Positions 1-64,000 of a stretch of DNA of 64,000 nt are shown piece by piece. The notes under the pieces were generated by a model. That model had not been told where the DNA came from. It did no database searches and was given only the letters and a program-made list of their open reading frames with translations. The DNA comes from Phocaeicola faecium (GTDB lineage: Bacteria > Bacteroidota > Bacteroidia > Bacteroidales > Bacteroidaceae): positions 609,035 through 673,034 of the forward strand of contig NZ_JACSPQ010000001.1 in the NCBI RefSeq assembly GCF_014837055.1, read 5' to 3'. Both the position numbers and the translations under genes were made by a program. Each line of letters begins with the position of its first letter. Position 1 is the stretch's first letter.

Positions 1-643
1 CCTCCATTCGGCGATCGTACACCTGAATAGCCACCACATCATGCTTACGGTTTGCCACCGTCAGCGCATTTTTAAAATCGCGTTCATCAATAAAATCGCT
101 TAACATAAACGCCGTACAACGCTTCTTCAACACATTAGTCAGATACTCAATAGCGCATTGCAGATTTGTCCGTTGACTTTGCGGTTGAAAATCCAACAGC
201 TCACGGATAATGTAAAGAATATGTTTACGCCCTTTTTTAGGGGGAATAAACTTTTCTATACGGTCGGAAAAGAAAATAACCCCGATTTTATCGTTATTCT
301 GGATGGCAGAAAAAGCAAGCGTCGCCGCTATTTCAGTCACCATACTTTTCTTCATCTGCTTTACCGTTCCGAAATCCAAACTGTTCGACACATCAACCAG
401 CAACATGACAGTCAGTTCGCGTTCTTCTTCGAATACCTTAACGAATGGTTTGTCAAAGCGAGCCGTTACATTCCAGTCTATATCGCGCACATCATCGCCA
501 TACTGATACTCGCGCACCTCCGAAAACGCCATACCCCTGCCCTTGAAAGCAGAATGATACTGCCCCGCAAAAATATTGCTCGAAAGTCCGCGCGTTTTTA
601 TTTCAATCTGACGGACGCGCTTTAGTAATTCACTTGTTTCCAT
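1..643 (-). CDS. DUF58 domain protein, partial (C-terminal end outside the window)
   Basis: The reading frame starts with METSELLKRVRQIEIKTRG at 643 and runs off the left edge, giving about 214 residues. It contains the DUF58 signature around residues 40-65 (GRGMAFSEVREYQYGDD followed by VRDIDWNVTARF) and then a von Willebrand A-like strand (VMLLVDVSNSLDFG) with a DxSxS metal-site motif. DUF58 proteins usually sit directly after a MoxR ATPase, and that is the case here, 74 bases downstream of moxR. In Bacteroides this pair opens the Bat (aerotolerance) gene set. The batA-E genes would lie beyond the left edge, so that membership is inferred. The molecular function of DUF58 proteins is not well defined; a chaperone-assisted assembly role with MoxR is the usual suggestion. 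Confidence 0.9.
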   Translation of the reverse strand, partial: METSELLKRVRQIEIKTRGLSSNIFAGQYHSAFKGRGMAFSEVREYQYGDDVRDIDWNVTARFDKPFVKVFEEERELTVMLLVDVSNSLDFGTVKQMKKSMVTEIAATLAFSAIQNNDKIGVIFFSDRIEKFIPPKKGRKHILYIIRELLDFQPQSQRTNLQCAIEYLTNVLKKRCTAFMLSDFIDERDFKNALTVANRKHDVVAIQVYDRRME

Positions 644-717
644 TCTTTTAAGATTAATCTTTTAACAACGTATAAGCCCTTTTCGCTATAACAGGCGAGC
701 CGAAACACTCCGGCTCA

Positions 718-1713
718 TTAGGGCACTTCTACCTTGTTCAGAATCTTACTTACGATTTCGTCAGACGTTACGTTAGTCGCTTCTGCTTCGTACGTCAATC
801 CGATACGGTGGCGAAGCACATCGTGCGAAACAGCACGGACATCTTCCGGAATCACATAACCACGACGCTTGATAAATGCGTAGCTACGTGCCGCCAAAGC
901 CAAGTTGATAGATGCACGCGGAGAACCGCCAAAGCCTATCAGACCTTTCAAATCTTTCAAATCGTATTTCTCCGGATAGCGGGTTGCAAATACGATATCG
1001 GCAATATACTGCTCGATTTTTTCGTCCAAATAAACTTGATGTACCACCTTACGGGCTTCGATAATATCTTCCGCTCTCAGAATCGGACGGATTTCTATCT
1101 TCTCGCCTGATATATTCTGACGGATAATCTTTTTCTCTTCTTCCAATTTCGGATAGTCGATAAGCACTTTCAGCATGAAACGGTCGACTTGCGCTTCAGG
1201 AAGCGGATAAGTACCTTCTTGTTCTATCGGGTTTTGAGTAGCCATTACCAAGAATGGTTCAGGCAGGCGGAAGGTTTCTTTACTCAAGGTTACCTGACGC
1301 TCTTGCATGGCTTCAAGCAAAGCACTCTGCACTTTCGCAGGGGCACGGTTAATTTCATCCGCCAATACAAAATTAGCGAAGATAGGCCCTTTTCGAGTAA
1401 TAAACTGTTCGTCTTTCTGACTGTATATCATCGTACCGAGAACATCGGCAGGAAGTAAGTCGGGGGTAAACTGTATACGACTGTATTTTGCGTCAATCAA
1501 AGAAGCCAGCGTTTTGATTGCCAAAGTCTTTGCCAATCCGGGAACACCTTCCAAGAGGATATGACCGTCGGACAACAGACCGATTAATAATGATTCTATA
1601 AGATGTTTCTGACCGACGATAACTTGATCCATACCGGTCATCAGATTTGTAACAAACGCACTCTGACGTTCAATGCGTTCATTTAGCTCACGAATGTCAA
1701 TAGCTTCAGCCAT
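718..1713 (-). CDS. MoxR family AAA+ ATPase
   Basis: A 331-residue MoxR-type AAA+ ATPase, expected to be cytoplasmic and chaperone-like. Walker A is GVPGLAKT at residues 55-62, the Walker B acidic pair DE is at about 119-120 (FVLADEINRAP), and the sensor-1 region reads VMATQNPIEQEGTYPLPEAQ. I place the start at MAEAIDIRELNERI (1713). An in-frame upstream ATG at 1839 would add 42 residues that look like translated leader: AT-rich, with no family resemblance. The next gene is DUF58, the usual MoxR partner. A promoter-like box lies at 1859-1866, giving a leader of roughly 140 bases. Confidence 0.93.
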   Translation of the reverse strand: MAEAIDIRELNERIERQSAFVTNLMTGMDQVIVGQKHLIESLLIGLLSDGHILLEGVPGLAKTLAIKTLASLIDAKYSRIQFTPDLLPADVLGTMIYSQKDEQFITRKGPIFANFVLADEINRAPAKVQSALLEAMQERQVTLSKETFRLPEPFLVMATQNPIEQEGTYPLPEAQVDRFMLKVLIDYPKLEEEKKIIRQNISGEKIEIRPILRAEDIIEARKVVHQVYLDEKIEQYIADIVFATRYPEKYDLKDLKGLIGFGGSPRASINLALAARSYAFIKRRGYVIPEDVRAVSHDVLRHRIGLTYEAEATNVTSDEIVSKILNKVEVP

Positions 1714-1858
1714 AATTTTTTTATTATTTAATTTTTCTATTTCAATTAATGGAGCATCCGCATTTTTTATCAGACTCTTTAGCGTAAGAAATCGGACGAA
1801 TGCAGACATCCCTATTTTATTACTCAAACGATGCGTCAAAAAGTTTTTTAACGCACCC

Positions 1859-1866
1859 CAAAATTA
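1859..1866 (-). promoter_or_regulatory. Probable -7 box for moxR-DUF58
   Basis: Read on the minus strand the sequence is TAATTTTG, which fits the Bacteroides TAnnTTTG box. A weak TTGT-like -33 lies about 20 bases upstream. The position argues against translation starting at the ATG at 1839, which would leave almost no leader. Placement is by consensus only. Confidence 0.4.
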
Positions 1867-1951
1867 AAGGATTCGATTAACAGACACAACAAATATTTAT
1901 TAAAAAATACAGATTGAGGTACAGATTTAAACCTAATTGGGCTAAAGAAAT

Positions 1952-2962
1952 TTAATTTGAGGGTCTTTCCACGCTTTTTGTCCTTTTCGGCACAAGAACG
2001 GGAATGCGAATGGTTGTCCCGACAGGGACATTATTAGGATTTTTAATAATTTGTTTATTGTACCTCGCCAAATAAGGCCACAATTTTTTATTGCCGTAAA
2101 ATTTCAAAGAAATTCTGGCAAGACTTTCTCCCGAACGGAGTGTATAAGTGGTTTTCGTTCCTGTCATGTCATATTCTACCGTGTCGGACAAATTTTCTTT
2201 ACGGATTGAAATTTCTTCCTTTGCTGTTTTTCCTTTTTCATCCGTTTTTGTAACAGATTTTTTACTTACCGAATCAGTCCGGACGGCAACGGTTACAACC
2301 GGAGCAAGCATCACAGAATCGGGCTTATCAGAAGATATTGTCTCTGCCGGTTTTTGATTTTCAAAATAACAATGTAACATTGATTCGGGAATATATCTGC
2401 GCCCAGAGCCCAACATCCACGCTACAATTCCGCCAACCAATACACCTAACAGTAAAATAGCAGAAATCATACACCACGGCAAGCGCATAACAATATTTTT
2501 TTCCATGCGAGACGGAGCCTCAGACACAGGCTCAGACTGAAGGACGCTATTCGATGCGTTTTCGGCAGATGGAACATCCTGTACCTCAACCGTATTTTCT
2601 TCGTTTTCTGAAGACTCCGGCATGTCGCTGAAATGAACATCATCTTTCAGAAGAACAGTTTCGAAATGTGCGAAAGGCTTATTCACAGCATCTCGGACCG
2701 ATGCTTCGGGAATGAATGAAACTTTTGTATATTCTTTTATCTGTATACGCTCACCCGTATTGACATCCACGCTTTCGCGAGCGTTCACCTCAATCAGTTT
2801 AAAAGTACCTAATCCTTTGATTTTTACATATCTGTCTCGAACTAAGGCTTCTTCTATCAGAGTGAAAAAAGCCTTGACAAACGCTTCTGCATCTGCCGGT
2901 TCCATTTGATGATGTTCAATCAAAAAATCAATTAAATCCTGTCGGATGGTTTTGTCAGTCAT
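1952..2962 (-). CDS. HU-like DNA-binding domain fused to a membrane segment and a LysM domain
   Basis: A 336-residue protein with an unusual order of parts. Residues 1-95 are an HU/IHF-type fold (VKIKGLGTFKLIEVNARES). An acidic Ser/Glu-rich linker covers about 100-150, one membrane segment about 161-184 (MISAILLLGVLVGGIVAW), a Lys/Ser/Thr-rich spacer about 200-270, and a C-terminal LysM about 271-322 (YTLRSGESLARISLKFYG ... VPVGTTIRIPV). At the tip of the HU arm the usual Asn-Pro is replaced by Asp-Val. The simplest topology puts HU in the cytoplasm and LysM in the periplasm on peptidoglycan, so it may link nucleoid and wall. That is inference; I know of no assigned function. Its start overlaps the end of the preceding HU gene by 8 bases, suggesting translational coupling. 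Confidence 0.9.
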   Translation of the reverse strand: MTDKTIRQDLIDFLIEHHQMEPADAEAFVKAFFTLIEEALVRDRYVKIKGLGTFKLIEVNARESVDVNTGERIQIKEYTKVSFIPEASVRDAVNKPFAHFETVLLKDDVHFSDMPESSENEENTVEVQDVPSAENASNSVLQSEPVSEAPSRMEKNIVMRLPWCMISAILLLGVLVGGIVAWMLGSGRRYIPESMLHCYFENQKPAETISSDKPDSVMLAPVVTVAVRTDSVSKKSVTKTDEKGKTAKEEISIRKENLSDTVEYDMTGTKTTYTLRSGESLARISLKFYGNKKLWPYLARYNKQIIKNPNNVPVGTTIRIPVLVPKRTKSVERPSN

Positions 2963-3245
2963 CAGAAGTATTACTCTTTAGCTTTTCTTTTAACGTCAAG
3001 TTGGGTTTGAAACAAAGGTTTAACTTGGGCGGAACCAAGAAACGCTGCTTGGTCAACGGATTCACAGAAATACGCTCCATTTTTTTCTTCACTTCAAAGG
3101 TGCCGAAATTCTGGATTGTTACGTTCTTCCCTTCTTGCAAGTCTTGTATTATACATGCGATAAGAGAATCTGTCACGGTTGTCGCATCTTTTACCGTATA
3201 GCCCAAGCGGCGCGATAGTTCACTGATAAATTCTTTATTATTCAT
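2955..3245 (-). CDS. HU family DNA-binding protein (small)
   Basis: A 96-residue HU/IHF-like protein (MNNKEFISELSRRLGYTVKD), with VTIQNFGTFEVKKK and an arm that keeps the canonical Asn-Pro (ERISVNPLTKQRF). HU proteins bind DNA as dimers. Two starts are possible: ATG at 3245, preferred because HU proteins usually begin just before helix 1, or ATG at 3260, which adds five residues and overlaps the rimO stop as TAATG. The latter would suit coupled translation from rimO. Downstream it overlaps the HU-LysM gene by 8 bases, so the two HU domains are probably made together and could form a heterodimer (inference). Confidence 0.88.
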   Translation of the reverse strand: MNNKEFISELSRRLGYTVKDATTVTDSLIACIIQDLQEGKNVTIQNFGTFEVKKKMERISVNPLTKQRFLVPPKLNLCFKPNLTLKEKLKSNTSDD

Positions 3246-3259
3246 AATCCGTACAAACA

Positions 3260-4558
3260 TTATAATATAGTGGCATACAAATCAAAATCGTCTGCGTCGT
3301 TGATTTTTGCTGTATAAAACTCACCTATTTTCAATGCCTGTCCTTCATCCTTCACCAACACTTCGGGATCTACCTCAGGCGAGTCGAATTCGGTTCTGCC
3401 CACGTAATACTCTCCCTCCTTGCGGTCGATGATAATTTTAAATGTCTTGCCTATCTTGGCGTGGCTCAGCTCAGCCGAAATCTCTTGCTGGATAGCCATC
3501 AGTTCATCCAAGCGCTGCTGTTTCACCTCGTCAGGGATATTATCCTCGTATTTATTTGCCGAGTATGTTCCTTCTTCTTCCGAATAGGCAAAAGCCCCCA
3601 TGCGGTCGAAACGAACTTTACGGACAAAGTCTTTCAGTTCCTCGAAATCCTGCTCCGTTTCGCCCGGAAATCCCACCATCAGCGTGGTTCTCAGATGAAT
3701 GCCGGGCACTTCTTTACGGAACTGCTCAATCAGTTCATAAGTCTCGGCTTTGCTGACATGGCGACGCATCCGCTGCAACATGTTATCGCTGATGTGCTGC
3801 AAAGCAATATCCATGTATTTACAAACGTTGTCATGTTCGCGCATCACACGGAACAATTCTTTCGGAAAGCGGGCAGGATAAGCATAATGCAAACGAATCC
3901 ACTCAACGCCCGGTATCTGAGCCATGCGCTCAATCAGTTCAGGGAGCATTTGCTTTTTATACAAATCGACTCCGTAATAAGTCAATTCCTGAGCGATGAC
4001 CTGAAACTCTTTTACCCCTTCGGATACCAACATACGGACTTCATCTAAAATCTCCTCCATCGGACGAGACACATGCTTGCCGGTAATGATGGGAATAGCG
4101 CAATAGGCACACTGGCGGTCGCATCCTTCCGAAATCTTCAAATAAGCATAGTGGGCAGGCGTAGTAAGATGACGCTCGATAGCAAACTCAGAGTGATAGC
4201 TTTTCCCCAAATCGGAAAGCAAGTCATTCCAATTAAATTTTCCATAAAACTTATCTACTTGCGGAATCTCTACCTGCAGTTCTTTCAGATAACGTTCAGA
4301 AAGACACCCCATCACATAAAGTTTTTTCAGGCGTCCCTCTTCCTTAGCCTGACAAAACTCCAGAATCATGTTAATCGACTCTTCTTTTGCATCCCCGATA
4401 AATCCGCACGTATTGATAACGGCTATTTCTCCTTTGGGATTGTCACTGTCATGGGTAACCTTATAGCCGCTCGCCTCCAACTGACGCATCAGTTTCTCCG
4501 AGTCTACCAGATTTTTAGAGCACCCTAAGGTTATGATATCTATCGTATTTTTTTTCAT
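3260..4558 (-). CDS. rimO: Ribosomal protein S12 methylthiotransferase RimO
   Basis: A 432-residue radical SAM enzyme that methylthiolates a conserved Asp of ribosomal protein S12. It has the N-terminal UPF0004 domain with three cluster cysteines (C13 in LGCSKN, C51 in NTCGFIG, C85 in VMGCLSERY), the radical SAM motif CDRQCAYC at 146-153, and a C-terminal TRAM-like domain (KTFKIIIDRKEGEYYVGR). Length and the GCSKN start are typical of RimO rather than MiaB. The start codon overlaps the ftsY stop as ATGA, so the two genes are co-transcribed and probably translationally coupled. Confidence 0.97.
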   Translation of the reverse strand: MKKNTIDIITLGCSKNLVDSEKLMRQLEASGYKVTHDSDNPKGEIAVINTCGFIGDAKEESINMILEFCQAKEEGRLKKLYVMGCLSERYLKELQVEIPQVDKFYGKFNWNDLLSDLGKSYHSEFAIERHLTTPAHYAYLKISEGCDRQCAYCAIPIITGKHVSRPMEEILDEVRMLVSEGVKEFQVIAQELTYYGVDLYKKQMLPELIERMAQIPGVEWIRLHYAYPARFPKELFRVMREHDNVCKYMDIALQHISDNMLQRMRRHVSKAETYELIEQFRKEVPGIHLRTTLMVGFPGETEQDFEELKDFVRKVRFDRMGAFAYSEEEGTYSANKYEDNIPDEVKQQRLDELMAIQQEISAELSHAKIGKTFKIIIDRKEGEYYVGRTEFDSPEVDPEVLVKDEGQALKIGEFYTAKINDADDFDLYATIL

Positions 4559-5520
4559 TTATTAGCTGTTGTTCCAAACAATGAATCCACAAACTCCCGG
4601 CGACGGAAAATTTGCAAATCTTCTATACCTTCACCTAACCCGATATATTTTACCGGGATTTTAAACTGGTCGGAAATTCCGATAACCACTCCTCCCTTAG
4701 CTGTTCCGTCTAATTTAGTAATCGCCATCGCATTGACTTCTGTTGCCAAAGTAAATTGCTTAGCCTGTTCAAAGGCGTTCTGACCGGTTGATCCATCAAG
4801 CACCAAAAGCACTTCATGAGGAGCGTCGGGAATGACTTTCTGCATTACGTTTTTTATCTTGGTCAGCTCGTTCATCAAACCGATTTTATTATGCAAACGT
4901 CCTGCCGTATCAATAATCACCACATCCGCATTATTTGCCACAGCCGAGCTTAATGTATCAAAAGCAACCGAAGCCGGGTCGGCACCCATTTTTTGCTTGA
5001 CAACCGGGACTCCTACACGCTCGCCCCAAATAACCAGCTGTTCAACTGCAGCTGCACGGAACGTATCGGCAGCTCCCAGATAAACCGATTTTCCTGCTTT
5101 TTTAAATTGATAAGCCAATTTACCGATAGTGGTGGTTTTACCTACTCCGTTCACCCCTACTACCATGATAACATAAGGCTTCTTGCCCGACGGAACGCTG
5201 AAATCGTCTGCATCTACCGTGTTATTTTCAGTAAGCAGAGTAGCTATTTCTTCACGAAGAATATTATTCAATTCATTCGTATCAACATATTTATCCTTGG
5301 CTACACGCGCCTCAATACGTTTGATAATATTCAATGTGGTCTCCACACCCACATCCGAAGTAATCAAAACTTCCTCCAGATTATCCAGCACCTCGTCGTC
5401 TACCTTCGATTTCCCGGCAATGGCACGGGCTATTTTACCGAATACGCTCTCTTTGGTTTTAGATAATCCTTTGTCTAAAGTCTCTTTCTTTTCCTTCGAG
5501 AAAAAACTAAAAAATCCCAT
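4555..5520 (-). CDS. ftsY: Signal recognition particle receptor FtsY
   Basis: A 321-residue SRP-GTPase that docks ribosome-SRP complexes at the membrane for co-translational insertion. The N domain occupies about 1-105 and the G domain follows: G1 GVNGVGKTT at 122-130, the IBD-like DTFRAAAVEQL, G3 DTAGRLHN, G4 TKLDGTAKGG. The N terminus begins MGFFSFFSKEKKE, a short basic/aromatic membrane-targeting start without the long acidic A domain of Escherichia coli. I chose the ATG at 5520. An earlier in-frame ATG at 5577 would reach back over the promoter. It is the first gene of a unit with rimO and the two HU genes. Confidence 0.97.
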   Translation of the reverse strand: MGFFSFFSKEKKETLDKGLSKTKESVFGKIARAIAGKSKVDDEVLDNLEEVLITSDVGVETTLNIIKRIEARVAKDKYVDTNELNNILREEIATLLTENNTVDADDFSVPSGKKPYVIMVVGVNGVGKTTTIGKLAYQFKKAGKSVYLGAADTFRAAAVEQLVIWGERVGVPVVKQKMGADPASVAFDTLSSAVANNADVVIIDTAGRLHNKIGLMNELTKIKNVMQKVIPDAPHEVLLVLDGSTGQNAFEQAKQFTLATEVNAMAITKLDGTAKGGVVIGISDQFKIPVKYIGLGEGIEDLQIFRRREFVDSLFGTTANK

Positions 5521-5550
5521 ACAATCTGTATTTATTATCTGTTTCAGATA

Positions 5551-5582
5551 CAAAGATATACGAAATATTGAAGACATACAAA
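5551..5582 (-). promoter_or_regulatory. Promoter of the ftsY-rimO-HU unit
   Basis: On the minus strand TTTG (complement of 5579-5582) is followed after 20 bases by TATCTTTG (complement of 5551-5558). This is a full match to the Bacteroides primary-sigma consensus TTTG-N19/21-TAnnTTTG. The -33 TTTG is the last part of the T-run of the preceding terminator, so the two signals share bases. Transcription should start about 15-20 bases before the ftsY ATG. Confidence 0.8.
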
Positions 5583-5620
5583 AAAAGTTCCTCTCATTCT
5601 AAACATGAAAGGAACTTTTT
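5582..5620 (-). terminator. Rho-independent terminator after rpmB-rpmG-DUF4295
   Basis: An 11-base perfect stem (5582-5592 with 5610-5620, AAAAAGTTCCT / AGGAACTTTTT) encloses a 17-base loop. On the minus strand it is followed by a run of T. It closes the small ribosomal protein operon just before the ftsY promoter. Confidence 0.85.
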
Positions 5621-5643
5621 ATTGATTTGTTCTCAATGCGTAA

Positions 5644-5799
5644 TTATTTCTTCAGATGTTCCTGTACTTTTTCGTTAGGAATCATTTGTTCATCAAAAAT
5701 GTAAGCACCGGTTTTCGGAGACTTAACCATTTTGATAACTTTTGTATAAGAACGACCTTCTTTACCTGTTTGAAGGGTTGCGACTGTTTTCTTTGCCAT
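5644..5799 (-). CDS. DUF4295 small basic protein
   Basis: A 51-residue protein starting MAKKTVATLQTGKEGRSYTK and ending VPNEKVxxxLxK-like (IPNEKVQEHLKK). It is rich in Lys and placed directly behind rpmG. It matches the DUF4295 family, which in Bacteroidetes consistently accompanies rpmB and rpmG and is probably a small ribosome-associated protein. That role is inferred from context and composition, not shown. It lies 9 bases from rpmG and is followed by a strong terminator. Confidence 0.88.
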   Translation of the reverse strand: MAKKTVATLQTGKEGRSYTKVIKMVKSPKTGAYIFDEQMIPNEKVQEHLKK

Positions 5800-5808
5800 G
5801 GTCTGTTA

Positions 5809-5997
5809 TTATTTAATTTCTTTATGAACTGTTACTCTCTTCAAAATAGGATTGTACTTTTTCAATTCCAATCTTTCTGTGGTATTTTTTCTGTTTTTAG
5901 TTGTAATGTAACGAGAAGTTCCCGGCATACCACTATCCTTCATTTCAGTGCATTCAAGGATTACCTGTACTCTATTACCCTTAGCTTTCTTCGCCAT
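5809..5997 (-). CDS. rpmG: 50S ribosomal protein L33
   Basis: A 62-residue L33 ([20 protein letters not shown] ... [22 protein letters not shown]). The [17 protein letters not shown] core is diagnostic. It has ECTE instead of the CxxC zinc pair, so this is the zinc-independent (C-) form. It lies in the operon rpmB-rpmG-DUF4295, 19 bases after rpmB. Confidence 0.97.
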
Positions 5998-6016
5998 AGT
6001 CTTTCTCTCCTTTTAA

Positions 6017-6277
6017 TTAACCAATAACTTTGATACTTTTCCAATCGCAATAACCTTTTTCAACTGCTTCTGTCAGCGCTGCATCAAGGCCTTTCTTGTT
6101 AATAGTACGCAAACCGTTAGCGCTAATCTTCAGACTAATCCAACAGTCTTGCTCTACATAATAAAATTTCTTTGTAAACAAGTTCACATCGAACGTTCTT
6201 TTAGTTCTTCTTTTTGAGTGTGAAACATTGTTGCCATTCAAGGCTTTCTTTCCGGTAATTTGACAAATTTTTGACAT
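6017..6277 (-). CDS. rpmB: 50S ribosomal protein L28
   Basis: An 86-residue L28 with the typical N terminus [20 protein letters not shown] followed by [13 protein letters not shown] and the tail [15 protein letters not shown]. It is the first gene of the small ribosomal operon and has a good Bacteroides-type promoter upstream at 6327-6358. Confidence 0.97.
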
Positions 6278-6326
6278 TTCTATCTAAGTTTTTATAGTTT
6301 TATTCATGCTTCTTTCAAACGGAGTG

Positions 6327-6358
6327 CAAAGTAAGCGATTTTATTTTATATACACAAA
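6327..6358 (-). promoter_or_regulatory. Promoter of rpmB-rpmG-DUF4295
   Basis: On the minus strand TTTG (complement of 6355-6358), 20 bases, then TTACTTTG (complement of 6327-6334). The -33 match and spacing are exact and the -7 box has one departure (TT for TA). The leader would be about 40 bases. Confidence 0.7.
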
Positions 6359-6380
6359 CTTTTTGCCAACATTTTAGCTT

Positions 6381-6881
6381 TTACGCCTCATTCTCTTGCT
6401 CTTGACACAGTTCTAAGAGTAATTGAAGGGCTTTTTTCGTTGCAGCTTGGATATTTTTCTCACGTCCGTCGTCTTCCGTAAGTTTCGCTGTAATCACTTT
6501 CGACTTATTGCCTGCTGCCACCCAGATTGTACCTACGGGCTTGTCGGGAGTACCTCCTGCCGGACCTGCTATACCCGATGTGGCAATGGCATAATCGGTA
6601 CTCAATGTCTGCATGGCTCCGTAAACCATTTCTGTTACAGTTTCCTCGCTCACAGCGCCATGTGCTTCTAACGTTTCTGTTTTCACATGAAGCAGGTTTT
6701 CCTTCACTTCGTTCGCATAAGCGATGATTCCCCCTTTATAAAAGCGGGAACTGCCCGGTATGGCTGTGATAATGGCTGCCACGTTTCCTGCCGTGCAGCT
6801 TTCGGCGGTAGCCAGAGTAAAACCTTCTCTCCAGAATATTTCACTAATCTCTTTACTTAATGTTTTGGTTTCTACTGACAT
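6381..6881 (-). CDS. CinA C-terminal domain protein (nicotinamide-nucleotide amidase family)
   Basis: A 166-residue stand-alone CinA C-terminal domain: TLATAESCTAGNVAAIITAI, then GSSRFYKGGIIAYANEVKEN and ATSGIAGPAGGTPDKPVGT. The family includes PncC, which deamidates NMN to NaMN in pyridine-nucleotide recycling, so that reaction is the likely function. The N-terminal MoCF-like domain of full-length CinA is absent. The gene lies 20 bases downstream of tsaD on the same strand. Confidence 0.9.
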   Translation of the reverse strand: MSVETKTLSKEISEIFWREGFTLATAESCTAGNVAAIITAIPGSSRFYKGGIIAYANEVKENLLHVKTETLEAHGAVSEETVTEMVYGAMQTLSTDYAIATSGIAGPAGGTPDKPVGTIWVAAGNKSKVITAKLTEDDGREKNIQAATKKALQLLLELCQEQENEA

Positions 6882-6901
6882 AAACTCTTTATTTTAATGT
6901 A

Positions 6902-7924
6902 TTACTTTATTGTTACCCGTGAGTATGCGGGCTTATCTATCGAACAAAAATCTTTATCCAAGAACTTATAATAACCGGTAATGGCTATCATGGCGGCATT
7001 ATCCGTAGTATAACCGAACTTCGGGATATAGATGTTCCAACCATACTTTGCCGCATGTTCGCGGAAGGCATTGCGCAATCCGTTATTCGCCGAAACTCCC
7101 CCGGCCACTGCCACTTCGTTGATTCCCGTATCTTTTACCACCTTGCGCAATTTATCCATCAAGATATCCACGATGGTTTTTTCCAGCGAGGCAGCAAGGT
7201 CTGTCTTATGATGTTCTATGAAATCAGGGTCTTCTTTCAGCCAGTTGCGTAATGAATACAGGAATGATGTTTTCAAGCCACTGAAACTGTAATCATAACC
7301 AGCAATGTGAGGTTTGCTGAATGTAAACGCATTCGGATTACCCTGACGGGCAAGTTTATCGATTATCGGACCTCCCGGATACCCCAGTCCCATCACCTTC
7401 GAACATTTGTCGATGGCTTCTCCTGCCGCGTCGTCTATCGTCTGACCCAGCACTTCCATCTCGTTATAAGCATTTACACGGATTATTTGGGAATTTCCGC
7501 CCGATACCAGCAGGCAGATAAAAGGATATTGGGGATGAGCCGACTCTACATCGGGTTCTTTTATGAAATGAGCCAATACATGGCCTTGCAAGTGATTTAC
7601 TTCTACCATCGGGATGCCTAACGAACGCGCCAACCCTTTAGCAAAGGAAACGCCGACCAGCAGAGACCCCATCAGCCCCGGACCTCTGGTAAAAGCTACG
7701 GCACTCAGTTCTTCTTTCGTCACCCCGGCACGCTTCAAAGCCTCGTGTACCACAGGCACGATATTCTGCTGGTGGGCACGCGAAGCCAATTCGGGCACCA
7801 CTCCCCCGTATGCCTCATGAACGGCTTGGCTGGCTATGACGCTCGACAGCAATACGCCGTTTTTAATCACGGCAGCCGAGGTGTCGTCGCACGATGACTC
7901 TATGCCTAATATAATCGTATCCAT
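6902..7924 (-). CDS. tsaD: tRNA N6-adenosine threonylcarbamoyltransferase TsaD
   Basis: A 340-residue ASKHA-fold enzyme that transfers threonylcarbamoyl to A37 of ANN-decoding tRNAs. It starts ILGIESSCDDTSAAV, has the metal-binding histidines in NHLQGHVLAH, the glycine-rich LLVSGGNSQI, VAVAGGVSANNGLR and YTTDNAAMIA near the end. Length is normal for bacteria. It follows map by 18 bases and precedes the cinA-like gene, so the three are probably one transcript from the promoter upstream of map. Confidence 0.97.
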   Translation of the reverse strand: MDTIILGIESSCDDTSAAVIKNGVLLSSVIASQAVHEAYGGVVPELASRAHQQNIVPVVHEALKRAGVTKEELSAVAFTRGPGLMGSLLVGVSFAKGLARSLGIPMVEVNHLQGHVLAHFIKEPDVESAHPQYPFICLLVSGGNSQIIRVNAYNEMEVLGQTIDDAAGEAIDKCSKVMGLGYPGGPIIDKLARQGNPNAFTFSKPHIAGYDYSFSGLKTSFLYSLRNWLKEDPDFIEHHKTDLAASLEKTIVDILMDKLRKVVKDTGINEVAVAGGVSANNGLRNAFREHAAKYGWNIYIPKFGYTTDNAAMIAITGYYKFLDKDFCSIDKPAYSRVTIK

Positions 7925-7942
7925 TTTCTTCTATTATATATA

Positions 7943-8797
7943 TTAATGTGTTAATATCTTGAGACCATGCTCCGTCATTACGAAAGTATGCTCCCATTGT
8001 GCCGACGGAAGTTCGTCTTCGGTCACTACCGTCCAGCCATCTTCTTCATCAATAAAGACTTCCCAAGTACCCATATTTATCATCGGCTCGATGGTAAACA
8101 CCATTCCCGGAACCAGCAACATACCGGTACCTTTCTTTCCGAAGTGTTCCACATCCGGTTCTTCGTGAAACTCCACACCTACGCCGTGACCGCACAAATC
8201 GCGTACCACCGAAAACCCGTTTTTCTTGGCATGTTTCTCAATGGCATGACCGATGTCGCCCACAAAACCGTAAGGGCGGGCGGCTTCCATCCCGATTTCC
8301 AAGCACTCTTTCGCCACACGCACCAGCTTCTCCTTTTCCGGAGTAGTCTTGCCGATAACAAACATGCGAGAAGCGTCGGCATAATAACCGTCCAATATCG
8401 TGGTACAGTCTACATTTATTATATCGCCTTCTTCCAAAATCTCCTCCTCGCTCGGTATTCCGTGGCAAACCACTTCGTTAATCGAAGTACAGCAACTCTT
8501 GGGGAACCCCTCATAACCTAACGTAGCGGGAATCGCCCCGTGGCTTACCGTATAATCGTAAACCAGCTTGTCGATGTCCGCCGTACTCATTCCGGCATGG
8601 ATTTCTTTTTCAATCAAATCCAAAACTCCGGTATTGATAATCCCGCTCCGGCGGATGCCTTCTATCTGTTCGGGAGTCTTAATCAATTCGCGTGTAGGAA
8701 CCAGATGCCCCCTATCCTGATAGAAAAGCACCTTCTTATCTAATTCTGTCAATTCCGCACCTTTTGGAACTTTCCAGTTTTTTTTATTCCTCCTCAT
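7943..8797 (-). CDS. map: Type I methionine aminopeptidase
   Basis: A 284-residue enzyme that removes N-terminal methionine from new proteins. The five metal ligands can be seen: the two Asp in INVDCTTILDGYYADASRMF, the His in CGHGVGVEFHEEP, Glu in FTIEPM and Glu in QWEHTFVMTE. About 35 extra N-terminal residues (MRRNKKNWKVPKGAEL ...) precede the catalytic domain, more than in the classical 264-residue form. Bacteroidetes usually carry another map in the ribosomal protein cluster, so this may be the second copy (inference). Confidence 0.94.
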   Translation of the reverse strand: MRRNKKNWKVPKGAELTELDKKVLFYQDRGHLVPTRELIKTPEQIEGIRRSGIINTGVLDLIEKEIHAGMSTADIDKLVYDYTVSHGAIPATLGYEGFPKSCCTSINEVVCHGIPSEEEILEEGDIINVDCTTILDGYYADASRMFVIGKTTPEKEKLVRVAKECLEIGMEAARPYGFVGDIGHAIEKHAKKNGFSVVRDLCGHGVGVEFHEEPDVEHFGKKGTGMLLVPGMVFTIEPMINMGTWEVFIDEEDGWTVVTEDELPSAQWEHTFVMTEHGLKILTH

Positions 8798-8823
8798 GAC
8801 TTTTGTTCACTAATAAAATCACG

Positions 8824-8855
8824 CAAAGTTAACAGAAAAAACGGAAAACCTCATA
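8824..8855 (-). promoter_or_regulatory. Promoter of map-tsaD-cinA
   Basis: On the minus strand TATG (complement of 8852-8855), 20 bases, TAACTTTG (complement of 8824-8831). The -7 box is a full match and the -33 differs at one base from TTTG. The leader to the map start would be about 20 bases. Confidence 0.65.
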
Positions 8856-8928
8856 CATTTCGACAAAAAACTCGCTCCGTCTTTGCGACGTGACGAACGA
8901 TGGTTCGGATTCGATTTGCCGGGTTTGA

Positions 8929-9014
8929 AAATTCTACCGCTAAGACCACGCATTTCTACCCATAGCGTTACCAAGTCTTACCCATAGAAACAAGCAATTC
9001 TTGCGGTAGAATTT
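8929..9014. repeat. Intergenic twin-hairpin repeat, copy 1 (diverged)
   Basis: An element in the 312-base gap between map and the ABC permease. A perfect 12-base outer inverted repeat (AAATTCTACCGC at 8929-8940 with its complement at 9003-9014) encloses two units of the family core, CTACCCATAG at 8956-8965 and TTACCCATAG at about 8978-8987. Both cores face the same way, so it differs from the canonical layout of copies 2 and 4. No gene is visible in the rest of the gap. Confidence 0.75.
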
Positions 9015-9109
9015 CCGAGTCTGAGAGCGTCAAGATAAAAACTTGATTCAAAAGGCTTTGCGATAATAGGTTTTTGCATCTGCTCCGTTTGCCGACTCTG
9101 CGAAAAGAA

Positions 9110-10297
9110 TTACTTGCGAATCCAAATGGAATTGACCTTACGGCGAATTGCCCAAACGTTCAGACACGACACGAGTAAGAACAGAATGCCGCCCGCCACG
9201 CACGAGGACAGTAGCGAACTTGGGGGCAAATCCGGGAAAATTTTCCCAATAACATCGAGGTACACCGAGCGAATCGCCACAACCGCTGCCATACTCAGAA
9301 CGAAAACCAGCAGGTTCAGCCCGATGCTCATCGCTTGGTAAGGACGAGCCACGCGCGAAGGACTGTATCCGATGAGCAGGAGGTTTTCTAACTTTACGGT
9401 ATTCTTCTGTAAAAGCAAATAGATACTGAGCATCAGGATATAGAAAGAAAGAATACTTATCAGCAGACCTACGGATAACACGATGCTTACGATTACTTTT
9501 AAGAACCAAGCCGTTTTTCCGGAGTCTAACTTATCGCCTTCGGTTTCATAACCATTGTCTTTAAAGTATTGGGCAATACGCTCGTCGGTCGGATTATCGA
9601 CTTCCACAATCAAACGTGAGGGACGGTTTGTTTCGTTATCCCCATACGTGCGGTTCGCCCACAGCATGAAGTCTTCAGGCACAAGAATGGTGTTCAGGCG
9701 GTTTGAGAATCCCACGATACGTCCTTTCATGGCTTTTACCTGCCCGCGTCCGCTTATACGGATGTCGAGAGACATCATCCCCATCACCCCTTCGGATAAC
9801 TGCGGAAGATTCCGGCTTTGGGCAAATCCGAAGTTATAAAGATTCAAATAATTGCGCGGGATGATAATCGGAATTTCTTCCTGCCCTTCTTTAAACGTCC
9901 AATCGTTTAACTTCACATCGACAAAGCGGTTTGGAACAGACTCAAAAAACATAGCCGTAGACAGTTGCATACCTTGTACACCCAGTCCGCCGTACACCTT
10001 AAACCGTGCAGGCGTGAAAGTTCCCACAGCTTTCGTGAAGGGTTGTTCTTCCATATCGGCAATGTCCCCTTCCGAGAAGGTGCTGCTCTTCCCCACCACC
10101 GAGCCTAACGTACTGACTTTCTTGCTTACCACCAAGTAATCTTTCTTCATGAAACTGTCGCCCTGTGTGAATACAGGCAACACATCACCATAAAACTGTA
10201 CGCTAAGCAACACGATAACCATTCCGCAGAGATTGGCAAAAAAGAATCCCGCCAACTGTGCCGCACTGATATGCTGTTTCAGTAATTTCCAAACCAT
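9110..10297 (-). CDS. ABC transporter permease, FtsX/MacB-like
   Basis: A 395-residue membrane protein. One membrane segment is near residues 15-37 (AGFFFANLCGMVIVLLSV). A large extracytoplasmic domain (about 40-260) follows, containing ISGRGQVKAMKGRIVGFSNR, typical of MacB_PCD domains. Three C-terminal segments are at about 268-292, 320-345 and 365-385. This is the FtsX/MacB permease layout of type VII ABC systems. It lies 2 bases behind its ATPase, with a DUF4836 lipoprotein just upstream. The substrate is unknown. Lipoprotein or envelope export, or mechanotransmission as in MacB/LolCDE/FtsX, is possible but not shown. Confidence 0.87.
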   Translation of the reverse strand: MVWKLLKQHISAAQLAGFFFANLCGMVIVLLSVQFYGDVLPVFTQGDSFMKKDYLVVSKKVSTLGSVVGKSSTFSEGDIADMEEQPFTKAVGTFTPARFKVYGGLGVQGMQLSTAMFFESVPNRFVDVKLNDWTFKEGQEEIPIIIPRNYLNLYNFGFAQSRNLPQLSEGVMGMMSLDIRISGRGQVKAMKGRIVGFSNRLNTILVPEDFMLWANRTYGDNETNRPSRLIVEVDNPTDERIAQYFKDNGYETEGDKLDSGKTAWFLKVIVSIVLSVGLLISILSFYILMLSIYLLLQKNTVKLENLLLIGYSPSRVARPYQAMSIGLNLLVFVLSMAAVVAIRSVYLDVIGKIFPDLPPSSLLSSCVAGGILFLLVSCLNVWAIRRKVNSIWIRK

Positions 10298-10299
10298 AG

Positions 10300-10944
10300 T
10301 TACAAAGAAATAATTCTGTCATAATTTAGCGGGAGGTGTTTGCCGATAGACGTAACCACGATTCCCGCCCCTTGTTTTTTAGTTTCTTCGATAAGAATTT
10401 CACTCATAATCCGACTGTTCCCATCGTCAAGGTGGCTGATCGGTTCATCTAAAAAAATGAAATCAAAAGGCTGGCACAATGCGCGGATAAAGGCTACCCG
10501 CTGTTGCTGCCCGAATGACATTTTATCTATCCTTTCATTCCACTTATCGGAAATTCCCAATGCCTCAAACCACTGTCTGATTTGCTTCTTATCGGCATAG
10601 CCGGTAAGGGTATTTTTCAACTGGACGTTCTCCCACGCAGTCAGTTCACCAAACAAACGAAGTTCCTGAAAGAGCATACTTATCGAACGTTTGCGGACAG
10701 CAACCCACTGGAACACCGAATAGTTGCGTATATTTTCTCCGTCGAAACAAATAATTCCCTGATAATCGCGGCGGTATCCGTAGATAAAGCTGCACAAAGA
10801 AGACTTTCCCGTCCCCGAAGCAGCCTCAATCAGGTAAGTCTTTCCGCGCTGTAAGGCTACCTGTTTATGCCAAATATCCGAAACGATGCTGTCTCGTCCG
10901 GCAAACACTTCCGGCAATGTTTGTTGTAATTCAATCGTATTCAC
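10300..10944 (-). CDS. ABC transporter ATP-binding protein
   Basis: A 214-residue nucleotide-binding subunit. Walker A is ASGTGKSSL at about 42-50, the Q-loop is in SMLFQELRLF, the signature is MSFGQQQRVAF, Walker B is FDFIFLDEPISHLD, and a switch histidine lies in VTSIGKH. The signature has FGQQQ instead of SGGQQ, as in several LolD/MacB-like ATPases. It is paired with the FtsX-like permease immediately downstream and starts 12 bases after the DUF4836 lipoprotein, so the three are probably one transcript. Confidence 0.92.
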   Translation of the reverse strand: MNTIELQQTLPEVFAGRDSIVSDIWHKQVALQRGKTYLIEAASGTGKSSLCSFIYGYRRDYQGIICFDGENIRNYSVFQWVAVRKRSISMLFQELRLFGELTAWENVQLKNTLTGYADKKQIRQWFEALGISDKWNERIDKMSFGQQQRVAFIRALCQPFDFIFLDEPISHLDDGNSRIMSEILIEETKKQGAGIVVTSIGKHLPLNYDRIISL

Positions 10945-10956
10945 TCTAATTACGTC

Positions 10957-12438
10957 TTAAAAACCTACTATTTGCACTAATTGTTGCAATACATTAACCT
11001 GCTTGTCTTTCATCACCCATTCGATATGGATGTTCTTTCCATCGGGCGATTCTGCCGTGAGATATCCCAGACCTCCCGTCATTCCGGCAAAATTCACTGC
11101 GCCAAAGAAACGTTTTCCGGTCACTCCGCCTCCCCATTCAGTATCACGCAACGACCATCCCAAAGGTTTCTTTCCTACCAGTTGGTCATTGTTTGTCAGA
11201 TAAAAGCGATTGTCTTTCACCCCGAACCAGAGAGCCATCGGACCTTTTCCCAAATTCAGCATCGCAGCATCGACAGCCCGAAACTCGTATGCATCTTGAC
11301 CTTTATTAAGTAACTTTACCTGTCCTCCACTCATTGCAACCAATGGTTTAAGTGCTTCGAACGTTTGAAGGAAATCGCGGTTTACTACATCGGCATACAT
11401 TATGAAGTCACGACTGCGCAAAGGATTCGGGAAAGCGATTGTTACATCGCCTTTCACCGCATTGAAGATTGCAGCAAAATCAAGCGGAATCATTGATGTT
11501 TTGAACTGGCGGCGCATCGTAGGGTTTTCGTTCAGCAGGCTGAAGATTTGCCCGCCATCGATGTTCATTGCCATCCACACTCCCGTATTTGAAGAAAATG
11601 TATCCAGATAATGTCCTTTCAAGACTGAGCAAGCCTTTAATTGTTTCTCCAGCAAATCATTCATCACCCCGTCTGTTATTACAGGAATAATGTCTGCCAC
11701 TGCCTTTCCGTTTTCAAAGCTCAGTGTAGCCAACGCCTTCACGTCTTTCAGTTTCAACTCTGCCGAGACTCCCATTGTCAGCGGGGTAACATATTCAGAC
11801 GGAAGCAACTCCAGCGAAGCAAGCGTAACGATATCGCCTTTTGATTCCATCATCTTTTGATAATCGGGAGTCGACGCAAACCCTTCCCCTTCTTTTTGGC
11901 GCAACAGTCTTTCTGCCTGATATTGCAAGTCTTTCGCTTCGCCTTGCTGCAAAGGAGTCATAGCCACCAAAGCTATATCGGAGTAAGCGATCAGGGTATT
12001 CCCCATCACCGTCCATGTACATCCTCCGCTTTCACGCAAAGCACCGCACAGTTGTTGTTCATGGAAAGCCTCCAGCAAATCTGCAACCGCGCTCCGGCTT
12101 GACACACGTGCCAACACGCCGGCAGAGGCAGCCTGTTTCCTCACAAAAAAATAGATGTTATCTTCCAATGCGATACCGCTTTCCGAAGGGTTTTGTATGA
12201 TTTTATCTACCAACTCCTGAGAACTTAAATCGCTTCCCAATACGGCTTTCAGTTTCCGGGCTACGCTTTTTTCCTTTTCATCGTTCAATCCCGCCTTCTG
12301 AGAAAGCGTTTTCAGGTTGACAGAAGCCACCAATGCCGCATCGTCCGGCAAGGCTAAAACATATTTACTACCGTCGGTACACGATGCAAGCAACAGCATG
12401 AAGATTCCTATCCATATCGCAACATTATACCGTCTCAT
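10957..12438 (-). CDS. DUF4836 family lipoprotein
   Basis: A 493-residue protein with a lipoprotein signal peptide (WIGIFMLLLASC, lipid Cys at about residue 20), starting the mature part with TDGSKYVLALPDDAALVASV. The pattern of PxDAxLVxSxN near the N terminus and a closing WVMKDKQVNVLQQL places it in DUF4836, a Bacteroidetes lipoprotein family without an assigned function. A second member lies at 13199-14665. The two keep the same motifs (NPSESGI, VMKDK/IMRDK). It follows rsmE by one base and precedes the ABC ATPase, so an accessory role in that transporter is plausible but unproven. Confidence 0.88.
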   Translation of the reverse strand: MRRYNVAIWIGIFMLLLASCTDGSKYVLALPDDAALVASVNLKTLSQKAGLNDEKEKSVARKLKAVLGSDLSSQELVDKIIQNPSESGIALEDNIYFFVRKQAASAGVLARVSSRSAVADLLEAFHEQQLCGALRESGGCTWTVMGNTLIAYSDIALVAMTPLQQGEAKDLQYQAERLLRQKEGEGFASTPDYQKMMESKGDIVTLASLELLPSEYVTPLTMGVSAELKLKDVKALATLSFENGKAVADIIPVITDGVMNDLLEKQLKACSVLKGHYLDTFSSNTGVWMAMNIDGGQIFSLLNENPTMRRQFKTSMIPLDFAAIFNAVKGDVTIAFPNPLRSRDFIMYADVVNRDFLQTFEALKPLVAMSGGQVKLLNKGQDAYEFRAVDAAMLNLGKGPMALWFGVKDNRFYLTNNDQLVGKKPLGWSLRDTEWGGGVTGKRFFGAVNFAGMTGGLGYLTAESPDGKNIHIEWVMKDKQVNVLQQLVQIVGF

Positions 12439-12439
12439 G

Positions 12440-13141
12440 CTAATTCTGATTAAATAAATTCATGATATGTACCGCCACCAACGCAGCCGTTTCGGTGCGC
12501 AGGCGAGATTTCCCTAAACTGATAGCTTGAAAGCCGGCAGCTTCTGCTTTCTGAACTTCTTCCGGACTGAAATCGCCTTCAGGTCCGATTAAAACCACAG
12601 CATCTTTTCCGGGGATGAGTACATCTTTCAACAGTGGTTTTTCGCCTTCATAACAATGGGCAATAAACTTCTGGCCTTCGAACTTTTGCTGAATAAATTT
12701 CCCGAAATCTGTCAATTCGTTCACAAGAGGCTTACGTGCTTTCAGCGATTGTTTTACTGCCGAAACCACTATCTTTTCAATGCGTTCGGTCTTGATAACC
12801 TTGCGCTCGGAAAAACGGCAGTTCACAAAACTCAGTTCATCAAACCCTATTTCAGTAGCTTTTTCTGCGAACCACTCGATTCTGTCCATATTTTTAGTGG
12901 GAGCCATTGCCAAATGAAGATGACCGTTCCACAACGGAGCTTGACCAATGGTTTCGACCACCTTCACTTGACAACGCTTGCCCGTAGCGGCAGTGATTAC
13001 CGCTTTATAAAAAAATCCTTTACCGTCGGTAAGCATCACCTCATCGCCTACGCCTAAGCGCAACACCCGAAGGCAGTGTCCTGCCTCTTCTTCCGGCAAC
13101 TCTCCGTCGACGGTAATATCCGGAGTATAAAATACGTGCAT
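12440..13141 (-). CDS. rsmE: 16S rRNA (uracil-1498-N3)-methyltransferase RsmE
   Basis: A 233-residue SPOUT-class methyltransferase that methylates U1498 of 16S rRNA. It has the N-terminal PUA-like region (HCLRVLRLGVGDEVML), the conserved MAPTKNMDRIEWFAEKATE and the C-terminal trefoil-knot motifs LIGPEGDFSPEEV and ISLGKSRLRTETA. Length is normal. It sits between two DUF4836 lipoprotein genes, with a promoter-like sequence just upstream (13173-13180). Confidence 0.97.
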   Translation of the reverse strand: MHVFYTPDITVDGELPEEEAGHCLRVLRLGVGDEVMLTDGKGFFYKAVITAATGKRCQVKVVETIGQAPLWNGHLHLAMAPTKNMDRIEWFAEKATEIGFDELSFVNCRFSERKVIKTERIEKIVVSAVKQSLKARKPLVNELTDFGKFIQQKFEGQKFIAHCYEGEKPLLKDVLIPGKDAVVLIGPEGDFSPEEVQKAEAAGFQAISLGKSRLRTETAALVAVHIMNLFNQN

Positions 13142-13172
13142 ATAGTTTCTTTTCTTTAATCTAACTTACGCA

Positions 13173-13180
13173 CAAAGATA
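13173..13180 (-). promoter_or_regulatory. Probable -7 box for rsmE-DUF4836-ABC
   Basis: The minus strand reads TATCTTTG, a full match to TAnnTTTG, 31 bases before the rsmE start. No good TTTG -33 is visible (GTGA-like at the expected distance). It suggests that rsmE, the downstream lipoprotein and the ABC genes form one unit separate from the second DUF4836 gene. Confidence 0.5.
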
Positions 13181-13198
13181 AAGGTTTTCCGCGAAAAC

Positions 13199-14665
13199 TC
13201 ACTCGTTCATTCCATTCATTTTCTTCACGGCGTTCACCCATTGTTCCAAGACATTCTTTTCTTTATCTCTCATAATGAATGTAAGCGATGAGTGTGTAGC
13301 GTCGTCAGCACTCACCGTAACATAGTCGATATATTCAGACAACATCTTAATAACCGCTCCTTCAACGCCGCGGGTCTGACTTGCCAACAGTCCTCCCCAT
13401 GAGCGGAAATCAATCATCATGAAAAATAACTTGCCGTCTGCTTCTCTTGCCCACGGAGCTTTCTTCAAGGAATTTTCAGCTGAAACTTCTTTCTGATTGG
13501 TCAAATAAAACACTCCATCTTCTACTCCATAACTGATTTTCTGCAAATCCAGTATCGGTTTCCATTGTGACAAATCCTGTAAGAAATCATCATTGTTGAC
13601 TTCTGCATAAAGTCCGATGGATGGAATCGAAGCATCCGAACCTATACCCAAAGCAACCTGACCGTCGATAGCGCTCACCATTTTTTCTACATCGATAGGC
13701 AATGAACCGCTTTTCAGTTTTGTGCCTAACACATTATTGTTCAGCAAATAAGTATACAACTCTTTTCCGTTCAGGTTAATACCCATCCACAACATTGCAT
13801 CGTTCGGATACTTTTCCATGAATGTATCATCCACTTTTCCGGCATATATTTTCATTTGCTCTTTTACCATCGACTCAACAGTCTTATCGGTGTAGAAATT
13901 CTCTGCATCCATTATCATTTTCCCCTGCTCAAAACGAACGGCAACTGCCGACTTGATATTTTTTAAGTCGATTTGTTCGGGCAAACTCATTTTTACCATT
14001 GACAAGTATTGCTGCGGTAATATATCCGTTGAGGCGATAAGGGCAATATCTCCTCCTATTTCGACAAGTTTTTTAAAAGATTCGGTTTCAGCATACGTAT
14101 TCTCCGACGCATTCAGCCACTCATCCGCTTTGCTTTCCAACGTTTCTACCTCTTCCGAAACTTGAGACAGAAGCACCAACAAGGTCGTTTCATTATAAGC
14201 AATCAACGACTGTTCTTCAACCGTGGTATAAGAAAAACCGGCTCCATCCTTAAAGGGCTTGCAAGCATTTTGGCTCACCAGTACATTCATAGCCTCTTCC
14301 AACTTGCTCTTGTCCGATACAGCCACAACAATTCCTGTAATATTACCTCCGGGCATTGCGAAAACATATAAATTTTCTCGCCAGTCGATACCGCTTTCAG
14401 ACGGATTGGCCATGATTTTGTTGATCAGATCAACATCATTGCCAGCCATTTCATTTTTGATTGCTTTCCCGATTTCGTCTTGCAACTGCTTGGTGTCGGC
14501 TTCTGAGAGTGCGCACTTTTCAATCATCTGCCGCATATTGAAAGAAGCGACTAACGACGCATCAGCAGGAATTACGTTTACATACTGTTTCTTTTCTGTT
14601 GAGCAGGCTACTGCCAATAACGTCACGACCAATAATAAGGTCCAATTTCTAAGTTGTGTTTTCAT
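13199..14665 (-). CDS. DUF4836 family lipoprotein (second copy)
   Basis: A 488-residue paralogue of the lipoprotein at 10957-12438. It starts MKTQLRNWTLLLVVTLLAVACS (lipid Cys at residue 21) and continues with VNVIPADASLVASFNMRQM, MANPSESGIDWRENLYVFAM and a C-terminal FIMRDKEKNVLEQW. Both members probably face the periplasm or outer membrane. The proteins flank rsmE, which suggests an old local duplication. Function unknown. Confidence 0.88.
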   Translation of the reverse strand: MKTQLRNWTLLLVVTLLAVACSTEKKQYVNVIPADASLVASFNMRQMIEKCALSEADTKQLQDEIGKAIKNEMAGNDVDLINKIMANPSESGIDWRENLYVFAMPGGNITGIVVAVSDKSKLEEAMNVLVSQNACKPFKDGAGFSYTTVEEQSLIAYNETTLLVLLSQVSEEVETLESKADEWLNASENTYAETESFKKLVEIGGDIALIASTDILPQQYLSMVKMSLPEQIDLKNIKSAVAVRFEQGKMIMDAENFYTDKTVESMVKEQMKIYAGKVDDTFMEKYPNDAMLWMGINLNGKELYTYLLNNNVLGTKLKSGSLPIDVEKMVSAIDGQVALGIGSDASIPSIGLYAEVNNDDFLQDLSQWKPILDLQKISYGVEDGVFYLTNQKEVSAENSLKKAPWAREADGKLFFMMIDFRSWGGLLASQTRGVEGAVIKMLSEYIDYVTVSADDATHSSLTFIMRDKEKNVLEQWVNAVKKMNGMNE

Positions 14666-14691
14666 AAAATATAGAATTTAAAGGTGCAAAA

Positions 14692-15273
14692 TCATTCCGT
14701 CTGTTCGTCGTCCGTATCGGTCTCTTCCCTACGCTTGATTTCATCGCGTAACTGCGAAGCCGTTTCATAATCTTCGCGGCTAACTGCTTCCTCCAATGCC
14801 GTTTTCAGCATCTTCATATCAACAGAGTTCACCGTCAAGCCAAACGTTTGGTCTGACATCAAATCGCGCAACTTTTCACGTTCCAGAATATCTTCATACA
14901 CATAAATCGGGAACATCTTGCGCAACGACAAAGATATGACATCAGTGGTACGGGCATCTATTTTAAATTCAGTATTGTCTGAGCGCGTAATATAAAGGTA
15001 CGAATAGTACACACCATCTTTTACCTCATAAATCAAGGCTTTACGGATAAACATACCTTCTTCGTGTAAAATATCTAAAATCAAATCATGCGTAAACGGA
15101 CGAGGCATACGGTAAGGCATCTGTACAACCCGAATCGCTTGAGCTTCCCAAGTTCCGATAATTAAAGCCAACCTACGGTGTGCACCCCCGATTTCTTCCA
15201 AAACAACAGCATAAGCGTCCGATGGCTTCAATACTGTTGACATATCCAAATACTTTAATTCTACTTCTTTCAT
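14692..15273 (-). CDS. Bifunctional nuclease family protein with UVR motif
   Basis: A 193-residue protein. Residues about 1-130 match the bifunctional nuclease (BFN/DUF151) domain (AVVLEEIGGAHRRLALIIGTWEAQAI, given here in part as EIGGAHRRLALIIG; DARTTDVISLSLR). Residues about 150-185 form a UvrB/UvrC-type motif (LEEAVSREDYETASQLRDEI). The family was named from a plant enzyme with RNase and DNase activity. The bacterial role is poorly known. The start overlaps the stop of the MFS gene as ATGA, so the two are co-translated. Confidence 0.9.
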   Translation of the reverse strand: MKEVELKYLDMSTVLKPSDAYAVVLEEIGGAHRRLALIIGTWEAQAIRVVQMPYRMPRPFTHDLILDILHEEGMFIRKALIYEVKDGVYYSYLYITRSDNTEFKIDARTTDVISLSLRKMFPIYVYEDILEREKLRDLMSDQTFGLTVNSVDMKMLKTALEEAVSREDYETASQLRDEIKRREETDTDDEQTE

Positions 15274-16562
15274 TTTACTTGCTCTCCTTTTGAAGAAACT
15301 TTATTGATATGTTCATATTTATCTTTAAATACAAAAGCAAAAACAACAGCTACCACTAACGCATAAGCAGCAAATACAAACCACGCACAGCTCCAGCCTT
15401 CAACCTGAGGCAGAGAGCTGTCGAAATCGACAAAATAATTTACTACGGCTTGAGCACTCAACGTACCGACGGTAGCGCCTATACCGTTTGTCATGATAAT
15501 AAACAACCCTTGCGCACTTGAGCGGATAGACAAGTCGGTCTCTTTATCGACAAACAACGAGCCTGAAATATTGAAGAAATCGAAAGCCACTCCATAAACC
15601 AGCATCGAAAGAATGAACATCCAGACTCCATTACCCGGATCGCCCAGTCCGAACAATCCGAAACGTAATACCCATGCCCCCATCGCTATAAGCATCACTT
15701 TCTTGATGCCAAAACGACTTAAAAAGAAAGGTATCAACAAAATACAGCAAGTCTCACTAATCTGTGAAATAGAAATCAGCAAGTTGGCATGTTGTACACC
15801 AAAGGTATCGGCATATTCGGGCAGTGCATTAAAACTGGTTATGAAAGGATTGGCAAATCCGTTGGTTATCTGGAGAGACACCCCCAGCAACATGGAGAAA
15901 ACGAAGAATATCGCCATTCTTTTATTTTTAAACAGCAGAAAAGCACGCAGGCCTAATGCCTCGACCAGCGATTTCTTTTCGCCGGCTTCCCGATTTACTG
16001 GGCAATCGGGCAAAGTATTAGCATAAGCTGCTAAAACTACTCCCCACGCGGCACATGTAAAGAACTGCATGTAATTATCTTGAAAGCCAAGCAAATCTAC
16101 CAGCCACATCGAACAAATAAATCCGATGGTTCCAAAAGTACGAATCGGAGGGAAAGATTTGATTGTATCAAGTCCTGCCTTATCAAGCGCAGTATATGCC
16201 ACCGAGTTGGACAGAGCCAATGTAGGCATGTAAAAAGCCACGCTCATGGAATAAAATGCAAACAATACGGTAAGCGAAACATCATTGCCCGCCGTCAGTC
16301 CGTAATACCCCGCACCCGCCATAAACAACGCTGCCAATAAATGACTGACTCCTAACAAACGCTGAGCCGGTATCCAGCGGTCGGCAATAATGCCTAATAT
16401 AGCCGGCATAAACAAAGATACAATTCCCTGCATCGCATAGAAAAGCCCAATATAATTACCCAACCCTACCCGGGCAAGATAAGTTCCCATCGAAGTCAAA
16501 TAAGCTCCCCACACTGCAAATTGCAGAAAATTCATTACAATCAAACGTACTTTTATATTCAT
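15270..16562 (-). CDS. MFS transporter, nucleoside:H+ symporter (NupG/XapB-like) family
   Basis: A 430-residue protein with about 12 membrane segments. The N terminus MNIKVRLIVMNFLQFAVWGAY and the WGAYLTSMGTYL / IGLFYAMQGIVSLFMPAILG segments are typical of the NupG/XapB nucleoside:proton symporters. The likely role is uptake of nucleosides across the inner membrane. Exact substrate cannot be read from the sequence. It is the first gene of a two-gene unit with the bifunctional nuclease, a pairing of nucleoside uptake and a nuclease domain. Confidence 0.88.
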   Translation of the reverse strand: MNIKVRLIVMNFLQFAVWGAYLTSMGTYLARVGLGNYIGLFYAMQGIVSLFMPAILGIIADRWIPAQRLLGVSHLLAALFMAGAGYYGLTAGNDVSLTVLFAFYSMSVAFYMPTLALSNSVAYTALDKAGLDTIKSFPPIRTFGTIGFICSMWLVDLLGFQDNYMQFFTCAAWGVVLAAYANTLPDCPVNREAGEKKSLVEALGLRAFLLFKNKRMAIFFVFSMLLGVSLQITNGFANPFITSFNALPEYADTFGVQHANLLISISQISETCCILLIPFFLSRFGIKKVMLIAMGAWVLRFGLFGLGDPGNGVWMFILSMLVYGVAFDFFNISGSLFVDKETDLSIRSSAQGLFIIMTNGIGATVGTLSAQAVVNYFVDFDSSLPQVEGWSCAWFVFAAYALVVAVVFAFVFKDKYEHINKVSSKGEQVK

Positions 16563-16702
16563 ATAGCTAATACTTTTTCATTACAAGCAAGCGCACAAAA
16601 CGCGCATTAAAATCTACAAAAACAAACACGCATTGTCCTTACTCCATCGGAATAATTGGTTATCAAAATCCGTATTTTTTTAATCCGACAGTTTCTAACA
16701 AA

Positions 16703-16710
16703 CAAATATA
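16703..16710 (-). promoter_or_regulatory. Probable -7 box for the MFS-nuclease unit
   Basis: The minus strand reads TATATTTG, a full match to TAnnTTTG, about 140 bases upstream of the MFS start. A poor -33 lies at the expected distance. Confidence 0.45.
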
Positions 16711-16833
16711 CGCAATTTTTTGAATAATGTTTCCTTATAGTATAATTTGTTTCAATAACAGAGAAGCTATTTAACGTGAGTTAGACATAATTCAAGACAT
16801 AGAAAGTTGACTTTATTGACGAAACAGACGCTT

Positions 16834-17001
16834 CTATTGCTGAATCTTTACACGATTACCATCATCTAAACCAATCGTTATTACTTTGTTTTGGAATACA
16901 AATAGCATACATATAACAACAAAGAACCAAAGGAACGTCCTTGCCAATCAGGATGTCCTCAAAACACAGCGTGAAACCGTCAGAATCACATTGAATCTCA
17001 T
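16834..17001 (-). pseudogene. Possible small membrane-protein gene broken by one TGA
   Basis: A 55-codon minus-strand frame begins MRFNVILTV and ends VITIGLDDGNRVKIQQ, with one internal TGA at codon 18 (16948-16950) where TGG would fit. It has one hydrophobic segment (FLWFFVVICMLFVF). I do not recognise the family. It may be a decayed small gene, a shorter gene starting after the TGA, or chance in an AT-rich gap. The remainder of the 592-base gap (16563-17154) holds the repeat at 17057-17140 and no other gene I can support. Confidence 0.25.
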
Positions 17002-17056
17002 TTTAATGTTTCTACCTGATATACAAGGGAATTTTTCCTGCTGTTATATCAAAAAA

Positions 17057-17140
17057 AACACTACCGTTAGCGTTGGTCATTTCTAACGGTAGTGTTGCCC
17101 GGTTCTACCCATAGTGTCCATCGGTTCTATGGGTAGCGTT
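17057..17140 (-). repeat. Intergenic twin-hairpin repeat, copy 2 (canonical)
   Basis: Two adjacent hairpins. Hairpin A has a 14-base perfect stem (AACACTACCGTTAG at 17057-17070 with its complement at 17083-17096) and a 12-base loop. Hairpin B has a 10-base perfect stem (CTACCCATAG at 17105-17114 with 17127-17136) and also a 12-base loop. The reverse complement of the whole 84 bases matches copy 4 at 30465-30548 with four substitutions. It lies 14 bases beyond the RND gene stop and could end that transcript, though there is no T-run. Confidence 0.9.
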
Positions 17141-17154
17141 TTTCAGGCTCTGAA

Positions 17155-20100
17155 TCATATCCGACGGGGTATGCCTTTACGCACTTTTTTTAAAGAGAAG
17201 ATGGGGAGATAGAAAAAGATTCCGACGACTGACATTACCAGCCCGCCGATTGTCCCTGCAGCAAGCGGGAACCAGAAGCCTTCTTTCTCCTCTCCTATCA
17301 TGAAGGGAATGAAGCCCAGCACGGTGGACACTACTGTCAGGAATATCGGAATTATCTTTACATTCCATGCTTTGGTGTAGGCACGGCGTTCGTCCAGCAG
17401 CGGGTATCGTCTGCGGATGGCGTTGTACTCGTTCAGGATGTAGATGCTGGCGTTTACCGTGATGCCGCACAGCAAAATGAATGCGGCAAAACCGCCCTGA
17501 TCGAAGTTCAGCCCGAACAGGTAGAAGGTAAGGAACACGCCGATGTACGAAATCGGGATGACGAATATGATTGCCAGAGGCTGCTTCAGCGAGTTGAACA
17601 GGATAGCCGATATGAAAAAGATGATGGCTATCACTATCAGCAGCAACAAGTATTGCCCGGAGTTATTTTCACCCCAGTTCCAATAGTAGTCCTGTATCTC
17701 CACCGTGTACCCCATCGGCAGACGCGCCTTGAGAATCTCCACATCTTTCTTCAGCAATTTTCTGCCTTGTTCCGTGGAACCGATGTACTCGTATTGCAGG
17801 CAAAGCACATACTGCTGGTTTTCTTTCGCCACCTTCTTGGGTGCCTGCTCCTTAGCCACGACTGCGAAATCGGACAGTTTATAGGATTTCCCGTTAATTA
17901 CGAAGGGCACTTCCATCAGACTCCACACGTCATAGTCCGTACTCTGGCGCGAAGAAAGCCGGAGGTACTCCAAACGGTTTTCGTAAACGATAGTCCCCAC
18001 AGCCTGCCCGTGCATGAAAACGGGCTGAAGCACGGCGAACAGCTCTTCCGCCGTGAGATTCTCCTTTGCCATACGTTCCTTGTCGAACTGCAGGAAAAAC
18101 TCGCTGTAATCATCTTTCCAGTAAGAAAATTCGGAGTTGACCGTCACCTCTTTGATACGGCGGTGGGCAAGCAGGAGCTTCTTCATCTCGTCCGCCCAAT
18201 GATTCAGTTCGTCGTAATTGTAGCCATACATCTTTACCCGGAAACTGCCGGCAGACTCGCGGACGTCGTTGCTGAATCCCTGATCCTGCAACCCGTACAC
18301 GCTCCAGCTTCCGCCGCCCAGCATCAGTGCCTTGCTTATGATATTCGATTTCAATACGTAGGGGAAACCGCTGTGCTGGTGCTCCTTCTTGAAAAAGATC
18401 TGGATGGAAGCATGACGGGCATCGTATATGGATGTCTGGAACTGTCTGATCTCCTTAAACTCACTCAGAAAAGTCTCCATCCTTTTTACCAGCGTGTTCA
18501 TCTGCTCCAGCGTGCTTCCGTTGGGCAACGTGGCGTTTACCGACAGCACCACTTCACTCTCGTCGCGCCCGAAATAGCTGCCGTTATATACTTTCTCCAC
18601 GAACAGGCGCAGGGTTCCGCCCAATACCTTGTCGACTACCGGCTTCACGTCCTCGCGGTAAGTGGCATTGTCGAACACCTTGTTATACAGTTCCGCCCAT
18701 CGGCCTTTCTCTTCCGCCTGCTCAATCTTTTCGGGAAGCATGAACACCGGTATGCCGAAAGCAAGCAACAGGATGAAGCACGCAATGACACGGTGGCGGC
18801 ACAACGCACCAATCATCACCCGGTAGAAACGGGTAAAACCTACCGTAACACGCTTGAGCCGCAGACGCGGATGAAGGGGAGCAGAACGCCGCAGGCTGAT
18901 TTTCTCTATTACCGGAGGCACAAAGAACAGGGCTACGAGGAGTGAGATGGCAAGGTTGATGATAACAACCGCCGCAAAGTCCTGCAGGTTAAGCCGGATT
19001 TTTTCGTCAAGAAAGAAGATAATCACCAAAGCTCCGATGGTGGTAAGCGTCGCCGCCAGTATCGACATGAAGGCTTTCAGGTTATGGCGGCGCAAGATAT
19101 GGTCGGTCATGACAATGGTGTTGTCGATAACCAGATTCAACGAGATGGTAATGCCCGCCAGCGAGTAAAGCTGAATCTCCAGTCCGCAAACATAATAGAG
19201 TATCACTGCCACGGATATATTCACCGCCAGACTGAGGACAATCAGGAGGAGGTAACGGAGGTTACGGGTTATCACGGCGACGAACAGCAGCAGAATCAGT
19301 ACAGTAATGCCCGTACGAAAATAGATTGTATCCAACTCCTTGCCGATATAGTCGGTAGCATCGTAGCTGGTATGCACCTCATAGCCTGCCGGCATCTTCC
19401 GCTGGACTTCCGACATCACCTCCTTAATTTTTTCGGACAGGGTGAGCTGGTTGGCGGTCTCCTCGGCGGTAATCGAAAGGTAAACGGAGTTCAGCCCATT
19501 GATACGGAAATAGCCGGAAGGCTCTTCCTCCGTATGCACCACCTTTATCAATTTGTCAAGGGGAATACCTTCTCCGTCCTTGTTGGCAACCCAGATGGAA
19601 GAAGGGTCGAAGTTGTTCTCCTCGCCTTCCGCTGTACGTACCAGCCTGATCCATTCACCACCCTCACTTGTCTGACAAATGCCCAGAAATTCTTTCCCGT
19701 AATGCTCGGCAACGGCACGGCTGATGTCTCCCACCGAGATGCCGGCGCGTGACAACCGGTCATTGTCGAAAACCAATCTCCACTCCATCGGGGTGGCGCC
19801 GCTCAACTCCACCTTATAGATGCCCTTTATCTGCGCCAGTGCCGGTTTAATCTTTTCTTCTCCGTAGCGCTGGATGACAATCGGTGTTGCGGGAGCATTC
19901 AGCGTATAGGTCATGAAAGGACGCGATGAGCGGTCATCGGAACGCCAGGTGGAAATCTGCGGATAGCTGACACCTTCGGGAAGCTGCGGCCACAACTGAC
20001 GCACCAACGTAGACACTTCAAAACGGGTCATGTCTATGTCGGCATACTTGTCCAGTTCCATGCTGACGGAACCGCTCCCGTTATCGGACGTGGAATAAAT

Positions 20101-20343
20101 GTTCCGTATCCCGCCCACGCGCGAAAGCACACCTTCCAGCCTGCTCGTCACCTCCGACTCTATCAGCCGTGCCGAATTTCCCGGCATGGAGAAAGAAACA
20201 GTCAGCCCCGGCATGGTATGCGAAGGCGACAGCTTCACCGGAAGCAGCGGAGCCAACGCCAGTCCCACCAGCGACAGGCAAACGAACGTCACAATCAGGG
20301 TGAACGAGGAAAAGGTCTTCTTATCTTCTGTGTCCTGTCTCAT
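17155..20343 (-). CDS. RND efflux transporter permease (AcrB/HAE-like)
   Basis: A 1062-residue inner-membrane RND pump, full length for the family. There is one N-terminal segment (FTLIVTFVCLSLVGLALAPL), two large periplasmic loops, and segments TM2-6 and TM8-12. TM4 reads LVIDNTIVM, with D407 kept but Asn at 408, where AcrB has a second Asp. In TM10 the position of the AcrB relay Lys is Asn (about 964, in GITVNASIYILNE). The proton relay is therefore atypical. The gene overlaps the preceding TolC fragment as ATGA, showing it was the last gene of an MFP-TolC-RND operon. The adaptor is missing and TolC is truncated here, so the pump probably lacks its usual partners and promoter. Confidence 0.92.
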   Translation of the reverse strand: MRQDTEDKKTFSSFTLIVTFVCLSLVGLALAPLLPVKLSPSHTMPGLTVSFSMPGNSARLIESEVTSRLEGVLSRVGGIRNIYSTSDNGSGSVSMELDKYADIDMTRFEVSTLVRQLWPQLPEGVSYPQISTWRSDDRSSRPFMTYTLNAPATPIVIQRYGEEKIKPALAQIKGIYKVELSGATPMEWRLVFDNDRLSRAGISVGDISRAVAEHYGKEFLGICQTSEGGEWIRLVRTAEGEENNFDPSSIWVANKDGEGIPLDKLIKVVHTEEEPSGYFRINGLNSVYLSITAEETANQLTLSEKIKEVMSEVQRKMPAGYEVHTSYDATDYIGKELDTIYFRTGITVLILLLFVAVITRNLRYLLLIVLSLAVNISVAVILYYVCGLEIQLYSLAGITISLNLVIDNTIVMTDHILRRHNLKAFMSILAATLTTIGALVIIFFLDEKIRLNLQDFAAVVIINLAISLLVALFFVPPVIEKISLRRSAPLHPRLRLKRVTVGFTRFYRVMIGALCRHRVIACFILLLAFGIPVFMLPEKIEQAEEKGRWAELYNKVFDNATYREDVKPVVDKVLGGTLRLFVEKVYNGSYFGRDESEVVLSVNATLPNGSTLEQMNTLVKRMETFLSEFKEIRQFQTSIYDARHASIQIFFKKEHQHSGFPYVLKSNIISKALMLGGGSWSVYGLQDQGFSNDVRESAGSFRVKMYGYNYDELNHWADEMKKLLLAHRRIKEVTVNSEFSYWKDDYSEFFLQFDKERMAKENLTAEELFAVLQPVFMHGQAVGTIVYENRLEYLRLSSRQSTDYDVWSLMEVPFVINGKSYKLSDFAVVAKEQAPKKVAKENQQYVLCLQYEYIGSTEQGRKLLKKDVEILKARLPMGYTVEIQDYYWNWGENNSGQYLLLLIVIAIIFFISAILFNSLKQPLAIIFVIPISYIGVFLTFYLFGLNFDQGGFAAFILLCGITVNASIYILNEYNAIRRRYPLLDERRAYTKAWNVKIIPIFLTVVSTVLGFIPFMIGEEKEGFWFPLAAGTIGGLVMSVVGIFFYLPIFSLKKVRKGIPRRI

Positions 20344-20642
20344 CGGTAAGTCCCCCTGTCAAAGTCGAAATGGTCAGCCAATGAAAATCCGCTTTCAAAA
20401 TCGTGGAGCGTGAGCTTGCGTATTTTATAATAATTCAACCAATAATTCTGCAACGCCCCGATGTAGTTCTTCTGTGCCTCCTGCTGGCGGTTCAACGAGA
20501 GTGTCAGACTGTTTATGTCCGCCTGCCCGATAATGAAGCGCCTGCGGGTCTGGTCATAAGCAAGCTCGGCAAGTTCAAGTGCCTCTTCAGCACTGCTCAC
20601 CAAATCCTGCTGCACGTTAAAGTCGCTCACCGTCACCATCAA
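20340..20642 (-). pseudogene. TolC-type outer membrane efflux protein, C-terminal fragment
   Basis: About 100 residues of the last part of a TolC-family channel: MVTVSDFNVQQDLVSSAEEA, then LAYDQTRRRFIIGQADINSL and QEAQKNYIGALQNYWLNYYK, typical of the final helices. A complete protein would have about 450 residues. No start with a leader exists, and the homologous reading stops near 20642, where sequence of the opposite-strand gene begins. The 3' end overlaps the RND start by four bases. The upstream adaptor gene is also absent, so a deletion or rearrangement removed the front of the operon. Confidence 0.85.
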
Positions 20643-20644
20643 AT

Positions 20645-21127
20645 AATACGAATCCTATACGATACATAAGATATGTACCTCCCACAGGCATATTGCAAGT
20701 TGCAGAAATCAAACTATATGAAGACACTTCGCTTGAAAAAGAAATACGCATGAAACCCGTCACGCTTCTCCCTTATATTGAACATGTTACAGATGGAGAC
20801 ATATTATCTTTCTTATACCTGACTTCGGAAGGCATCATAGAACCTTTGGTGTTTGCTCTTGAAAGACCGCAATCGATAAGAAGTATTTATTACGTCACGA
20901 GAACCGACGACAACTATGTATGGGAAGGAGATGTATATGAGTTGTTATATCAAGACGGACCTGACGGATGGAAATCATTAGGGACAAAAGCCGCTACATC
21001 CAAGCATATAACATTCAATGCGCCAAAAAATGCTTTACTGTGGTTGCGGGATAAGACCAAAGGAAGAGAAGAGCAGGTTTTCATCTATAAACATAACAGA
21101 CAATGGTTCAACTCTGATTTCAAATAG
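20645..21127 (+). pseudogene. C-terminal fragment of a large secreted protein (discoidin/transglutaminase-type tail)
   Basis: An open frame running from about 20645 to a stop at 21125-21127 with no proper start. The first readable residues (NPIRYIRYVPPTGILQVAEI) look like the middle of a discoidin-like or carbohydrate-binding domain. The C terminus (DGWKSLGTKAATSK, NALLWLRDKTKGREEQVF) is like the tail of large Bacteroidetes secreted proteins that I associate with transglutaminase-like domains. The only start options are TTG at 20693 or an internal ATG at 20750. Because coding-like sequence continues upstream of both, I read this as a 5'-truncated gene rather than a small intact one. Confidence 0.7.
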
Positions 21128-21295
21128 TAACCTATCAAAGCCTGCTTAAACGCTGTACAAATCCATAAAAATGTATACAATTTTTATCTTAAAAACAAGC
21201 AACTCCTCCTGATAAGCAAGCTGAAAAATCGTCATCTTAGAACCGTTTAAATTTTCCGATAAAGTAAAACAGGCTCTCAACGTATCAAAAAATTC

Positions 21296-21375
21296 TATAG
21301 GTAGCATTAAGGGGTTTATCGAATAGAAGTATGGAACGCAAGCGGTAGCGCTGAATGACGCAAGCGGTAGCGTTT
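21296..21375. repeat. Intergenic repeat, copy 3 (degenerate) with a 15-base direct repeat
   Basis: In the 329-base gap between two convergent genes, a decayed family member begins ATTCTATAGGTAGC and ends with two perfect direct copies of ACGCAAGCGGTAGCG (21336-21350 and 21358-21372, period 22). It keeps the TAGCG/GGTAGCG half-sites of the family but no longer folds into the two standard hairpins. Apart from this repeat and the terminator at 21391-21428, I see nothing in the gap. Confidence 0.55.
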
Positions 21376-21390
21376 TGCCATCGAAAAACA

Positions 21391-21428
21391 TAAAAAAAGC
21401 CAACCGACTCCTGACGAATCGGTTGGCT
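21391..21428 (-). terminator. Terminator of the thioredoxin-like gene
   Basis: A 10-base perfect stem (AGCCAACCGA at 21398-21407 with 21419-21428) encloses an 11-base loop and is followed on the minus strand by a run of seven T. It lies 28 bases after the stop of the gene at 21457. Confidence 0.88.
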
Positions 21429-21456
21429 GAGCGATGTGATGTATTTCTATAAATGA

Positions 21457-22560
21457 TTATTTCAAAAGTTCGCCCAATTTGGCATCCAATTCTTCTCCAC
21501 GCAAATTGCGGGCTACGATTTTGCCTTGTCCGTCTACCAGCACCGTTGCCGGGATTGAACGGACGCCGTACAAGCCTGCACCTGCACTCTTCCATCCCTT
21601 CAAATCAGACATCTGCGGCCATGTAATGTTCAAATCCTTAATAGCTTTCTTCCAGCTTTCAAGATTGCTGTCTAACGAAACACCTACGATTTCAAGTCCT
21701 TTTGCCTTGTACTTGGCATAAGCGGCTACCACATTGGGCATCTCCATGCGGCAAGGACCGCACCAGCTTGCCCAAAAATCAATCAAGGTATATTTGTTCT
21801 TGGCAACGTAGTCAGAAAGTTTAATTTCTTTACCATCGGGAGTAGGCATGGCGAAATCGATGTAATTCTGCCCTACGGATGTTTTTACCACCGTTTCCAC
21901 GTATTCTTTCAAGGCTGCAAGGTCTTTATCGGCTGCATATCCGGCAGGAACTTGAGCCAACAGCGGCTGAACTTTCACGGCATCGAAAGCATAACCGAAC
22001 GAAGCCAACAGATGAACGCCAACGGGGTTGGTTACGTTATCGGATATCGTAGTAAACATCTTATCCATGTTTTCGGTATCCATCTTGTCGAGCACTTGGC
22101 TCATCGAGTCGCGCTGTGCCTTAGTCAGCGTAGAGTCCATCTTCATCATTTGCTCCCAGATGGTATTCATTTCCTGTCTTGAAGCCATGTAATCGTCCAT
22201 AATCTTCTGGAAAAGGTCGTTATACGAAGTACCCGATACGCGGCTTGCTTCCGGGTTCAGCGCCACATTGATCGTTCCGTTTTCAGAAAAGAAAGTAGCA
22301 ACCATGCGGCTATTATCCGTGGCATAAGTCACATAACGTACTTTAATCAATGAATCGGGTGTACAAGTAAATTCGAATGTTCCGTTTTTCACTTCCACCG
22401 AGTCTGCCGGAACGAGGTTTCCGTCTACAAAGTCTTGCAGGTAAACATATTCTCCATCGGCAACTCCTTCTGCTGTTCCTTTGACGGTATACCCCGTCTG
22501 ATTCTGACAAGCAGCCAGCGACATTAATCCCGCTACTGCCATTAACACTGTTTTTTTCAT
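21457..22560 (-). CDS. TlpA/ResA-like thiol-disulfide oxidoreductase lipoprotein (DUF4369 N-terminal domain)
   Basis: A 367-residue lipoprotein. The signal peptide is MKKTVLMAVAGLMSLAAC. The N-terminal part, about 25-130, matches the DUF4369 type (GYTVKGTAEGVADGEYVYL). A helical middle rich in Met/Asp follows. The C-terminal thioredoxin fold, about 235-367, has WCGPC with C267 and C270 (DFWASWCGPCRMEMP) and the cis-Pro segment RSIPATVLVDGQGKIV. It probably reduces or exchanges disulfides at the periplasmic face. It is a single gene, with its own promoter at 22610-22617 and terminator at 21391-21428. Confidence 0.93.
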   Translation of the reverse strand: MKKTVLMAVAGLMSLAACQNQTGYTVKGTAEGVADGEYVYLQDFVDGNLVPADSVEVKNGTFEFTCTPDSLIKVRYVTYATDNSRMVATFFSENGTINVALNPEASRVSGTSYNDLFQKIMDDYMASRQEMNTIWEQMMKMDSTLTKAQRDSMSQVLDKMDTENMDKMFTTISDNVTNPVGVHLLASFGYAFDAVKVQPLLAQVPAGYAADKDLAALKEYVETVVKTSVGQNYIDFAMPTPDGKEIKLSDYVAKNKYTLIDFWASWCGPCRMEMPNVVAAYAKYKAKGLEIVGVSLDSNLESWKKAIKDLNITWPQMSDLKGWKSAGAGLYGVRSIPATVLVDGQGKIVARNLRGEELDAKLGELLK

Positions 22561-22609
22561 TGCTTTTATCTATTAAAAATTACATTTAGCGAATATTTCA
22601 TTTTGCGAA

Positions 22610-22617
22610 CAAATATA
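22610..22617 (-). promoter_or_regulatory. Probable -7 box for the thioredoxin-like gene
   Basis: The minus strand reads TATATTTG, with a TTTC/TTTT -33 about 20 bases further upstream (22637-22641). The leader is about 45 bases. The MITE-like element begins only 17 bases beyond the -33 region. Confidence 0.6.
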
Positions 22618-22657
22618 ACGCTTTCAGATGAAACAAGAAAAAGATTACAGAAAGTTT

Positions 22658-22851
22658 AGAAACTGTTTTGAATTTCTCCAAAAAGTTTTTCTCGTCTTGA
22701 TGCATTCGTTTTCGTGTGTGCTTTGAGCGATTTTTTGGTCCTTTCCGCTTCTGTTCTTCGTCAGATAGCCCGCTATCTTCCTCATCACACAAGCGAAAAT
22801 GCCTCAAAAACTCATCCCAAATCATCGCACGATAAATTCAAAACAGTTTCT
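22658..22851. mobile_element. MITE-like element with 18-base terminal inverted repeats
   Basis: A perfect 18-base inverted repeat (AGAAACTGTTTTGAATTT at 22658-22675, complement at 22834-22851) bounds 194 bases. The interior has a small palindrome (GATAGCCCGCTATC) and no transposase. A minus-strand frame crosses it (22598-22825, starting MIWDEFLRHFRLCDEED), but the element's own structure explains it better than a gene would. A second, partial copy of its left 69 bases occurs at 56424-56492. No clear target-site duplication is seen. This accounts for most of the 313-base gap 22561-22873. Confidence 0.72.
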
Positions 22852-22873
22852 TAGAGCCTATTAAATTTTGCTC

Positions 22874-23575
22874 TTACTTTCTTTCCGGCGATTCAATCAG
22901 GGGAAGAAGCGAACAAACGAGGTAGGCGGCGCAGAACACGCCGTCGGGAACTCCGACGCAGGCGAGAAGGTGCGTATAATCTAAAGCAGAAAAGAACAGG
23001 GTGACAAAAAACAACGTGACGAAAAAGGTGGGGCGGCGGACAAAAAGGCAGGACATGCCGCGAACGATGTCTTTGTCCGAGCGATAATAATCGGCTACGC
23101 AGGCATAGACTATCGCCATCAGCGACATGCCTAAGGAGATGACACACCATATCCCTTTCGCCAGCGGAGAATCTTCTAACGTACCGATGACATTGCGCAC
23201 GATTCCCCACGGCCCCCACGCCAGCACTCCACAGGCGGCAGCGTAGATACCTCCCACCACCAGCGCCATCCATAGTCCGCGCCGCTCTTTACGGAAAAGA
23301 CTGTGCTTGCCCGAACAGACTCTCCACAGCGACTGCCCCAAGCCGGAATCTGCCCAAAGTCCGGCCCCGAAGAAAAGAATCAATGCCGGAAGCAGTACGG
23401 GCGAGTGCAGATAGTTGTCGGCAAGGCTGCGGAGCGCCCACCGGAGCCCTTCCGGACTCAGCAGATTCTGAACGCCCTGCCAGTCGTAAATGCTTCCAAT
23501 CCACGATACGAAAAGCACAGCCAGCGTAAGCAGCATATAGCATGAGGCAAGTCGGATAAAACCTTTAGTCTTCAT
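22874..23575 (-). CDS. Six-segment membrane protein of unknown function
   Basis: A 233-residue inner-membrane protein with about six hydrophobic segments (SCYMLLTLAVLFVSWIGSIY; SPVLLPALILFFGAGLWA; GLWMALVVGGIYAAACGVLA; WCVISLGMSLMAIVYACVA; FFVTLFFVTLFFSALDY; FCAAYLVCSLLPLI). I do not recognise a characterised family; a distant resemblance to AbgT-like transporters is possible. Its start overlaps the end of the response regulator by 11 bases, so it is co-translated with the kinase and regulator and probably belongs to that signalling unit. Confidence 0.8.
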   Translation of the reverse strand: MKTKGFIRLASCYMLLTLAVLFVSWIGSIYDWQGVQNLLSPEGLRWALRSLADNYLHSPVLLPALILFFGAGLWADSGLGQSLWRVCSGKHSLFRKERRGLWMALVVGGIYAAACGVLAWGPWGIVRNVIGTLEDSPLAKGIWCVISLGMSLMAIVYACVADYYRSDKDIVRGMSCLFVRRPTFFVTLFFVTLFFSALDYTHLLACVGVPDGVFCAAYLVCSLLPLIESPERK

Positions 23576-24290
23576 CGGGTTCCAGATTATCTATATCCAA
23601 AATGCGGAGTTCGAAAGCCCGCGTTACAAGACGGCAGGCATTTACACCGGTACGCTCATCGGGACGGAACAGACGGTTTACCAAGTCGTTCTGCCGTTTC
23701 TCAATCGACTTCACTCCGAAAGGCATTGCCTTCAGATTGGTTATCATTTCTTTCGTATACCCCAAAGCCAAATGACGCAGCAAGCGTTCATCGTATTCGT
23801 CGATGTCGTACTCGATGATGGCTTCCTGTCGACGCTGTTCTGTCTCCACCGCTTGCTTGAAACGCTCTACTATCTTCTCCAATATCGGATAATTGAAGAC
23901 CAGTTTCTTGCCGTCCATTACCGCCTGCACATCGGTTGCCGTCAGCAGCTCACCGGTTTTCAGTATGATTCCGTCGGCACCTGCATTCAGTACATCTACC
24001 CACAGCTTTTCGTTCAGAATCTCTCCGGTAAATATCAGCACTTTCAGCTCCGGGCGTTCGCGATGCAAACGGGCACAAATGTCTACACCGATGGTAGTGG
24101 AACCTCCCAGACCTAAGTCAAGCAACACCAAATCGGGCGTACAGGTTTGGAGCAACGTCCAAAAGTCGGCTTCGGTCATAGCCGTACCTATCACTTCGGC
24201 ATTGGGTATCTCATGGCGAAAAATCTCCTCCGTTCCTTTCAGCTCTAACTTAACGTCTTCTACTATGATTACTTTAAACTTCTTTTCCAT
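23565..24290 (-). CDS. Response regulator with receiver and C-terminal helical output domain
   Basis: A 241-residue regulator. The receiver domain covers about 1-125, with the acidic pair E11/D12, phospho-acceptor D58 (PDLVLLDLGLGG), a Thr in VLIFTG and Lys in IILKTGE. The C-terminal part, about 165-235 (LLRHLALGYTKEMITNLKAM ... SIEKRQNDLVNRL), resembles a LuxR-type helix-turn-helix. The start is at MEKKFKVIIVED; an earlier ATG at 24413 would run back into the kinase gene. It begins 16 bases after the kinase stop, so it is the clear partner of the double kinase. Confidence 0.9.
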   Translation of the reverse strand: MEKKFKVIIVEDVKLELKGTEEIFRHEIPNAEVIGTAMTEADFWTLLQTCTPDLVLLDLGLGGSTTIGVDICARLHRERPELKVLIFTGEILNEKLWVDVLNAGADGIILKTGELLTATDVQAVMDGKKLVFNYPILEKIVERFKQAVETEQRRQEAIIEYDIDEYDERLLRHLALGYTKEMITNLKAMPFGVKSIEKRQNDLVNRLFRPDERTGVNACRLVTRAFELRILDIDNLEPDED

Positions 24291-24306
24291 ATCTATAAAC
24301 ATCTGA

Positions 24307-27300
24307 TTAAATTCGTTTCTGACTGAGCGGGACTGTGAACCATACGGTAAAGCCCTCCCCTGTTGCCGGCGAAGCATTGATGCGGCATCCGCGACGTCCG
24401 GCATAATCGTCATGCTCGCGGATAATTTGTTTGCATACCAAGTATTCCGTCCCTACAAGTGTACCACTGCTACCCGCCGGACACATACGCGATTTATCGG
24501 GATAAAACAAAGCGTTCAGGGTTTCTTGCGTATAGACACGTCGGCAGTCTGTAAAATCAAAACGGGCAAATCCGTTCTCGTTCCGTACCGAAAGTTTCAG
24601 TTTGCCCGGATGAGCATATCGCACTGCCTCCTCAAGCAAATTGGCAAGAAGGAAGCGTAATAAGACTTCGTCTCCAATTACCGTCAGCGATTCACAGTCG
24701 ACTTCCATTTGTATCTCTACCTGCTGTTTCCGTATCAGTTTCTTCAGATACTTCCCGGCATACTCTGCCAAGCCCTGCACCTTTACTTCCGAACGGCGGA
24801 AAGTTACATCATCTAACTGGCGTGCCGCACAAGCGGTAAGCAGTGTGAATACATCTTTATAATAGCCAACCAATTCTGCCATCGCTTCAAGCTGGGTATC
24901 TGTTTCCGCTTCCGGAAGTCCGTCGTCCATCCGCTCCAATATCTGCTTGATGCGATTCGGATAATACATTGTTTCGTGTTTGATGGTAGACAAACAGTTA
25001 TCAAGCACCATATTCTGAACATGGAGTTGGTTTTCTTCGAATCGGGAGCGCCGCGCATCGTCTTCCGCCAACTCAATGTCGCTGTACTTACGCCGCACCT
25101 GAATAATGGTATGATATAACACAACACTCAGATAACCCGTTACCAGCTCTACCGCCAAACGGTCTTCTTCACGGGTAAACGGACGGAAAAGGTTCAGAGC
25201 CAGTACGCCGATGCTTTGTTTTTCATCTCCCGACTCTATCCACAACGGCAGGCAGCTCCATCCGATATTCTCCGTCCATTGCGGAATTTGTTTGTCGAAA
25301 CATTGCTGAACAGAATCGGCAGACTCATTTTGGTTTTCTTTTTCCGGGAAACAATAAGTATAGCGCAGGGAGTGAGATTCATCGTCATACGCTGCCAAGA
25401 CCATATTGTCGATAGGAACCAACTCTTTCAGTTCGCCGAATATACCGGTCAACTGTTCAGGACGTATAGCCAACTCACCCTTCTCACTCCAAGCTGCCGA
25501 AGCGGAAAATATGGCTCGGTTTATAGCGAATACCTGCTCCATATTATAGCGGTAATACAGTCGCCTGCGCACGTAAAGTACATAATACGCCGAAAGACAC
25601 GCCAACACCGAAAGAATAAACACTACTAAAGCAATCCATTTATTATTTGCCGATTGCTGCATCTGGAGGCAATATTCTTCCAACGAGGTGTCTTTGCTTA
25701 ATTTCTTATATAGTACAGTATAGGCATTGTTATTATAACGATAAACACGAAAATCTTTTACTGCCAGTGCTGCAACAGCGGCTTCGTTTCTTACATCGAG
25801 CAGTATGTAGTAATCGGTAACAAAACCTTGAGCCAGCCATGTTTGTTCTGCCGGTTCACTTTTACTGTATAAGCTGAGCATGGGAGTGCGACTGCCTGAG
25901 TAATGAGCGTGATGCGTATTCATATAATGGAATACACTGTCTGCCAGCATCAATGCCTCCTGATAACGCCCATTTACATTGCAGTCGTAAACTAAATTAG
26001 CGTAATTATTGGCTTTTACCAGCAAGCTGTCATACTCCATTACAGGGGCAGCCGCAGTCTTGTCTCCCGCCTGACCGGAACAGGCTGTACCCATCCACGA
26101 GAACAGAAACAGCAGTCCCACGCCTATGCTTTTGCGGATTCCTTTAGGCAAGCGGAAATAAAAGCGGCTGCCTTTTCCCAATTTGCTTTCGATACTGAAC
26201 AAACAAACATTGAAAATCGGATTCGTTTTACGATATTTCTCAATAATTCCTTTACAGTTCATCAACCCGAATCCGTGCCCTTTCTGTTTGCGCAGACCGG
26301 AAGCATCTGTAGCTGTGGATAGACCTATTGACGATGAATCGTAAACCTTACTGTCTAATATCAGGGAAATGTCATCAGCAGACAGCCCCGGCCCGTTATC
26401 GGTTACTGATATCTCGACATAAGTATCGGTTTCTTCGGCTTTTACTTCGATACATCCACCTTCGGGCGTATATTTCCGGGCGTTTTCTGCCAACGTATTT
26501 ATCATGAACAAGGTCAGCGACTTGTCTGCTTTCACCACGGCTTGTGTAGGCACAACCGTTAGTTGCTGGTGCTTCTGTTCAAAAGTACGTCGGCCCTTTG
26601 CTATTACCGAAAAAAGTTCATCCAAACCGAAGTTCTCTACGCTCAAGCTCAGCTCTCCCTGTCTCATTTTGATCCAGCAAGCCAAGATGTCGTTATATTC
26701 ATTGATTTTGGTTATCAGTTCGCTGATGTAATCCAACTTTCCCCGGCGAACGTCTTTTGCCTGTGCATAAGCAAACGACTGCAATTTGTGTATTTCGTTT
26801 ACCGTACGGTCGATGTAGGGCAATATCCCCGTAACAATGGAAAGACATGCTTTCTTTACTTCGTTCTGACACTTATATTCCGCCAGTCGCTGCTCGTGAG
26901 CATAAAGTTCTTTTTCCAATCGTTTCCGTTCGTCGCTCAGCAATACGAAATTCATTCCGTTTTCGAGCGTCCATGCCAGATAGGGAAGCAACAGGCGGAT
27001 ATATGCTTCTTCTTCCTTTCGCAACTTCTTGGAACGGAACAGGAAAAGTTTTCCCACCGGCTTTTGCTTGCCGGGAGATACCAATTCAAAAGTCAACTTG
27101 TTTTTCGTTTCGGACACATCTTCTTCCGCTGATTCTTCGCCGTCTAACACCACATGCAGGCCGGTAGCACCAAACATTTGCAACAAATCATCTTTTACCG
27201 CCCTGAGTACGGCATCCTTCACCTCATCCCTGTCTGCCGCATCAGCAGGAACTCCCCCGGTTATTTTCCGGCAAAGCGTCAAGAGGTGTTTCAGTTTCTG

Positions 27301-28719
27301 AAGATAAAGGGTATTCCGTTTTTTTCGGTAAATGCTCAGTCCGATAAACAATGCGGTCAGAACGATAAGGCTTAGCACCACGAGCATCAGCATGGCATTC
27401 AGCAAACGAGACTCGTGCTTCAGCGTCTGATAGCGGCTCTCCAGCTCTTTGTCTTGGCGCGTATAGTCCAGAATATCCAGATATACATTCCGGTTGTAAT
27501 CCGATTCCTGCTTGCAGTCCATCGCCGCGTAAGTACGGCTCAACTGTTCGCGCAGGCGGGCTATCCACTCCGGAACGGTTTTGATTCCTTCATCGTTTAT
27601 CCACGCAAGCTCTACCGATGCGGGCGCATTAGGAACAAACGTGCGCAGGCGGTCGAGTGTATCTTCGCAATGGTAATATTTTTCATGGTGGAGGTTTACG
27701 TAATCCAATGCTTTTTTCAAATTCGCCAAGGCCTTTTCAGGCTTTCCGGCATGGTTATAATAAGTGGCAATCGTACGATAAGTACCTGAAATCTGATACC
27801 AGTCGCCGTAACGTTTGAACAGCTGCAAGGCGTTTCGTGCGTATCGCAGCGGAAGGCTGTCAAGCTCTATGTTATCGGGGTTGATCAGCCGCAGCAGTCC
27901 AGAACGTTTTTCTTCCACCAACTTTCGGTTGCTTCTGAAATTCAGCAACTCGGCTATTGCCTGCATAGCATTGGCTTCGAAATAAACATAACCGCCTACG
28001 TGACCCGCTTGCAGACAATCGAGCAGATAGCCCAGCTCGCCCAACACAATTTTTTCCGGCGAATCGGCCTCGTACATTCCCCCCGAACCGCGCATATACA
28101 GATAGTAAAGCCATTGGGAAGTATCGCCCCACAATATCTCTTCGGGGATGGCATTAATGGCTTCCAACGCCTCTTTGTCTTGCTGCAAATAATAATAGTA
28201 GATGCCCGATACGATATAAAACTCCGATATTCCGTAATTCAACCGCTTCTGCAACCACTCATCGGTAATCGAGGAGCGGTCTTCGTCGATGCGTTTCATG
28301 CGGTGAAGAGCACGGTTGCGATAGTCGTAGAACTCTTTGTTCATTGATGTCCGCTGACAAATTTTCATCATGCCCACATCGGCTATCAGGTGTTCGATTT
28401 CGTTTCTTCCCGTGCGGGCAGCTTCGCGGTACAGGCGTGCAGAGTGTTCAAAGTCCATTTGCATGAAAGCACAGAAAGCCAGGTTGTTCAACGCCTCCGC
28501 CCGTCCGTCGGAATAATCGGCAGACAAGCGGAATGCCTGTTTTGCCGCCTGCAACGAGGCATCCAGATTTTTATAGCGTACCTCGTATGCCTGACGGTTC
28601 AGCGAGTCGGTTTCCGCAGCAAGACGATTTGCCTCCCCCCTGCCTCCACACGCCGGAAGCAGTGCGCCGCACACCACCGCCGCACACAGCAAGTTCCAAA
28701 CATACTTAGCCACTATCAT
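24307..28719 (-). CDS. Double sensor histidine kinase with two complementary modules
   Basis: A 1470-residue membrane protein. Module 1 has an N-terminal lipoprotein-like signal (Cys about 24), a TPR-rich periplasmic region to about 430, a TM at about 437-462, a GAF-like region, and an HATPase with intact N box (NTLAENARKYT, about 739), G1 DNGPGLS (about 773) and G2 GHGFGLMN (about 811). At the phospho-acceptor position it has Gly631 (LSIVTGILPY). Module 2 opens with an internal lipobox-like stretch (SIGVGLLFLFSWMGTAC, Cys880) and has a TM at about 1025-1049. His1248 sits in TIKHETMYY, but the ATP site is lost: Glu1364 in place of the N-box Asn, and no DxGxG. The likely families are DUF5112/DUF5113. 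The response regulator follows by 16 bases. One working kinase shared between two modules is inferred. Confidence 0.9.
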   Translation of the reverse strand: MIVAKYVWNLLCAAVVCGALLPACGGRGEANRLAAETDSLNRQAYEVRYKNLDASLQAAKQAFRLSADYSDGRAEALNNLAFCAFMQMDFEHSARLYREAARTGRNEIEHLIADVGMMKICQRTSMNKEFYDYRNRALHRMKRIDEDRSSITDEWLQKRLNYGISEFYIVSGIYYYYLQQDKEALEAINAIPEEILWGDTSQWLYYLYMRGSGGMYEADSPEKIVLGELGYLLDCLQAGHVGGYVYFEANAMQAIAELLNFRSNRKLVEEKRSGLLRLINPDNIELDSLPLRYARNALQLFKRYGDWYQISGTYRTIATYYNHAGKPEKALANLKKALDYVNLHHEKYYHCEDTLDRLRTFVPNAPASVELAWINDEGIKTVPEWIARLREQLSRTYAAMDCKQESDYNRNVYLDILDYTRQDKELESRYQTLKHESRLLNAMLMLVVLSLIVLTALFIGLSIYRKKRNTLYLQKLKHLLTLCRKITGGVPADAADRDEVKDAVLRAVKDDLLQMFGATGLHVVLDGEESAEEDVSETKNKLTFELVSPGKQKPVGKLFLFRSKKLRKEEEAYIRLLLPYLAWTLENGMNFVLLSDERKRLEKELYAHEQRLAEYKCQNEVKKACLSIVTGILPYIDRTVNEIHKLQSFAYAQAKDVRRGKLDYISELITKINEYNDILACWIKMRQGELSLSVENFGLDELFSVIAKGRRTFEQKHQQLTVVPTQAVVKADKSLTLFMINTLAENARKYTPEGGCIEVKAEETDTYVEISVTDNGPGLSADDISLILDSKVYDSSSIGLSTATDASGLRKQKGHGFGLMNCKGIIEKYRKTNPIFNVCLFSIESKLGKGSRFYFRLPKGIRKSIGVGLLFLFSWMGTACSGQAGDKTAAAPVMEYDSLLVKANNYANLVYDCNVNGRYQEALMLADSVFHYMNTHHAHYSGSRTPMLSLYSKSEPAEQTWLAQGFVTDYYILLDVRNEAAVAALAVKDFRVYRYNNNAYTVLYKKLSKDTSLEEYCLQMQQSANNKWIALVVFILSVLACLSAYYVLYVRRRLYYRYNMEQVFAINRAIFSASAAWSEKGELAIRPEQLTGIFGELKELVPIDNMVLAAYDDESHSLRYTYCFPEKENQNESADSVQQCFDKQIPQWTENIGWSCLPLWIESGDEKQSIGVLALNLFRPFTREEDRLAVELVTGYLSVVLYHTIIQVRRKYSDIELAEDDARRSRFEENQLHVQNMVLDNCLSTIKHETMYYPNRIKQILERMDDGLPEAETDTQLEAMAELVGYYKDVFTLLTACAARQLDDVTFRRSEVKVQGLAEYAGKYLKKLIRKQQVEIQMEVDCESLTVIGDEVLLRFLLANLLEEAVRYAHPGKLKLSVRNENGFARFDFTDCRRVYTQETLNALFYPDKSRMCPAGSSGTLVGTEYLVCKQIIREHDDYAGRRGCRINASPATGEGFTVWFTVPLSQKRI

Positions 28720-28812
28720 ATAAGTCCTAATATATATAAAGAAAGAGAGATTGTATCGGAATCAGAAACTCTGACGAGATACAACCTCCCTCCATTCAGT
28801 GTTGGTATGACT

Positions 28813-28989
28813 TTATTTTTTTGATTCTTCCAAAGATACTTTTCTAAATTCTTTCAACACTTTTTCCAATTCCAAAGATGCTTTACGCGCACGGGTTCCC
28901 GCTGCTTTATTTCCTTTTCCAGCCTGTAACTCTGCGTCTGCAACCAATGCCTCAGTCATTTCTTTGATTTTTGCAATTAATTCGTTCAT
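28813..28989 (-). CDS. Histone H1-like small basic protein
   Basis: A 58-residue protein: MNELIAKIKEMTEALVADAE, then the Lys/Ala/Arg-rich GNKAAGTRARKASLELEKVL and KEFRKVSLEESKK. The GNKAAGxRARKASLE core is what Bacteroidetes annotations call histone H1 (Hc1-like). It is likely a DNA-binding nucleoid protein (family knowledge). It stands alone between tilS and the double kinase. A weak TTACTTTG box lies upstream at 29019-29026 (minus strand). Confidence 0.87.
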   Translation of the reverse strand: MNELIAKIKEMTEALVADAELQAGKGNKAAGTRARKASLELEKVLKEFRKVSLEESKK

Positions 28990-29084
28990 AGTTTCTTAAA
29001 TATTTAATTAAACATATCCAAAGTAAATACAATTCGCTCAATGTAAAGCATCGGCAGCTTCTTTTTTTACATCTTTTAATACAA

Positions 29085-30383
29085 CTACCTGTCTTTTATT
29101 GCAAAATCTACATGCAAAAGCAAAATACGCCGTGTTTCCGTAGTTACACGATAGCGATTATCCGTCCGTTCGTTTACTAACCATACGATTTCTCCGCCGC
29201 TGCAAACCACGTATTGTTCTTCTTTGCGGAATACGGAAAACTTCTTATCGAGCATGTAATCGCGCACTTTTTTAAAACCTTTCATCCCATAAGGAACAAA
29301 CCGGTCTCCCGACTGCCATTTACGGAGCGTCAGCGGCAGGGTTACCTTGTCGGCATCCAAACAGGCATAAAGCGGGTTGCGCAGAAAGGCCGGTGCCGAC
29401 TCGGCAGGAATCACTTCTTGATGTAATACGGGAGATTGTTCGTCCCACTCGCCGCATTGTTTCCATATCAGTTCGCTACGGTCGCACAACAACACTTTGT
29501 CACCGGCATAAAACAACTTGCCCGACTGCCCTTTCAAACATGCCCCATAAATATCTTTCAGTTGCGAGGCGTTAAATCCCAACGGATAAAACAATTCGTA
29601 CAACACAGCTTGGGGAGATGTCTCCCGCAACAGAGCCGATATGCTGACACGACGTTCGCCCACTTTCACCCGAACACAAGCCTCTGCCATTGCCGCATGA
29701 TAAACATCCGCCACGTCCGACAGCCTACGTGCTGTTTCGGCTATGGCTTCTTTCACCGAAGGATTAATACTTTCAAGCATGGGCAATAGGTTCAGCCGCA
29801 ATTTATTCCGGGTAAACTCATCTTCCAGATTCGTACTGTCGGTTACGTACGGCTGATTCAGAGAAGACAAATATGTCAATATTTCTTCCCTGCTCACACT
29901 TAATAGCGGGCGGACTATCACCCCGTTTTTAGGACGAATACCGCGCAAGCCGTCAATCCCTGTTCCGCGTGTAAGATTCAGTAAAAAAGTTTCCACGCTA
30001 TCGTCTCGATGATGAGCCACAGCCACCACACTTGCTCCGATATCCCGGCGCACTTGCTCGAACCACCCGTAACGCAATTCGCGTGCTGCCATCTCGATGG
30101 AAATGCCTTTCGAAGAAGCATAACCAGCCGTATCAAAATGGGTTACATGGAGCGGTACACTTAACTGCTCCGTCAGTTTACGCACGAAATTTTCATCGCG
30201 CACCGACTCTTCGCCGCGCAGATGGAAATTGCAATGGGCTGCCTCGCACACGTATCCGGCATGAACCAAAACTCTGAGCAGCGCCACCGAGTCGGCACCT
30301 CCGCTCAAAGCCACCAATATCCGTTCGCTTTTACCGAACAGTTGTTTCTCTTCAATATAAAGTATCACTTTTTTACCAAACAT
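29085..30383 (-). CDS. tilS: tRNA(Ile)-lysidine synthase TilS
   Basis: A 432-residue N-type ATP pyrophosphatase that makes lysidine at C34 of tRNA-Ile(CAU), changing its decoding to AUA. The P-loop SGGADS is at 27-32, followed by HCNFHLRGEESVRDENF, AHHRDDSVETFLLNLTRG and the C-terminal TilS substrate-binding region (LTLRKWQSGDRFVPYGMKG). Length is typical. A promoter match lies directly upstream (30411-30442). The gene is divergent from feoB. Confidence 0.96.
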   Translation of the reverse strand: MFGKKVILYIEEKQLFGKSERILVALSGGADSVALLRVLVHAGYVCEAAHCNFHLRGEESVRDENFVRKLTEQLSVPLHVTHFDTAGYASSKGISIEMAARELRYGWFEQVRRDIGASVVAVAHHRDDSVETFLLNLTRGTGIDGLRGIRPKNGVIVRPLLSVSREEILTYLSSLNQPYVTDSTNLEDEFTRNKLRLNLLPMLESINPSVKEAIAETARRLSDVADVYHAAMAEACVRVKVGERRVSISALLRETSPQAVLYELFYPLGFNASQLKDIYGACLKGQSGKLFYAGDKVLLCDRSELIWKQCGEWDEQSPVLHQEVIPAESAPAFLRNPLYACLDADKVTLPLTLRKWQSGDRFVPYGMKGFKKVRDYMLDKKFSVFRKEEQYVVCSGGEIVWLVNERTDNRYRVTTETRRILLLHVDFAIKDR

Positions 30384-30410
30384 ATCCGGGCTTTTATCTG
30401 ATTATCCGAA

Positions 30411-30442
30411 CAAAGTTACACTATTTTCGGATAGGCGGCAAC
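30411..30442 (-). promoter_or_regulatory. Promoter of tilS
   Basis: On the minus strand GTTG (complement of 30439-30442), 20 bases, TAACTTTG (complement of 30411-30418). The -7 box is a full match and the -33 differs by one base. The leader is about 20 bases. Confidence 0.65.
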
Positions 30443-30464
30443 TGATGGCTGAAAAAGTGCTTAA

Positions 30465-30548
30465 AACGCTACCCATAGAACCGATGAACACTATGGGAAG
30501 AACCGGGCAACACTACCGTTAGAAATGACCAACACTAACGGTAGCGTT
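30465..30548 (+). repeat. Intergenic twin-hairpin repeat, copy 4 (canonical)
   Basis: An 84-base element in the divergent tilS-feoB gap (30384-30720). AACGCTACCCATAG pairs imperfectly with CTATGGGAAG as hairpin B, and CTACCGTTAG pairs with CTAACGGTAG as hairpin A, each with a 12-base loop. Aligned to the reverse complement of copy 2 it differs at only four positions. Two of those (T to A in the hairpin B arm, and the end base pair of hairpin A) fall in stems. It sits between two promoters that read outwards. Confidence 0.9.
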
Positions 30549-30666
30549 TTCGGGGGCATGACGGCACCTGATTCCTGCCTATGCTTGAGTAAGCAAACGG
30601 GGCATTTTATAGTACCCGGCACATACAGAAACATCCCAACATATTATTTAAAAACAATCTAAATTA

Positions 30667-30698
30667 TTTGCATAACAACAAGCAATCGTCTATATTTG
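30667..30698 (+). promoter_or_regulatory. Promoter of feoAB
   Basis: TTTG at 30667-30670, 20 bases, TATATTTG at 30691-30698. This is an exact match to the Bacteroides consensus in both boxes and spacing. The feoB ATG is at 30721, leaving a leader of about 15 bases. I see no clear Fur box. Confidence 0.85.
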
Positions 30699-30720
30699 CA
30701 AGCAAAATAAAAACAGAACT

Positions 30721-33186
30721 ATGAGATTGTCAGAATTACAGACGGGAGAAAGAGGAATTATCATCAAAGTCTTAGGACATGGAGGCTTCCGTCGGCGCAT
30801 CATCGAAATGGGGTTCATAAAAGGGCAGGCAGTAGAAGTATTGCAAAACGCTCCGCTGAAAGACCCCATAAAATACAAGGTCATGGGGTACGAGATATCC
30901 TTACGCCGACAAGAGGCATCCATGATTGAGGTTGTAGGCGAAGAAGAAGCACGAAACACAAACAATGAAGCTATCGATTATCACCGCCCCATATCCGAAT
31001 CCATCCCCGTAACGGAGGAGGAAATGAAAAAAATAGCGCAAGGCAAACGGCGTACCATCAACGTTGCGCTGGTAGGAAACCCAAATTGCGGAAAAACATC
31101 GCTGTTTAACGTGGCTTCCGGTTCGCACGAGCATGTGGGCAATTACAGTGGGGTAACAGTCGACGCAAAAGCAGGACATTTCGAATTTCAGGGATACAGT
31201 TTCCGACTTATAGACCTGCCGGGCACGTACTCACTCTCGGCTTACAGTCCTGAAGAGCTTTACGTACGCAAACACATCATCGAAGAAACACCCGACGTTA
31301 TCATCAACGTGGTAGACGCCGGCAACTTGGAAAGAAACCTTTACCTGACAACGCAACTCATCGACATGAATGTGCGCATGGTAGTGGCGCTGAACATGTA
31401 CGACGCGCTGCAACGCAGCGGAAACACCTTAGACATCAAACACCTCAGCCGGTTACTGGGCGTACCGATGGTTCCTACCATCAGCCGCACCGGAGAAGGC
31501 ATCGACAATCTGTTCCACGTAATCATCGGACTGTACGAGGGGGCAGACTTCATGGAGCAGAAACAGGAAATACAGAATGAGGTATTGCGGGAGTTCCGCG
31601 AATGGCACGACTCGTACGTTCCCGACCATAAATTCGAAGGGGATGATTTTGAGACGAAAGGTTATATCCGGCATATCCATATCAACCACGGGCCGGAACT
31701 TGAACGAAGCATCAACGCTGTGAAAAACGAAATCTGCCGGAACGAAAACATCCGGTACAAATACTCTACCCGCTTTTTGGCAATCAAGCTGTTGGAAAAC
31801 GATAAAGACATCGAGCTACGGGTTATTTCGCAACTGCCCAATGCCCAAACCATCATTCAAACACGCGACAAGGAAGCCCGACGATTATATAATGTACTCA
31901 ATGAGGACAGCGAACAAGCCATCACCAATGCCAAATACGGCTTTATAACAGGTGCGTTGAAAGAAACTTATACCGATGTCCACCAGAATAAAGAAATGTT
32001 TACTCACATCGTCGATAACATCGTGACACACCGCATCTGGGGCTATCCTATATTCTTCATCTTCCTTTACATCATGTTCGAAGCGACATTTGTACTGGGT
32101 GAATACCCCATGCAGGGAATCGAATGGATTGTTGAAAAAATCGGGGTACTGGTCGAAACTTTCATGCCCGACGGCTCACTGAAAGACCTGATAATCGACG
32201 GAATCATCGGCGGAGTAGGCGGCGTTATCGTATTTCTGCCCAATATCTTGCTGCTCTATCTCTTTATATCGTTTATGGAAGATTCCGGATACATGGCGCG
32301 TGCCGCTTTTATCATGGACAAAATCATGCACAAAATGGGGCTGCACGGCAAATCATTTATCCCGCTGATTATGGGGTTCGGATGCAACGTGCCTGCCATC
32401 ATGGCATCGCGCATCATAGAAAGCCGTAAATCGCGCTTGGTAACGATGCTGGTAAATCCGCTCATCTCTTGCAGCGCCCGCCTGCCCATTTATTTAGTCA
32501 TGATTGGAGCGTTCTTCCCCAACAACGCCAGTCTGGTACTGCTTACCATCTATGCCGTGGGCATCCTGCTGGCAGTGCTCATGGCGCGTATCTTTGCCAA
32601 ATTTATTGTAAAGGGAGACGATACGCCTTTTGTAATGGAACTTCCCCCCTACCGTATGCCTACCTGCAAATCGGTGTTGCGCCATACGTGGGAAAAAGGA
32701 CAACAATATCTGAAAAAGATGGGAGGCATCATCATGATAGCTTCTATCATCATCTGGTTCTTGGGATATTACCCGAACCATGCCGAATACCAAACCGTGG
32801 CCGAACAGCAAGAGAATTCTTACATCGGACAAATAGGTAAAGCCATCGAACCGGCTATCGAACCTCTTGGATTCGACTGGAAGATGGGAATAGGCATCCT
32901 GTCGGGGGTAGGCGCCAAAGAACTTGTGGTAAGTACGCTGGGCGTTCTGTATACAAACGACGGCGATGTAGACAGCGTGAACTTGGCAGACCGCATTCCG
33001 ATTACGCCACTCGTAGCCTTCGGTTACATGCTGTTTGTTTTGATTTACTTCCCCTGCATAGCCACCCTTGCTGCCATCAAACAAGAATCGGGCAGCTGGA
33101 AATGGGCTTTATTTGCCGCCGGTTATACCACCGCTTTGGCATGGATAGTAGCTTTCCTTGTCTACCAAATAGGAAGTTTGTTTTAA
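30721..33186 (+). CDS. feoB: FeoA-FeoB fusion, ferrous iron transporter
   Basis: An 821-residue Fe(II) transporter. Residues 1-75 are an SH3-like FeoA domain (MRLSELQTGERGIIIKVLGH), fused to FeoB. The G domain has G1 GNPNCGKTS at 119-127, G3 DLPGTYSLS and G4 NMYD. The membrane part (about 430-821) has the two Gate motifs, GFGCNVPAIMASR and the later GVGAKELVVSTLG. FeoB moves ferrous iron across the inner membrane under low oxygen. The gene is followed 20 bases later by a small Cys-rich membrane protein. The FeoA-FeoB fusion is normal for Bacteroidetes. Confidence 0.97.
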   Translation: MRLSELQTGERGIIIKVLGHGGFRRRIIEMGFIKGQAVEVLQNAPLKDPIKYKVMGYEISLRRQEASMIEVVGEEEARNTNNEAIDYHRPISESIPVTEEEMKKIAQGKRRTINVALVGNPNCGKTSLFNVASGSHEHVGNYSGVTVDAKAGHFEFQGYSFRLIDLPGTYSLSAYSPEELYVRKHIIEETPDVIINVVDAGNLERNLYLTTQLIDMNVRMVVALNMYDALQRSGNTLDIKHLSRLLGVPMVPTISRTGEGIDNLFHVIIGLYEGADFMEQKQEIQNEVLREFREWHDSYVPDHKFEGDDFETKGYIRHIHINHGPELERSINAVKNEICRNENIRYKYSTRFLAIKLLENDKDIELRVISQLPNAQTIIQTRDKEARRLYNVLNEDSEQAITNAKYGFITGALKETYTDVHQNKEMFTHIVDNIVTHRIWGYPIFFIFLYIMFEATFVLGEYPMQGIEWIVEKIGVLVETFMPDGSLKDLIIDGIIGGVGGVIVFLPNILLLYLFISFMEDSGYMARAAFIMDKIMHKMGLHGKSFIPLIMGFGCNVPAIMASRIIESRKSRLVTMLVNPLISCSARLPIYLVMIGAFFPNNASLVLLTIYAVGILLAVLMARIFAKFIVKGDDTPFVMELPPYRMPTCKSVLRHTWEKGQQYLKKMGGIIMIASIIIWFLGYYPNHAEYQTVAEQQENSYIGQIGKAIEPAIEPLGFDWKMGIGILSGVGAKELVVSTLGVLYTNDGDVDSVNLADRIPITPLVAFGYMLFVLIYFPCIATLAAIKQESGSWKWALFAAGYTTALAWIVAFLVYQIGSLF

Positions 33187-33206
33187 TAAATAGATAAAAA
33201 GTCATC

Positions 33207-33362
33207 ATGGGAATACAAGATATCATCGTACTGATCATTGTTTCTTGCTGCGTACTATATGCAGCAAGAAACATAGTTAAAACATTCACACGCAAAAAGA
33301 AAGGCGTATGTAACTGCGGATGCGGATGCTCCGGATGCGCTATGGCTCGAAAGAAAAAATGA
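33207..33362 (+). CDS. FeoB-associated Cys-rich membrane protein
   Basis: A 51-residue protein: MGIQDIIVLIIVSCCVLYAA is a single membrane segment, followed by a basic stretch (RNIVKTFTRKKKG) and a cysteine cluster (VCNCGCGCSGCAMA), then a basic tail. It belongs to the small FeoB-associated Cys-rich family. The cysteines are probably cytoplasmic and could bind iron or another metal during transport; the exact role is not established. It lies 20 bases after feoB and is evidently in its operon. Confidence 0.9.
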   Translation: MGIQDIIVLIIVSCCVLYAARNIVKTFTRKKKGVCNCGCGCSGCAMARKKK

Positions 33363-33380
33363 GTTTTTTACGTCAAAGGT

Positions 33381-33411
33381 ATTGCAGATTTCAAAAATAG
33401 TTGTACCTTTG
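33381..33411 (+). promoter_or_regulatory. Promoter of the tRNA operon
   Basis: ATTG at 33381-33384, 19 bases, TACCTTTG at 33404-33411. This is close to consensus. The first tRNA starts at 33446, about 28 bases after the likely start site. Confidence 0.75.
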
Positions 33412-33445
33412 CATCGCGTTTGAAAAACGAGAGCGCCGAAAGTTC

Positions 33446-33517
33446 GGTTCCTTGGATGAGTGGCTTAGTCAGCGGTCTGCAAAACCGTGTACGGCGGTTC
33501 GAATCCGCCAGGAACCT
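33446..33517 (+). tRNA. tRNA-Cys (GCA), copy 1
   Basis: A 72-base cloverleaf. The acceptor stem GGTTCCT pairs with AGGAACC, the anticodon stem GCGGT with ACCGT around loop CTGCAAA (anticodon GCA), and the T stem GGCGG with CCGCC around TTCGAAT. The 3' CCA is not encoded. Confidence 0.95.
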
Positions 33518-33545
33518 CGAACGAACATAAACACAAAACCGTAAT

Positions 33546-33617
33546 GGTTCCTTGGATGAGTGGCTTAGTCAGCGGTCTGCAAAACCGTGTACGGCGGTTC
33601 GAATCCGCCAGGAACCT
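33546..33617 (+). tRNA. tRNA-Cys (GCA), copy 2
   Basis: Identical to the copy at 33446, exactly 100 bases downstream and separated by a 28-base spacer. It is part of the same transcript. The 3' CCA is not encoded. Confidence 0.95.
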
Positions 33618-33630
33618 CAAACGGCAGAAT

Positions 33631-33703
33631 GCACTCTTAGCTCAGTTGGTAGAGCAACTGACTCTTAATCAGTGGGTCCAGGGTTCGAATCCCTGAGGGT
33701 GTA
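33631..33703 (+). tRNA. tRNA-Lys (CTT), copy 1
   Basis: A 73-base cloverleaf. The acceptor GCACTCT pairs with AGGGTGT, and the anticodon stem ACTGA with TCAGT around loop CTCTTAA (anticodon CTT, reading AAG). The T arm contains GGGTTCGAATCCC. The 3' CCA is not encoded. Confidence 0.94.
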
Positions 33704-33733
33704 CGAAGGAAATTTGACAAATTTATAGTGGAT

Positions 33734-33806
33734 GCACTCTTAGCTCAGTTGGTAGAGCAACTGACTCTTAATCAGTGGGTCCAGGGTTCGAATCCCTGAG
33801 GGTGTA
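33734..33806 (+). tRNA. tRNA-Lys (CTT), copy 2
   Basis: Identical to the copy at 33631, 103 bases downstream after a 30-base spacer. The bases after the discriminator happen to read CCA, unlike copy 1. Confidence 0.94.
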
Positions 33807-33829
33807 CCAAAGCCGTGAGGTCAAGAAAG

Positions 33830-33866
33830 AAAAGAAGGTGTCTGAAAAAGATGCCTTCTTTTTTTG
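33830..33866 (+). terminator. Terminator of the tRNA operon
   Basis: AGAAGGTGTCT pairs with AGATGCCTTCT (two G-T pairs), followed by a T-run on the plus strand. It lies 24 bases after the last tRNA. Confidence 0.82.
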
Positions 33867-33900
33867 TTATGCCGCCAATTCATCATCCATGCTTATGCAC

Positions 33901-33944
33901 AAAAAAAAATCTATTCCATAAAGACAGGGATGTTATGGAATAGA
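33901..33944 (-). terminator. Terminator of the rRNA methyltransferase gene
   Basis: A 12-base perfect stem (TCTATTCCATAA at 33910-33921 with 33933-33944) encloses an 11-base loop and is followed on the minus strand by nine T. It lies 35 bases after the stop of the gene at 33980. Confidence 0.85.
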
Positions 33945-33979
33945 ATTTTCAAAAACAAATGAAAAGAGAAAACGCGGAT

Positions 33980-35167
33980 TTACTCTACATATAAAACCAA
34001 TCCTTTCAAGTATTCACCTTCGGGGTGGTAGATGTTTATCGGATGGTCGCCCGGCTGGGTGAGCTGATGAAGGATACGGACATTACGACCGCTCTGGGCG
34101 GCTGCCGTAAACACCGCATTACGGAAGTCTTGCTTGCTGACCACCTGCGAGCAAGAGAAAGTGAACAGGATACCACCCGGACGAATCTTCTCGAATGCCT
34201 TTGCATTGAGTTTCGTGTAACCGCGCAATGCGTTACGTAATGCGTCCCGGTGTTTGGCAAAGGCGGGCGGATCGAGTATTATCAAATCGTAACGGTCGCC
34301 CATATTATCAAGAAATTTAAACGCATCTTCGGCGTATGCTTCATGACGCTTATCTCCGGGAAAGTTGAGCTCCACATTTTTATTGGTCAGGTCGATAGCC
34401 TTAGCCGAACTGTCTACCGAATGTACCAACTTTGCCCCACCACGCATAGCGTAAAACGAAAAACCACCGGTATAGCAGAACATATTCAATACGCTCCTCC
34501 CGTTGGCGTAACGCTCTAACAACGCACGGTTTTCACGCTGGTCGACGAAGAAACCTGTTTTCTGCCCCTTCAGCCAGTCGACATGAAACTTCAAGCCGTT
34601 TTCCATCGCCACGTTATCCGGACTGCCTCCTTTGATAAACCCGTTCTCAGTGGCAAGCAAATCGGCTTTAAAAGGCAAAGTAGTTTCCGACTTATAATAA
34701 ATATTCTGAATCACATCACCCATTACTTCAGTCAGTGCATCGGCTATTTCCATGCGATAGATGTGCATACCGGCAGAATGAGCCTGCATCACGGCTGTAT
34801 GATTATAAACATCGATAATCAAGCCCGGCAGGTTGTCGCCTTCCCCATGAACCAAGCGATAAGTGTTGTTCTGCGGATTATCAATCAGCCCGAGCGCGCG
34901 GCGCAAGTCTTTTGCCACACTTAACCGGCGTACCCAATAAGCACGATCTATTACCTCCTGACGGAAACTGAGTACACGCACCGCAATGCTACCTATCTGA
35001 AAATGTCCGCACGCTATAAATTCTTTTTTAGACGTATATACATCTACCACCTCTCCTTCTTCGGGTTCGCCCTCTACACGGGCAATCGCTCCCGAAAACA
35101 CCCACGGATGGAAACGTTTCAAAGATTCCTCTTTACCGGGTTTTAAATATACTTTCTTATAAGCCAT
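33980..35167 (-). CDS. Class I SAM-dependent rRNA methyltransferase (RlmI-like, PUA domain)
   Basis: A 395-residue protein. The N-terminal PUA domain, about 1-75, reads KKVYLKPGKEESLKRFHPWV; a central domain follows, then the Rossmann methyltransferase about 190-380. Motifs include GQKTGFFVDQRENR, VLNMFCYTGGFSFYAMRGG, DLIILDPPAFAKHRD and GGILFTFSCSQVV. This is the RlmI/RlmK-like m5C group of 23S rRNA; the precise target base is not provable here. The start is ATG at 35167 (MAYKKVYLK). It follows the 3'-5' exonuclease with only two bases between the stop and this ATG. Confidence 0.92.
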   Translation of the reverse strand: MAYKKVYLKPGKEESLKRFHPWVFSGAIARVEGEPEEGEVVDVYTSKKEFIACGHFQIGSIAVRVLSFRQEVIDRAYWVRRLSVAKDLRRALGLIDNPQNNTYRLVHGEGDNLPGLIIDVYNHTAVMQAHSAGMHIYRMEIADALTEVMGDVIQNIYYKSETTLPFKADLLATENGFIKGGSPDNVAMENGLKFHVDWLKGQKTGFFVDQRENRALLERYANGRSVLNMFCYTGGFSFYAMRGGAKLVHSVDSSAKAIDLTNKNVELNFPGDKRHEAYAEDAFKFLDNMGDRYDLIILDPPAFAKHRDALRNALRGYTKLNAKAFEKIRPGGILFTFSCSQVVSKQDFRNAVFTAAAQSGRNVRILHQLTQPGDHPINIYHPEGEYLKGLVLYVE

Positions 35168-35169
35168 AA

Positions 35170-35793
35170 TCAAAGTTGTTCGTTAGTTACGATTTTATAA
35201 TTACCATGCTGGCGCAGTTCTTCCAGATATTCATAGATACGAACGCAAGCCCAAGCATCAGTAGCTGCATAGAGTTGTTGCGCTTCGGTCAGTGTATCAG
35301 CCTCCCAATTAGACAAGCGTTGACTTTTAGAGACTTTCTCATGAAACAACAAAGCGTAAATTTTCTGCAAGCTCTTTTCTTCTATGCCAAAACGAGGAAC
35401 ATAATCCTGCAACTCTACCCAGTTTCCTTCACGCGGATCTTTCTGATTACGCTTACGAAGCATGGCAAAGTCATCTTTTAAAGACAAACCGACCTTCAGG
35501 ACATCATTTTGCAGAAAATCTTCCAGAAAGTCCGGCAAACCTATCCGGTTCAAGCGAAAAAGGAAACAGGTATCATAGGTAGCTATCTGCAAAAGAGCAA
35601 CCTTGTTGACAGCTCCTTTCCGAAAAGACGGACGTGTTTCTGTATCTATCCCTACAACGGAATGTGTATTCAAATAAGTTACAGCCCGCTGAGCATCTTC
35701 TTCGGTGTATATCACGAAGATACGTCCGCCGAAAGCTGCTTTCGGCAAAGCAGCCACAACTTTTTTATCTATTTTATTTCGTATTTCAATCAT
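35170..35793 (-). CDS. DEDD-type 3'-5' exonuclease domain protein (RNase D-like)
   Basis: A 207-residue single-domain exonuclease. The acidic motifs are GIDTETRPSF (Exo I), GLSLKDDFAML (Exo II) and YAATDAWACVRIYEY (Exo III, with Tyr four residues before Asp: DEDDy type). The HRDC domains of full RNase D are missing. This is a common small form in Bacteroidetes whose substrate (RNA or DNA ends) is not established. It is in one unit with the DUF5063 gene upstream and the methyltransferase downstream. Confidence 0.9.
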   Translation of the reverse strand: MIEIRNKIDKKVVAALPKAAFGGRIFVIYTEEDAQRAVTYLNTHSVVGIDTETRPSFRKGAVNKVALLQIATYDTCFLFRLNRIGLPDFLEDFLQNDVLKVGLSLKDDFAMLRKRNQKDPREGNWVELQDYVPRFGIEEKSLQKIYALLFHEKVSKSQRLSNWEADTLTEAQQLYAATDAWACVRIYEYLEELRQHGNYKIVTNEQL

Positions 35794-35806
35794 CCAAAAT
35801 CAGCTT

Positions 35807-36409
35807 TTATTCATCTTCTCCCATATCAAGTCCCTCATACAGTTCATCTTCCGTACAAGTGTCTTCATATTCAGTATCCTCTTCATCTTCTGCAGGCGTA
35901 CTATATTTTACTTCATGTAACGCCCGCATGACATTTACCAGACGCTGCCCCCAAAATTCAGCAAAAGCATCGCGCACGACTGCCAGCGCATCGTTCATCG
36001 TTCTATCCAGCCCTAACTGATATACACAAATAAAATCCTTCAGTGCCTGATAGATATCCGCCAACCCCTCAGATATACTTTGCTTGATTGGCGTATCGCT
36101 GTACATCATATCGTCAAGAAATACTTCCAAGTAATCATCTCTATCCCCCATCAACGCAGAGACCGACACGCGAAGTTGCTCGTAATCAGCCTCGGTAACA
36201 AATGTTTCGGGCGGGAACTCATCTATTTGCTCACACTCAGGCAGCAAAGAGGCTTTCAAGTAAAGCAGAGGTAAAAGTTTAAGAGAAGTATCAACAAACT
36301 CTCGTCGTTTCAATCGGGAAGCACGCTCCAAGAAACCACACATCTCGGCAGCCACGGTTACAAACTCGACAGTATTTTTGTCAAATATCGGTTGAGTATT
36401 ATTTTCCAT
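35807..36409 (-). CDS. DUF5063 domain protein
   Basis: A 200-residue, mostly helical acidic protein (MENNTQPIFDKNTVEFVTVA; LPLLYLKASLLPE; WGQRLVNVMRALHEV) with an extremely acidic C-terminal tail (DEEDTEYEDTCTEDEL). It matches the DUF5063 family; no function is assigned. It opens the three-gene unit with the exonuclease and rRNA methyltransferase and is divergent from ftsK, with a TACCTTTG box on the minus strand at 36430-36437. Confidence 0.85.
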   Translation of the reverse strand: MENNTQPIFDKNTVEFVTVAAEMCGFLERASRLKRREFVDTSLKLLPLLYLKASLLPECEQIDEFPPETFVTEADYEQLRVSVSALMGDRDDYLEVFLDDMMYSDTPIKQSISEGLADIYQALKDFICVYQLGLDRTMNDALAVVRDAFAEFWGQRLVNVMRALHEVKYSTPAEDEEDTEYEDTCTEDELYEGLDMGEDE

Positions 36410-36429
36410 AAATAATATTGGTTAGGGCG

Positions 36430-36477
36430 CAAAGGTACGAAAAAAATTTTTCAGTTCTACTTTTATTCGTACATTTG
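36430..36477. promoter_or_regulatory. Divergent promoter region between DUF5063 and ftsK
   Basis: On the minus strand TACCTTTG (complement of 36430-36437) serves the DUF5063 gene. On the plus strand TTTT at 36447-36450, 19 bases, TACATTTG at 36470-36477 serves ftsK. The two -7 boxes are full matches and only 32 bases apart, so the polymerases would compete. Confidence 0.65.
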
Positions 36478-36513
36478 CATAAATCTTAAAGATAAAGCAT
36501 TTCAACAAGACAA

Positions 36514-39003
36514 ATGAAAACAATGAATGATATTAAAAGCGCAACTGAAAAATCTATCAGCCCTAAAAAGGTAATTACTGCCATTAAAAGCGAAACGGCG
36601 CACTTTGTGATAGGTCTGTTATGTGTTATTTTCGGTGTTTATTTGTTATTAGCATTTAGCTCATTCTTTTTCACGGGCGGAAACGACCAAAGTATCTTAA
36701 CGCATCCTGAAGGAAACGAATTACTGGAAACCGGTAACAAAATACAGAACTACGCCGGAGCAAGAGGGGCACAGCTTGCCCAGTATCTGATTAATGACTG
36801 CTTTGGTATTCCGGCTTATTTTATCATTGTGTTTCTAATCGTGGCCGGTATGAGATTGATGAAAGCATACCAATTCCGGTTGCAGCGATGGTTTGTAGGC
36901 TGTACGGTGGTTATGATTTGGACCTCCATTACGCTGGGATTTGCATTCGACGGAACATTTGAAAACTCTTTTATTTATCCGGGCGGACTTCATGGTTATA
37001 ACGTAAGCCAGTGGATATGTTCACAAATAGGTACACCGGGACTGATTCTCGCTTTGTTCGTAACAGCTGTGCTTTTCGCCACACTAATCACACGTGAAAC
37101 AATGCCGTTCATGCGCAAGGTTTTCCACCCTACTTTACGCAAACAGAGTCAGGCTCACTCCGAAGAAGTAAAGGCAGAAAGCGACAACAAGAATCGGGCT
37201 GACAAAAAAACAATGACTGAAACGCCCGTACAAACTCCAAACGATATAAAAGTTGAGCCTCAGACCAACGTTTCTCCTACTGAAGAGGCAACAGAAACTT
37301 TTCCTGAAATCCCCATGACCATGCAGGAAACCAAAGAAACGGAATCTGACGTACAGGTAACAGCTCAAGAATACAGCCAACAGGAAAATGTAAAAGAAGA
37401 ATCTGACGAGCAAGACGAACCGCTCTTCGAAATTGACCACACACCAACTGACGAGGTGGAAGATGTTACGCACAGAGATGTTACGCAGCCTTATAATCCC
37501 CGACTCGATTTAGAGCACTATAAGTTCCCTACCCTCGACCTGCTCAATACTTATAATGATAATGAGCCTACCATCAACATGGAGGAACAGAATGCCAATA
37601 AAGACCGTATCATCCGGGTATTGCGCAGTTTCGACATCGAAATAAGCTCCATCAAGGCAAGCGTAGGCCCGACCATTACATTATATGAAATAACTCCGGC
37701 AGAGGGAGTGCGCATCTCGAAAATACGTAATCTGGAAGACGATATTGCATTAAGTCTTTCTGCATTGGGTATCCGCATCATTGCTCCGATTCCGGGTAAA
37801 GGAACCATCGGTATCGAAGTGCCAAATGCCAATCCGCGCATTGTCCCGATGAGCAGCGTATTGGCGAGCAAGAAGTTTCAGGAAACAACATTTGAGCTTC
37901 CCATTGCTTTGGGTAAAACCATCACAAATGAAGTGTTCATGGTTGACCTTGCGAAAGCCCCTCACATGCTGGTTGCCGGTGCTACAGGTCAGGGTAAATC
38001 AGTAGGACTGAACGCCATCGTTACCTCCCTGCTCTACAAAAAGCATCCCAGCGAACTGAAGTTTGTTATCATCGACCCCAAAAAGGTAGAGTTTGCCATT
38101 TATGCGCCGATAGAAAAACATTTCCTTGCCAAACTGCCCGATGGAGAGGATGCCATTATTACGGATGTTACAAAAGTGGTACAAACGCTGAACTCGCTCT
38201 GTGTAGAGATGGATACCCGATATGATTTGCTGAAAAAGGCAGGCTGCCGTAACATTAAGGAATACAACAACAAGTTCATCAACCGTCAGTTGAACCCCGA
38301 AAAAGGACATCGGTTCATGCCTTATATCGTTATCATCATTGATGAATTCGGCGATTTGATAATGACAGCAGGCAAGGAAGTTGAATTGCCTATTTGTCGC
38401 ATAGCCCAATTAGCTCGTGCGGTGGGTATTCACGCCATTATCGCAACCCAGCGTCCGACTACGAATATCATCACCGGAACCATCAAAGCGAACTTCCCGG
38501 CGCGTGTGGCTTTCCGCGTGGCTTCCATGATGGACTCTCGTACAATTCTTGACCGCCCGGGGGCACAGCAGCTGATTGGTAAGGGAGATATGCTTTATTT
38601 GCAGGGAAATGACCCGGTGCGTGTACAGTGCGCTTTTGTCGATACGCCGGAAGTAGAAAGAATTGCCAATTATATCAGCGAACAACAGGGTTATCCTACG
38701 GCATTCATGTTGCCCGAATACGTAGACGACAGTGCGGATTCCGGAGGAGCGGCAGAGGTTGATATGAACCGCCTCGACCCGTTGTTCGAAGATGCTGCCC
38801 GACTGGTTATTTATCACCAACAGGGTTCTACATCGCTCATCCAACGGAAGTTTTCTATCGGTTATAACCGGGCAGGACGAATCATGGACCAACTGGAACA
38901 TGCCGGAATCGTGGGTGCTGCCAACGGTAGCAAAGCGCGCGATGTTCTTTGTATGGATGAAAATGATTTGGAAATGCGCATGAACAGCTTAAAAAATGAA
39001 TAA
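36514..39003 (+). CDS. ftsK: DNA translocase FtsK
   Basis: An 829-residue DNA pump that clears chromosome termini from the closing septum. It has four N-terminal membrane segments in residues about 25-195 and a short acidic linker about 205-320. The motor domain has VGPTITLYEITPAEGVRISK, Walker A GATGQGKS at 489-496 and Walker B IVIIIDEFGDLIM. The C-terminal winged-helix gamma domain (RKFSIGYNRAGRIMDQLE) recognises KOPS-like sites. The linker is far shorter than in E. coli. The start MKTMNDIKSATEKS fits the promoter at 36470. The LolA-like gene overlaps its end by 8 bases. Confidence 0.96.
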   Translation: MKTMNDIKSATEKSISPKKVITAIKSETAHFVIGLLCVIFGVYLLLAFSSFFFTGGNDQSILTHPEGNELLETGNKIQNYAGARGAQLAQYLINDCFGIPAYFIIVFLIVAGMRLMKAYQFRLQRWFVGCTVVMIWTSITLGFAFDGTFENSFIYPGGLHGYNVSQWICSQIGTPGLILALFVTAVLFATLITRETMPFMRKVFHPTLRKQSQAHSEEVKAESDNKNRADKKTMTETPVQTPNDIKVEPQTNVSPTEEATETFPEIPMTMQETKETESDVQVTAQEYSQQENVKEESDEQDEPLFEIDHTPTDEVEDVTHRDVTQPYNPRLDLEHYKFPTLDLLNTYNDNEPTINMEEQNANKDRIIRVLRSFDIEISSIKASVGPTITLYEITPAEGVRISKIRNLEDDIALSLSALGIRIIAPIPGKGTIGIEVPNANPRIVPMSSVLASKKFQETTFELPIALGKTITNEVFMVDLAKAPHMLVAGATGQGKSVGLNAIVTSLLYKKHPSELKFVIIDPKKVEFAIYAPIEKHFLAKLPDGEDAIITDVTKVVQTLNSLCVEMDTRYDLLKKAGCRNIKEYNNKFINRQLNPEKGHRFMPYIVIIIDEFGDLIMTAGKEVELPICRIAQLARAVGIHAIIATQRPTTNIITGTIKANFPARVAFRVASMMDSRTILDRPGAQQLIGKGDMLYLQGNDPVRVQCAFVDTPEVERIANYISEQQGYPTAFMLPEYVDDSADSGGAAEVDMNRLDPLFEDAARLVIYHQQGSTSLIQRKFSIGYNRAGRIMDQLEHAGIVGAANGSKARDVLCMDENDLEMRMNSLKNE

Positions 39004-39610
39004 AATGAATCGAATTTATACTTTATTTTTCTTACTAATGCTGACATTATCTTTATCAGCACAGCAAGATACAAAAGCAAAAAACATCTTAGATAAAACG
39101 GTTGAAAAATACAACCAGTCTAAAGGGATAAGCGTTATTTTCGGAGGCTCACAAAGTGGAAAACTACTTTTAAAAGGAGAAAAATTCCAATTAACTACCC
39201 AAGACGTAACGACTTGGTTCGACGGGCAGACGCAATGGAGCTATCTGAAACAAAATGAGGAAGTAAATATCAGCACTCCTACTCCCGAAGAATTAAGAGC
39301 CATCAATCCTTATGCGTGGTTATCTCTTTATAAGCAAGGATTTAACTACCGTTACTCAGGCGTCAAAACACGGGAAGGCAAACAAGGCCATGAAATTGTC
39401 TTGACTCCTCAAACGAAACAAGATATACAGAGCATAACACTCTTGATTGGTTCGGATTACGAACCGATTTATATCGGAATCTTACCAACGGAAGGACAGA
39501 TGCAAGAATTCATTGTACACAATTATCGTACACAATTAAATTTGAACGATAATGCTTTCCGTTTTGATAAGAGCAAATATCCCAATGCTGAAATTATTGA
39601 TATGCGATAA
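38996..39610 (+). CDS. LolA-like periplasmic lipoprotein carrier
   Basis: A 204-residue exported protein with signal peptide MNKMNRIYTLFFLLMLTLSL (cleavage near SAQQ). The LolA-type half-barrel shows in FQLTTQDVTTWFDGQTQWSY and YKQGFNYRYSGV. LolA ferries lipoproteins from the inner to the outer membrane. Bacteroidetes carry several LolA-like proteins, so this may not be the principal one. It overlaps ftsK by 8 bases and precedes trxB by 18 bases. Confidence 0.88.
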   Translation: MNKMNRIYTLFFLLMLTLSLSAQQDTKAKNILDKTVEKYNQSKGISVIFGGSQSGKLLLKGEKFQLTTQDVTTWFDGQTQWSYLKQNEEVNISTPTPEELRAINPYAWLSLYKQGFNYRYSGVKTREGKQGHEIVLTPQTKQDIQSITLLIGSDYEPIYIGILPTEGQMQEFIVHNYRTQLNLNDNAFRFDKSKYPNAEIIDMR

Positions 39611-39628
39611 ATTAATATTCATATAATT

Positions 39629-40576
39629 ATGACGACAGAACATGTAAAATGCCTGATCATTGGTTCAGGCCCTGCCGGATATACGGCAGCCATTTATGCC
39701 GGTCGAGCAAATATTTCCCCTGTGCTTTACGAAGGTATTCAGCCGGGTGGACAGTTAACAACAACTACTGAAGTAGAGAATTTTCCGGGTTATCCCGATG
39801 GAGTGACAGGTCCTGTGCTGATGGACGATTTCCGTAAACAAGCAGAAAGATTCGGAGCCGAAATCCGCAACGGCATCGTTACTAAGGCAGATTTAAGCAA
39901 AGCCCCCTATACATTCATCGTAGACGAAGAAAAAGAAATCACTGCCGATACGGTTATCATTTCTACCGGAGCTACCGCCAAGTATCTCGGACTGGAAGAT
40001 GAAAAGAAGTATGCCGGTATGGGAGTCAGCGCCTGTGCTACGTGCGACGGCTTCTTCTACCGCAAAAAAACAGTTGCCGTTATAGGCGGCGGAGACACGG
40101 CTTGCGAAGAAGCCATCTATCTGGCAGGTTTGGCAAGTAAAGTTTACTTGGTGGTTCGAAAGCCTTTCTTACGCGCATCGAAAATCATGCAAGAACGTGT
40201 GATGAACCATCCCAATATCACCGTGTTATTCGAGCATAACGCCGTAGGATTGTATGGCGACAATGGCGTTGAGGGTATGCACGTGGTGAAGCGGATGGGC
40301 GAAGCCGATGAAGAACGTTACGATGTTGCCATCGATGGATTCTTCTTGGCAATCGGTCATCAACCGAACTCCGATATTTTCAAGCCGTGGGTAAAGACCG
40401 ATGAAGTGGGCTATATCCTCACAGAGCCCGGAACGCCACGCACCGGAGTACCGGGAGTATTTGCAGCGGGCGATGTGGCAGACCCTCATTACCGCCAAGC
40501 GATAACGGCCGCCGGAAGCGGATGTAAGGCAGCTATCGAAGCTGAACGCTATCTTTCAACAAATGGATTACTTTAA
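39629..40576 (+). CDS. trxB: Thioredoxin-disulfide reductase
   Basis: A 315-residue flavoprotein that reduces thioredoxin with NADPH. FAD motif GSGPAGYTAAIYAGRA is at 12-27, redox pair C136/C139 (ACATCDGFF), NADPH motif GGGDTACEEA, and C-terminal FAD motif GVFAAGDVAD. Length and layout are those of the low-molecular-weight TrxB. It lies in the ftsK-lolA-trxB-M16 run of plus-strand genes. Confidence 0.96.
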   Translation: MTTEHVKCLIIGSGPAGYTAAIYAGRANISPVLYEGIQPGGQLTTTTEVENFPGYPDGVTGPVLMDDFRKQAERFGAEIRNGIVTKADLSKAPYTFIVDEEKEITADTVIISTGATAKYLGLEDEKKYAGMGVSACATCDGFFYRKKTVAVIGGGDTACEEAIYLAGLASKVYLVVRKPFLRASKIMQERVMNHPNITVLFEHNAVGLYGDNGVEGMHVVKRMGEADEERYDVAIDGFFLAIGHQPNSDIFKPWVKTDEVGYILTEPGTPRTGVPGVFAAGDVADPHYRQAITAAGSGCKAAIEAERYLSTNGLL

Positions 40577-40602
40577 TTCAATTATTACTAAGTTATAGAG
40601 TT

Positions 40603-43419
40603 ATGAAGAACATGTTTAAGAAAACAATTGCCGTTATTGTCGTGGCAAGTGGTGCGGCAATGGTGTCTGCCCAGCAAATGCCTTCTCTGCCTACCGACCC
40701 TGCGGTGCGAGTCGGCAAGTTAGAAAACGGACTGACTTATTACATACGTCACAACGAATTGCCTGAAAAGCAGGCGGATTTTTACATTGCACAAAAGGTG
40801 GGTTCTATTTTGGAAGAAGACGATCAGCGGGGATTGGCTCATTTTTTGGAACACATGTGCTTTAACGGTACAACACATTTCCCCGATAATACCTTACGCG
40901 AATATCTGGAAACTATCGGAGTAAAATTCGGTGCAAACTTAAATGCCTATACTTCAATAGATGAAACAGTATATAATATTACGAATGTACCCGTAATCCG
41001 CGATGGTATTATTGATTCTTGTCTGCTTATTCTGCATGACTGGGCTAACGATTTAACGCTTGCTCCCAAAGAAATAGATAAAGAGCGCGGGGTCATCCAC
41101 GAAGAATGGCGTACGCGGATGGGTGCCATGATGCGTATGTACGAGCAGGTGTTCCCGGCTATGTACAAAGGAAGCAAATACGGACATCGTCTGCCTATCG
41201 GTACGATGGAAGTGGTAGACAATTTCCCCTATCAAGCATTACGTGATTATTATGAAAAATGGTATCGCCCCGACCAACAAGGCATCATTGTAGTGGGAGA
41301 CATTAACGTGGATTCGATAGAGAACAAGATCAAACGCCTCTTCTCTCCTATCGAGATGCCGAAGAATCCGGCTAAACGCGAATATTTCCCCGTGCCCGAT
41401 AATCAGGAACCGATAATCACCATTGCTAAAGATAAAGAGCAGGAAGTTCCTGTGGTTTATCTGTTCCATAAGCATGAGGCTATCCCTGACGATCAGAAAA
41501 ATACGATTGATTATCTTACTGTCAATTATATGACATGGGCTATCGAAGAGATGCTTAACAACCGCATCGATGAATTGATGCAACAGGCTAACCCGCCTTT
41601 TATACAAAGTTTTATTGATGACTCCAACTATTTGCTGGCTAAAACCAAAGGCGCATTTACCGGAGTTGCTGTAACCAAAGAAGACGGTATCTTGAGCGGA
41701 ACAGAAGCCTTGATGAAAGAAATCGAACGGGTACGCCGTTTCGGATTTACGGCAGGCGAATATGCCCGTGCTAAAGCCGACTATCTGCGCAGTTTGGAAG
41801 TAAGTTACAACGAACGTGACAAACAGCGTACGCCGTCTTACGTAAATGAATATTTAGGAAACTTCTTGAATGGCGAGCCGATTCCGGGTACGGAATTTTA
41901 TTACCAGACGATGACACAAATCGTTCCGATGATTCCGTTGGAGGCTGTTAACGCTTGGATGAAACAATTAATCGGCGAAAACAATATCGTGCTGAGCGTA
42001 TTCTGTCCGGAAAAAGAAGGTATGAAATATCCTACCGAAGCCGAACTGAAAGCCATCATCGACAAGACCCAAACTGAAGAACTGACGGCGTATGTCGATA
42101 AGGTTTCCAACGAACCGCTGCTGAAAGAGAAACCGGCACCGGGCAAGGTAGTTAAGAAAGAAGAAGGTGCGTTCGGCACTACCCTGCTGACACTGAGCAA
42201 CGGGGTGCGGGTGGTTATCAAGCCGACCGACTTCAAAGCCGACCAATTACAGATGGAGGCGTTCAGTCCCGGAGGTAACTCGCTGTTTGATAACAAAGAC
42301 GTGCTTCAGTTCTCTAACCTTAACGAGGTTGCGGCTTTGGGCGGTCTCGGCAATTTCAGTCTGACCGACCTGAACAAGGTTTTAGCAGGCAAGATGGCAT
42401 CTGCCAGTGCTTCTGTCAATACATATACCGAAGGAGTAAGCGGCAACTGCTCACCTAAAGATTTGGAAACCATGCTCCAGCTTACTTACATGCTGTTCAC
42501 CGCTCCGCGTACCGACCAAGAGGCGTTCTCGTCATACATCAACCGCAAGAAAGCGGCGCTGACCAATCAGGAAGCTAACCCGATGAGTGTATTTATCGAC
42601 TCGCTCAACATGACGCTTTACAACAAGAACCCGCGTATTTTCAGCATGAAGGCTGAGATGATGGATAAAGTGGATTACGGAAAGGTAATGGAACTTTATA
42701 AAAATCGTTTCGAAGATGCCGGCGACTTTACTTTCTTGTTTGTAGGAAACATTGACATGGAAACGGCAACCCCGCTGATAGAACAATACTTGGGAGGTCT
42801 TCCCACCCACGGACGTAAGGAAAACTTCGGACAGACCAACATCAGTTTCCGCAAGGGAAAAGTAGAAAACAATTTCGTACGCCCGCTCGAAACCCCGAAA
42901 TCTACTGTCGTTTTGGTTAATACCGGAGAATGTCCGTACACGTTGAGAAACAAAATATTGATGAACATTACCGGACAGTTGCTTGACATTCTGTACACGC
43001 AGACCATCCGCGAAGAGCAAGGCGGAACGTATGGCGTAAGTTGCGGAGGAAGCATCACGAAGTACCCCGACGAGAAGGCAGCATTCCAAATCTATTTCGA
43101 TACCGACCCTGCACGTAGAGAGAAGATGGTAGAGCTGGTAAGACAAGGATTAGCCGACTTTACCGCCAACGGTCCGAAAGCTGATGATTTGAATAAAGTG
43201 AAAGAATACATGCTGAAAACTTATCAGCAAAACCAAAAGGAAAACGGTTACTGGCTCGGCGTTCTGAACGAATATTACTGGAACGGAATTGATACCAATA
43301 CCGATTTCGAAAGCATCGTAAACGGCATCACGGCTACCGACCTGAAAGAGTTTGCCAAGACGTTCTTCGGACAAGGTAACCAGATAGAAGTCAGTATGAG
43401 TTCTCCCGTAAATAAATAA
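40603..43419 (+). CDS. M16 family zinc metallopeptidase
   Basis: A 938-residue secreted or periplasmic protease with signal peptide (KKTIAVIVVASGAAMVSAQQ). The inverted zinc motif HFLEH is at 80-84, with the distal Glu in the KEIDKERGVIHEE region (residues about 150-165). Four M16 half-domains are present, the second half beginning near GAFGTTLLTLSNGVRVVIKP. Only the first half carries the zinc site, as usual for two-lobed pitrilysin-like enzymes. The substrate is unknown. It follows trxB by 26 bases and precedes the DUF5687 gene by two bases. Confidence 0.93.
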   Translation: MKNMFKKTIAVIVVASGAAMVSAQQMPSLPTDPAVRVGKLENGLTYYIRHNELPEKQADFYIAQKVGSILEEDDQRGLAHFLEHMCFNGTTHFPDNTLREYLETIGVKFGANLNAYTSIDETVYNITNVPVIRDGIIDSCLLILHDWANDLTLAPKEIDKERGVIHEEWRTRMGAMMRMYEQVFPAMYKGSKYGHRLPIGTMEVVDNFPYQALRDYYEKWYRPDQQGIIVVGDINVDSIENKIKRLFSPIEMPKNPAKREYFPVPDNQEPIITIAKDKEQEVPVVYLFHKHEAIPDDQKNTIDYLTVNYMTWAIEEMLNNRIDELMQQANPPFIQSFIDDSNYLLAKTKGAFTGVAVTKEDGILSGTEALMKEIERVRRFGFTAGEYARAKADYLRSLEVSYNERDKQRTPSYVNEYLGNFLNGEPIPGTEFYYQTMTQIVPMIPLEAVNAWMKQLIGENNIVLSVFCPEKEGMKYPTEAELKAIIDKTQTEELTAYVDKVSNEPLLKEKPAPGKVVKKEEGAFGTTLLTLSNGVRVVIKPTDFKADQLQMEAFSPGGNSLFDNKDVLQFSNLNEVAALGGLGNFSLTDLNKVLAGKMASASASVNTYTEGVSGNCSPKDLETMLQLTYMLFTAPRTDQEAFSSYINRKKAALTNQEANPMSVFIDSLNMTLYNKNPRIFSMKAEMMDKVDYGKVMELYKNRFEDAGDFTFLFVGNIDMETATPLIEQYLGGLPTHGRKENFGQTNISFRKGKVENNFVRPLETPKSTVVLVNTGECPYTLRNKILMNITGQLLDILYTQTIREEQGGTYGVSCGGSITKYPDEKAAFQIYFDTDPARREKMVELVRQGLADFTANGPKADDLNKVKEYMLKTYQQNQKENGYWLGVLNEYYWNGIDTNTDFESIVNGITATDLKEFAKTFFGQGNQIEVSMSSPVNK

Positions 43420-43421
43420 TC

Positions 43422-44906
43422 ATGTTACTTTCCGACATACGAAAAAACCAAAAACTTGCAGCAAGGCGGAGTCCGATATATGAGCGGAACCGCTTTGCCA
43501 AGTTTATGATTTATTTCGGTATCACTTTTTGGGCAGCATACTTCGTTTACATCGGAGTTATGCTGTTTTTTGCTTTTAGCGAGGGGATACCGAATATGGA
43601 GCCTTATCACATTCTGAACTGCGGTCTGCCGTTCTTTCTGCTGATAGATTTCTTTATGCGCTTCCTGCTGCCCACTCCGGTGCAGGAAATCAAACCTTAC
43701 TTACTCCTCCCTCTCCCCAAGAAGCGGGTACTCAATGCCTTGCTCATACAGGCGGGACTGAATCCGTTTAACCTGTTTTGGCTTTTCCTCTTTGTGCCCT
43801 TCGCATGGCTTTCCGTGCTCCGGTTTTATGGAATCCCCGGCGTATTGGGTTACTGCGTGGGGATATGGCTGCTGATGGTAGGCAACGGCTATTGGAGTAT
43901 GCTGGTGCGGGTGCTGATGCGTCAGAAATTCATCTATATCCTGCTCATATTGCCTGTGTACGGAAGCATGGCGCTTTTGGAGTTCCTGCCCGAAACGGAG
44001 TGGACATCGCGGTTTTACATGGATTTGGGCGAAGGATACATCGAATGGAATCCGCTGGCATTTCTCGGCACGCTTGCCGTGGCTATCGGACTGGCGGGAG
44101 TGAACCGCTGGGTGCAGGGCAAACTGATTTACCGGGAACTGGCGCGCACGGAAGACAACAAGGTGAAACACATCAGCAACTATTCGTTTTTCGAGCGTTA
44201 CGGCATCGTGGGCGAATACATGCGTTTGGAACTGAAACTGATATTCCGCAACAAAACGCCGAAGTCGAACTTCTGGAGCTTCCTCTTCATCATGGTAATG
44301 TTTGCGTGCGCCCTTGCCGGCGATGTGTACGGCAGCAACAACTACATGAATTATTTCATCTGCCTCTACTGCTACTGTGTGTTCGGGCTGATGACACTGA
44401 GCCGAATCATGTCGTTCGAGGGGAATTACATCGACGGGCTGATGGTGCATAAAGAAACCATCTATAACCTGCTGCTCGCCAAGTATTACCTGCAAAGCAT
44501 CTTCCTGATAATCCCTTTCCTGATGATGCTTTATCCCGTGGTGACAGGCACGGTTTCGCTCCTCACCTCCGCAGCTTACCTGTTTTTTACGATGGGACCG
44601 ATATTTGCCACCATCATGCAGCTTGCCGTTTATAACGACAAGACCGCCGTCCTTAACGGCGGGTTCATGGCAAAGTCGCAGGGAAACACCATGTATCAAA
44701 CGCTTATCACGCTCATCGCATTTGCTGCCCCGCTGCTGATACAGAGAATGCTGACGTTCTTCCTGCCCGAAACCGAGGCGGGTATCGCCCTGTTGGTCAT
44801 CGGACTTGCAACGGTTGCCACGCACCGGATTTGGATAAAAAACATCTACGTGCGCTTAATGAAACGCCGGTATAACAACATGGAAAACTTTAGAAACACA
44901 CGTTAA
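43422..44906 (+). CDS. DUF5687 family membrane protein, ABC permease-like
   Basis: A 494-residue protein with about 11-12 membrane segments, starting MLLSDIRKNQKLAARRSPIY. A cytoplasmic loop carries MRLELKLIFRNKTPKSNFW, a feature of DUF5687. The family is found beside ABC ATPases, as here (ATPase 13 bases downstream), so it is very probably the membrane half of an ABC exporter. The substrate is unknown. Confidence 0.87.
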   Translation: MLLSDIRKNQKLAARRSPIYERNRFAKFMIYFGITFWAAYFVYIGVMLFFAFSEGIPNMEPYHILNCGLPFFLLIDFFMRFLLPTPVQEIKPYLLLPLPKKRVLNALLIQAGLNPFNLFWLFLFVPFAWLSVLRFYGIPGVLGYCVGIWLLMVGNGYWSMLVRVLMRQKFIYILLILPVYGSMALLEFLPETEWTSRFYMDLGEGYIEWNPLAFLGTLAVAIGLAGVNRWVQGKLIYRELARTEDNKVKHISNYSFFERYGIVGEYMRLELKLIFRNKTPKSNFWSFLFIMVMFACALAGDVYGSNNYMNYFICLYCYCVFGLMTLSRIMSFEGNYIDGLMVHKETIYNLLLAKYYLQSIFLIIPFLMMLYPVVTGTVSLLTSAAYLFFTMGPIFATIMQLAVYNDKTAVLNGGFMAKSQGNTMYQTLITLIAFAAPLLIQRMLTFFLPETEAGIALLVIGLATVATHRIWIKNIYVRLMKRRYNNMENFRNTR

Positions 44907-44919
44907 TCAACTCATCCTT

Positions 44920-45621
44920 ATGATTCTGATTCATGATTTAAAGAAAACCTACGGCAGCAAAGTGGCTGTCGACATACCCGAATATACCATTGCCGAAGGA
45001 GAGATATTGGGATTGGTGGGAAACAACGGAGCGGGAAAAACTACGCTTTTCCGCCTGATGCTCGACCTTCTGAAGGCTGACAGCGGAAACGTTACGATAA
45101 ACGACATTGATGTCAGCCGGAGTGAATCGTGGAAAAATTTCACAGGGGCTTACCTTGATGAGAGTTTCCTTATCGACTATCTCACACCCGAAGAGTATTT
45201 CTGTTTCGTGGGAAAAATGTGCGGTTTCACAAAGGCCGAAACAGAGGAACGGATTGAGGCTTACAGCCGCTTCATGGCAGACGAAATCATCGGGCAGAAG
45301 AAGTACATCCGCAACCTTTCTGCCGGAAACAGACAGAAGGTGGGGATTATCTCTGCCCTGCTCAGCCGCCCTGCGGTGGTGATTTTAGACGAGCCTTTCA
45401 ACTTCCTCGACCCCAGTTCGCAATCGTCGCTCAAGCATTTGCTCCGCGAATATAACCGCGAAACATGCGCCACCATCCTCGTGTCGAGCCATAACCTGAC
45501 CCACACCACAGACATCAGCACACGCATTGCCGTACTGGAACACGGGGTCATCATCCGCGACATCGACAACACCGAAGGAACGGCTTCGGAAGAGCTGGAA
45601 GAATACTTCAGAAGGGAATAA
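44920..45621 (+). CDS. ABC transporter ATP-binding protein (DUF5687 partner)
   Basis: A 233-residue ABC ATPase. Walker A GNNGAGKTT is at about 34-42, the signature is NLSAGNRQKVGI, Walker B is AVVILDEPFNFLDP, and the switch His is in VSSHNLTH. The signature SAGNRQK differs from LSGGQ in the manner of the CcmA/NatA-type exporters. The gene ends the ftsK-to-ABC run. Confidence 0.92.
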   Translation: MILIHDLKKTYGSKVAVDIPEYTIAEGEILGLVGNNGAGKTTLFRLMLDLLKADSGNVTINDIDVSRSESWKNFTGAYLDESFLIDYLTPEEYFCFVGKMCGFTKAETEERIEAYSRFMADEIIGQKKYIRNLSAGNRQKVGIISALLSRPAVVILDEPFNFLDPSSQSSLKHLLREYNRETCATILVSSHNLTHTTDISTRIAVLEHGVIIRDIDNTEGTASEELEEYFRRE

Positions 45622-45628
45622 CCGGACG

Positions 45629-45715
45629 AAAAATTCTACCCGAAAGACAGGGTGACGCTAACGCTTGTGTCAAGTAAAACTTCCGCATGGATTTCCTCGC
45701 GTTACCCATAGAAAT
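45629..45715. repeat. Intergenic repeat, copy 5 (degenerate)
   Basis: Between the convergent ABC and C69 genes, ATTCTACCCG near 45633, GACGCTAACGC near 45653 and GTTACCCATAGAAATTTCG at the end keep recognisable family half-sites, but the arms no longer pair well. This looks like a decayed member of the twin-hairpin family. Confidence 0.5.
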
Positions 45716-45721
45716 TTCGGC

Positions 45722-45773
45722 ACAAAAAAAATCGGCAATACCCGGAGATAGAAAGCCTCCGGATATTGCCGAT
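45722..45773 (-). terminator. Terminator of the C69 dipeptidase gene
   Basis: A long stem (ATCGGCAATACCCGGAG with CTCCGGATATTGCCGAT, one mismatch) is followed on the minus strand by eight T. It sits 28 bases after the C69 stop. It may also stop plus-strand readthrough from the ABC gene, but lacks a T-run on that side. Confidence 0.88.
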
Positions 45774-45801
45774 TCAAGTATCAAAATCAGTGGCGTACCT
45801 C

Positions 45802-47445
45802 TTACCAAGTCTTCATCAAGTAGCGGTCGCCGGTTTCTTCTACTAATTTTTTCAAGAACTCTTCGCTGTATCCCGGACGGTCGAGCGGAGCACTGTTTCC
45901 GGTTTCGGGGCGAACCAGCTTACCGTTTTTCACACGCTTCACTGCGCCGTCGTTATAACGGACAATCAGGAACTCACCCAACTTCTTCCAACTATCCAGT
46001 GCGGTGCGTGCAGCCATGTCGGTATAGTTGGTCAGAAACTCCTTCGCTTTCTGCGGGTCTTCCTGATACAGTTTCAACGCTGCACTTTCTATTCCTTCCT
46101 GCGCATTGGCATACATATCTTCCAAGCTGTTTTGTACGGAACGCATATCGCCTACCATCAGCGAGTAACGCGGACGAATCATGTCTGCCACCCAGTTATA
46201 AATCCAGAAGGCCGAATCCCATGAGAACGTGACACAGTCGCCGTTACCTTCGGCATACGGAGCCGGAACACGGTCGGTATTACAGTAAACGGGAGTAAAC
46301 ACCGTCATGTTTGCATCGTCTAATCCGAACCACAATACACCGCCTACCATGTCGGGCATCGTAGAACGCATCTGCGAAACAAATACAAAGCCACTCTGCT
46401 GAGTTGAGATAGGACGTTCGTTGAAATAGTCTTTACCATCGACCTTAAAAGTCAGCGGAGAAAGACGATAGGGCGTTTCAAAAGCTCCTGCCCCACAATC
46501 TTTTGTAATGTCAAGCGGCGTACCCTCGTAGTGGTCGCGCATGGCGTGCTGAATATCGCGTACAGACACCTTGCGGTCGGGCTTCACGTAAAGAGGCATC
46601 GGTTCTTTACTCTCGCCCTGAACGTAAGGCAGGTAAGTCTGTCCCGTTGATTTGCTGAACATGTTATAAAAACTCCATACACGGGCTTCGCAGAAACGAA
46701 CATTATCGAAAGTAAGAGGACAATAAGCATCCGCAAAGCTGAAATCGGTATTCTTTCCGGAGAAATAGCCTTTTTCACGGGCGAAAGAAACCACATCCGG
46801 AGCGTAGAGGCAGTTCTCTTTGTCGCTCATATTAAATTTATGGATACGGCTTTGGTTGGCGTGTGCAGCAATGCAATCGTCGGGGATGCGCACGGCTACC
46901 CATACGGCACCTTTCACTCCCGGTCCTTTACCAATCATTTCCATAATCCAAGCCTCATTAGGGTCGGCGATGGAGAAAGACTCGCCACTGCTGTAATAAC
47001 CGTACTCCTTTACCAAATCGGTCATTACCTTGATGGCTTCTTTCGCCGTGCGAGAACGCTGAAGCGCCACGTATATCAGACTTCCGTAGTCCATGATACC
47101 CGTAGAATCTACCAATTCCGGACGTCCGCCGAACGTAGTTTCGCCGATAGTAACCTGAAACTCGTTCGTATTCCCTATCACGTTATACGTTTGTTTAGCC
47201 TCCTTGATTTGTCCCAAATACTTACCGGTATCCCACTCGTAGATGTCGCGCATCGCTCCCGCCGGATGAACGGCTGCCGGATAATGGCAAAGGAATCCGA
47301 ACAATCCGTACGAATCGGCAGAATAAGACACAATTACCGAACCGTCGGCAGAGGCATTCTTGCCGACAATAAAATTAGTACAGGCCCAACTGCCCGTAAC
47401 AAAGGCTGTCAAAAACAAGACAGCAAAAACTAATCTTCTCTTCAT
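45802..47445 (-). CDS. C69 family dipeptidase
   Basis: A 547-residue Ntn-hydrolase of the PepD/C69 type. The signal peptide ends at GSWA and the new N-terminal residue is the catalytic Cys22 (ACTNFIVGKNAS). Later motifs include YSADSYGLFGFLCHYPA, EFQVTIGETTFGGRPEL and YVALQRSRTAKEAIKVM. It probably hydrolyses dipeptides in the periplasm. It lies 75 bases downstream of the M23 peptidase on the same strand, so the two may be co-transcribed. Confidence 0.93.
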   Translation of the reverse strand: MKRRLVFAVLFLTAFVTGSWACTNFIVGKNASADGSVIVSYSADSYGLFGFLCHYPAAVHPAGAMRDIYEWDTGKYLGQIKEAKQTYNVIGNTNEFQVTIGETTFGGRPELVDSTGIMDYGSLIYVALQRSRTAKEAIKVMTDLVKEYGYYSSGESFSIADPNEAWIMEMIGKGPGVKGAVWVAVRIPDDCIAAHANQSRIHKFNMSDKENCLYAPDVVSFAREKGYFSGKNTDFSFADAYCPLTFDNVRFCEARVWSFYNMFSKSTGQTYLPYVQGESKEPMPLYVKPDRKVSVRDIQHAMRDHYEGTPLDITKDCGAGAFETPYRLSPLTFKVDGKDYFNERPISTQQSGFVFVSQMRSTMPDMVGGVLWFGLDDANMTVFTPVYCNTDRVPAPYAEGNGDCVTFSWDSAFWIYNWVADMIRPRYSLMVGDMRSVQNSLEDMYANAQEGIESAALKLYQEDPQKAKEFLTNYTDMAARTALDSWKKLGEFLIVRYNDGAVKRVKNGKLVRPETGNSAPLDRPGYSEEFLKKLVEETGDRYLMKTW

Positions 47446-47520
47446 ATATAAATTGGTTTATGTATTGTTTCTTTATTTTTTATGGGAAATATCTCTGACG
47501 GCGGCGAGCATGTAGACGCA

Positions 47521-49215
47521 TCAGAAGCGATACGTGCGGCGGGTCTCGTTTCCGCAATAATCCGTCACCACCACTTCTGCCTGATGTGCCACTCCACGTT
47601 TCACACGTTCCGGGTCTTGGATAACCAACACGCCTTTCTTTAACCCGAACAAGACGAAATGTCCGTCAATATATACTTTATAAGAGACAACCCCTGTTTC
47701 TGCATCGCCTACCTTAAAACGAATGTTTCGATTCGTGCGCCATCCTTGTATCCCTACCGGAGTTACCCGCGGAGCAACGGTATCGACCGCCACGGCAAAA
47801 CGTCCCAACGAACGAACGCGGGCTTTCACCCACCCGTCGGAGTACGTTCCGCCCATCGATGCACGGCGTTTCCCTGCCTTTTGCACGATATAGTATTTCG
47901 AAGTGTCGGACACGGGGAGGTGGCGCACACCGATAGACAAATCGCAATAATCGTGTAAAGGGGTATTGCCGGCATCCAGCACATAGTCTAACGAAACAGC
48001 TCCGCTGTCTCCCGTTACCGAAGTGCGAAGCTCAACATTATCGTAGATGTAACCTCGGGGAATCACCAGCTCCATTCCCGGTTCCTGAATCACGTTTGTC
48101 CGATTCCAATAAAGCATCTTGCTGTCAGCCTCCTGACGATATTCCGGTATCGGCTGCCGACGTCCGCGCACGGTGAAACGGTAAGTCTTCCGATTGCCGA
48201 AGTTATCTTCCAATACGTAACGGAAATGATAATCGCGCTCCTCATCTATCGTTACGATACCTTTACTTTCACCGGTATGAAGCAGACGCAAGCGATTGCC
48301 GGGCAGCGTACGGGAACGCATAATCAGCCTCCGTGTACGTACCAGTTCATCGTAATCCGTAAAGCCGTTAATCATCCGGTTTTCGGCGGGTGCCACCGCA
48401 TCGGTGGTGCTATTGAATACCTGAACAGAATCGACATAGAGTGTTACGGAATGTACACCATAAAAGTTGGAAGTACCGTCCATATAATCTTTTGCACTGA
48501 TACCCGTATAGATTTCACCCCATGCGCTGACCGGCTGATTCAGTGAGGCTATCGGGACGAGTTTTTTACGCTGCGAACCGTTTACCACTCCTTTGCCTTC
48601 TACGGGATAAAAGCCGACAAGACTTGCCACCGGTGCTTTTTTATCTGAAAGATACCGCTTGAAGTAAGGCATGGGGTCGATATATTCGTCTGTATCCGTA
48701 CGGCGAAGCTCCAAATGCAAATGCGGACCAGCCGACGAACCTTCGTTTCCGCTCAGCGCGATAACATCGCCCTGCTTTACGGGAAACTGTTCGGGCGTAA
48801 ACGTCAGGCTGCAAGTAAAAGTCTCGTTAGCATATTGATAGTTGCGCAGATACTGCTGGATTTCCGGGGCAAAAGCCACAATATGCCCGTACACCGAAGT
48901 CAATCCGTTAGGATGAGCCACATAAATAGCCTGCCCATACCCTCCGTGGAATACGGCAATGCGTGAAACATACCCGTCTGCGATGCAGCGAATCGGTTTT
49001 CCGGTCACACCCTGTGTTTTTATATCCAGTCCGTTATGAAAATGATTGGGACGAAGTTCCCCGAAATTGGCACTCAGCAACAAAGGGAAATCAAATGGCG
49101 AACAAAAGTCGACCCGTACAGAATCTTGTGCCTGCATCGAGAGGGCTCCTCCTCCCACAAACACAAACATCAACTTTCGTACAGAAAATAGAACTTGCTT
49201 TAATTTCTTTCTCAC
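47521..49215 (-). CDS. M23 family metallopeptidase
   Basis: A 564-residue exported protein. The signal-like N terminus is [16 protein letters not shown]. The LytM/M23 domain, about 50-190, has zinc ligands in [13 protein letters not shown] (H60, D64) and GPHLHLELR, followed by about 370 residues of beta-rich modules. Such enzymes cut peptidoglycan cross-bridges. Zinc-binding residues are intact, so it is likely active. There is no twin-arginine motif in its signal although the gene overlaps tatA by four bases (ATGA). Confidence 0.92.
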
Positions 49216-49421
49216 TTCGTTTCGTCTTTCTTTGCATCTTTATCCGTCGAAGTATTTTCCTCGTCGCCTACCCCGTTCAGTCCTTCTTTGAAATTTTTCA
49301 CACCCTTTCCCATACCTTTCATCAGTTCGGGAATCTTTTTACCGCCGAAAAGCAGCAATACCACCAACAGGATAATCAGAATTTCCTGTGTGCCCAAGCC
49401 TAAAAACAATAGTGTATTCAT
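49212..49421 (-). CDS. tatA: TatA/E family twin-arginine translocase subunit
   Basis: A 69-residue protein with one membrane segment ([20 protein letters not shown]), the FGxKKxPE motif, an amphipathic helix ([18 protein letters not shown]) and an acidic/basic tail. TatA forms the pore for folded Tat substrates together with TatC; no tatC is in this window. The stop overlaps the start of the M23 gene. A minus-strand TATATTTG box lies upstream at 49454-49461. Confidence 0.92.
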
Positions 49422-49453
49422 ATCCGTTATCGTTGTTTTATCTTATCTGCGTA

Positions 49454-49461
49454 CAAATATA
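49454..49461 (-). promoter_or_regulatory. Probable -7 box for tatA-M23
   Basis: The minus strand reads TATATTTG. The expected -33 position falls inside the gcvT terminator stem and does not match TTTG. The call is by the -7 box alone. Confidence 0.4.
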
Positions 49462-49474
49462 ATAGGATTTTAAT

Positions 49475-49509
49475 AAAAAACGGGCACGAATCACAAGGAT
49501 TCATACCCG
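49475..49509 (-). terminator. Terminator of gcvT
   Basis: CGGGCACGAATC (49481-49492) pairs with GATTCATACCCG (49498-49509) with two G-T pairs and a short loop. On the minus strand a T-run follows. It lies 20 bases after the gcvT stop. Confidence 0.83.
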
Positions 49510-49528
49510 AAAGTCCATTAAAAAACCG

Positions 49529-50614
49529 TTATTTACGGAAAGGCGGTTTTACAACCTGCGCTTTCAGCTTACGTCCGCGATTATCCAAATAGATTTCCGT
49601 ACCGGGTTTGGCAAAAGCTGTTTCCACATATCCCATCCCGATACCGATTTTACGTATAGGCGACATCGTGCCGGAAGTTACGTGCCCGATGGTTCTCCCT
49701 TCGGCGTCGGTCAGTGCATAACCATGACGCGGAATGCCTCTGTCTATCATCTCGAAGCCCACTAACTTACGGCTCACACCTTCGGCTTTCTGCTGTTCCA
49801 GCGCGGCCCGGTTCGTAAAGTTCTTGCCTTCTACAAACTTGGTTATCCAACCCAATCCGGCTTCGAGCGGTGAAGTGGTGTCATCGATATCGTTACCATA
49901 GAGGCAGAATCCCATCTCCAGACGGAGCGTATCACGGGCTCCTAATCCTGCGGGCTTGATGCCAAACTCTTCGCCGGCTTCGAAGATGGCGTCCCATATC
50001 TTCATCGCATCTTGAGGATAGAAATACAGTTCGAAACCGCCCGCCCCGGTGTATCCGGTATTCGAAATGATAACATTAGGCACACCGGCAAACTCGCCTA
50101 CACGAAAAGTGTAGTAAGGGATTTCACTCAGGTTGACGGAAGTCAGTTTCTGTAATGCGTCAACCACTTTCGGTCCTTGAACAGCGAGTTGGGCAATGTT
50201 ATCGGAAGCATTTTCCAATTCCGCCCCCACCTGATTATGCGAAACACACCAATTCCAATCTTTATCAATATTTGCAGCATTCACTACCAGCATATACTTT
50301 TCAGGCTCGTAGGCATATACCAGCAAATCGTCGACTATACCGCCCGTTTCGTTGGGGAAACACGTATATTGGATTTTTCCGGGTGTCAACACAGCAACGT
50401 TGTTCGACGTAACTTGTTGAAGGAACTCAAGTGCGTGAGGCCCTTTTACCCAAAACTCGCCCATGTGAGAAACGTCGAACACACCAACGGCATTACATAC
50501 CGTCAGATGTTCATCAATGATTCCAGAATATTCGATGGGCATGTTATAGCCTGCAAATTCGTGCATTTTTGCGCCAAGCGCAATGTGTTTTTCGGTAAAC
50601 GGAGTTGTTTTCAT
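49529..50614 (-). CDS. gcvT: Glycine cleavage system T protein (aminomethyltransferase)
   Basis: A 361-residue tetrahydrofolate-dependent aminomethyltransferase of the glycine cleavage system. Motifs include [47 protein letters not shown] and [20 protein letters not shown], with a C-terminal [18 protein letters not shown]. Length is typical. It releases methylene-THF and ammonia from the lipoyl carrier GcvH. The other gcv genes are not in the window. It is downstream of pepT, separated by a hairpin. Confidence 0.96.
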
Positions 50615-50640
50615 AGTGATTTGGTATTAAGAATTAAGTT

Positions 50641-50672
50641 ATTGAAGACCGGCCATATTCTCCGGCCTTCAA
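50641..50672 (-). terminator. Hairpin between pepT and gcvT
   Basis: ATTGAAGACCGG pairs with CCGGCCTTCAAT (one G-T pair) around an 8-base loop. No T-run follows on the minus strand, so it may be an mRNA 3'-end stabiliser or weak terminator of pepT rather than a strong stop. Confidence 0.55.
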
Positions 50673-50685
50673 TATTTACGTTTTA

Positions 50686-51912
50686 TCAATATCTCTTAGC
50701 TGTTAGTTCTGCTATTTTTACTACCACATTCATGGCTTTTTCAATTGATTGCACAGGTACAAACTCATAACGTCCATGGAAGTTCAATCCGCCGGCAAAG
50801 ATGTTCGGACACGGCAAACCTTTAAATGAGAGTTGCGCACCGTCTGTTCCGCCACGGATGGCTTTTACGTGAGGCTCCACTCCTGCTTCCTGCATGGCAG
50901 CGAACGCAATGTCGATAATGTGCATCAACGGCTCTACCTGCTGGCGCATGTTATAATATTGGTCTTTAAGCTCTACCGTAATCAGTTCTTCGCCGTATTT
51001 TCCGTTGATACGTGCCGCACAGTCTTGCATGAGTGCCTTGCGCGATTCAAATTTCTCACGGTCGTGGTCGCGGATGATGTACGAAAGCATCGTGCTTTCT
51101 ACCTCTCCCTCCATGCCTATCAAGTGATAGAATCCTTCGTAGCCTTCGGTAGTTGCGGGTGTTTCATCGGCAGGAAGCATGGAAACAAACTCATTGGCTA
51201 CCAAGAGCGAATTGATCATCTTGTTTTTGGCATAGCCGGGATGCACGTTGCGTCCTTTTACCTGTACCTTCGCCGCGGCTGCATTGAAGTTTTCAAACTC
51301 CAGCTCTCCTACTTCGCCGCCGTCCATCGTATATGCCCATTTCGCTCCGAATTTTTCCACATCAAACTTATGGGCTCCCAGTCCGATTTCTTCGTCGGGG
51401 TTAAAACCGATGCGGATTTTTCCATGCGGGATTTCGGGATGCTGCTTCAAGTAAGCCATCGCACCGATAATCTCGGCGATACCCGCCTTGTCATCGGCAC
51501 CCAGAAGCGTATGACCATCGGTTACAATCAAGTCTTCACCTACGTGGTCAAGCAATTCGGGGAAACGTTTCGGCGAAAGGATGATTCCTTCTGCTTCACA
51601 CAAAGCAATGTCTGTACCGTCATAGTTCTCCACGATACGCGGGTTTACATTTTCTCCACTCATGTCGGGGCTGGTGTCAATATGGGCAATGAAGCCGATA
51701 ACGGGCACAGGACGGTCTACATTCGCAGGAAGCGTAGCGAAAAGGTAACCATTGTCATCGAGCGATATTTCCTCCAGCCCGAGGTCTTCCAACTCTGTTT
51801 TCAAATATTGTGCAAACACCATCTGTTTCGGTGTACTGGGGGTAACACCGGTCGATTCATCAGACTGAGTGTCGAATGTTACGTACTTTAAAAAGCGTTC
51901 TATTACTGTCAT
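50686..51912 (-). CDS. pepT: Peptidase T (tripeptide aminopeptidase)
   Basis: A 408-residue M20B zinc aminopeptidase that removes N-terminal residues from tripeptides. The zinc and catalytic motifs are [33 protein letters not shown] and [18 protein letters not shown], with later [18 protein letters not shown]. Length and order are typical. It is cytoplasmic (no signal peptide). Confidence 0.97.
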
Positions 51913-52055
51913 ATTCTTTTATGCTATGAAAAATTCGTTGATGTAAAGGTAAAAAATAGCCTCCGAATAGCCAAACCTGTTACCATTTTTTATTAAAAAC
52001 AGCGGCTATACCTCAAAGTCTTATAACGGATATTCGTTTTTTCAACGAACTTTTG

Positions 52056-52063
52056 TACTTTTG
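52056..52063 (+). promoter_or_regulatory. Probable -7 box for the outer membrane barrel gene
   Basis: TACTTTTG fits TAnnTTTG and lies 39 bases before the ATG at 52102. The -33 is poor (ATTC at about the right distance). Confidence 0.5.
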
Positions 52064-52101
52064 CACAATATCAATTAACCGAATGTCCCCGACATAACAG
52101 T

Positions 52102-53295
52102 ATGAAAAGACTTATTTTTATCTGCATAGCCTGCCTGCTTACGCTCGGCAGTTTTGCACAAGAGCCGCAAGACTCCATTACAAAACCACCTACGATGAGC
52201 AAAAAAGAACTGCGACGCCAACGGGTGGCTCAGCGCAATTTCCATTATAATATATTGGGAGGTCCAAGTTTCAGTCCGGACTTTGGCTTGCTGGTGGGAG
52301 GAAGCGCACTGATGACTTTCCGGATGAATGCAAAAGATACCACAATGCGCCGCTCAGTGGTGCCGGCTGCTATGGCATTTATGTTCAACGGAGGATTGAA
52401 CATCATGGTGAAACCGCAGCTTTTCTTTAAAGATGACCGTTTCCGCATTTTCGGACAATTCAGTTATAAGAATACGCAAGAAAACTTTTACGGTGTAGGA
52501 TATTCTACGAACAAAGACTATGTGCGCAGCGATACCACAAGCCAGTACCGTTACAGCGGAATACAAATCAACCCGTGGTTCTTATTCCGGGTAAGCGATA
52601 CCGACTTTTTTATCGGACCGCAAATTGATTTGAATTACGACCACATTACCGACCCCGCCAAGTATCTTGTCACCGAATCGAGCTATGTCGAAGCAGGTGG
52701 TACGAAAAACGGATATAAGAATTTCAGTTCGGGTGTCGGATTTCTTGCCACTTACGATACACGCGATATTCCTGCAAATCCTTACAAGGGGATTTATCTG
52801 AATATCAGCGGCATGATGTATGAAAAGTTTTTGGGAAGCGATACCGAGTTTTATCGCTTCGAGTTAGATTACCGGCAATATAAGTTGGTAGGACAGCGCA
52901 AGGTGCTGGCATGGACTGTGCAGAGCAAACACGTATTCGGCGATGTGCCTTTAAATAAATACGTATTAAGCGGAACGCCTTTCGACTTACGCGGATATTA
53001 CATGGGGCAGTATCGGGACAAGTCTTCTCACATAGCTCTTGTGGAGTACAGGCAAATGTTTAACAACGACCGTAGCAACCGACTGAAAAAAATATTAAGC
53101 CATTTGGGATTTGTTGCATGGGGAGGCTGCGGGTTCATGGGACCTACACCGGGGAAAATAGAAGGGGTACTTCCTAACGCCGGACTGGGGTTGCGCATTG
53201 AGGTACAGCCTCGTATGAACGTGCGGCTTGATTTCGGGCGGAACTTTATCAACAGACAGAATTTATTTTATTTCAACATGACGGAAGCCTTCTAA
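52102..53295 (+). CDS. Outer membrane beta-barrel protein (BamA/Omp85-like barrel without POTRA)
   Basis: A 397-residue protein with signal peptide (MKRLIFICIACLLTLGSFAQ), a short basic linker (MSKKELRRQRVAQRNF) and then a beta-barrel with alternating aromatic strands (FGQFSYKNTQENFYGVGYS; FRFELDYRQYK-type). The final strand ends with aromatics (NLFYFNMTEAF). The barrel resembles the surface-antigen (D15) C-terminal domain of Omp85 proteins. The POTRA domains are absent. The function is unknown; it could be a small outer-membrane channel. Confidence 0.82.
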   Translation: MKRLIFICIACLLTLGSFAQEPQDSITKPPTMSKKELRRQRVAQRNFHYNILGGPSFSPDFGLLVGGSALMTFRMNAKDTTMRRSVVPAAMAFMFNGGLNIMVKPQLFFKDDRFRIFGQFSYKNTQENFYGVGYSTNKDYVRSDTTSQYRYSGIQINPWFLFRVSDTDFFIGPQIDLNYDHITDPAKYLVTESSYVEAGGTKNGYKNFSSGVGFLATYDTRDIPANPYKGIYLNISGMMYEKFLGSDTEFYRFELDYRQYKLVGQRKVLAWTVQSKHVFGDVPLNKYVLSGTPFDLRGYYMGQYRDKSSHIALVEYRQMFNNDRSNRLKKILSHLGFVAWGGCGFMGPTPGKIEGVLPNAGLGLRIEVQPRMNVRLDFGRNFINRQNLFYFNMTEAF

Positions 53296-53341
53296 CGGTA
53301 TGCGGGGAGATTCTGTCAACACTTGCATCAAACCGCAGGTT

Positions 53342-53357
53342 CTCATGCCGGCATGAG
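53342..53357. other. Perfect 16-base palindrome
   Basis: CTCATGCCGGCATGAG (53342-53357) lies between the barrel gene and the shared terminator. It may be a regulatory or structural site, or a short first stem of the terminator region. No second copy was noticed. Confidence 0.4.
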
Positions 53358-53370
53358 TCATTTCATCCCA

Positions 53371-53412
53371 TATAAAAATCAGGAGCCACCCGCCGGTAGT
53401 TCCTGATTTTGT
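53371..53412. terminator. Bidirectional terminator between the barrel gene and uxaB
   Basis: ATCAGGAGC pairs with GTTCCTGAT (one wobble) with A- and T-runs outside on both sides, so it can end both convergent transcripts. Confidence 0.82.
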
Positions 53413-53414
53413 TT

Positions 53415-54641
53415 TTATAACAATTCTTTTACCGTTTCCAGCATTCCCTTCTCCAGAATATCGTCTAAATACTTTTTCACGAGAGCTGTCAGCCCCGGTA
53501 TATGGTTTAAGTCTTCATCCCAAATAAACGTTGCGCCCAATACGCCTTTGGCTACTTCCTGCGTGTCGTTCGTTTTCCATAACTTTTGCAGCCATTCTAT
53601 TATTTCGGGTGAATCATCGGGCTTGATTTCTGTGCCGTCGGCACGATTTCCACCTTTATAATAAACAATCATGGCGGCAAACCCCAAAACAAGTCCTTCG
53701 GGCAATTTGCCTTTACGTGCCAGATAGACCTTTACTCCCGGCAAATCGCGTGTACGGTATTTGGGGAAAGAATTCAGCATGATAGATGTTAAGCGATGAT
53801 CTACAAAGGGGTTATTAAAACGTTCCAATACGTCATGCGCAAACTGTTCAAGCTCGGCTTTCGGCAAATTCAATGTTTCCATCAACTCGTCAAACATCAC
53901 CCGATGAATGTATCTGCCGATAACCTCATGACGGCACGCATCACGCACTATGTTTATACCCGACAGATAGGCCACAGGCGATAATACCGTATGAGGACCG
54001 TTAAGCAACGTAACTTTCCGCTCGTGGTAGGGCGCCTCAGAATCGACAAACAAGACGTTCAGACCTGCCTTATCAGCCGGAAATTCGGCCACAACAGATT
54101 TCGGAGCCTCGATAACCCACAAGTGAAAAACTTCTGCCTGAACTACCAGATTATCATCATATCCCAACGTATTCTTGATGCGGTCAATATCTTTGTGCGG
54201 AAACCCCGGCACAATGCGGTCGACCAACGTGGCATATACTCCGCAAGCCGTTTCAAACCAACGGCGAAACTCATCCCCTAAGTTCCAATGCCTGATATAT
54301 CGGATAATGGTTTCCTTCAGCCGGTGTCCGTTCAAGAATATCAACTCGCAAGGAAAGATTATCAATCCCTTCGAAGGGTCTCCACCGAACTTCCTGAAAC
54401 GGTGATAAAGCAACTGGGTCAGCTTGCCCGGATAGGAAGCCGCCGGAGCATCGTCAAAACGGCAAGCTGAATCGAAAACAATGCCTGCTTCGGTGGTATT
54501 TGATATCACAAAACGCATGTCAGGCTGCTCGGCTAACTTCAGGTAATCGGCAAACGCACGCAAGAAATTACCTTCGCCAAACTGAATGATGCGTTCGGGA
54601 CGCAAAGTCTTCCCCGCAGTCTTTTTGTTTAAAACTTCCAT
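53415..54641 (-). CDS. uxaB: Tagaturonate reductase (altronate oxidoreductase) UxaB
   Basis: A 408-residue NAD-dependent polyol dehydrogenase of the mannitol dehydrogenase group, converting tagaturonate to altronate in galacturonate breakdown. It has the N-terminal dinucleotide motif RIIQFGEGNFLRAFADYL, VVAEFPADKAGLNVLFVDSE, the catalytic-region KVTLLNGPHTVLSPVAYLSG and a C-terminal GLVLGFAAMIVYYKGG. I start at MEVLNKKTAGKTLRPER (54641) because the promoter lies just upstream. The in-frame ATG at 54779 would cover the promoter and run opposite to the uxaC leader. It is divergent from uxaC. Confidence 0.94.
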   Translation of the reverse strand: MEVLNKKTAGKTLRPERIIQFGEGNFLRAFADYLKLAEQPDMRFVISNTTEAGIVFDSACRFDDAPAASYPGKLTQLLYHRFRKFGGDPSKGLIIFPCELIFLNGHRLKETIIRYIRHWNLGDEFRRWFETACGVYATLVDRIVPGFPHKDIDRIKNTLGYDDNLVVQAEVFHLWVIEAPKSVVAEFPADKAGLNVLFVDSEAPYHERKVTLLNGPHTVLSPVAYLSGINIVRDACRHEVIGRYIHRVMFDELMETLNLPKAELEQFAHDVLERFNNPFVDHRLTSIMLNSFPKYRTRDLPGVKVYLARKGKLPEGLVLGFAAMIVYYKGGNRADGTEIKPDDSPEIIEWLQKLWKTNDTQEVAKGVLGATFIWDEDLNHIPGLTALVKKYLDDILEKGMLETVKELL

Positions 54642-54666
54642 GTTATCCAATGATTTGATGTATCGG

Positions 54667-54674
54667 CAAATATA
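54667..54674 (-). promoter_or_regulatory. Probable -7 box for uxaB
   Basis: The minus strand reads TATATTTG, 26 bases before the uxaB ATG. The -33 is weak, as is common for regulated genes. Confidence 0.55.
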
Positions 54675-54682
54675 GAGATTTT

Positions 54683-54714
54683 TTTGGTCATTATACAGAA
54701 AATACATATATTCG
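54683..54714 (+). promoter_or_regulatory. Promoter of uxaC
   Basis: TTTG at 54683-54686, 20 bases, TATATTCG at 54707-54714 (one departure in the -7 box). With the uxaB box only 9 bases away, the two promoters overlap back to back, which suits joint control of hexuronate genes. Confidence 0.65.
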
Positions 54715-54797
54715 TGTTCGATAACGAAGGCTGTATAAGCACGATTTGCCCTCGAAATACACCCAAACAAAGACATCAAACGAATTTATATACGCTT

Positions 54798-56204
54798 ATG
54801 AAAAAATTCATGGACGAAAACTTCCTGTTACAGACTCAAACCGCGCAGGAACTTTATCACAATCATGCGGCAAAAATGCCCATCATCGACTACCATTGCC
54901 ACCTTAGCCCCAAGATGGTGGCAGAAGACCATCAATTTACGTCTATCACTGAAATATGGTTAGGAGGCGACCATTACAAATGGCGTGCGATGCGCGCGAA
55001 CGGAGTAGCGGAACGATACTGTACGGGAAACGACACATCCGACTGGGAGAAATTTGAAAAATGGGCCGAAACCGTGCCATACACCCTGCGTAACCCACTC
55101 TATCACTGGACTCATCTGGAGCTGAAAACAGCTTTCGGCATCGAAAAAGTATTAAATCCTACAACTGCCCGCGAAATATTCGATGAATGTAATGCCAAAC
55201 TCGCCACACCCGAATACTCGGCACGCAACCTGATGCGCCGCTACCACGTAGAGGCTGTATGTACCACCGACGACCCGACCGACTCTTTGGAATATCATAT
55301 CGCCACGCGCCAGAGTGGTTTTGAAATAAAAATGCTTCCTACATGGAGGCCGGACAAGGCTATGGCGGTAGAACACCCGGCAGAGTTCCGCACTTATATG
55401 GAGAAACTCAGCGAAGTGAGCGGTGTGTCTATCCACCGTTTTGACGATATGGTTACGGCCTTACAGAAACGCCATGACTTTTTCGGCGAACAGGGATGCA
55501 AACTGTCTGACCACGGCATTGAAGAATTTTATGCGGAAGATTATACCGATAAAGAAATTGACAGCATATTCAACAAAGTATATGGAGGCAAGCCACTAAC
55601 CTGCGGAGAAGTACGGAAATTTAAATCAGCAATGCTGGTGATATTCGGGGAAATGGATGCTGAAACAAACTGGACACAACAATTCCATTACGGGGCTTTA
55701 CGCAACAACAACACGAAGATGTTTAAGCTGCTGGGAGCAGATACGGGGTTCGACTCCATCGGAGAGTTTTCCACAGCCACAGCAATGTCGAAATACCTCG
55801 ACCGGCTGAACAGTGAAGGAAAGCTGGCAAAAACCATCTTGTATAACCTGAATCCGTGTGCGAATGAAGTCGTAGCTACAATGGCAGGAAACTTTCAAGA
55901 CGGTTCGATACCGGGAAAAATCCAGTTCGGTTCCGGCTGGTGGTTCCTCGACCAGAAAGACGGCATGGAAAAACAGATAAATACATTATCGCTGTTAGGG
56001 CTGTTAAGCCGCTTTGTGGGGATGCTGACAGACTCCCGGTCGTTTCTCTCCTATCCGCGCCACGAATATTTCCGCCGTACACTGTGCAACCTCTTGGGAA
56101 ACGATGTAGAAAACGGCGAAATACCGGAATCTGAAATGACTCGTGTACGCCAAATGGTAGAAGACATCTGTTATAACAACGCCAAGCATTTCTTCAACTT
56201 CTAA
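54798..56204 (+). CDS. uxaC: Glucuronate isomerase (uronate isomerase) UxaC
   Basis: A 468-residue amidohydrolase-fold isomerase that converts glucuronate to fructuronate and galacturonate to tagaturonate. Motifs are PIIDYHCHLSPKMVAED (HxH), EAVCTTDDPTDSLEYH, MLPTWRPDKAM, and FLSYPRHEYFRRTLCNLLGN near the C terminus. I start at MKKFMDENFLLQTQTA (54798). A longer frame from 54684 would start inside the promoter. It acts upstream of UxaB in the same pathway, and the two genes are divergent with adjoining promoters. Confidence 0.95.
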   Translation: MKKFMDENFLLQTQTAQELYHNHAAKMPIIDYHCHLSPKMVAEDHQFTSITEIWLGGDHYKWRAMRANGVAERYCTGNDTSDWEKFEKWAETVPYTLRNPLYHWTHLELKTAFGIEKVLNPTTAREIFDECNAKLATPEYSARNLMRRYHVEAVCTTDDPTDSLEYHIATRQSGFEIKMLPTWRPDKAMAVEHPAEFRTYMEKLSEVSGVSIHRFDDMVTALQKRHDFFGEQGCKLSDHGIEEFYAEDYTDKEIDSIFNKVYGGKPLTCGEVRKFKSAMLVIFGEMDAETNWTQQFHYGALRNNNTKMFKLLGADTGFDSIGEFSTATAMSKYLDRLNSEGKLAKTILYNLNPCANEVVATMAGNFQDGSIPGKIQFGSGWWFLDQKDGMEKQINTLSLLGLLSRFVGMLTDSRSFLSYPRHEYFRRTLCNLLGNDVENGEIPESEMTRVRQMVEDICYNNAKHFFNF

Positions 56205-56295
56205 ACATGGATGAAAACCGGAGAGGAAAGTGATTTAAACAGGTTCTTATAGCGAGCTTATTTTCAAGGCTTTACCGCTTAGCCGGAAAGTCGGA

Positions 56296-56384
56296 AAATT
56301 CTACCCATAGCACCGGTCGGTTCTATGGGTAGAAACAGTAAACGCTACCGCATGAAATGAGTAACGCTACCCGTAGTGTTTTCG
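56296..56384 (+). repeat. Intergenic twin-hairpin repeat, copy 6
   Basis: Hairpin B is perfect (CTACCCATAG at 56301-56310 with 56323-56332, loop 12 bases). The second half, AACGCTACCG ... AACGCTACCCGTAGTGTTTTCG, corresponds to hairpin A of copy 4 but its arms have drifted and pair poorly. It has the same orientation as copy 4. It lies in the 328-base uxaC to metallo-hydrolase gap (56205-56532) together with the element fragment at 56424-56492. Confidence 0.82.
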
Positions 56385-56423
56385 AGGAGATATACCTGCG
56401 GAAACAGAGCCTGAAAACCGGCA

Positions 56424-56492
56424 TTTTGAATTTCTCCAAAAAGCTTTCTTGGCTTGATGTTTTCATTTTCGTGTGTGCTTTAGGCGATTTTT
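56424..56492 (+). repeat. Partial copy of the MITE-like element
   Basis: About 69 bases match the left part of the element at 22658-22851, starting at TTTTGAATTTCTCCAAAAAG and including TTTCGTGTGTGCTTT and GCGATTTTTT, with scattered substitutions. The outer 8 bases of the inverted repeat and the whole right half are missing. It runs directly into the promoter of the metallo-hydrolase. Confidence 0.75.
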
Positions 56493-56503
56493 TTGTAACT
56501 TTG
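56472..56503 (+). promoter_or_regulatory. Promoter of the metallo-hydrolase gene
   Basis: TGTG at 56472-56475, 20 bases, TAACTTTG at 56496-56503. The -7 box is a full match and the -33 differs by one base. The -33 and most of the spacer are provided by the repeat fragment. The gene starts at 56533, about 22 bases after the expected start site. Confidence 0.65.
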
Positions 56504-56532
56504 CGTTCCTTTTAACAAAAAGAGTCCGAGAA

Positions 56533-57339
56533 ATGAAAATTAGGTTTATGAGTCTGGGTAGCGGCAGTAGCGGAAATTGCTACTATCTGGGAACAGACAT
56601 GTATGGCATATTGATTGACGCGGGAATAGGCATCCGCACAGTAAAAAAAATATTCAAAGAACGGGGATTGAGTTTAAGCACAATACGGGCGGTATTTATT
56701 ACGCACGACCATGCTGACCACATTAAGGCTGTGGGACACTTGGGAGAAAAACATAACATACCCATTTACACTACCCCCGAAATCCATCAAGGCATTCGCC
56801 GCAGCTATTGTGTTACAGAGAAGCTAAGCGCCTTGCACATCTGTTACATCCAAAAAGAAGAAACCGTAGAAATAGGCGACTTCAGCATTACGTGTTTTGA
56901 AGTGCCTCACGACGGTACAGACAACGTAGGGTATTGTGTTTGCATCGACAGAAAAACATTTACATTCATCACAGATATCGGTCACATAACAGACACTGCC
57001 GCCCGATACATCAGCCGGGCGAATTATCTGATTATGGAGGCAAACTATGACGAATCGATGTTGCAGATGGGGCCTTATCCGCAACATTTAAAACAGCGCA
57101 TCGCCGGCGAAAGAGGGCACATGTGTAACAAAGTGATGGCTGAATTTATAGCCAACCACTTCCCGAAAGACTTGAAATATCTCTGGCTGTGCCACCTGAG
57201 CAAAGACAATAACCATCCGGAACTGGCTTATAAAACCGTAGAACTGGCACTAAAAGAAAAAAACATCATCGCAGGAAAAGATGTCGAAGTAATACCTCTG
57301 AAACGTACGCTCCCTTCAGAGATGTACTGCTTTGAATAA
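56533..57339 (+). CDS. MBL-fold metallo-hydrolase (YycJ/WalJ-like)
   Basis: A 268-residue metallo-beta-lactamase-fold hydrolase. It begins MKIRFMSLGSGSSGNCYYLG, has the metal motif HDHADH at 58-63, VPHDGTDNVGYCVCID, FITDIGHITDTA and LCHLSKDNNHPELA. The SLGSGSSGN start and layout are those of the YycJ/WalJ group, proposed to be a nuclease linked to DNA repair or division in Firmicutes. The role here is not proven. I use the ATG at 56533 because the promoter ends at 56503. Confidence 0.92.
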   Translation: MKIRFMSLGSGSSGNCYYLGTDMYGILIDAGIGIRTVKKIFKERGLSLSTIRAVFITHDHADHIKAVGHLGEKHNIPIYTTPEIHQGIRRSYCVTEKLSALHICYIQKEETVEIGDFSITCFEVPHDGTDNVGYCVCIDRKTFTFITDIGHITDTAARYISRANYLIMEANYDESMLQMGPYPQHLKQRIAGERGHMCNKVMAEFIANHFPKDLKYLWLCHLSKDNNHPELAYKTVELALKEKNIIAGKDVEVIPLKRTLPSEMYCFE

Positions 57340-57348
57340 CAGTCACTT

Positions 57349-57380
57349 GGGAATTTCCCTACACGATATAGGGAAATTCC
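57349..57380 (+). terminator. Terminator of the metallo-hydrolase gene
   Basis: A 12-base perfect stem (GGAATTTCCCTA at 57350-57361 with 57369-57380) and a 7-base loop lie 10 bases after the stop. The following tract is TTTAAG, so termination may be partial. Confidence 0.75.
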
Positions 57381-57402
57381 TTTAAGAAGATAGGAAAAAT
57401 CA

Positions 57403-57434
57403 TTCGATTATATCATTTTACCCTTCTACCTTTG
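57403..57434 (+). promoter_or_regulatory. Promoter of the small lipoprotein gene
   Basis: TTCG at 57403-57406, 20 bases, TACCTTTG at 57427-57434. The gene has an unusually strong Shine-Dalgarno-like AAGGAGA at 57452-57458 before the ATG at 57465, rare in this phylum. Confidence 0.68.
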
Positions 57435-57464
57435 TAACATCAAACCAAAGGAAAGGAGACCGAT

Positions 57465-57893
57465 ATGAAAAAGTTTAAATTATATTTGCTGTTGGCTTTT
57501 GCAGCACTGATTATTCCGCTTACCTCCTGTGAGCACGTTGGCATTGGTGTCGAGTTCGGGAATGGTTCAAACAGCTATTACGAAATGACCGATTATTTGT
57601 GCAGCCGTCCGTGGGTAGATGAATGGTACGACAACAACGGTACTTATTATCGTCAGGAACTGAACTTTTACCCCGACAATGTAGGCAACGATTACATTTT
57701 TACCCAAGACCGCTACGGTTACATTCAGGAGAGCCGTTACACTTTCGTTTGGGACTGGTATAACAGCATATACACCAGCATACGCATGAAATACGGTACA
57801 AGAGATTATTCTTATATGGAAAATATATCAATAGGAGGAAACCGGCTAAACTGCCTGCTCGACGGAGAACCCGTGTATTTTGAAGGAAAATAA
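57465..57893 (+). CDS. Small lipoprotein of unknown function
   Basis: A 142-residue lipoprotein with signal MKKFKLYLLLAFAALIIPLTSC (lipid Cys at 22). The mature part is rich in Tyr, Asp and Trp (YLCSRPWVDEWYDNNGTYYR; GYIQESRYTFVWDWYNSIYT), suggesting a compact beta-sandwich. I do not recognise a family. It has its own promoter and a strong ribosome binding site, so it is probably well expressed. A hairpin at 57918-57954 follows. Confidence 0.8.
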   Translation: MKKFKLYLLLAFAALIIPLTSCEHVGIGVEFGNGSNSYYEMTDYLCSRPWVDEWYDNNGTYYRQELNFYPDNVGNDYIFTQDRYGYIQESRYTFVWDWYNSIYTSIRMKYGTRDYSYMENISIGGNRLNCLLDGEPVYFEGK

Positions 57894-57917
57894 ATGCAAA
57901 AATGCTGAACATTACTT

Positions 57918-57954
57918 ATTTTCTTTTGTTTTAAAATTAAGGACAAAAGAAAAT
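57918..57954 (+). terminator. Possible terminator of the small lipoprotein gene
   Basis: A 12-base perfect but AT-rich stem (ATTTTCTTTTGT at 57918-57929 with 57943-57954). No clean T-run follows. It could alternatively be a 3'-end stabiliser. Confidence 0.5.
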
Positions 57955-57990
57955 CGTTTCCATCATGATAATTAATTTTTTGGTCTTTTT

Positions 57991-58040
57991 TTAAAAACTG
58001 TACACCAAAAGTCTTAACGACTCCGGGTACAGTTTTTTTC
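57991..58040 (-). terminator. Terminator of the ATP synthase operon
   Basis: AAAAACTGTAC pairs with GTACAGTTTTT around a long loop (TACCCGGAGTCGTT region). On the minus strand a T-run follows. It lies just after atpG and probably also works from the other side. Confidence 0.8.
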
Positions 58041-58044
58041 TTTA

Positions 58045-58929
58045 TCAAGCCATAGTACCACCCACAATATCCAACAACTCGTTAGTAATTGCCTGTTGAC
58101 GACTCTTGTTATAGAGCAAGGTCAATTCCTGTATCAAATCATTGGCATTGTCGGTAGCCACTTGCATAGCCATCATACGCGCAGCGTGTTCAGACGCATT
58201 CGAGTCAAGCAATGCCGTATATATCTTCATACGCAACACCTTAGGCAGTAATTCTTGCATTACCCTTTCGGCAGAAGGTTCGATGATATAATCGGCTTCC
58301 TTATTGCTTGATTCCGAATGTTCATCATCTTCTTTAGAAGACAAATCAATGGGCAGATAAGTTTCGCGCGTCAGAACTTGAGTAGACGTAGACTTAAAAT
58401 GGTTATATAACAATTCTACCTGCTGGATTTCGCCATCCAAGAATCTATTTATCAAATCCACAGCTAAGTCTGCCGCCTCCTGATAGTTCGGTTTGCCACA
58501 TAAATGCTGGTAATCCCCCATCGGAACCACGCCTTTTATCTTCTTAACGGCATCGGCGATTTTACGCCCTATCGGATAAACCAGAATGTTTTCACACCCT
58601 ATCCGGTTACCGTATTCCTCAACCATTTCGTTCAAATGGCGGATAACATTCATGTTAAATCCACCACATAAACTACTATTCGACGCAAATACTACAACAG
58701 CAATCTTCTTTACATCACGTTTCACGGTGAAAGGCGACTCGACCGTAACTCCTGCACTCAAAAAGTTAGTAAGCATACGGTGTAGTCTTCGTTCGTAAGG
58801 AAGCATGTTTTCGATAGCTTCCTGCGCCTTATGAAGTTTTGACGAGGATACCATCTTCATCGCCGAAGTAATCTTCAGCGTCCCGTTGATTGAGTTGATT
58901 CTTCCTTTTACTTCTTTCAGTGATGCCAT
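58045..58929 (-). CDS. atpG: F1 ATP synthase gamma subunit
   Basis: A 294-residue gamma subunit, the rotor shaft. The N-terminal helix reads MASLKEVKGRINSINGTLKI, then TSAMKMVSSSKLHKA, and the C-terminal helix AARMMAMQVATDNANDLIQE and NKSRQQAITNELLDIVGG. Length is typical. It is the last gene of the operon, 5 bases after atpA, and is followed by the operon terminator. Confidence 0.97.
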   Translation of the reverse strand: MASLKEVKGRINSINGTLKITSAMKMVSSSKLHKAQEAIENMLPYERRLHRMLTNFLSAGVTVESPFTVKRDVKKIAVVVFASNSSLCGGFNMNVIRHLNEMVEEYGNRIGCENILVYPIGRKIADAVKKIKGVVPMGDYQHLCGKPNYQEAADLAVDLINRFLDGEIQQVELLYNHFKSTSTQVLTRETYLPIDLSSKEDDEHSESSNKEADYIIEPSAERVMQELLPKVLRMKIYTALLDSNASEHAARMMAMQVATDNANDLIQELTLLYNKSRQQAITNELLDIVGGTMA

Positions 58930-58934
58930 GATGC

Positions 58935-60524
58935 TTATTGTTTAAACTGTCCGGCTGTTTCTGCCGCTACTTTTTCAATAATTGCCGTTATTTCGTCGCT
59001 AATCTTTCCGCCTGCCAACACGTCAATAACATCGGCTTGATGATTTGCACGCAAGTTGGTTAAGAACGCATCTTGGAAAACACGTACCTTCTCTAATGGA
59101 ATATCACGCATCAAACCATGCGTTCCGCAATAAAGAATGGCAACCTGTTCACCTACCGGCATCGGACTATACTGCGGCTGGATAAGCAACTGATTGTTTT
59201 TACGTCCGCGGTCGATTGTCATTGCGGTTACAGGGTCCATATCGCTGCTGAACTTCGAAAATGCTTCCAGTTCACGATATTGTGCTTGGTCGATTTTCAA
59301 GGTTCCGGCAACCTTCTTCATACTCTTGATTTGGGCGCTACCACCTACACGCGACACTGAGATTCCGACATTGATTGCCGGACGGAAGCCCTGATTGAAG
59401 AGGTCTGTTTCAAGGAATATCTGCCCGTCGGTAATAGAAATCACATTGGTCGGGATGTAAGCCGAAACGTCTCCTGCCTGAGTTTCAATGATAGGCAATG
59501 CCGTTAACGAACCACCTGCTTTAACTTTTCCTTTCAGGCTTACGGGAAGGTCGTTCATCTGCTCTGCCACTTCCTGCTGGCTGATAATCTTCGCAGCACG
59601 CTCCAACAAACGTGAATGCAGATAGAAAATATCGCCCGGATATGCTTCACGTCCTGACGGACGGCGCAAAATCAACGAAACTTCACGGTAGGCTACTGCC
59701 TGCTTAGACAAATCATCGTAAACTACCAACGCATGGCGACCGGTATCGCGGAAGAATTCGCCGATAGCAGCTCCCGCAAACGGAGCGAAATACTGCAATG
59801 CAGCCGGGTCGGAAGCCGTTGCAGCTACTACTACCGTGTAATCCATCGCACCTTTTTCGCGCAGAGCATTCACGATACTTGCTACCGTAGAACCTTTCTG
59901 ACCGATAGCTACATAAATACAGTATACGGGATCGCCTGCTTCATAATTAGAACGCTGGTTGATAATGGTATCAATCGCAATGGCTGTCTTTCCAGTCTGA
60001 CGGTCGCCGATAATCAACTCACGCTGTCCGCGGCCGATAGGAATCATCGCATCAATAGCTTTAAGTCCTGTTTGCAACGGTTCTGTAACAGGCTGACGGA
60101 AAATAACTCCCGGAGCTTTACGTTCCAATGGCATTTCAAACAGTTCGCCACCGATTTCTCCTCTTCCGTCCAAAGGTACGCCCAACGGGTCGATAACACG
60201 TCCCAGCATACTTTCGCCTACACGGATAGAGGCAATGCGCTTGGTACGTTTTACAATCATACCTTCCTTAATCTGGTCGGTAGGTCCTAACAACACAGCA
60301 CCTACATTATCTTCTTCCAGATTCATCACCGTACCCATAATACCGTTTTCGAATTGCAGCAACTCATTGGCCTCGGCATTACGCAACCCATAGATACGCG
60401 CTACGCCATCGCTCACCTGCAATACGGTTCCCACTTCATCGAATTTCAGAGAAGTATCGATTCCCTGTAACTGCTGAAGCAATACTTCTGAAACTTCACT
60501 GGGTTTTATTGTATTCTCTGGCAT
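58935..60524 (-). CDS. atpA: F1 ATP synthase alpha subunit
   Basis: A 529-residue alpha subunit. Walker A GDRQTGKT is at 173-180, with [39 protein letters not shown] and [21 protein letters not shown] start at [17 protein letters not shown] (60524). The in-frame frame upstream (60584) would be translated from the AT-rich inverted repeat in the gap to atpH. Confidence 0.97.
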
Positions 60525-60552
60525 AATCTTTTTTAATTGAAAATTGAAGAAC

Positions 60553-60634
60553 TGAAAATTAAAAATTAAGTCTGATTCCCTCATGCTTCATAAACAACCG
60601 GCATGGATTCTTCATTCTTAATTTTTAATTTTCA
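60553..60634. repeat. AT-rich 18-base inverted repeat between atpH and atpA
   Basis: TGAAAATTAAAAATTAAG (60553-60570) and its exact complement (60617-60634) flank 46 bases containing TCCCTCATGCTTCATAAAC. The transcript could fold, with a weak A-U stem. Similar AT runs are common between Bacteroidetes genes. It accounts for the 117-base gap in an otherwise tight operon. Confidence 0.7.
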
Positions 60635-60641
60635 ATATTCT

Positions 60642-61199
60642 TTAAACTATTCTTCTGTTTCTCGCAATGAACTGCTGTTTAACCCGCTTCAACTGATTGG
60701 CAACGCTGGCATCCAAACGATATCCCGCTACTTCGATGATATAGCCACCGATAATTTTCGGGTCTATTTGAGTATCCAGTTCGACTTTACTTTGCGATTT
60801 GCTTCCCACAAAGTTTGCCAGATGTTGTATCAATCGTTTAGAGGGGACGGCAGTTATCAATTTACCCATGAGGATGTTTTTATCTTCCCGATATAAATCA
60901 ATATATGACCACGCCATGAATTGCAAGAACTTTTCTCTTCTTCCTTCTAACACCAGTTTAAAAAAGCGAAGCAATTCGTTGCTTACCTTTTCTCCTCCCG
61001 ATGCTTCACGAAGCAAATCAAGTTTCTTATCGGCATCCAACACAGGATTCTCTACCGCACGACGCAAATCGGGAACATCCGTATAATGAGAGGCTAATGA
61101 CTTCATTTCCTCATATACCTGTCCTTCCTTGCCATTCGCCTTCGCATAAGCGAGCAATGCTTTTGCAAAACGCATAGAAACGACTCCTGTATTCATCAT
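60642..61199 (-). CDS. atpH: F1 ATP synthase delta subunit
   Basis: A 185-residue delta (OSCP) subunit: VVSMRFAKALLAYAKANGKE N-terminally and the C-terminal SKVELDTQIDPKIIGGYIIE, then ANQLKRVKQQFIARNR. It joins F1 to the b-subunit stalk. It starts 3 bases after atpF. Confidence 0.94.
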   Translation of the reverse strand: MMNTGVVSMRFAKALLAYAKANGKEGQVYEEMKSLASHYTDVPDLRRAVENPVLDADKKLDLLREASGGEKVSNELLRFFKLVLEGRREKFLQFMAWSYIDLYREDKNILMGKLITAVPSKRLIQHLANFVGSKSQSKVELDTQIDPKIIGGYIIEVAGYRLDASVANQLKRVKQQFIARNRRIV

Positions 61200-61202
61200 G
61201 TA

Positions 61203-61706
61203 TTATTTTTTAGAAGATTCTATCATTTCATCCAACATACGGTCAATCAGTTCTGTTTGCTCTTTCTCGTCGGCCAGCTTGTTACGCATTATTTTTTCAG
61301 CAATACCAACCGACAAAACAGCTACCTGACGGCGGATGTCACGGATTGCACTTTCTTTTTCTGTTTCAATCTGTTTCTTCACTTCATCCATCAAGCGTTG
61401 TCCTTCGCGTTGAGCACGTTCTTGAGCATCTTTAATGATACGGTCGCGTGTAGCAGCCGCTTCGCTCAAGATACGACCTTGCTCTTCACGAGCCTGAGCC
61501 AGAACCTTTTCGCTTTCCTGTTTCACGTTAGCCAACTGTTCGTTAGCTTCCCGTGCCGCTTTCAGAGAATTGTCTATATAAGCCTTCCTTTCGTCAACCA
61601 TCTTGATGACTACCGGAAAACCGTACTTAGCCAATATAAAGAAAACGACTCCGAACGTGATAAGCATCCAGATAAGCAATCCCGGATCCGGAGTTAGTAA
61701 TCCCAT
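61203..61706 (-). CDS. atpF: F0 ATP synthase b subunit
   Basis: A 167-residue b subunit. One N-terminal membrane segment (GLLIWMLITFGVVFFILAKYG) is followed by a long charged coiled coil (KVLAQAREEQGRILSEA). It forms the peripheral stalk. Confidence 0.95.
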   Translation of the reverse strand: MGLLTPDPGLLIWMLITFGVVFFILAKYGFPVVIKMVDERKAYIDNSLKAAREANEQLANVKQESEKVLAQAREEQGRILSEAAATRDRIIKDAQERAQREGQRLMDEVKKQIETEKESAIRDIRRQVAVLSVGIAEKIMRNKLADEKEQTELIDRMLDEMIESSKK

Positions 61707-61719
61707 AACGCTTTATTAA

Positions 61720-61995
<276 letters not shown>

Positions 61996-62022
61996 TTATA
62001 CTTTTATTTCTTTTAATTTCTT

Positions 62023-63087
62023 TTATTTGGCTCCATGACCTTTCACCCGTGACAGTCCGATAAAAACAGCAGACAGCATGGTGAATACATAAGCCTGAAT
62101 GAACGCAACCAAGATTTCAAGGGCATTCATAAAAATACCGAATACTACAGCGACAAACGTCATCGAGCCGTTTATAATAGGGCCTGCTTTTACCGTAATA
62201 AAGATGATGGCTATCAAACTTAATACGGCTGCATGACCTGCCATTATGTTGGCGAAAAGACGAATCATCAATGCAAACGGTTTGGTAAATATACCGAAGA
62301 ATTCAATCAACGGCATCATAGGAACCGGAGCTTTCAACCACGTAGGCACGTCTGGCCAAAATATCTCCTTCCAATACTCCTTCGTTCCAAAGATATTGGT
62401 CAAAAGGAACGTACACAAAGCTAACACCAATGTAATAGCAATGTTACCGGTAACGTTTGCTCCTCCCGGAAAGATGGGAATCAACCCCATCAAATTGTTG
62501 ACCAGCACAAAGAAAAAGGCCGTCAACAAGTAAGGCGCATACCGCTTGTAATCTTCACCCACGCATCCTTTGATTACATCGTCGTAAATCATCAGGATGA
62601 GTGCTTCCATCATACCCACACCGCCGCGCGGAGCGCTTTGCTCCACAGGATGTTTCTTATACCAGCGCGCACAGGCTATCATGATAACCACCAATATCGC
62701 ACTGTTGATAAACAGTCCCAACACGTCTTTGGTAATGGAAATGTCAAACGGTCTTATTTCTGCACCCGCAGCATCCCGCTCTACGATTTTGCCGTCGTAG
62801 GCTCCGCCTTCCGCAATGTACAAGCCCTCATATTCTTCTCCCCCCTCTAATTTAGAAGAAGAAAAAACATGCCAGCCCGTACTGCTCTTTACGATTACCG
62901 GGAGCGGTATGCTGAGTGAAGTATTGCCGAACGTTGCGATATGCCATTCATAAGCATCGCCGATATGTCCGAACACCAATTCATTCACGTCCACATCCGC
63001 AGCTTCATCGTTCTGAGCCTTCAGCGTTTCTGCCGGAACTATCGCCAACAGGAGCAGAAGCATTACTATGTACCGTAGTTTTTTCAT
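62023..63087 (-). CDS. atpB: F0 ATP synthase a subunit with extracytoplasmic N-terminal extension
   Basis: A 354-residue a subunit, about 85 longer than in E. coli. It starts with a signal-peptide-like stretch (YIVMLLLLLAIVPAETLKAQ) and about 110 residues of periplasmic sequence (HIATFGNTSLSIPLPVIVKS). The a-subunit core follows, with the essential Arg276 (FALMIRLFANIMAGH) and further membrane helices. The extension is known in Bacteroidetes a subunits. The start overlaps the upstream membrane-protein gene by 83 bases. Confidence 0.95.
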   Translation of the reverse strand: MKKLRYIVMLLLLLAIVPAETLKAQNDEAADVDVNELVFGHIGDAYEWHIATFGNTSLSIPLPVIVKSSTGWHVFSSSKLEGGEEYEGLYIAEGGAYDGKIVERDAAGAEIRPFDISITKDVLGLFINSAILVVIMIACARWYKKHPVEQSAPRGGVGMMEALILMIYDDVIKGCVGEDYKRYAPYLLTAFFFVLVNNLMGLIPIFPGGANVTGNIAITLVLALCTFLLTNIFGTKEYWKEIFWPDVPTWLKAPVPMMPLIEFFGIFTKPFALMIRLFANIMAGHAAVLSLIAIIFITVKAGPIINGSMTFVAVVFGIFMNALEILVAFIQAYVFTMLSAVFIGLSRVKGHGAK

Positions 63088-63496
63088 TGTTTGCTTGTTT
63101 TCTTAATTTCAGTTTCGCTTCAAAACGAAGGAAGAAACGGGTCTCGAATATCAGAAACGCAAAATAGAACAGGATAAACGTTGCAAAAAAAGCCACCACC
63201 TCATGTCCTATCACGAATCCGTAGAATAACAGTATCAATATACTCAGGATAAACTTCAATGTCTTACACACAAGGTAAGTCATCGCTATTTTGTCTAACC
63301 CCAAGCTATAATTGAACGCGAACATGTAGATGTAAAACAGCCCGAAAAGATAAAAGAATATCGGAATGGCGGGAAACCACAAAAAATACCTTTCAGGGAT
63401 AAATATATGATATACCAATGCCACCACTGCTGTCAGAATCACTCCTATGACAGTCAATTCTTTTATAAACTTTTTCTTTACGGCTAACAAAAACAT
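63005..63496 (-). CDS. AtpI/ATP synthase-associated four-segment membrane protein
   Basis: A 163-residue protein with four hydrophobic segments (ELTVIGVILTAVVALVYHIF; FLWFPAIPIFFYLFGLFYIY; YLVCKTLKFILSILILLFYG; VVAFFATFILFYFAFLIFE) and a basic, low-complexity C-terminal tail. Its place between atpC and atpB matches a Uncl/AtpI-like assembly helper, but the sequence is not clearly AtpI. The last 83 bases overlap the start of atpB in another frame. Confidence 0.75.
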   Translation of the reverse strand: MFLLAVKKKFIKELTVIGVILTAVVALVYHIFIPERYFLWFPAIPIFFYLFGLFYIYMFAFNYSLGLDKIAMTYLVCKTLKFILSILILLFYGFVIGHEVVAFFATFILFYFAFLIFETRFFLRFEAKLKLRKQANNEKTTVHSNASAPVGDSSGRNAEGSER

Positions 63497-63566
63497 TTCA
63501 TCACACAGTTTTTCATTCGTAAAACTATAAAAAACATATTCGGTTCAACGTCCGCTTCCACTCTTT

Positions 63567-63812
63567 TCAAAGCTCTGCGCAGACTGAAATCTGATTATCT
63601 CTAACTTCTACGAATCCTCCCTTTATTTCTAAAGAGTGTGTTTCCTTTCCGGCCACATATCTCACTTCTCCCGCTACCAACGACGATATTATCGGAGCAT
63701 GGTTTACCAAAACCTGAAATTCTCCTAATTCTCCCGGCAATACCACCGAATCCGCTTTTCCATCGTAAACGGTACGTTCGGGTGAAACAATAACCAGATG
63801 AAGTTCTTTCAT
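63567..63812 (-). CDS. atpC: F1 ATP synthase epsilon subunit (short form)
   Basis: An 81-residue epsilon subunit starting MKELHLVIVSPERTVYDGKA, with SVVLPGELGEFQVLVNHAPI and EIKGGFVEVRDNQISV. Only the N-terminal beta-sandwich is present. The C-terminal two-helix domain, which inhibits ATP hydrolysis in other bacteria, is missing, and the stop at 63567 is clean. The ATG at 63812 is chosen, since an upstream start at 63842 adds only ten basic residues. Confidence 0.92.
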   Translation of the reverse strand: MKELHLVIVSPERTVYDGKADSVVLPGELGEFQVLVNHAPIISSLVAGEVRYVAGKETHSLEIKGGFVEVRDNQISVCAEL

Positions 63813-63879
63813 AATTAACTTATTTTTGAGTTTCCGAGCCATGAGCCTGTTTTAAGCTACAAGCCCTAAAAACTTAAAA

Positions 63880-64000
63880 TTATCCTTTAGCTGCCTCCAG
63901 CAATTTCTTTCCTTTCGCTATGGCATCTTCGATGGTACCCACATTCAAGAATGCCTGTTCGGGTAAGTAATCCACCTCACCGTCCAGAATCATCTTGAAT
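63880..64000 (-). CDS. atpD: F1 ATP synthase beta subunit, partial (C-terminal end)
   Basis: The last 40 residues of Atp[21 protein letters not shown], then [19 protein letters not shown] and a stop at 63880-63882. [12 protein letters not shown] is diagnostic for the beta subunit. The rest, including the catalytic Walker A, is beyond the right edge. It is the first gene of the operon seen here. Confidence 0.95.

What the first reader, a model, noticed from the sequence alone, without database searches (positions are those of the whole stretch)
17057..30548. Two 84-base twin-hairpin elements are inverted copies 13 kb apart with four differences
The reverse complement of 17057-17140 and the plus strand of 30465-30548 agree at 80 of 84 positions by my alignment. 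Each contains two hairpins with 10- to 14-base stems and loops of exactly 12 bases. Non-coding sequence this similar at two unrelated gene borders implies recent copying or strong selection on structure. I know of no family with these cores (CTACCCATAG, CTACCGTTAG). They resemble REP/BIME elements in form, which are moved by RAYT transposases.
Basis: seen in the sequence. Interest (0 to 1): 0.8.

Follow-up and report, generated by a model that had tools for sequence, protein, structure and literature searches.

The report
Four-box intergenic repeat arrays, 22-nt period
The two "twin hairpins" are two of at least 150 copies of a short intergenic repeat made of four 10-letter boxes set 22 letters apart; some related bacteria carry the same layout with different box letters, which looks more like docking sites for an unknown DNA-binding protein than like a hairpin RNA.

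Summary
In detail: 80 of 84 positions, 84 of 88 over the whole repeat. The twin hairpin is not what is conserved: both stems are nearly intact in 8 of 100 copies and covariation is absent to weak. Conserved are four dyad-like 10-nt boxes from a small alphabet, in either orientation, at a 22-nt period. Copies lie between genes (0 of 79 in called genes) and keep apart (none under 2 kb, 8.5 expected). Cores stay alike while their arms diverge. Three relatives show the same grammar with other boxes, and 22 nt is the leading period in each genome scanned. Four sites are empty in relatives. RAYT-type Y1 transposase was not found, nor any Rfam, plasmid or phage match or paper. Best reading: a MITE-like insertion carrying a four-site array for an unidentified oligomeric DNA-binding protein. 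[quoted passage not shown]

The parts
17055..17142 (-). Array core of the finding, copy 1; boxes at 17061-17070, 17083-17092, 17105-17114, 17127-17136
   Evidence: Inverted-repeat search, pattern, profile E 8.6e-30
30463..30550 (+). Array core of the finding, copy 2; boxes at 30469-30478, 30491-30500, 30513-30522, 30535-30544
   Evidence: profile E 7.7e-30
56295..56382 (+). Further array; boxes at 56301-56310, 56323-56332, 56345-56354, 56367-56376
   Evidence: profile E 1.2e-22
8930..9013 (-). Further, more divergent array; boxes at 8934-8943, 8956-8965, 8978-8987, 9000-9009; the two inner boxes are direct repeats, so they do not pair as a hairpin
   Evidence: profile E 3.4e-5
21291..21374 (+). 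Further, divergent array; boxes at 21295-21304, 21317-21326, 21339-21348, 21361-21370
   Evidence: Box letters; profile E 2.6e-4

Best explanation
The element is a MITE-like intergenic insertion whose 88-bp core is an array of four dyad-like 10-bp boxes (eight alternating half-sites, roughly AAC-N-CWW) at a 22-bp period, about two helical turns. SHOWN: copy number, box grammar, intergenic placement, avoidance of close neighbours, cores more alike than arms, four sites empty in relatives, and the same grammar with other box letters in three relatives. INFERRED: the boxes dock an oligomeric DNA-binding protein on one face of the DNA; binding keeps the core conserved after insertion; copies spread by transposition; avoidance reflects target immunity or selection for spacing. 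The protein is not identified; it may be a host protein or the transposase.
For: On C1, 407 exact box words lie at 22 (204 pairs), 44 (137) and 66 nt (65), none at 88. Free period scan: 22 nt gives 10 arrays in own C1, 32 in G171, 15 in G153 and 12 in G060; no other period from 14 to 40 exceeds 3 at the same setting. Boxes are self-complementary at 5.87 of 10 positions, 2.46 when shuffled. Own placement matches the spread of spacers >=150 nt (49/17/12 tandem/divergent/convergent against 227/91/43). Neighbours under 2 kb: 0 against 8.5 expected; in G171 under 4 kb: 0 against 8.2. Pairs with 85-100% core identity share arms at 46%, shuffled arms 33%. Empty sites.
Against: No binding protein or mobile-element gene identified. 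Core conservation could be gene conversion, and the arm alignments are rough. A weak covariation excess exists in 88 copies. In G171 arrays lean to convergent and away from divergent sites (15/12/6 tandem/convergent/divergent against 44/25/42). Close-neighbour avoidance is not visible in the smaller G153 and G060 samples. G153 also shows arrays at periods 20 and 24 in looser scans.
Confidence: 0.5

Rival explanations
1. Plain selfish MITE: the boxes are only transposase-binding sites, bursts of copying explain the numbers, target immunity explains the avoidance of neighbours, and there is no host function.
For: Lineage-specific copies and four empty sites in relatives; some arms carry inward ends like those of a second MITE in the genome: 8 left and 10 right arms of 99 match 14 or more of 19 letters, shuffled words 0.1 and 0.3; another MITE type, BrickBuilt, is also intergenic with internal repeats.
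Against: Cores stay alike while arms drift, which plain decay of dead copies does not predict unless cores are converted; no autonomous partner was found flanked by such ends on C1, though the whole genome was not searched for transposases.
Confidence: 0.3
2. RNA-level or hairpin element: a REP-like stem pair or a two-way transcription terminator (A-run and T-run at the ends, boxes forming stems).
For: Ends AAAAACG...CGTTTTT; boxes 1 and 2 are mostly opposed (84.0% of cells paired); in 88 copies paired cells 76.0% against 74.6% and 68 double changes against 43, beyond all 500 shuffles; convergent lean in G171.
Against: Both stems at 9/10 or better in 8 of 100 copies, second stem in 10 of 100; 30 copies show no covariation; in 88 copies the numbers of covarying pairs and pair types are at shuffle level and a slide of -2 columns scores as high; own copies show no convergent excess and no orientation bias (22 same, 27 opposite); G060 has arrays with all boxes in one direction.
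Confidence: 0.15

Closest known systems
BrickBuilt MITE of Porphyromonas gingivalis (PMC4596501: abstract, sections 5 and 8, and part 1 of section 7 read)
   Same: Intergenic MITE-like element of a Bacteroidales species with internal short repeats of about one box-plus-spacer length, and ends like those of other elements of the same genome
   Different: 23-nt direct repeats, from 1 to 22.8 per element, 19 copies, leader and tail; here 22-nt period, boxes in either orientation, typically four, at least 150 copies. BrickBuilt ends (GAGACCTTTGCA type) differ from the AAGAGCYTGTTTAAAYTTT-like arms here
REP/BIME elements of enterobacteria and pseudomonads (recalled; PMC2817692 seen as a search listing only)
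   Same: Many short intergenic palindromic units in alternating orientation
   Different: Box arrays on a fixed 22-nt ruler, stems mostly broken, no Y1 transposase in the genome
Ends of Tn7- and Mu-like transposons (recalled only)
   Same: Several sites of about 22 bp within about 90 bp, and avoidance of nearby copies (target immunity)
   Different: Here the array is the whole conserved core and nearly symmetric; no linked transposase gene seen

Membership tests
REP/BIME moved by RAYT | Y1 (RAYT) transposase gene in the genome | tested here: not met
   PF01797: 0 matches at E<=0.001 in the own genome, controls ring in 5 of 14
REP/BIME moved by RAYT | Conserved stem-loop | tested here: not met
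   Both stems at 9/10 or better in 8 of 100 copies; covariation absent to weak
REP/BIME moved by RAYT | Many intergenic copies | tested here: met
   At least 150 copies; 0 of 79 in called genes
BrickBuilt | 23-nt tandem direct repeats with leader and tail | tested here: not met
   Period 22, boxes in either orientation; no sequence comparison with BrickBuilt itself was run
MITE (general) | Insertion with inverted ends shared with other elements | tested here: inconclusive
   Empty sites in relatives; inward end-like arms in a minority; exact element ends and target duplications not established
Intrinsic terminators | Placed downstream of genes, convergent sites favoured | tested here: inconclusive
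   Own: 12 of 78 convergent, background 43 of 361. G171: 12 of 33 convergent, background 25 of 111
Known RNA families (Rfam 15) | Match at gathering score | tested here: not met
   Window: four tRNAs only; 140 kb of relatives: two tRNAs and RNase P
Tn7/Mu-like ends | Linked transposase and terminal motifs | not tested
   Resemblance recalled, no search for these transposases was made

The most novel reading that the evidence does not exclude
A class of chromosome-wide docking arrays in Bacteroidaceae with a fixed helical grammar (10-bp box, 22-bp period), box letters that differ between species of one genus, and an exclusion zone of a few kb: either a fast-evolving chromosome-organising system seeded by mobile elements, or a MITE class with target immunity whose binding sites stay under selection after insertion.
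Probability: 0.35. Interest if true: 0.85.

Novelty: new variant of a known kind. Interest (0 to 1): 0.6.

Why it matters
One species carries at least 150 protein-site-like arrays that avoid each other over kilobases, and some relatives use the same 22-nt ruler with other letters. Finding the binder would tell whether this is chromosome organisation, a domesticated mobile element, or selfish DNA with immunity, and would explain a large share of the patterned intergenic DNA in these genomes.

Tried and rejected
Twin-hairpin RNA or terminator as main reading. RAYT. Rfam family. Plasmid or phage origin: no blastn match of copy 2 in 72,556 plasmid or 50,697 phage records; one viral contig has a single CTACCCATAG palindrome, not an array. 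The second MITE of this genome has no plasmid match either. Conserved array positions: an array-like stretch in G192 between the same two genes as copy 2 was seen by eye, but the scan does not report it; of 47 conserved gene pairs none held an array in both genomes. Regular spacing along the whole contig: gap CV 1.01 against 0.94 in the null, so not regular; only short gaps are depleted. A three-box pattern with own boxes found nothing in genome contigs, where records near the own genome may be left out. No description of this repeat was seen in the listings (5 of 5 listed; 3 of 3; none found; 40 of 129; 15 of 343; 2 of 2; 15 of 34); most subscription papers are not held. Gene calls come from a home-made codon-usage caller, not a standard program.

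Full report
1. Observation. The reverse complement of 17057-17140 matches 30465-30548 at 80 of 84 positions; the full repeat is 88 nt with 84 identities. The two-box pattern (up to 3 mismatches) has 11 matches in the window against a mean of 0.08 in shuffles. The window holds five arrays, near 8930, 17055, 21291, 30463 and 56295.

2. Family size. blastn of copy 2 against the own genome listed 50 places, 40 of them with E<=7e-16 (40 of 201 first-look candidates scored). A covariance model from 30 copies gave 150 matches, all at E<=2.9e-10, with 150 of 1529 candidates scored, so 150 is a floor. CTACCCATAG occurs 230 times in the genome against 20 for the reversed word. In about 1.6 Mb of fetched sequence (contig C1, 1.31 Mb, plus stretches chosen mostly because they hold copies) a profile found 130 separate loci at E<0.01, 94 of them on C1, and 111 at E<1e-6, 79 of them on C1.

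3. Anatomy. The consensus is GAAAAACG-box-12 nt-box-12 nt-box-12 nt-box-CGTTTTTC. Boxes come from a small alphabet used in either orientation; of 444 boxes in 111 copies, 111 are CTACCCATAG, 81 CTAACGGTAG, 35 CATGCGGTAG and 19 CATCCGCATG, counted with their complements. The 21 words seen three times or more occur 407 times on C1 (82 for reversed words). Pairs within 200 nt lie at 22 (204), 44 (137) and 66 nt (65), plus six single other distances; none is 88 or 110. A looser scan shows one array of five among 31 on C1, and one copy is 22 nt short, C1:211371-211456. Information is high in columns 10-98 and falls outside. Boxes are self-complementary at 5.87 of 10 positions, 2.46 after shuffling. 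Arms of about 45 and 65 nt are weakly conserved.

4. Hairpins. In 30 copies covariation equals shuffles. In 88 of 100 copies there is a weak excess: 76.0% paired cells against 74.6%, 68 double changes against 43.0 and covariation score 0.101 against 0.084, none reached in 500 shuffles; but pairs with double changes (13 against 11.2) and further pair types (31 against 30.1) are not in excess, and a slide of -2 columns scores 0.108. Box pairing beyond chance is small: boxes 1-2 8.22 against 8.04 (P 0.006), boxes 3-4 6.43 against 6.33 (P 0.03). Both stems are at 9/10 or better, G-U allowed, in 8 of 100 copies and perfect in 3. The pair in the finding is untypical in being hairpin-like.

5. Placement. 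Of 79 C1 copies at E<1e-6 none overlaps a called gene by more than 20 nt. Of these 78 could be classified: 49 tandem, 17 divergent, 12 convergent, against 227, 91 and 43 for spacers of 150 nt or more; in tandem sites 22 share the gene direction and 27 oppose it. In G171, 34 of 35 arrays lie outside called genes and 33 are classified: 15 tandem, 12 convergent, 6 divergent against 44, 25 and 42, a lean away from divergent sites; G153 gives 10, 4, 1 against 30, 7, 15 and G060 10, 1, 2 against 26, 4, 8.

6. Avoidance. With 94 copies on C1, 0 neighbours are under 2 kb (8.5 expected), 5 under 4 kb (20.4), 11 under 5 kb (24.8) and 51 under 10 kb (46.6); 79 copies and a block-wise null agree. In G171, 0 of 32 gaps are under 4 kb against 8.2. 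G153 (14 gaps, 5 under 2 kb against 2.8, with doubtful scan hits among them) and G060 (8 gaps) do not show it. Gaps as a whole are not regular.

7. Evolution. Among 1650 of 4851 copy pairs examined, the 55 with 85-100% core identity share arms at 46%, shuffled arms 33%; the arm alignments are rough, and arm identity hardly follows core identity. Against G171, G153 and G060, 47 conserved neighbouring gene pairs were compared: arrays in own only 4, in the relative only 0, in both 0. The four spacers measure 84, 97, 10 and -4 nt in the relative and 459, 407, 140 and 309 nt in own. These are most simply insertions in the own lineage, although loss in the relative is not excluded. A minority of arms carry inward ends like those of a second MITE: 8 left and 10 right arms of 99 match 14 or more of 19 letters, shuffled words 0.1 and 0.3.

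8. Relatives. In 151 family genomes R1 matched 3 (own, G060, G140), with 25 candidates scored per genome and strict filters, so this is a lower bound. G060, of another genus, has CAACACGTTG or CAACGTGTTG boxes in the same layout. A CATMCGKATG pair at 22 nt occurs in 13 of 61 genomes of the genus: 71 in G153, 35 in G171, 8 in own; controls are 0, except 1 in G153; several single matches look like chance. Three such boxes in a row: 2 of 393 genomes of the order, own included, so each box type is local. The scan for any box (four boxes, up to 2 mismatches) gives at 22 nt 10 arrays in own C1, 32 in G171 (394 kb), 15 in G153 (184 kb) and 12 in G060 (200 kb); no other period from 14 to 40 exceeds 3. 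Looser settings show side peaks, for example in G153 9 at 20 nt and 10 at 24 nt against 22 at 22 nt, and 9 at 21 nt against 31 in own. Boxes per array: G060 4-5, G153 3-7 with 4 commonest, G171 3-9 with 6 commonest, so four is typical of own and G060 but not universal. Stretches of G153 and G060 were chosen around matches, so their densities (about one per 12-15 kb) are not unbiased. Named records with three CATACGTATG boxes: one uncultured Bacteroides sp. MAG (three contigs, two with the lengths of G153 contigs), a Prevotellaceae, a Cytophagaceae and an uncultured Bacteroidetes MAG, and one Lachnospiraceae MAG.

9. Mechanism. A two-turn period, dyad boxes free to flip, variable spacers, a typical count of four, cores more alike than arms and, in own, indifference to transcription direction point to DNA-level docking of an oligomeric protein rather than to RNA. 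That is inference; the binder is unknown. Avoidance fits target immunity or selection for spacing. A present RAYT partner was not found.

10. Known relatives. BrickBuilt is the nearest published thing in form but differs in period, unit number, copy number and ends (sequence not compared). A review of prokaryotic MITEs, PMC10969869 (passages only), says MITEs are normally intergenic. The listings showed no description of this repeat.

Noticed in passing
Own genome, e.g. G000:C1:963741-963915 and C1:716450-716625: A second MITE of about 175 nt with ends AGAGCCTGTTTAAATTTT: 43 end matches at up to 2 mismatches, reversed controls 0, eight pairs 154-155 nt apart. At least seven ends lie 27-60 nt from an array.
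   Followed up: partly
window 22681-22739 and 56438-56496: A 59-nt direct repeat, 81% alike, before the starts of two predicted genes.
   Followed up: no
G171 stretches, e.g. L181 about 4527 and L192 about 16363; L175 about 1535: Other 22-nt-period families in the same genome with unrelated boxes (CACGTGCGTG; TTGTCTCACA...GTGAAAC type).
   Followed up: partly
L217 (Lachnospiraceae MAG contig), 1245-1320: Four CATACGTATG boxes at 22 nt outside Bacteroidota; spread, convergence or binning error not resolved.
   Followed up: no
L159 about 1499-1575 (G000:C1:894465): An own-genome array that mixes CATACGGATG boxes with an own-type box, CTTCGGGTAG.
   Followed up: no
G000:C1 about 306700-418300: A 112-kb gap without arrays that overlaps stretches of shifted GC (0.385 and 0.474 per 50 kb), perhaps acquired DNA.
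   Followed up: no
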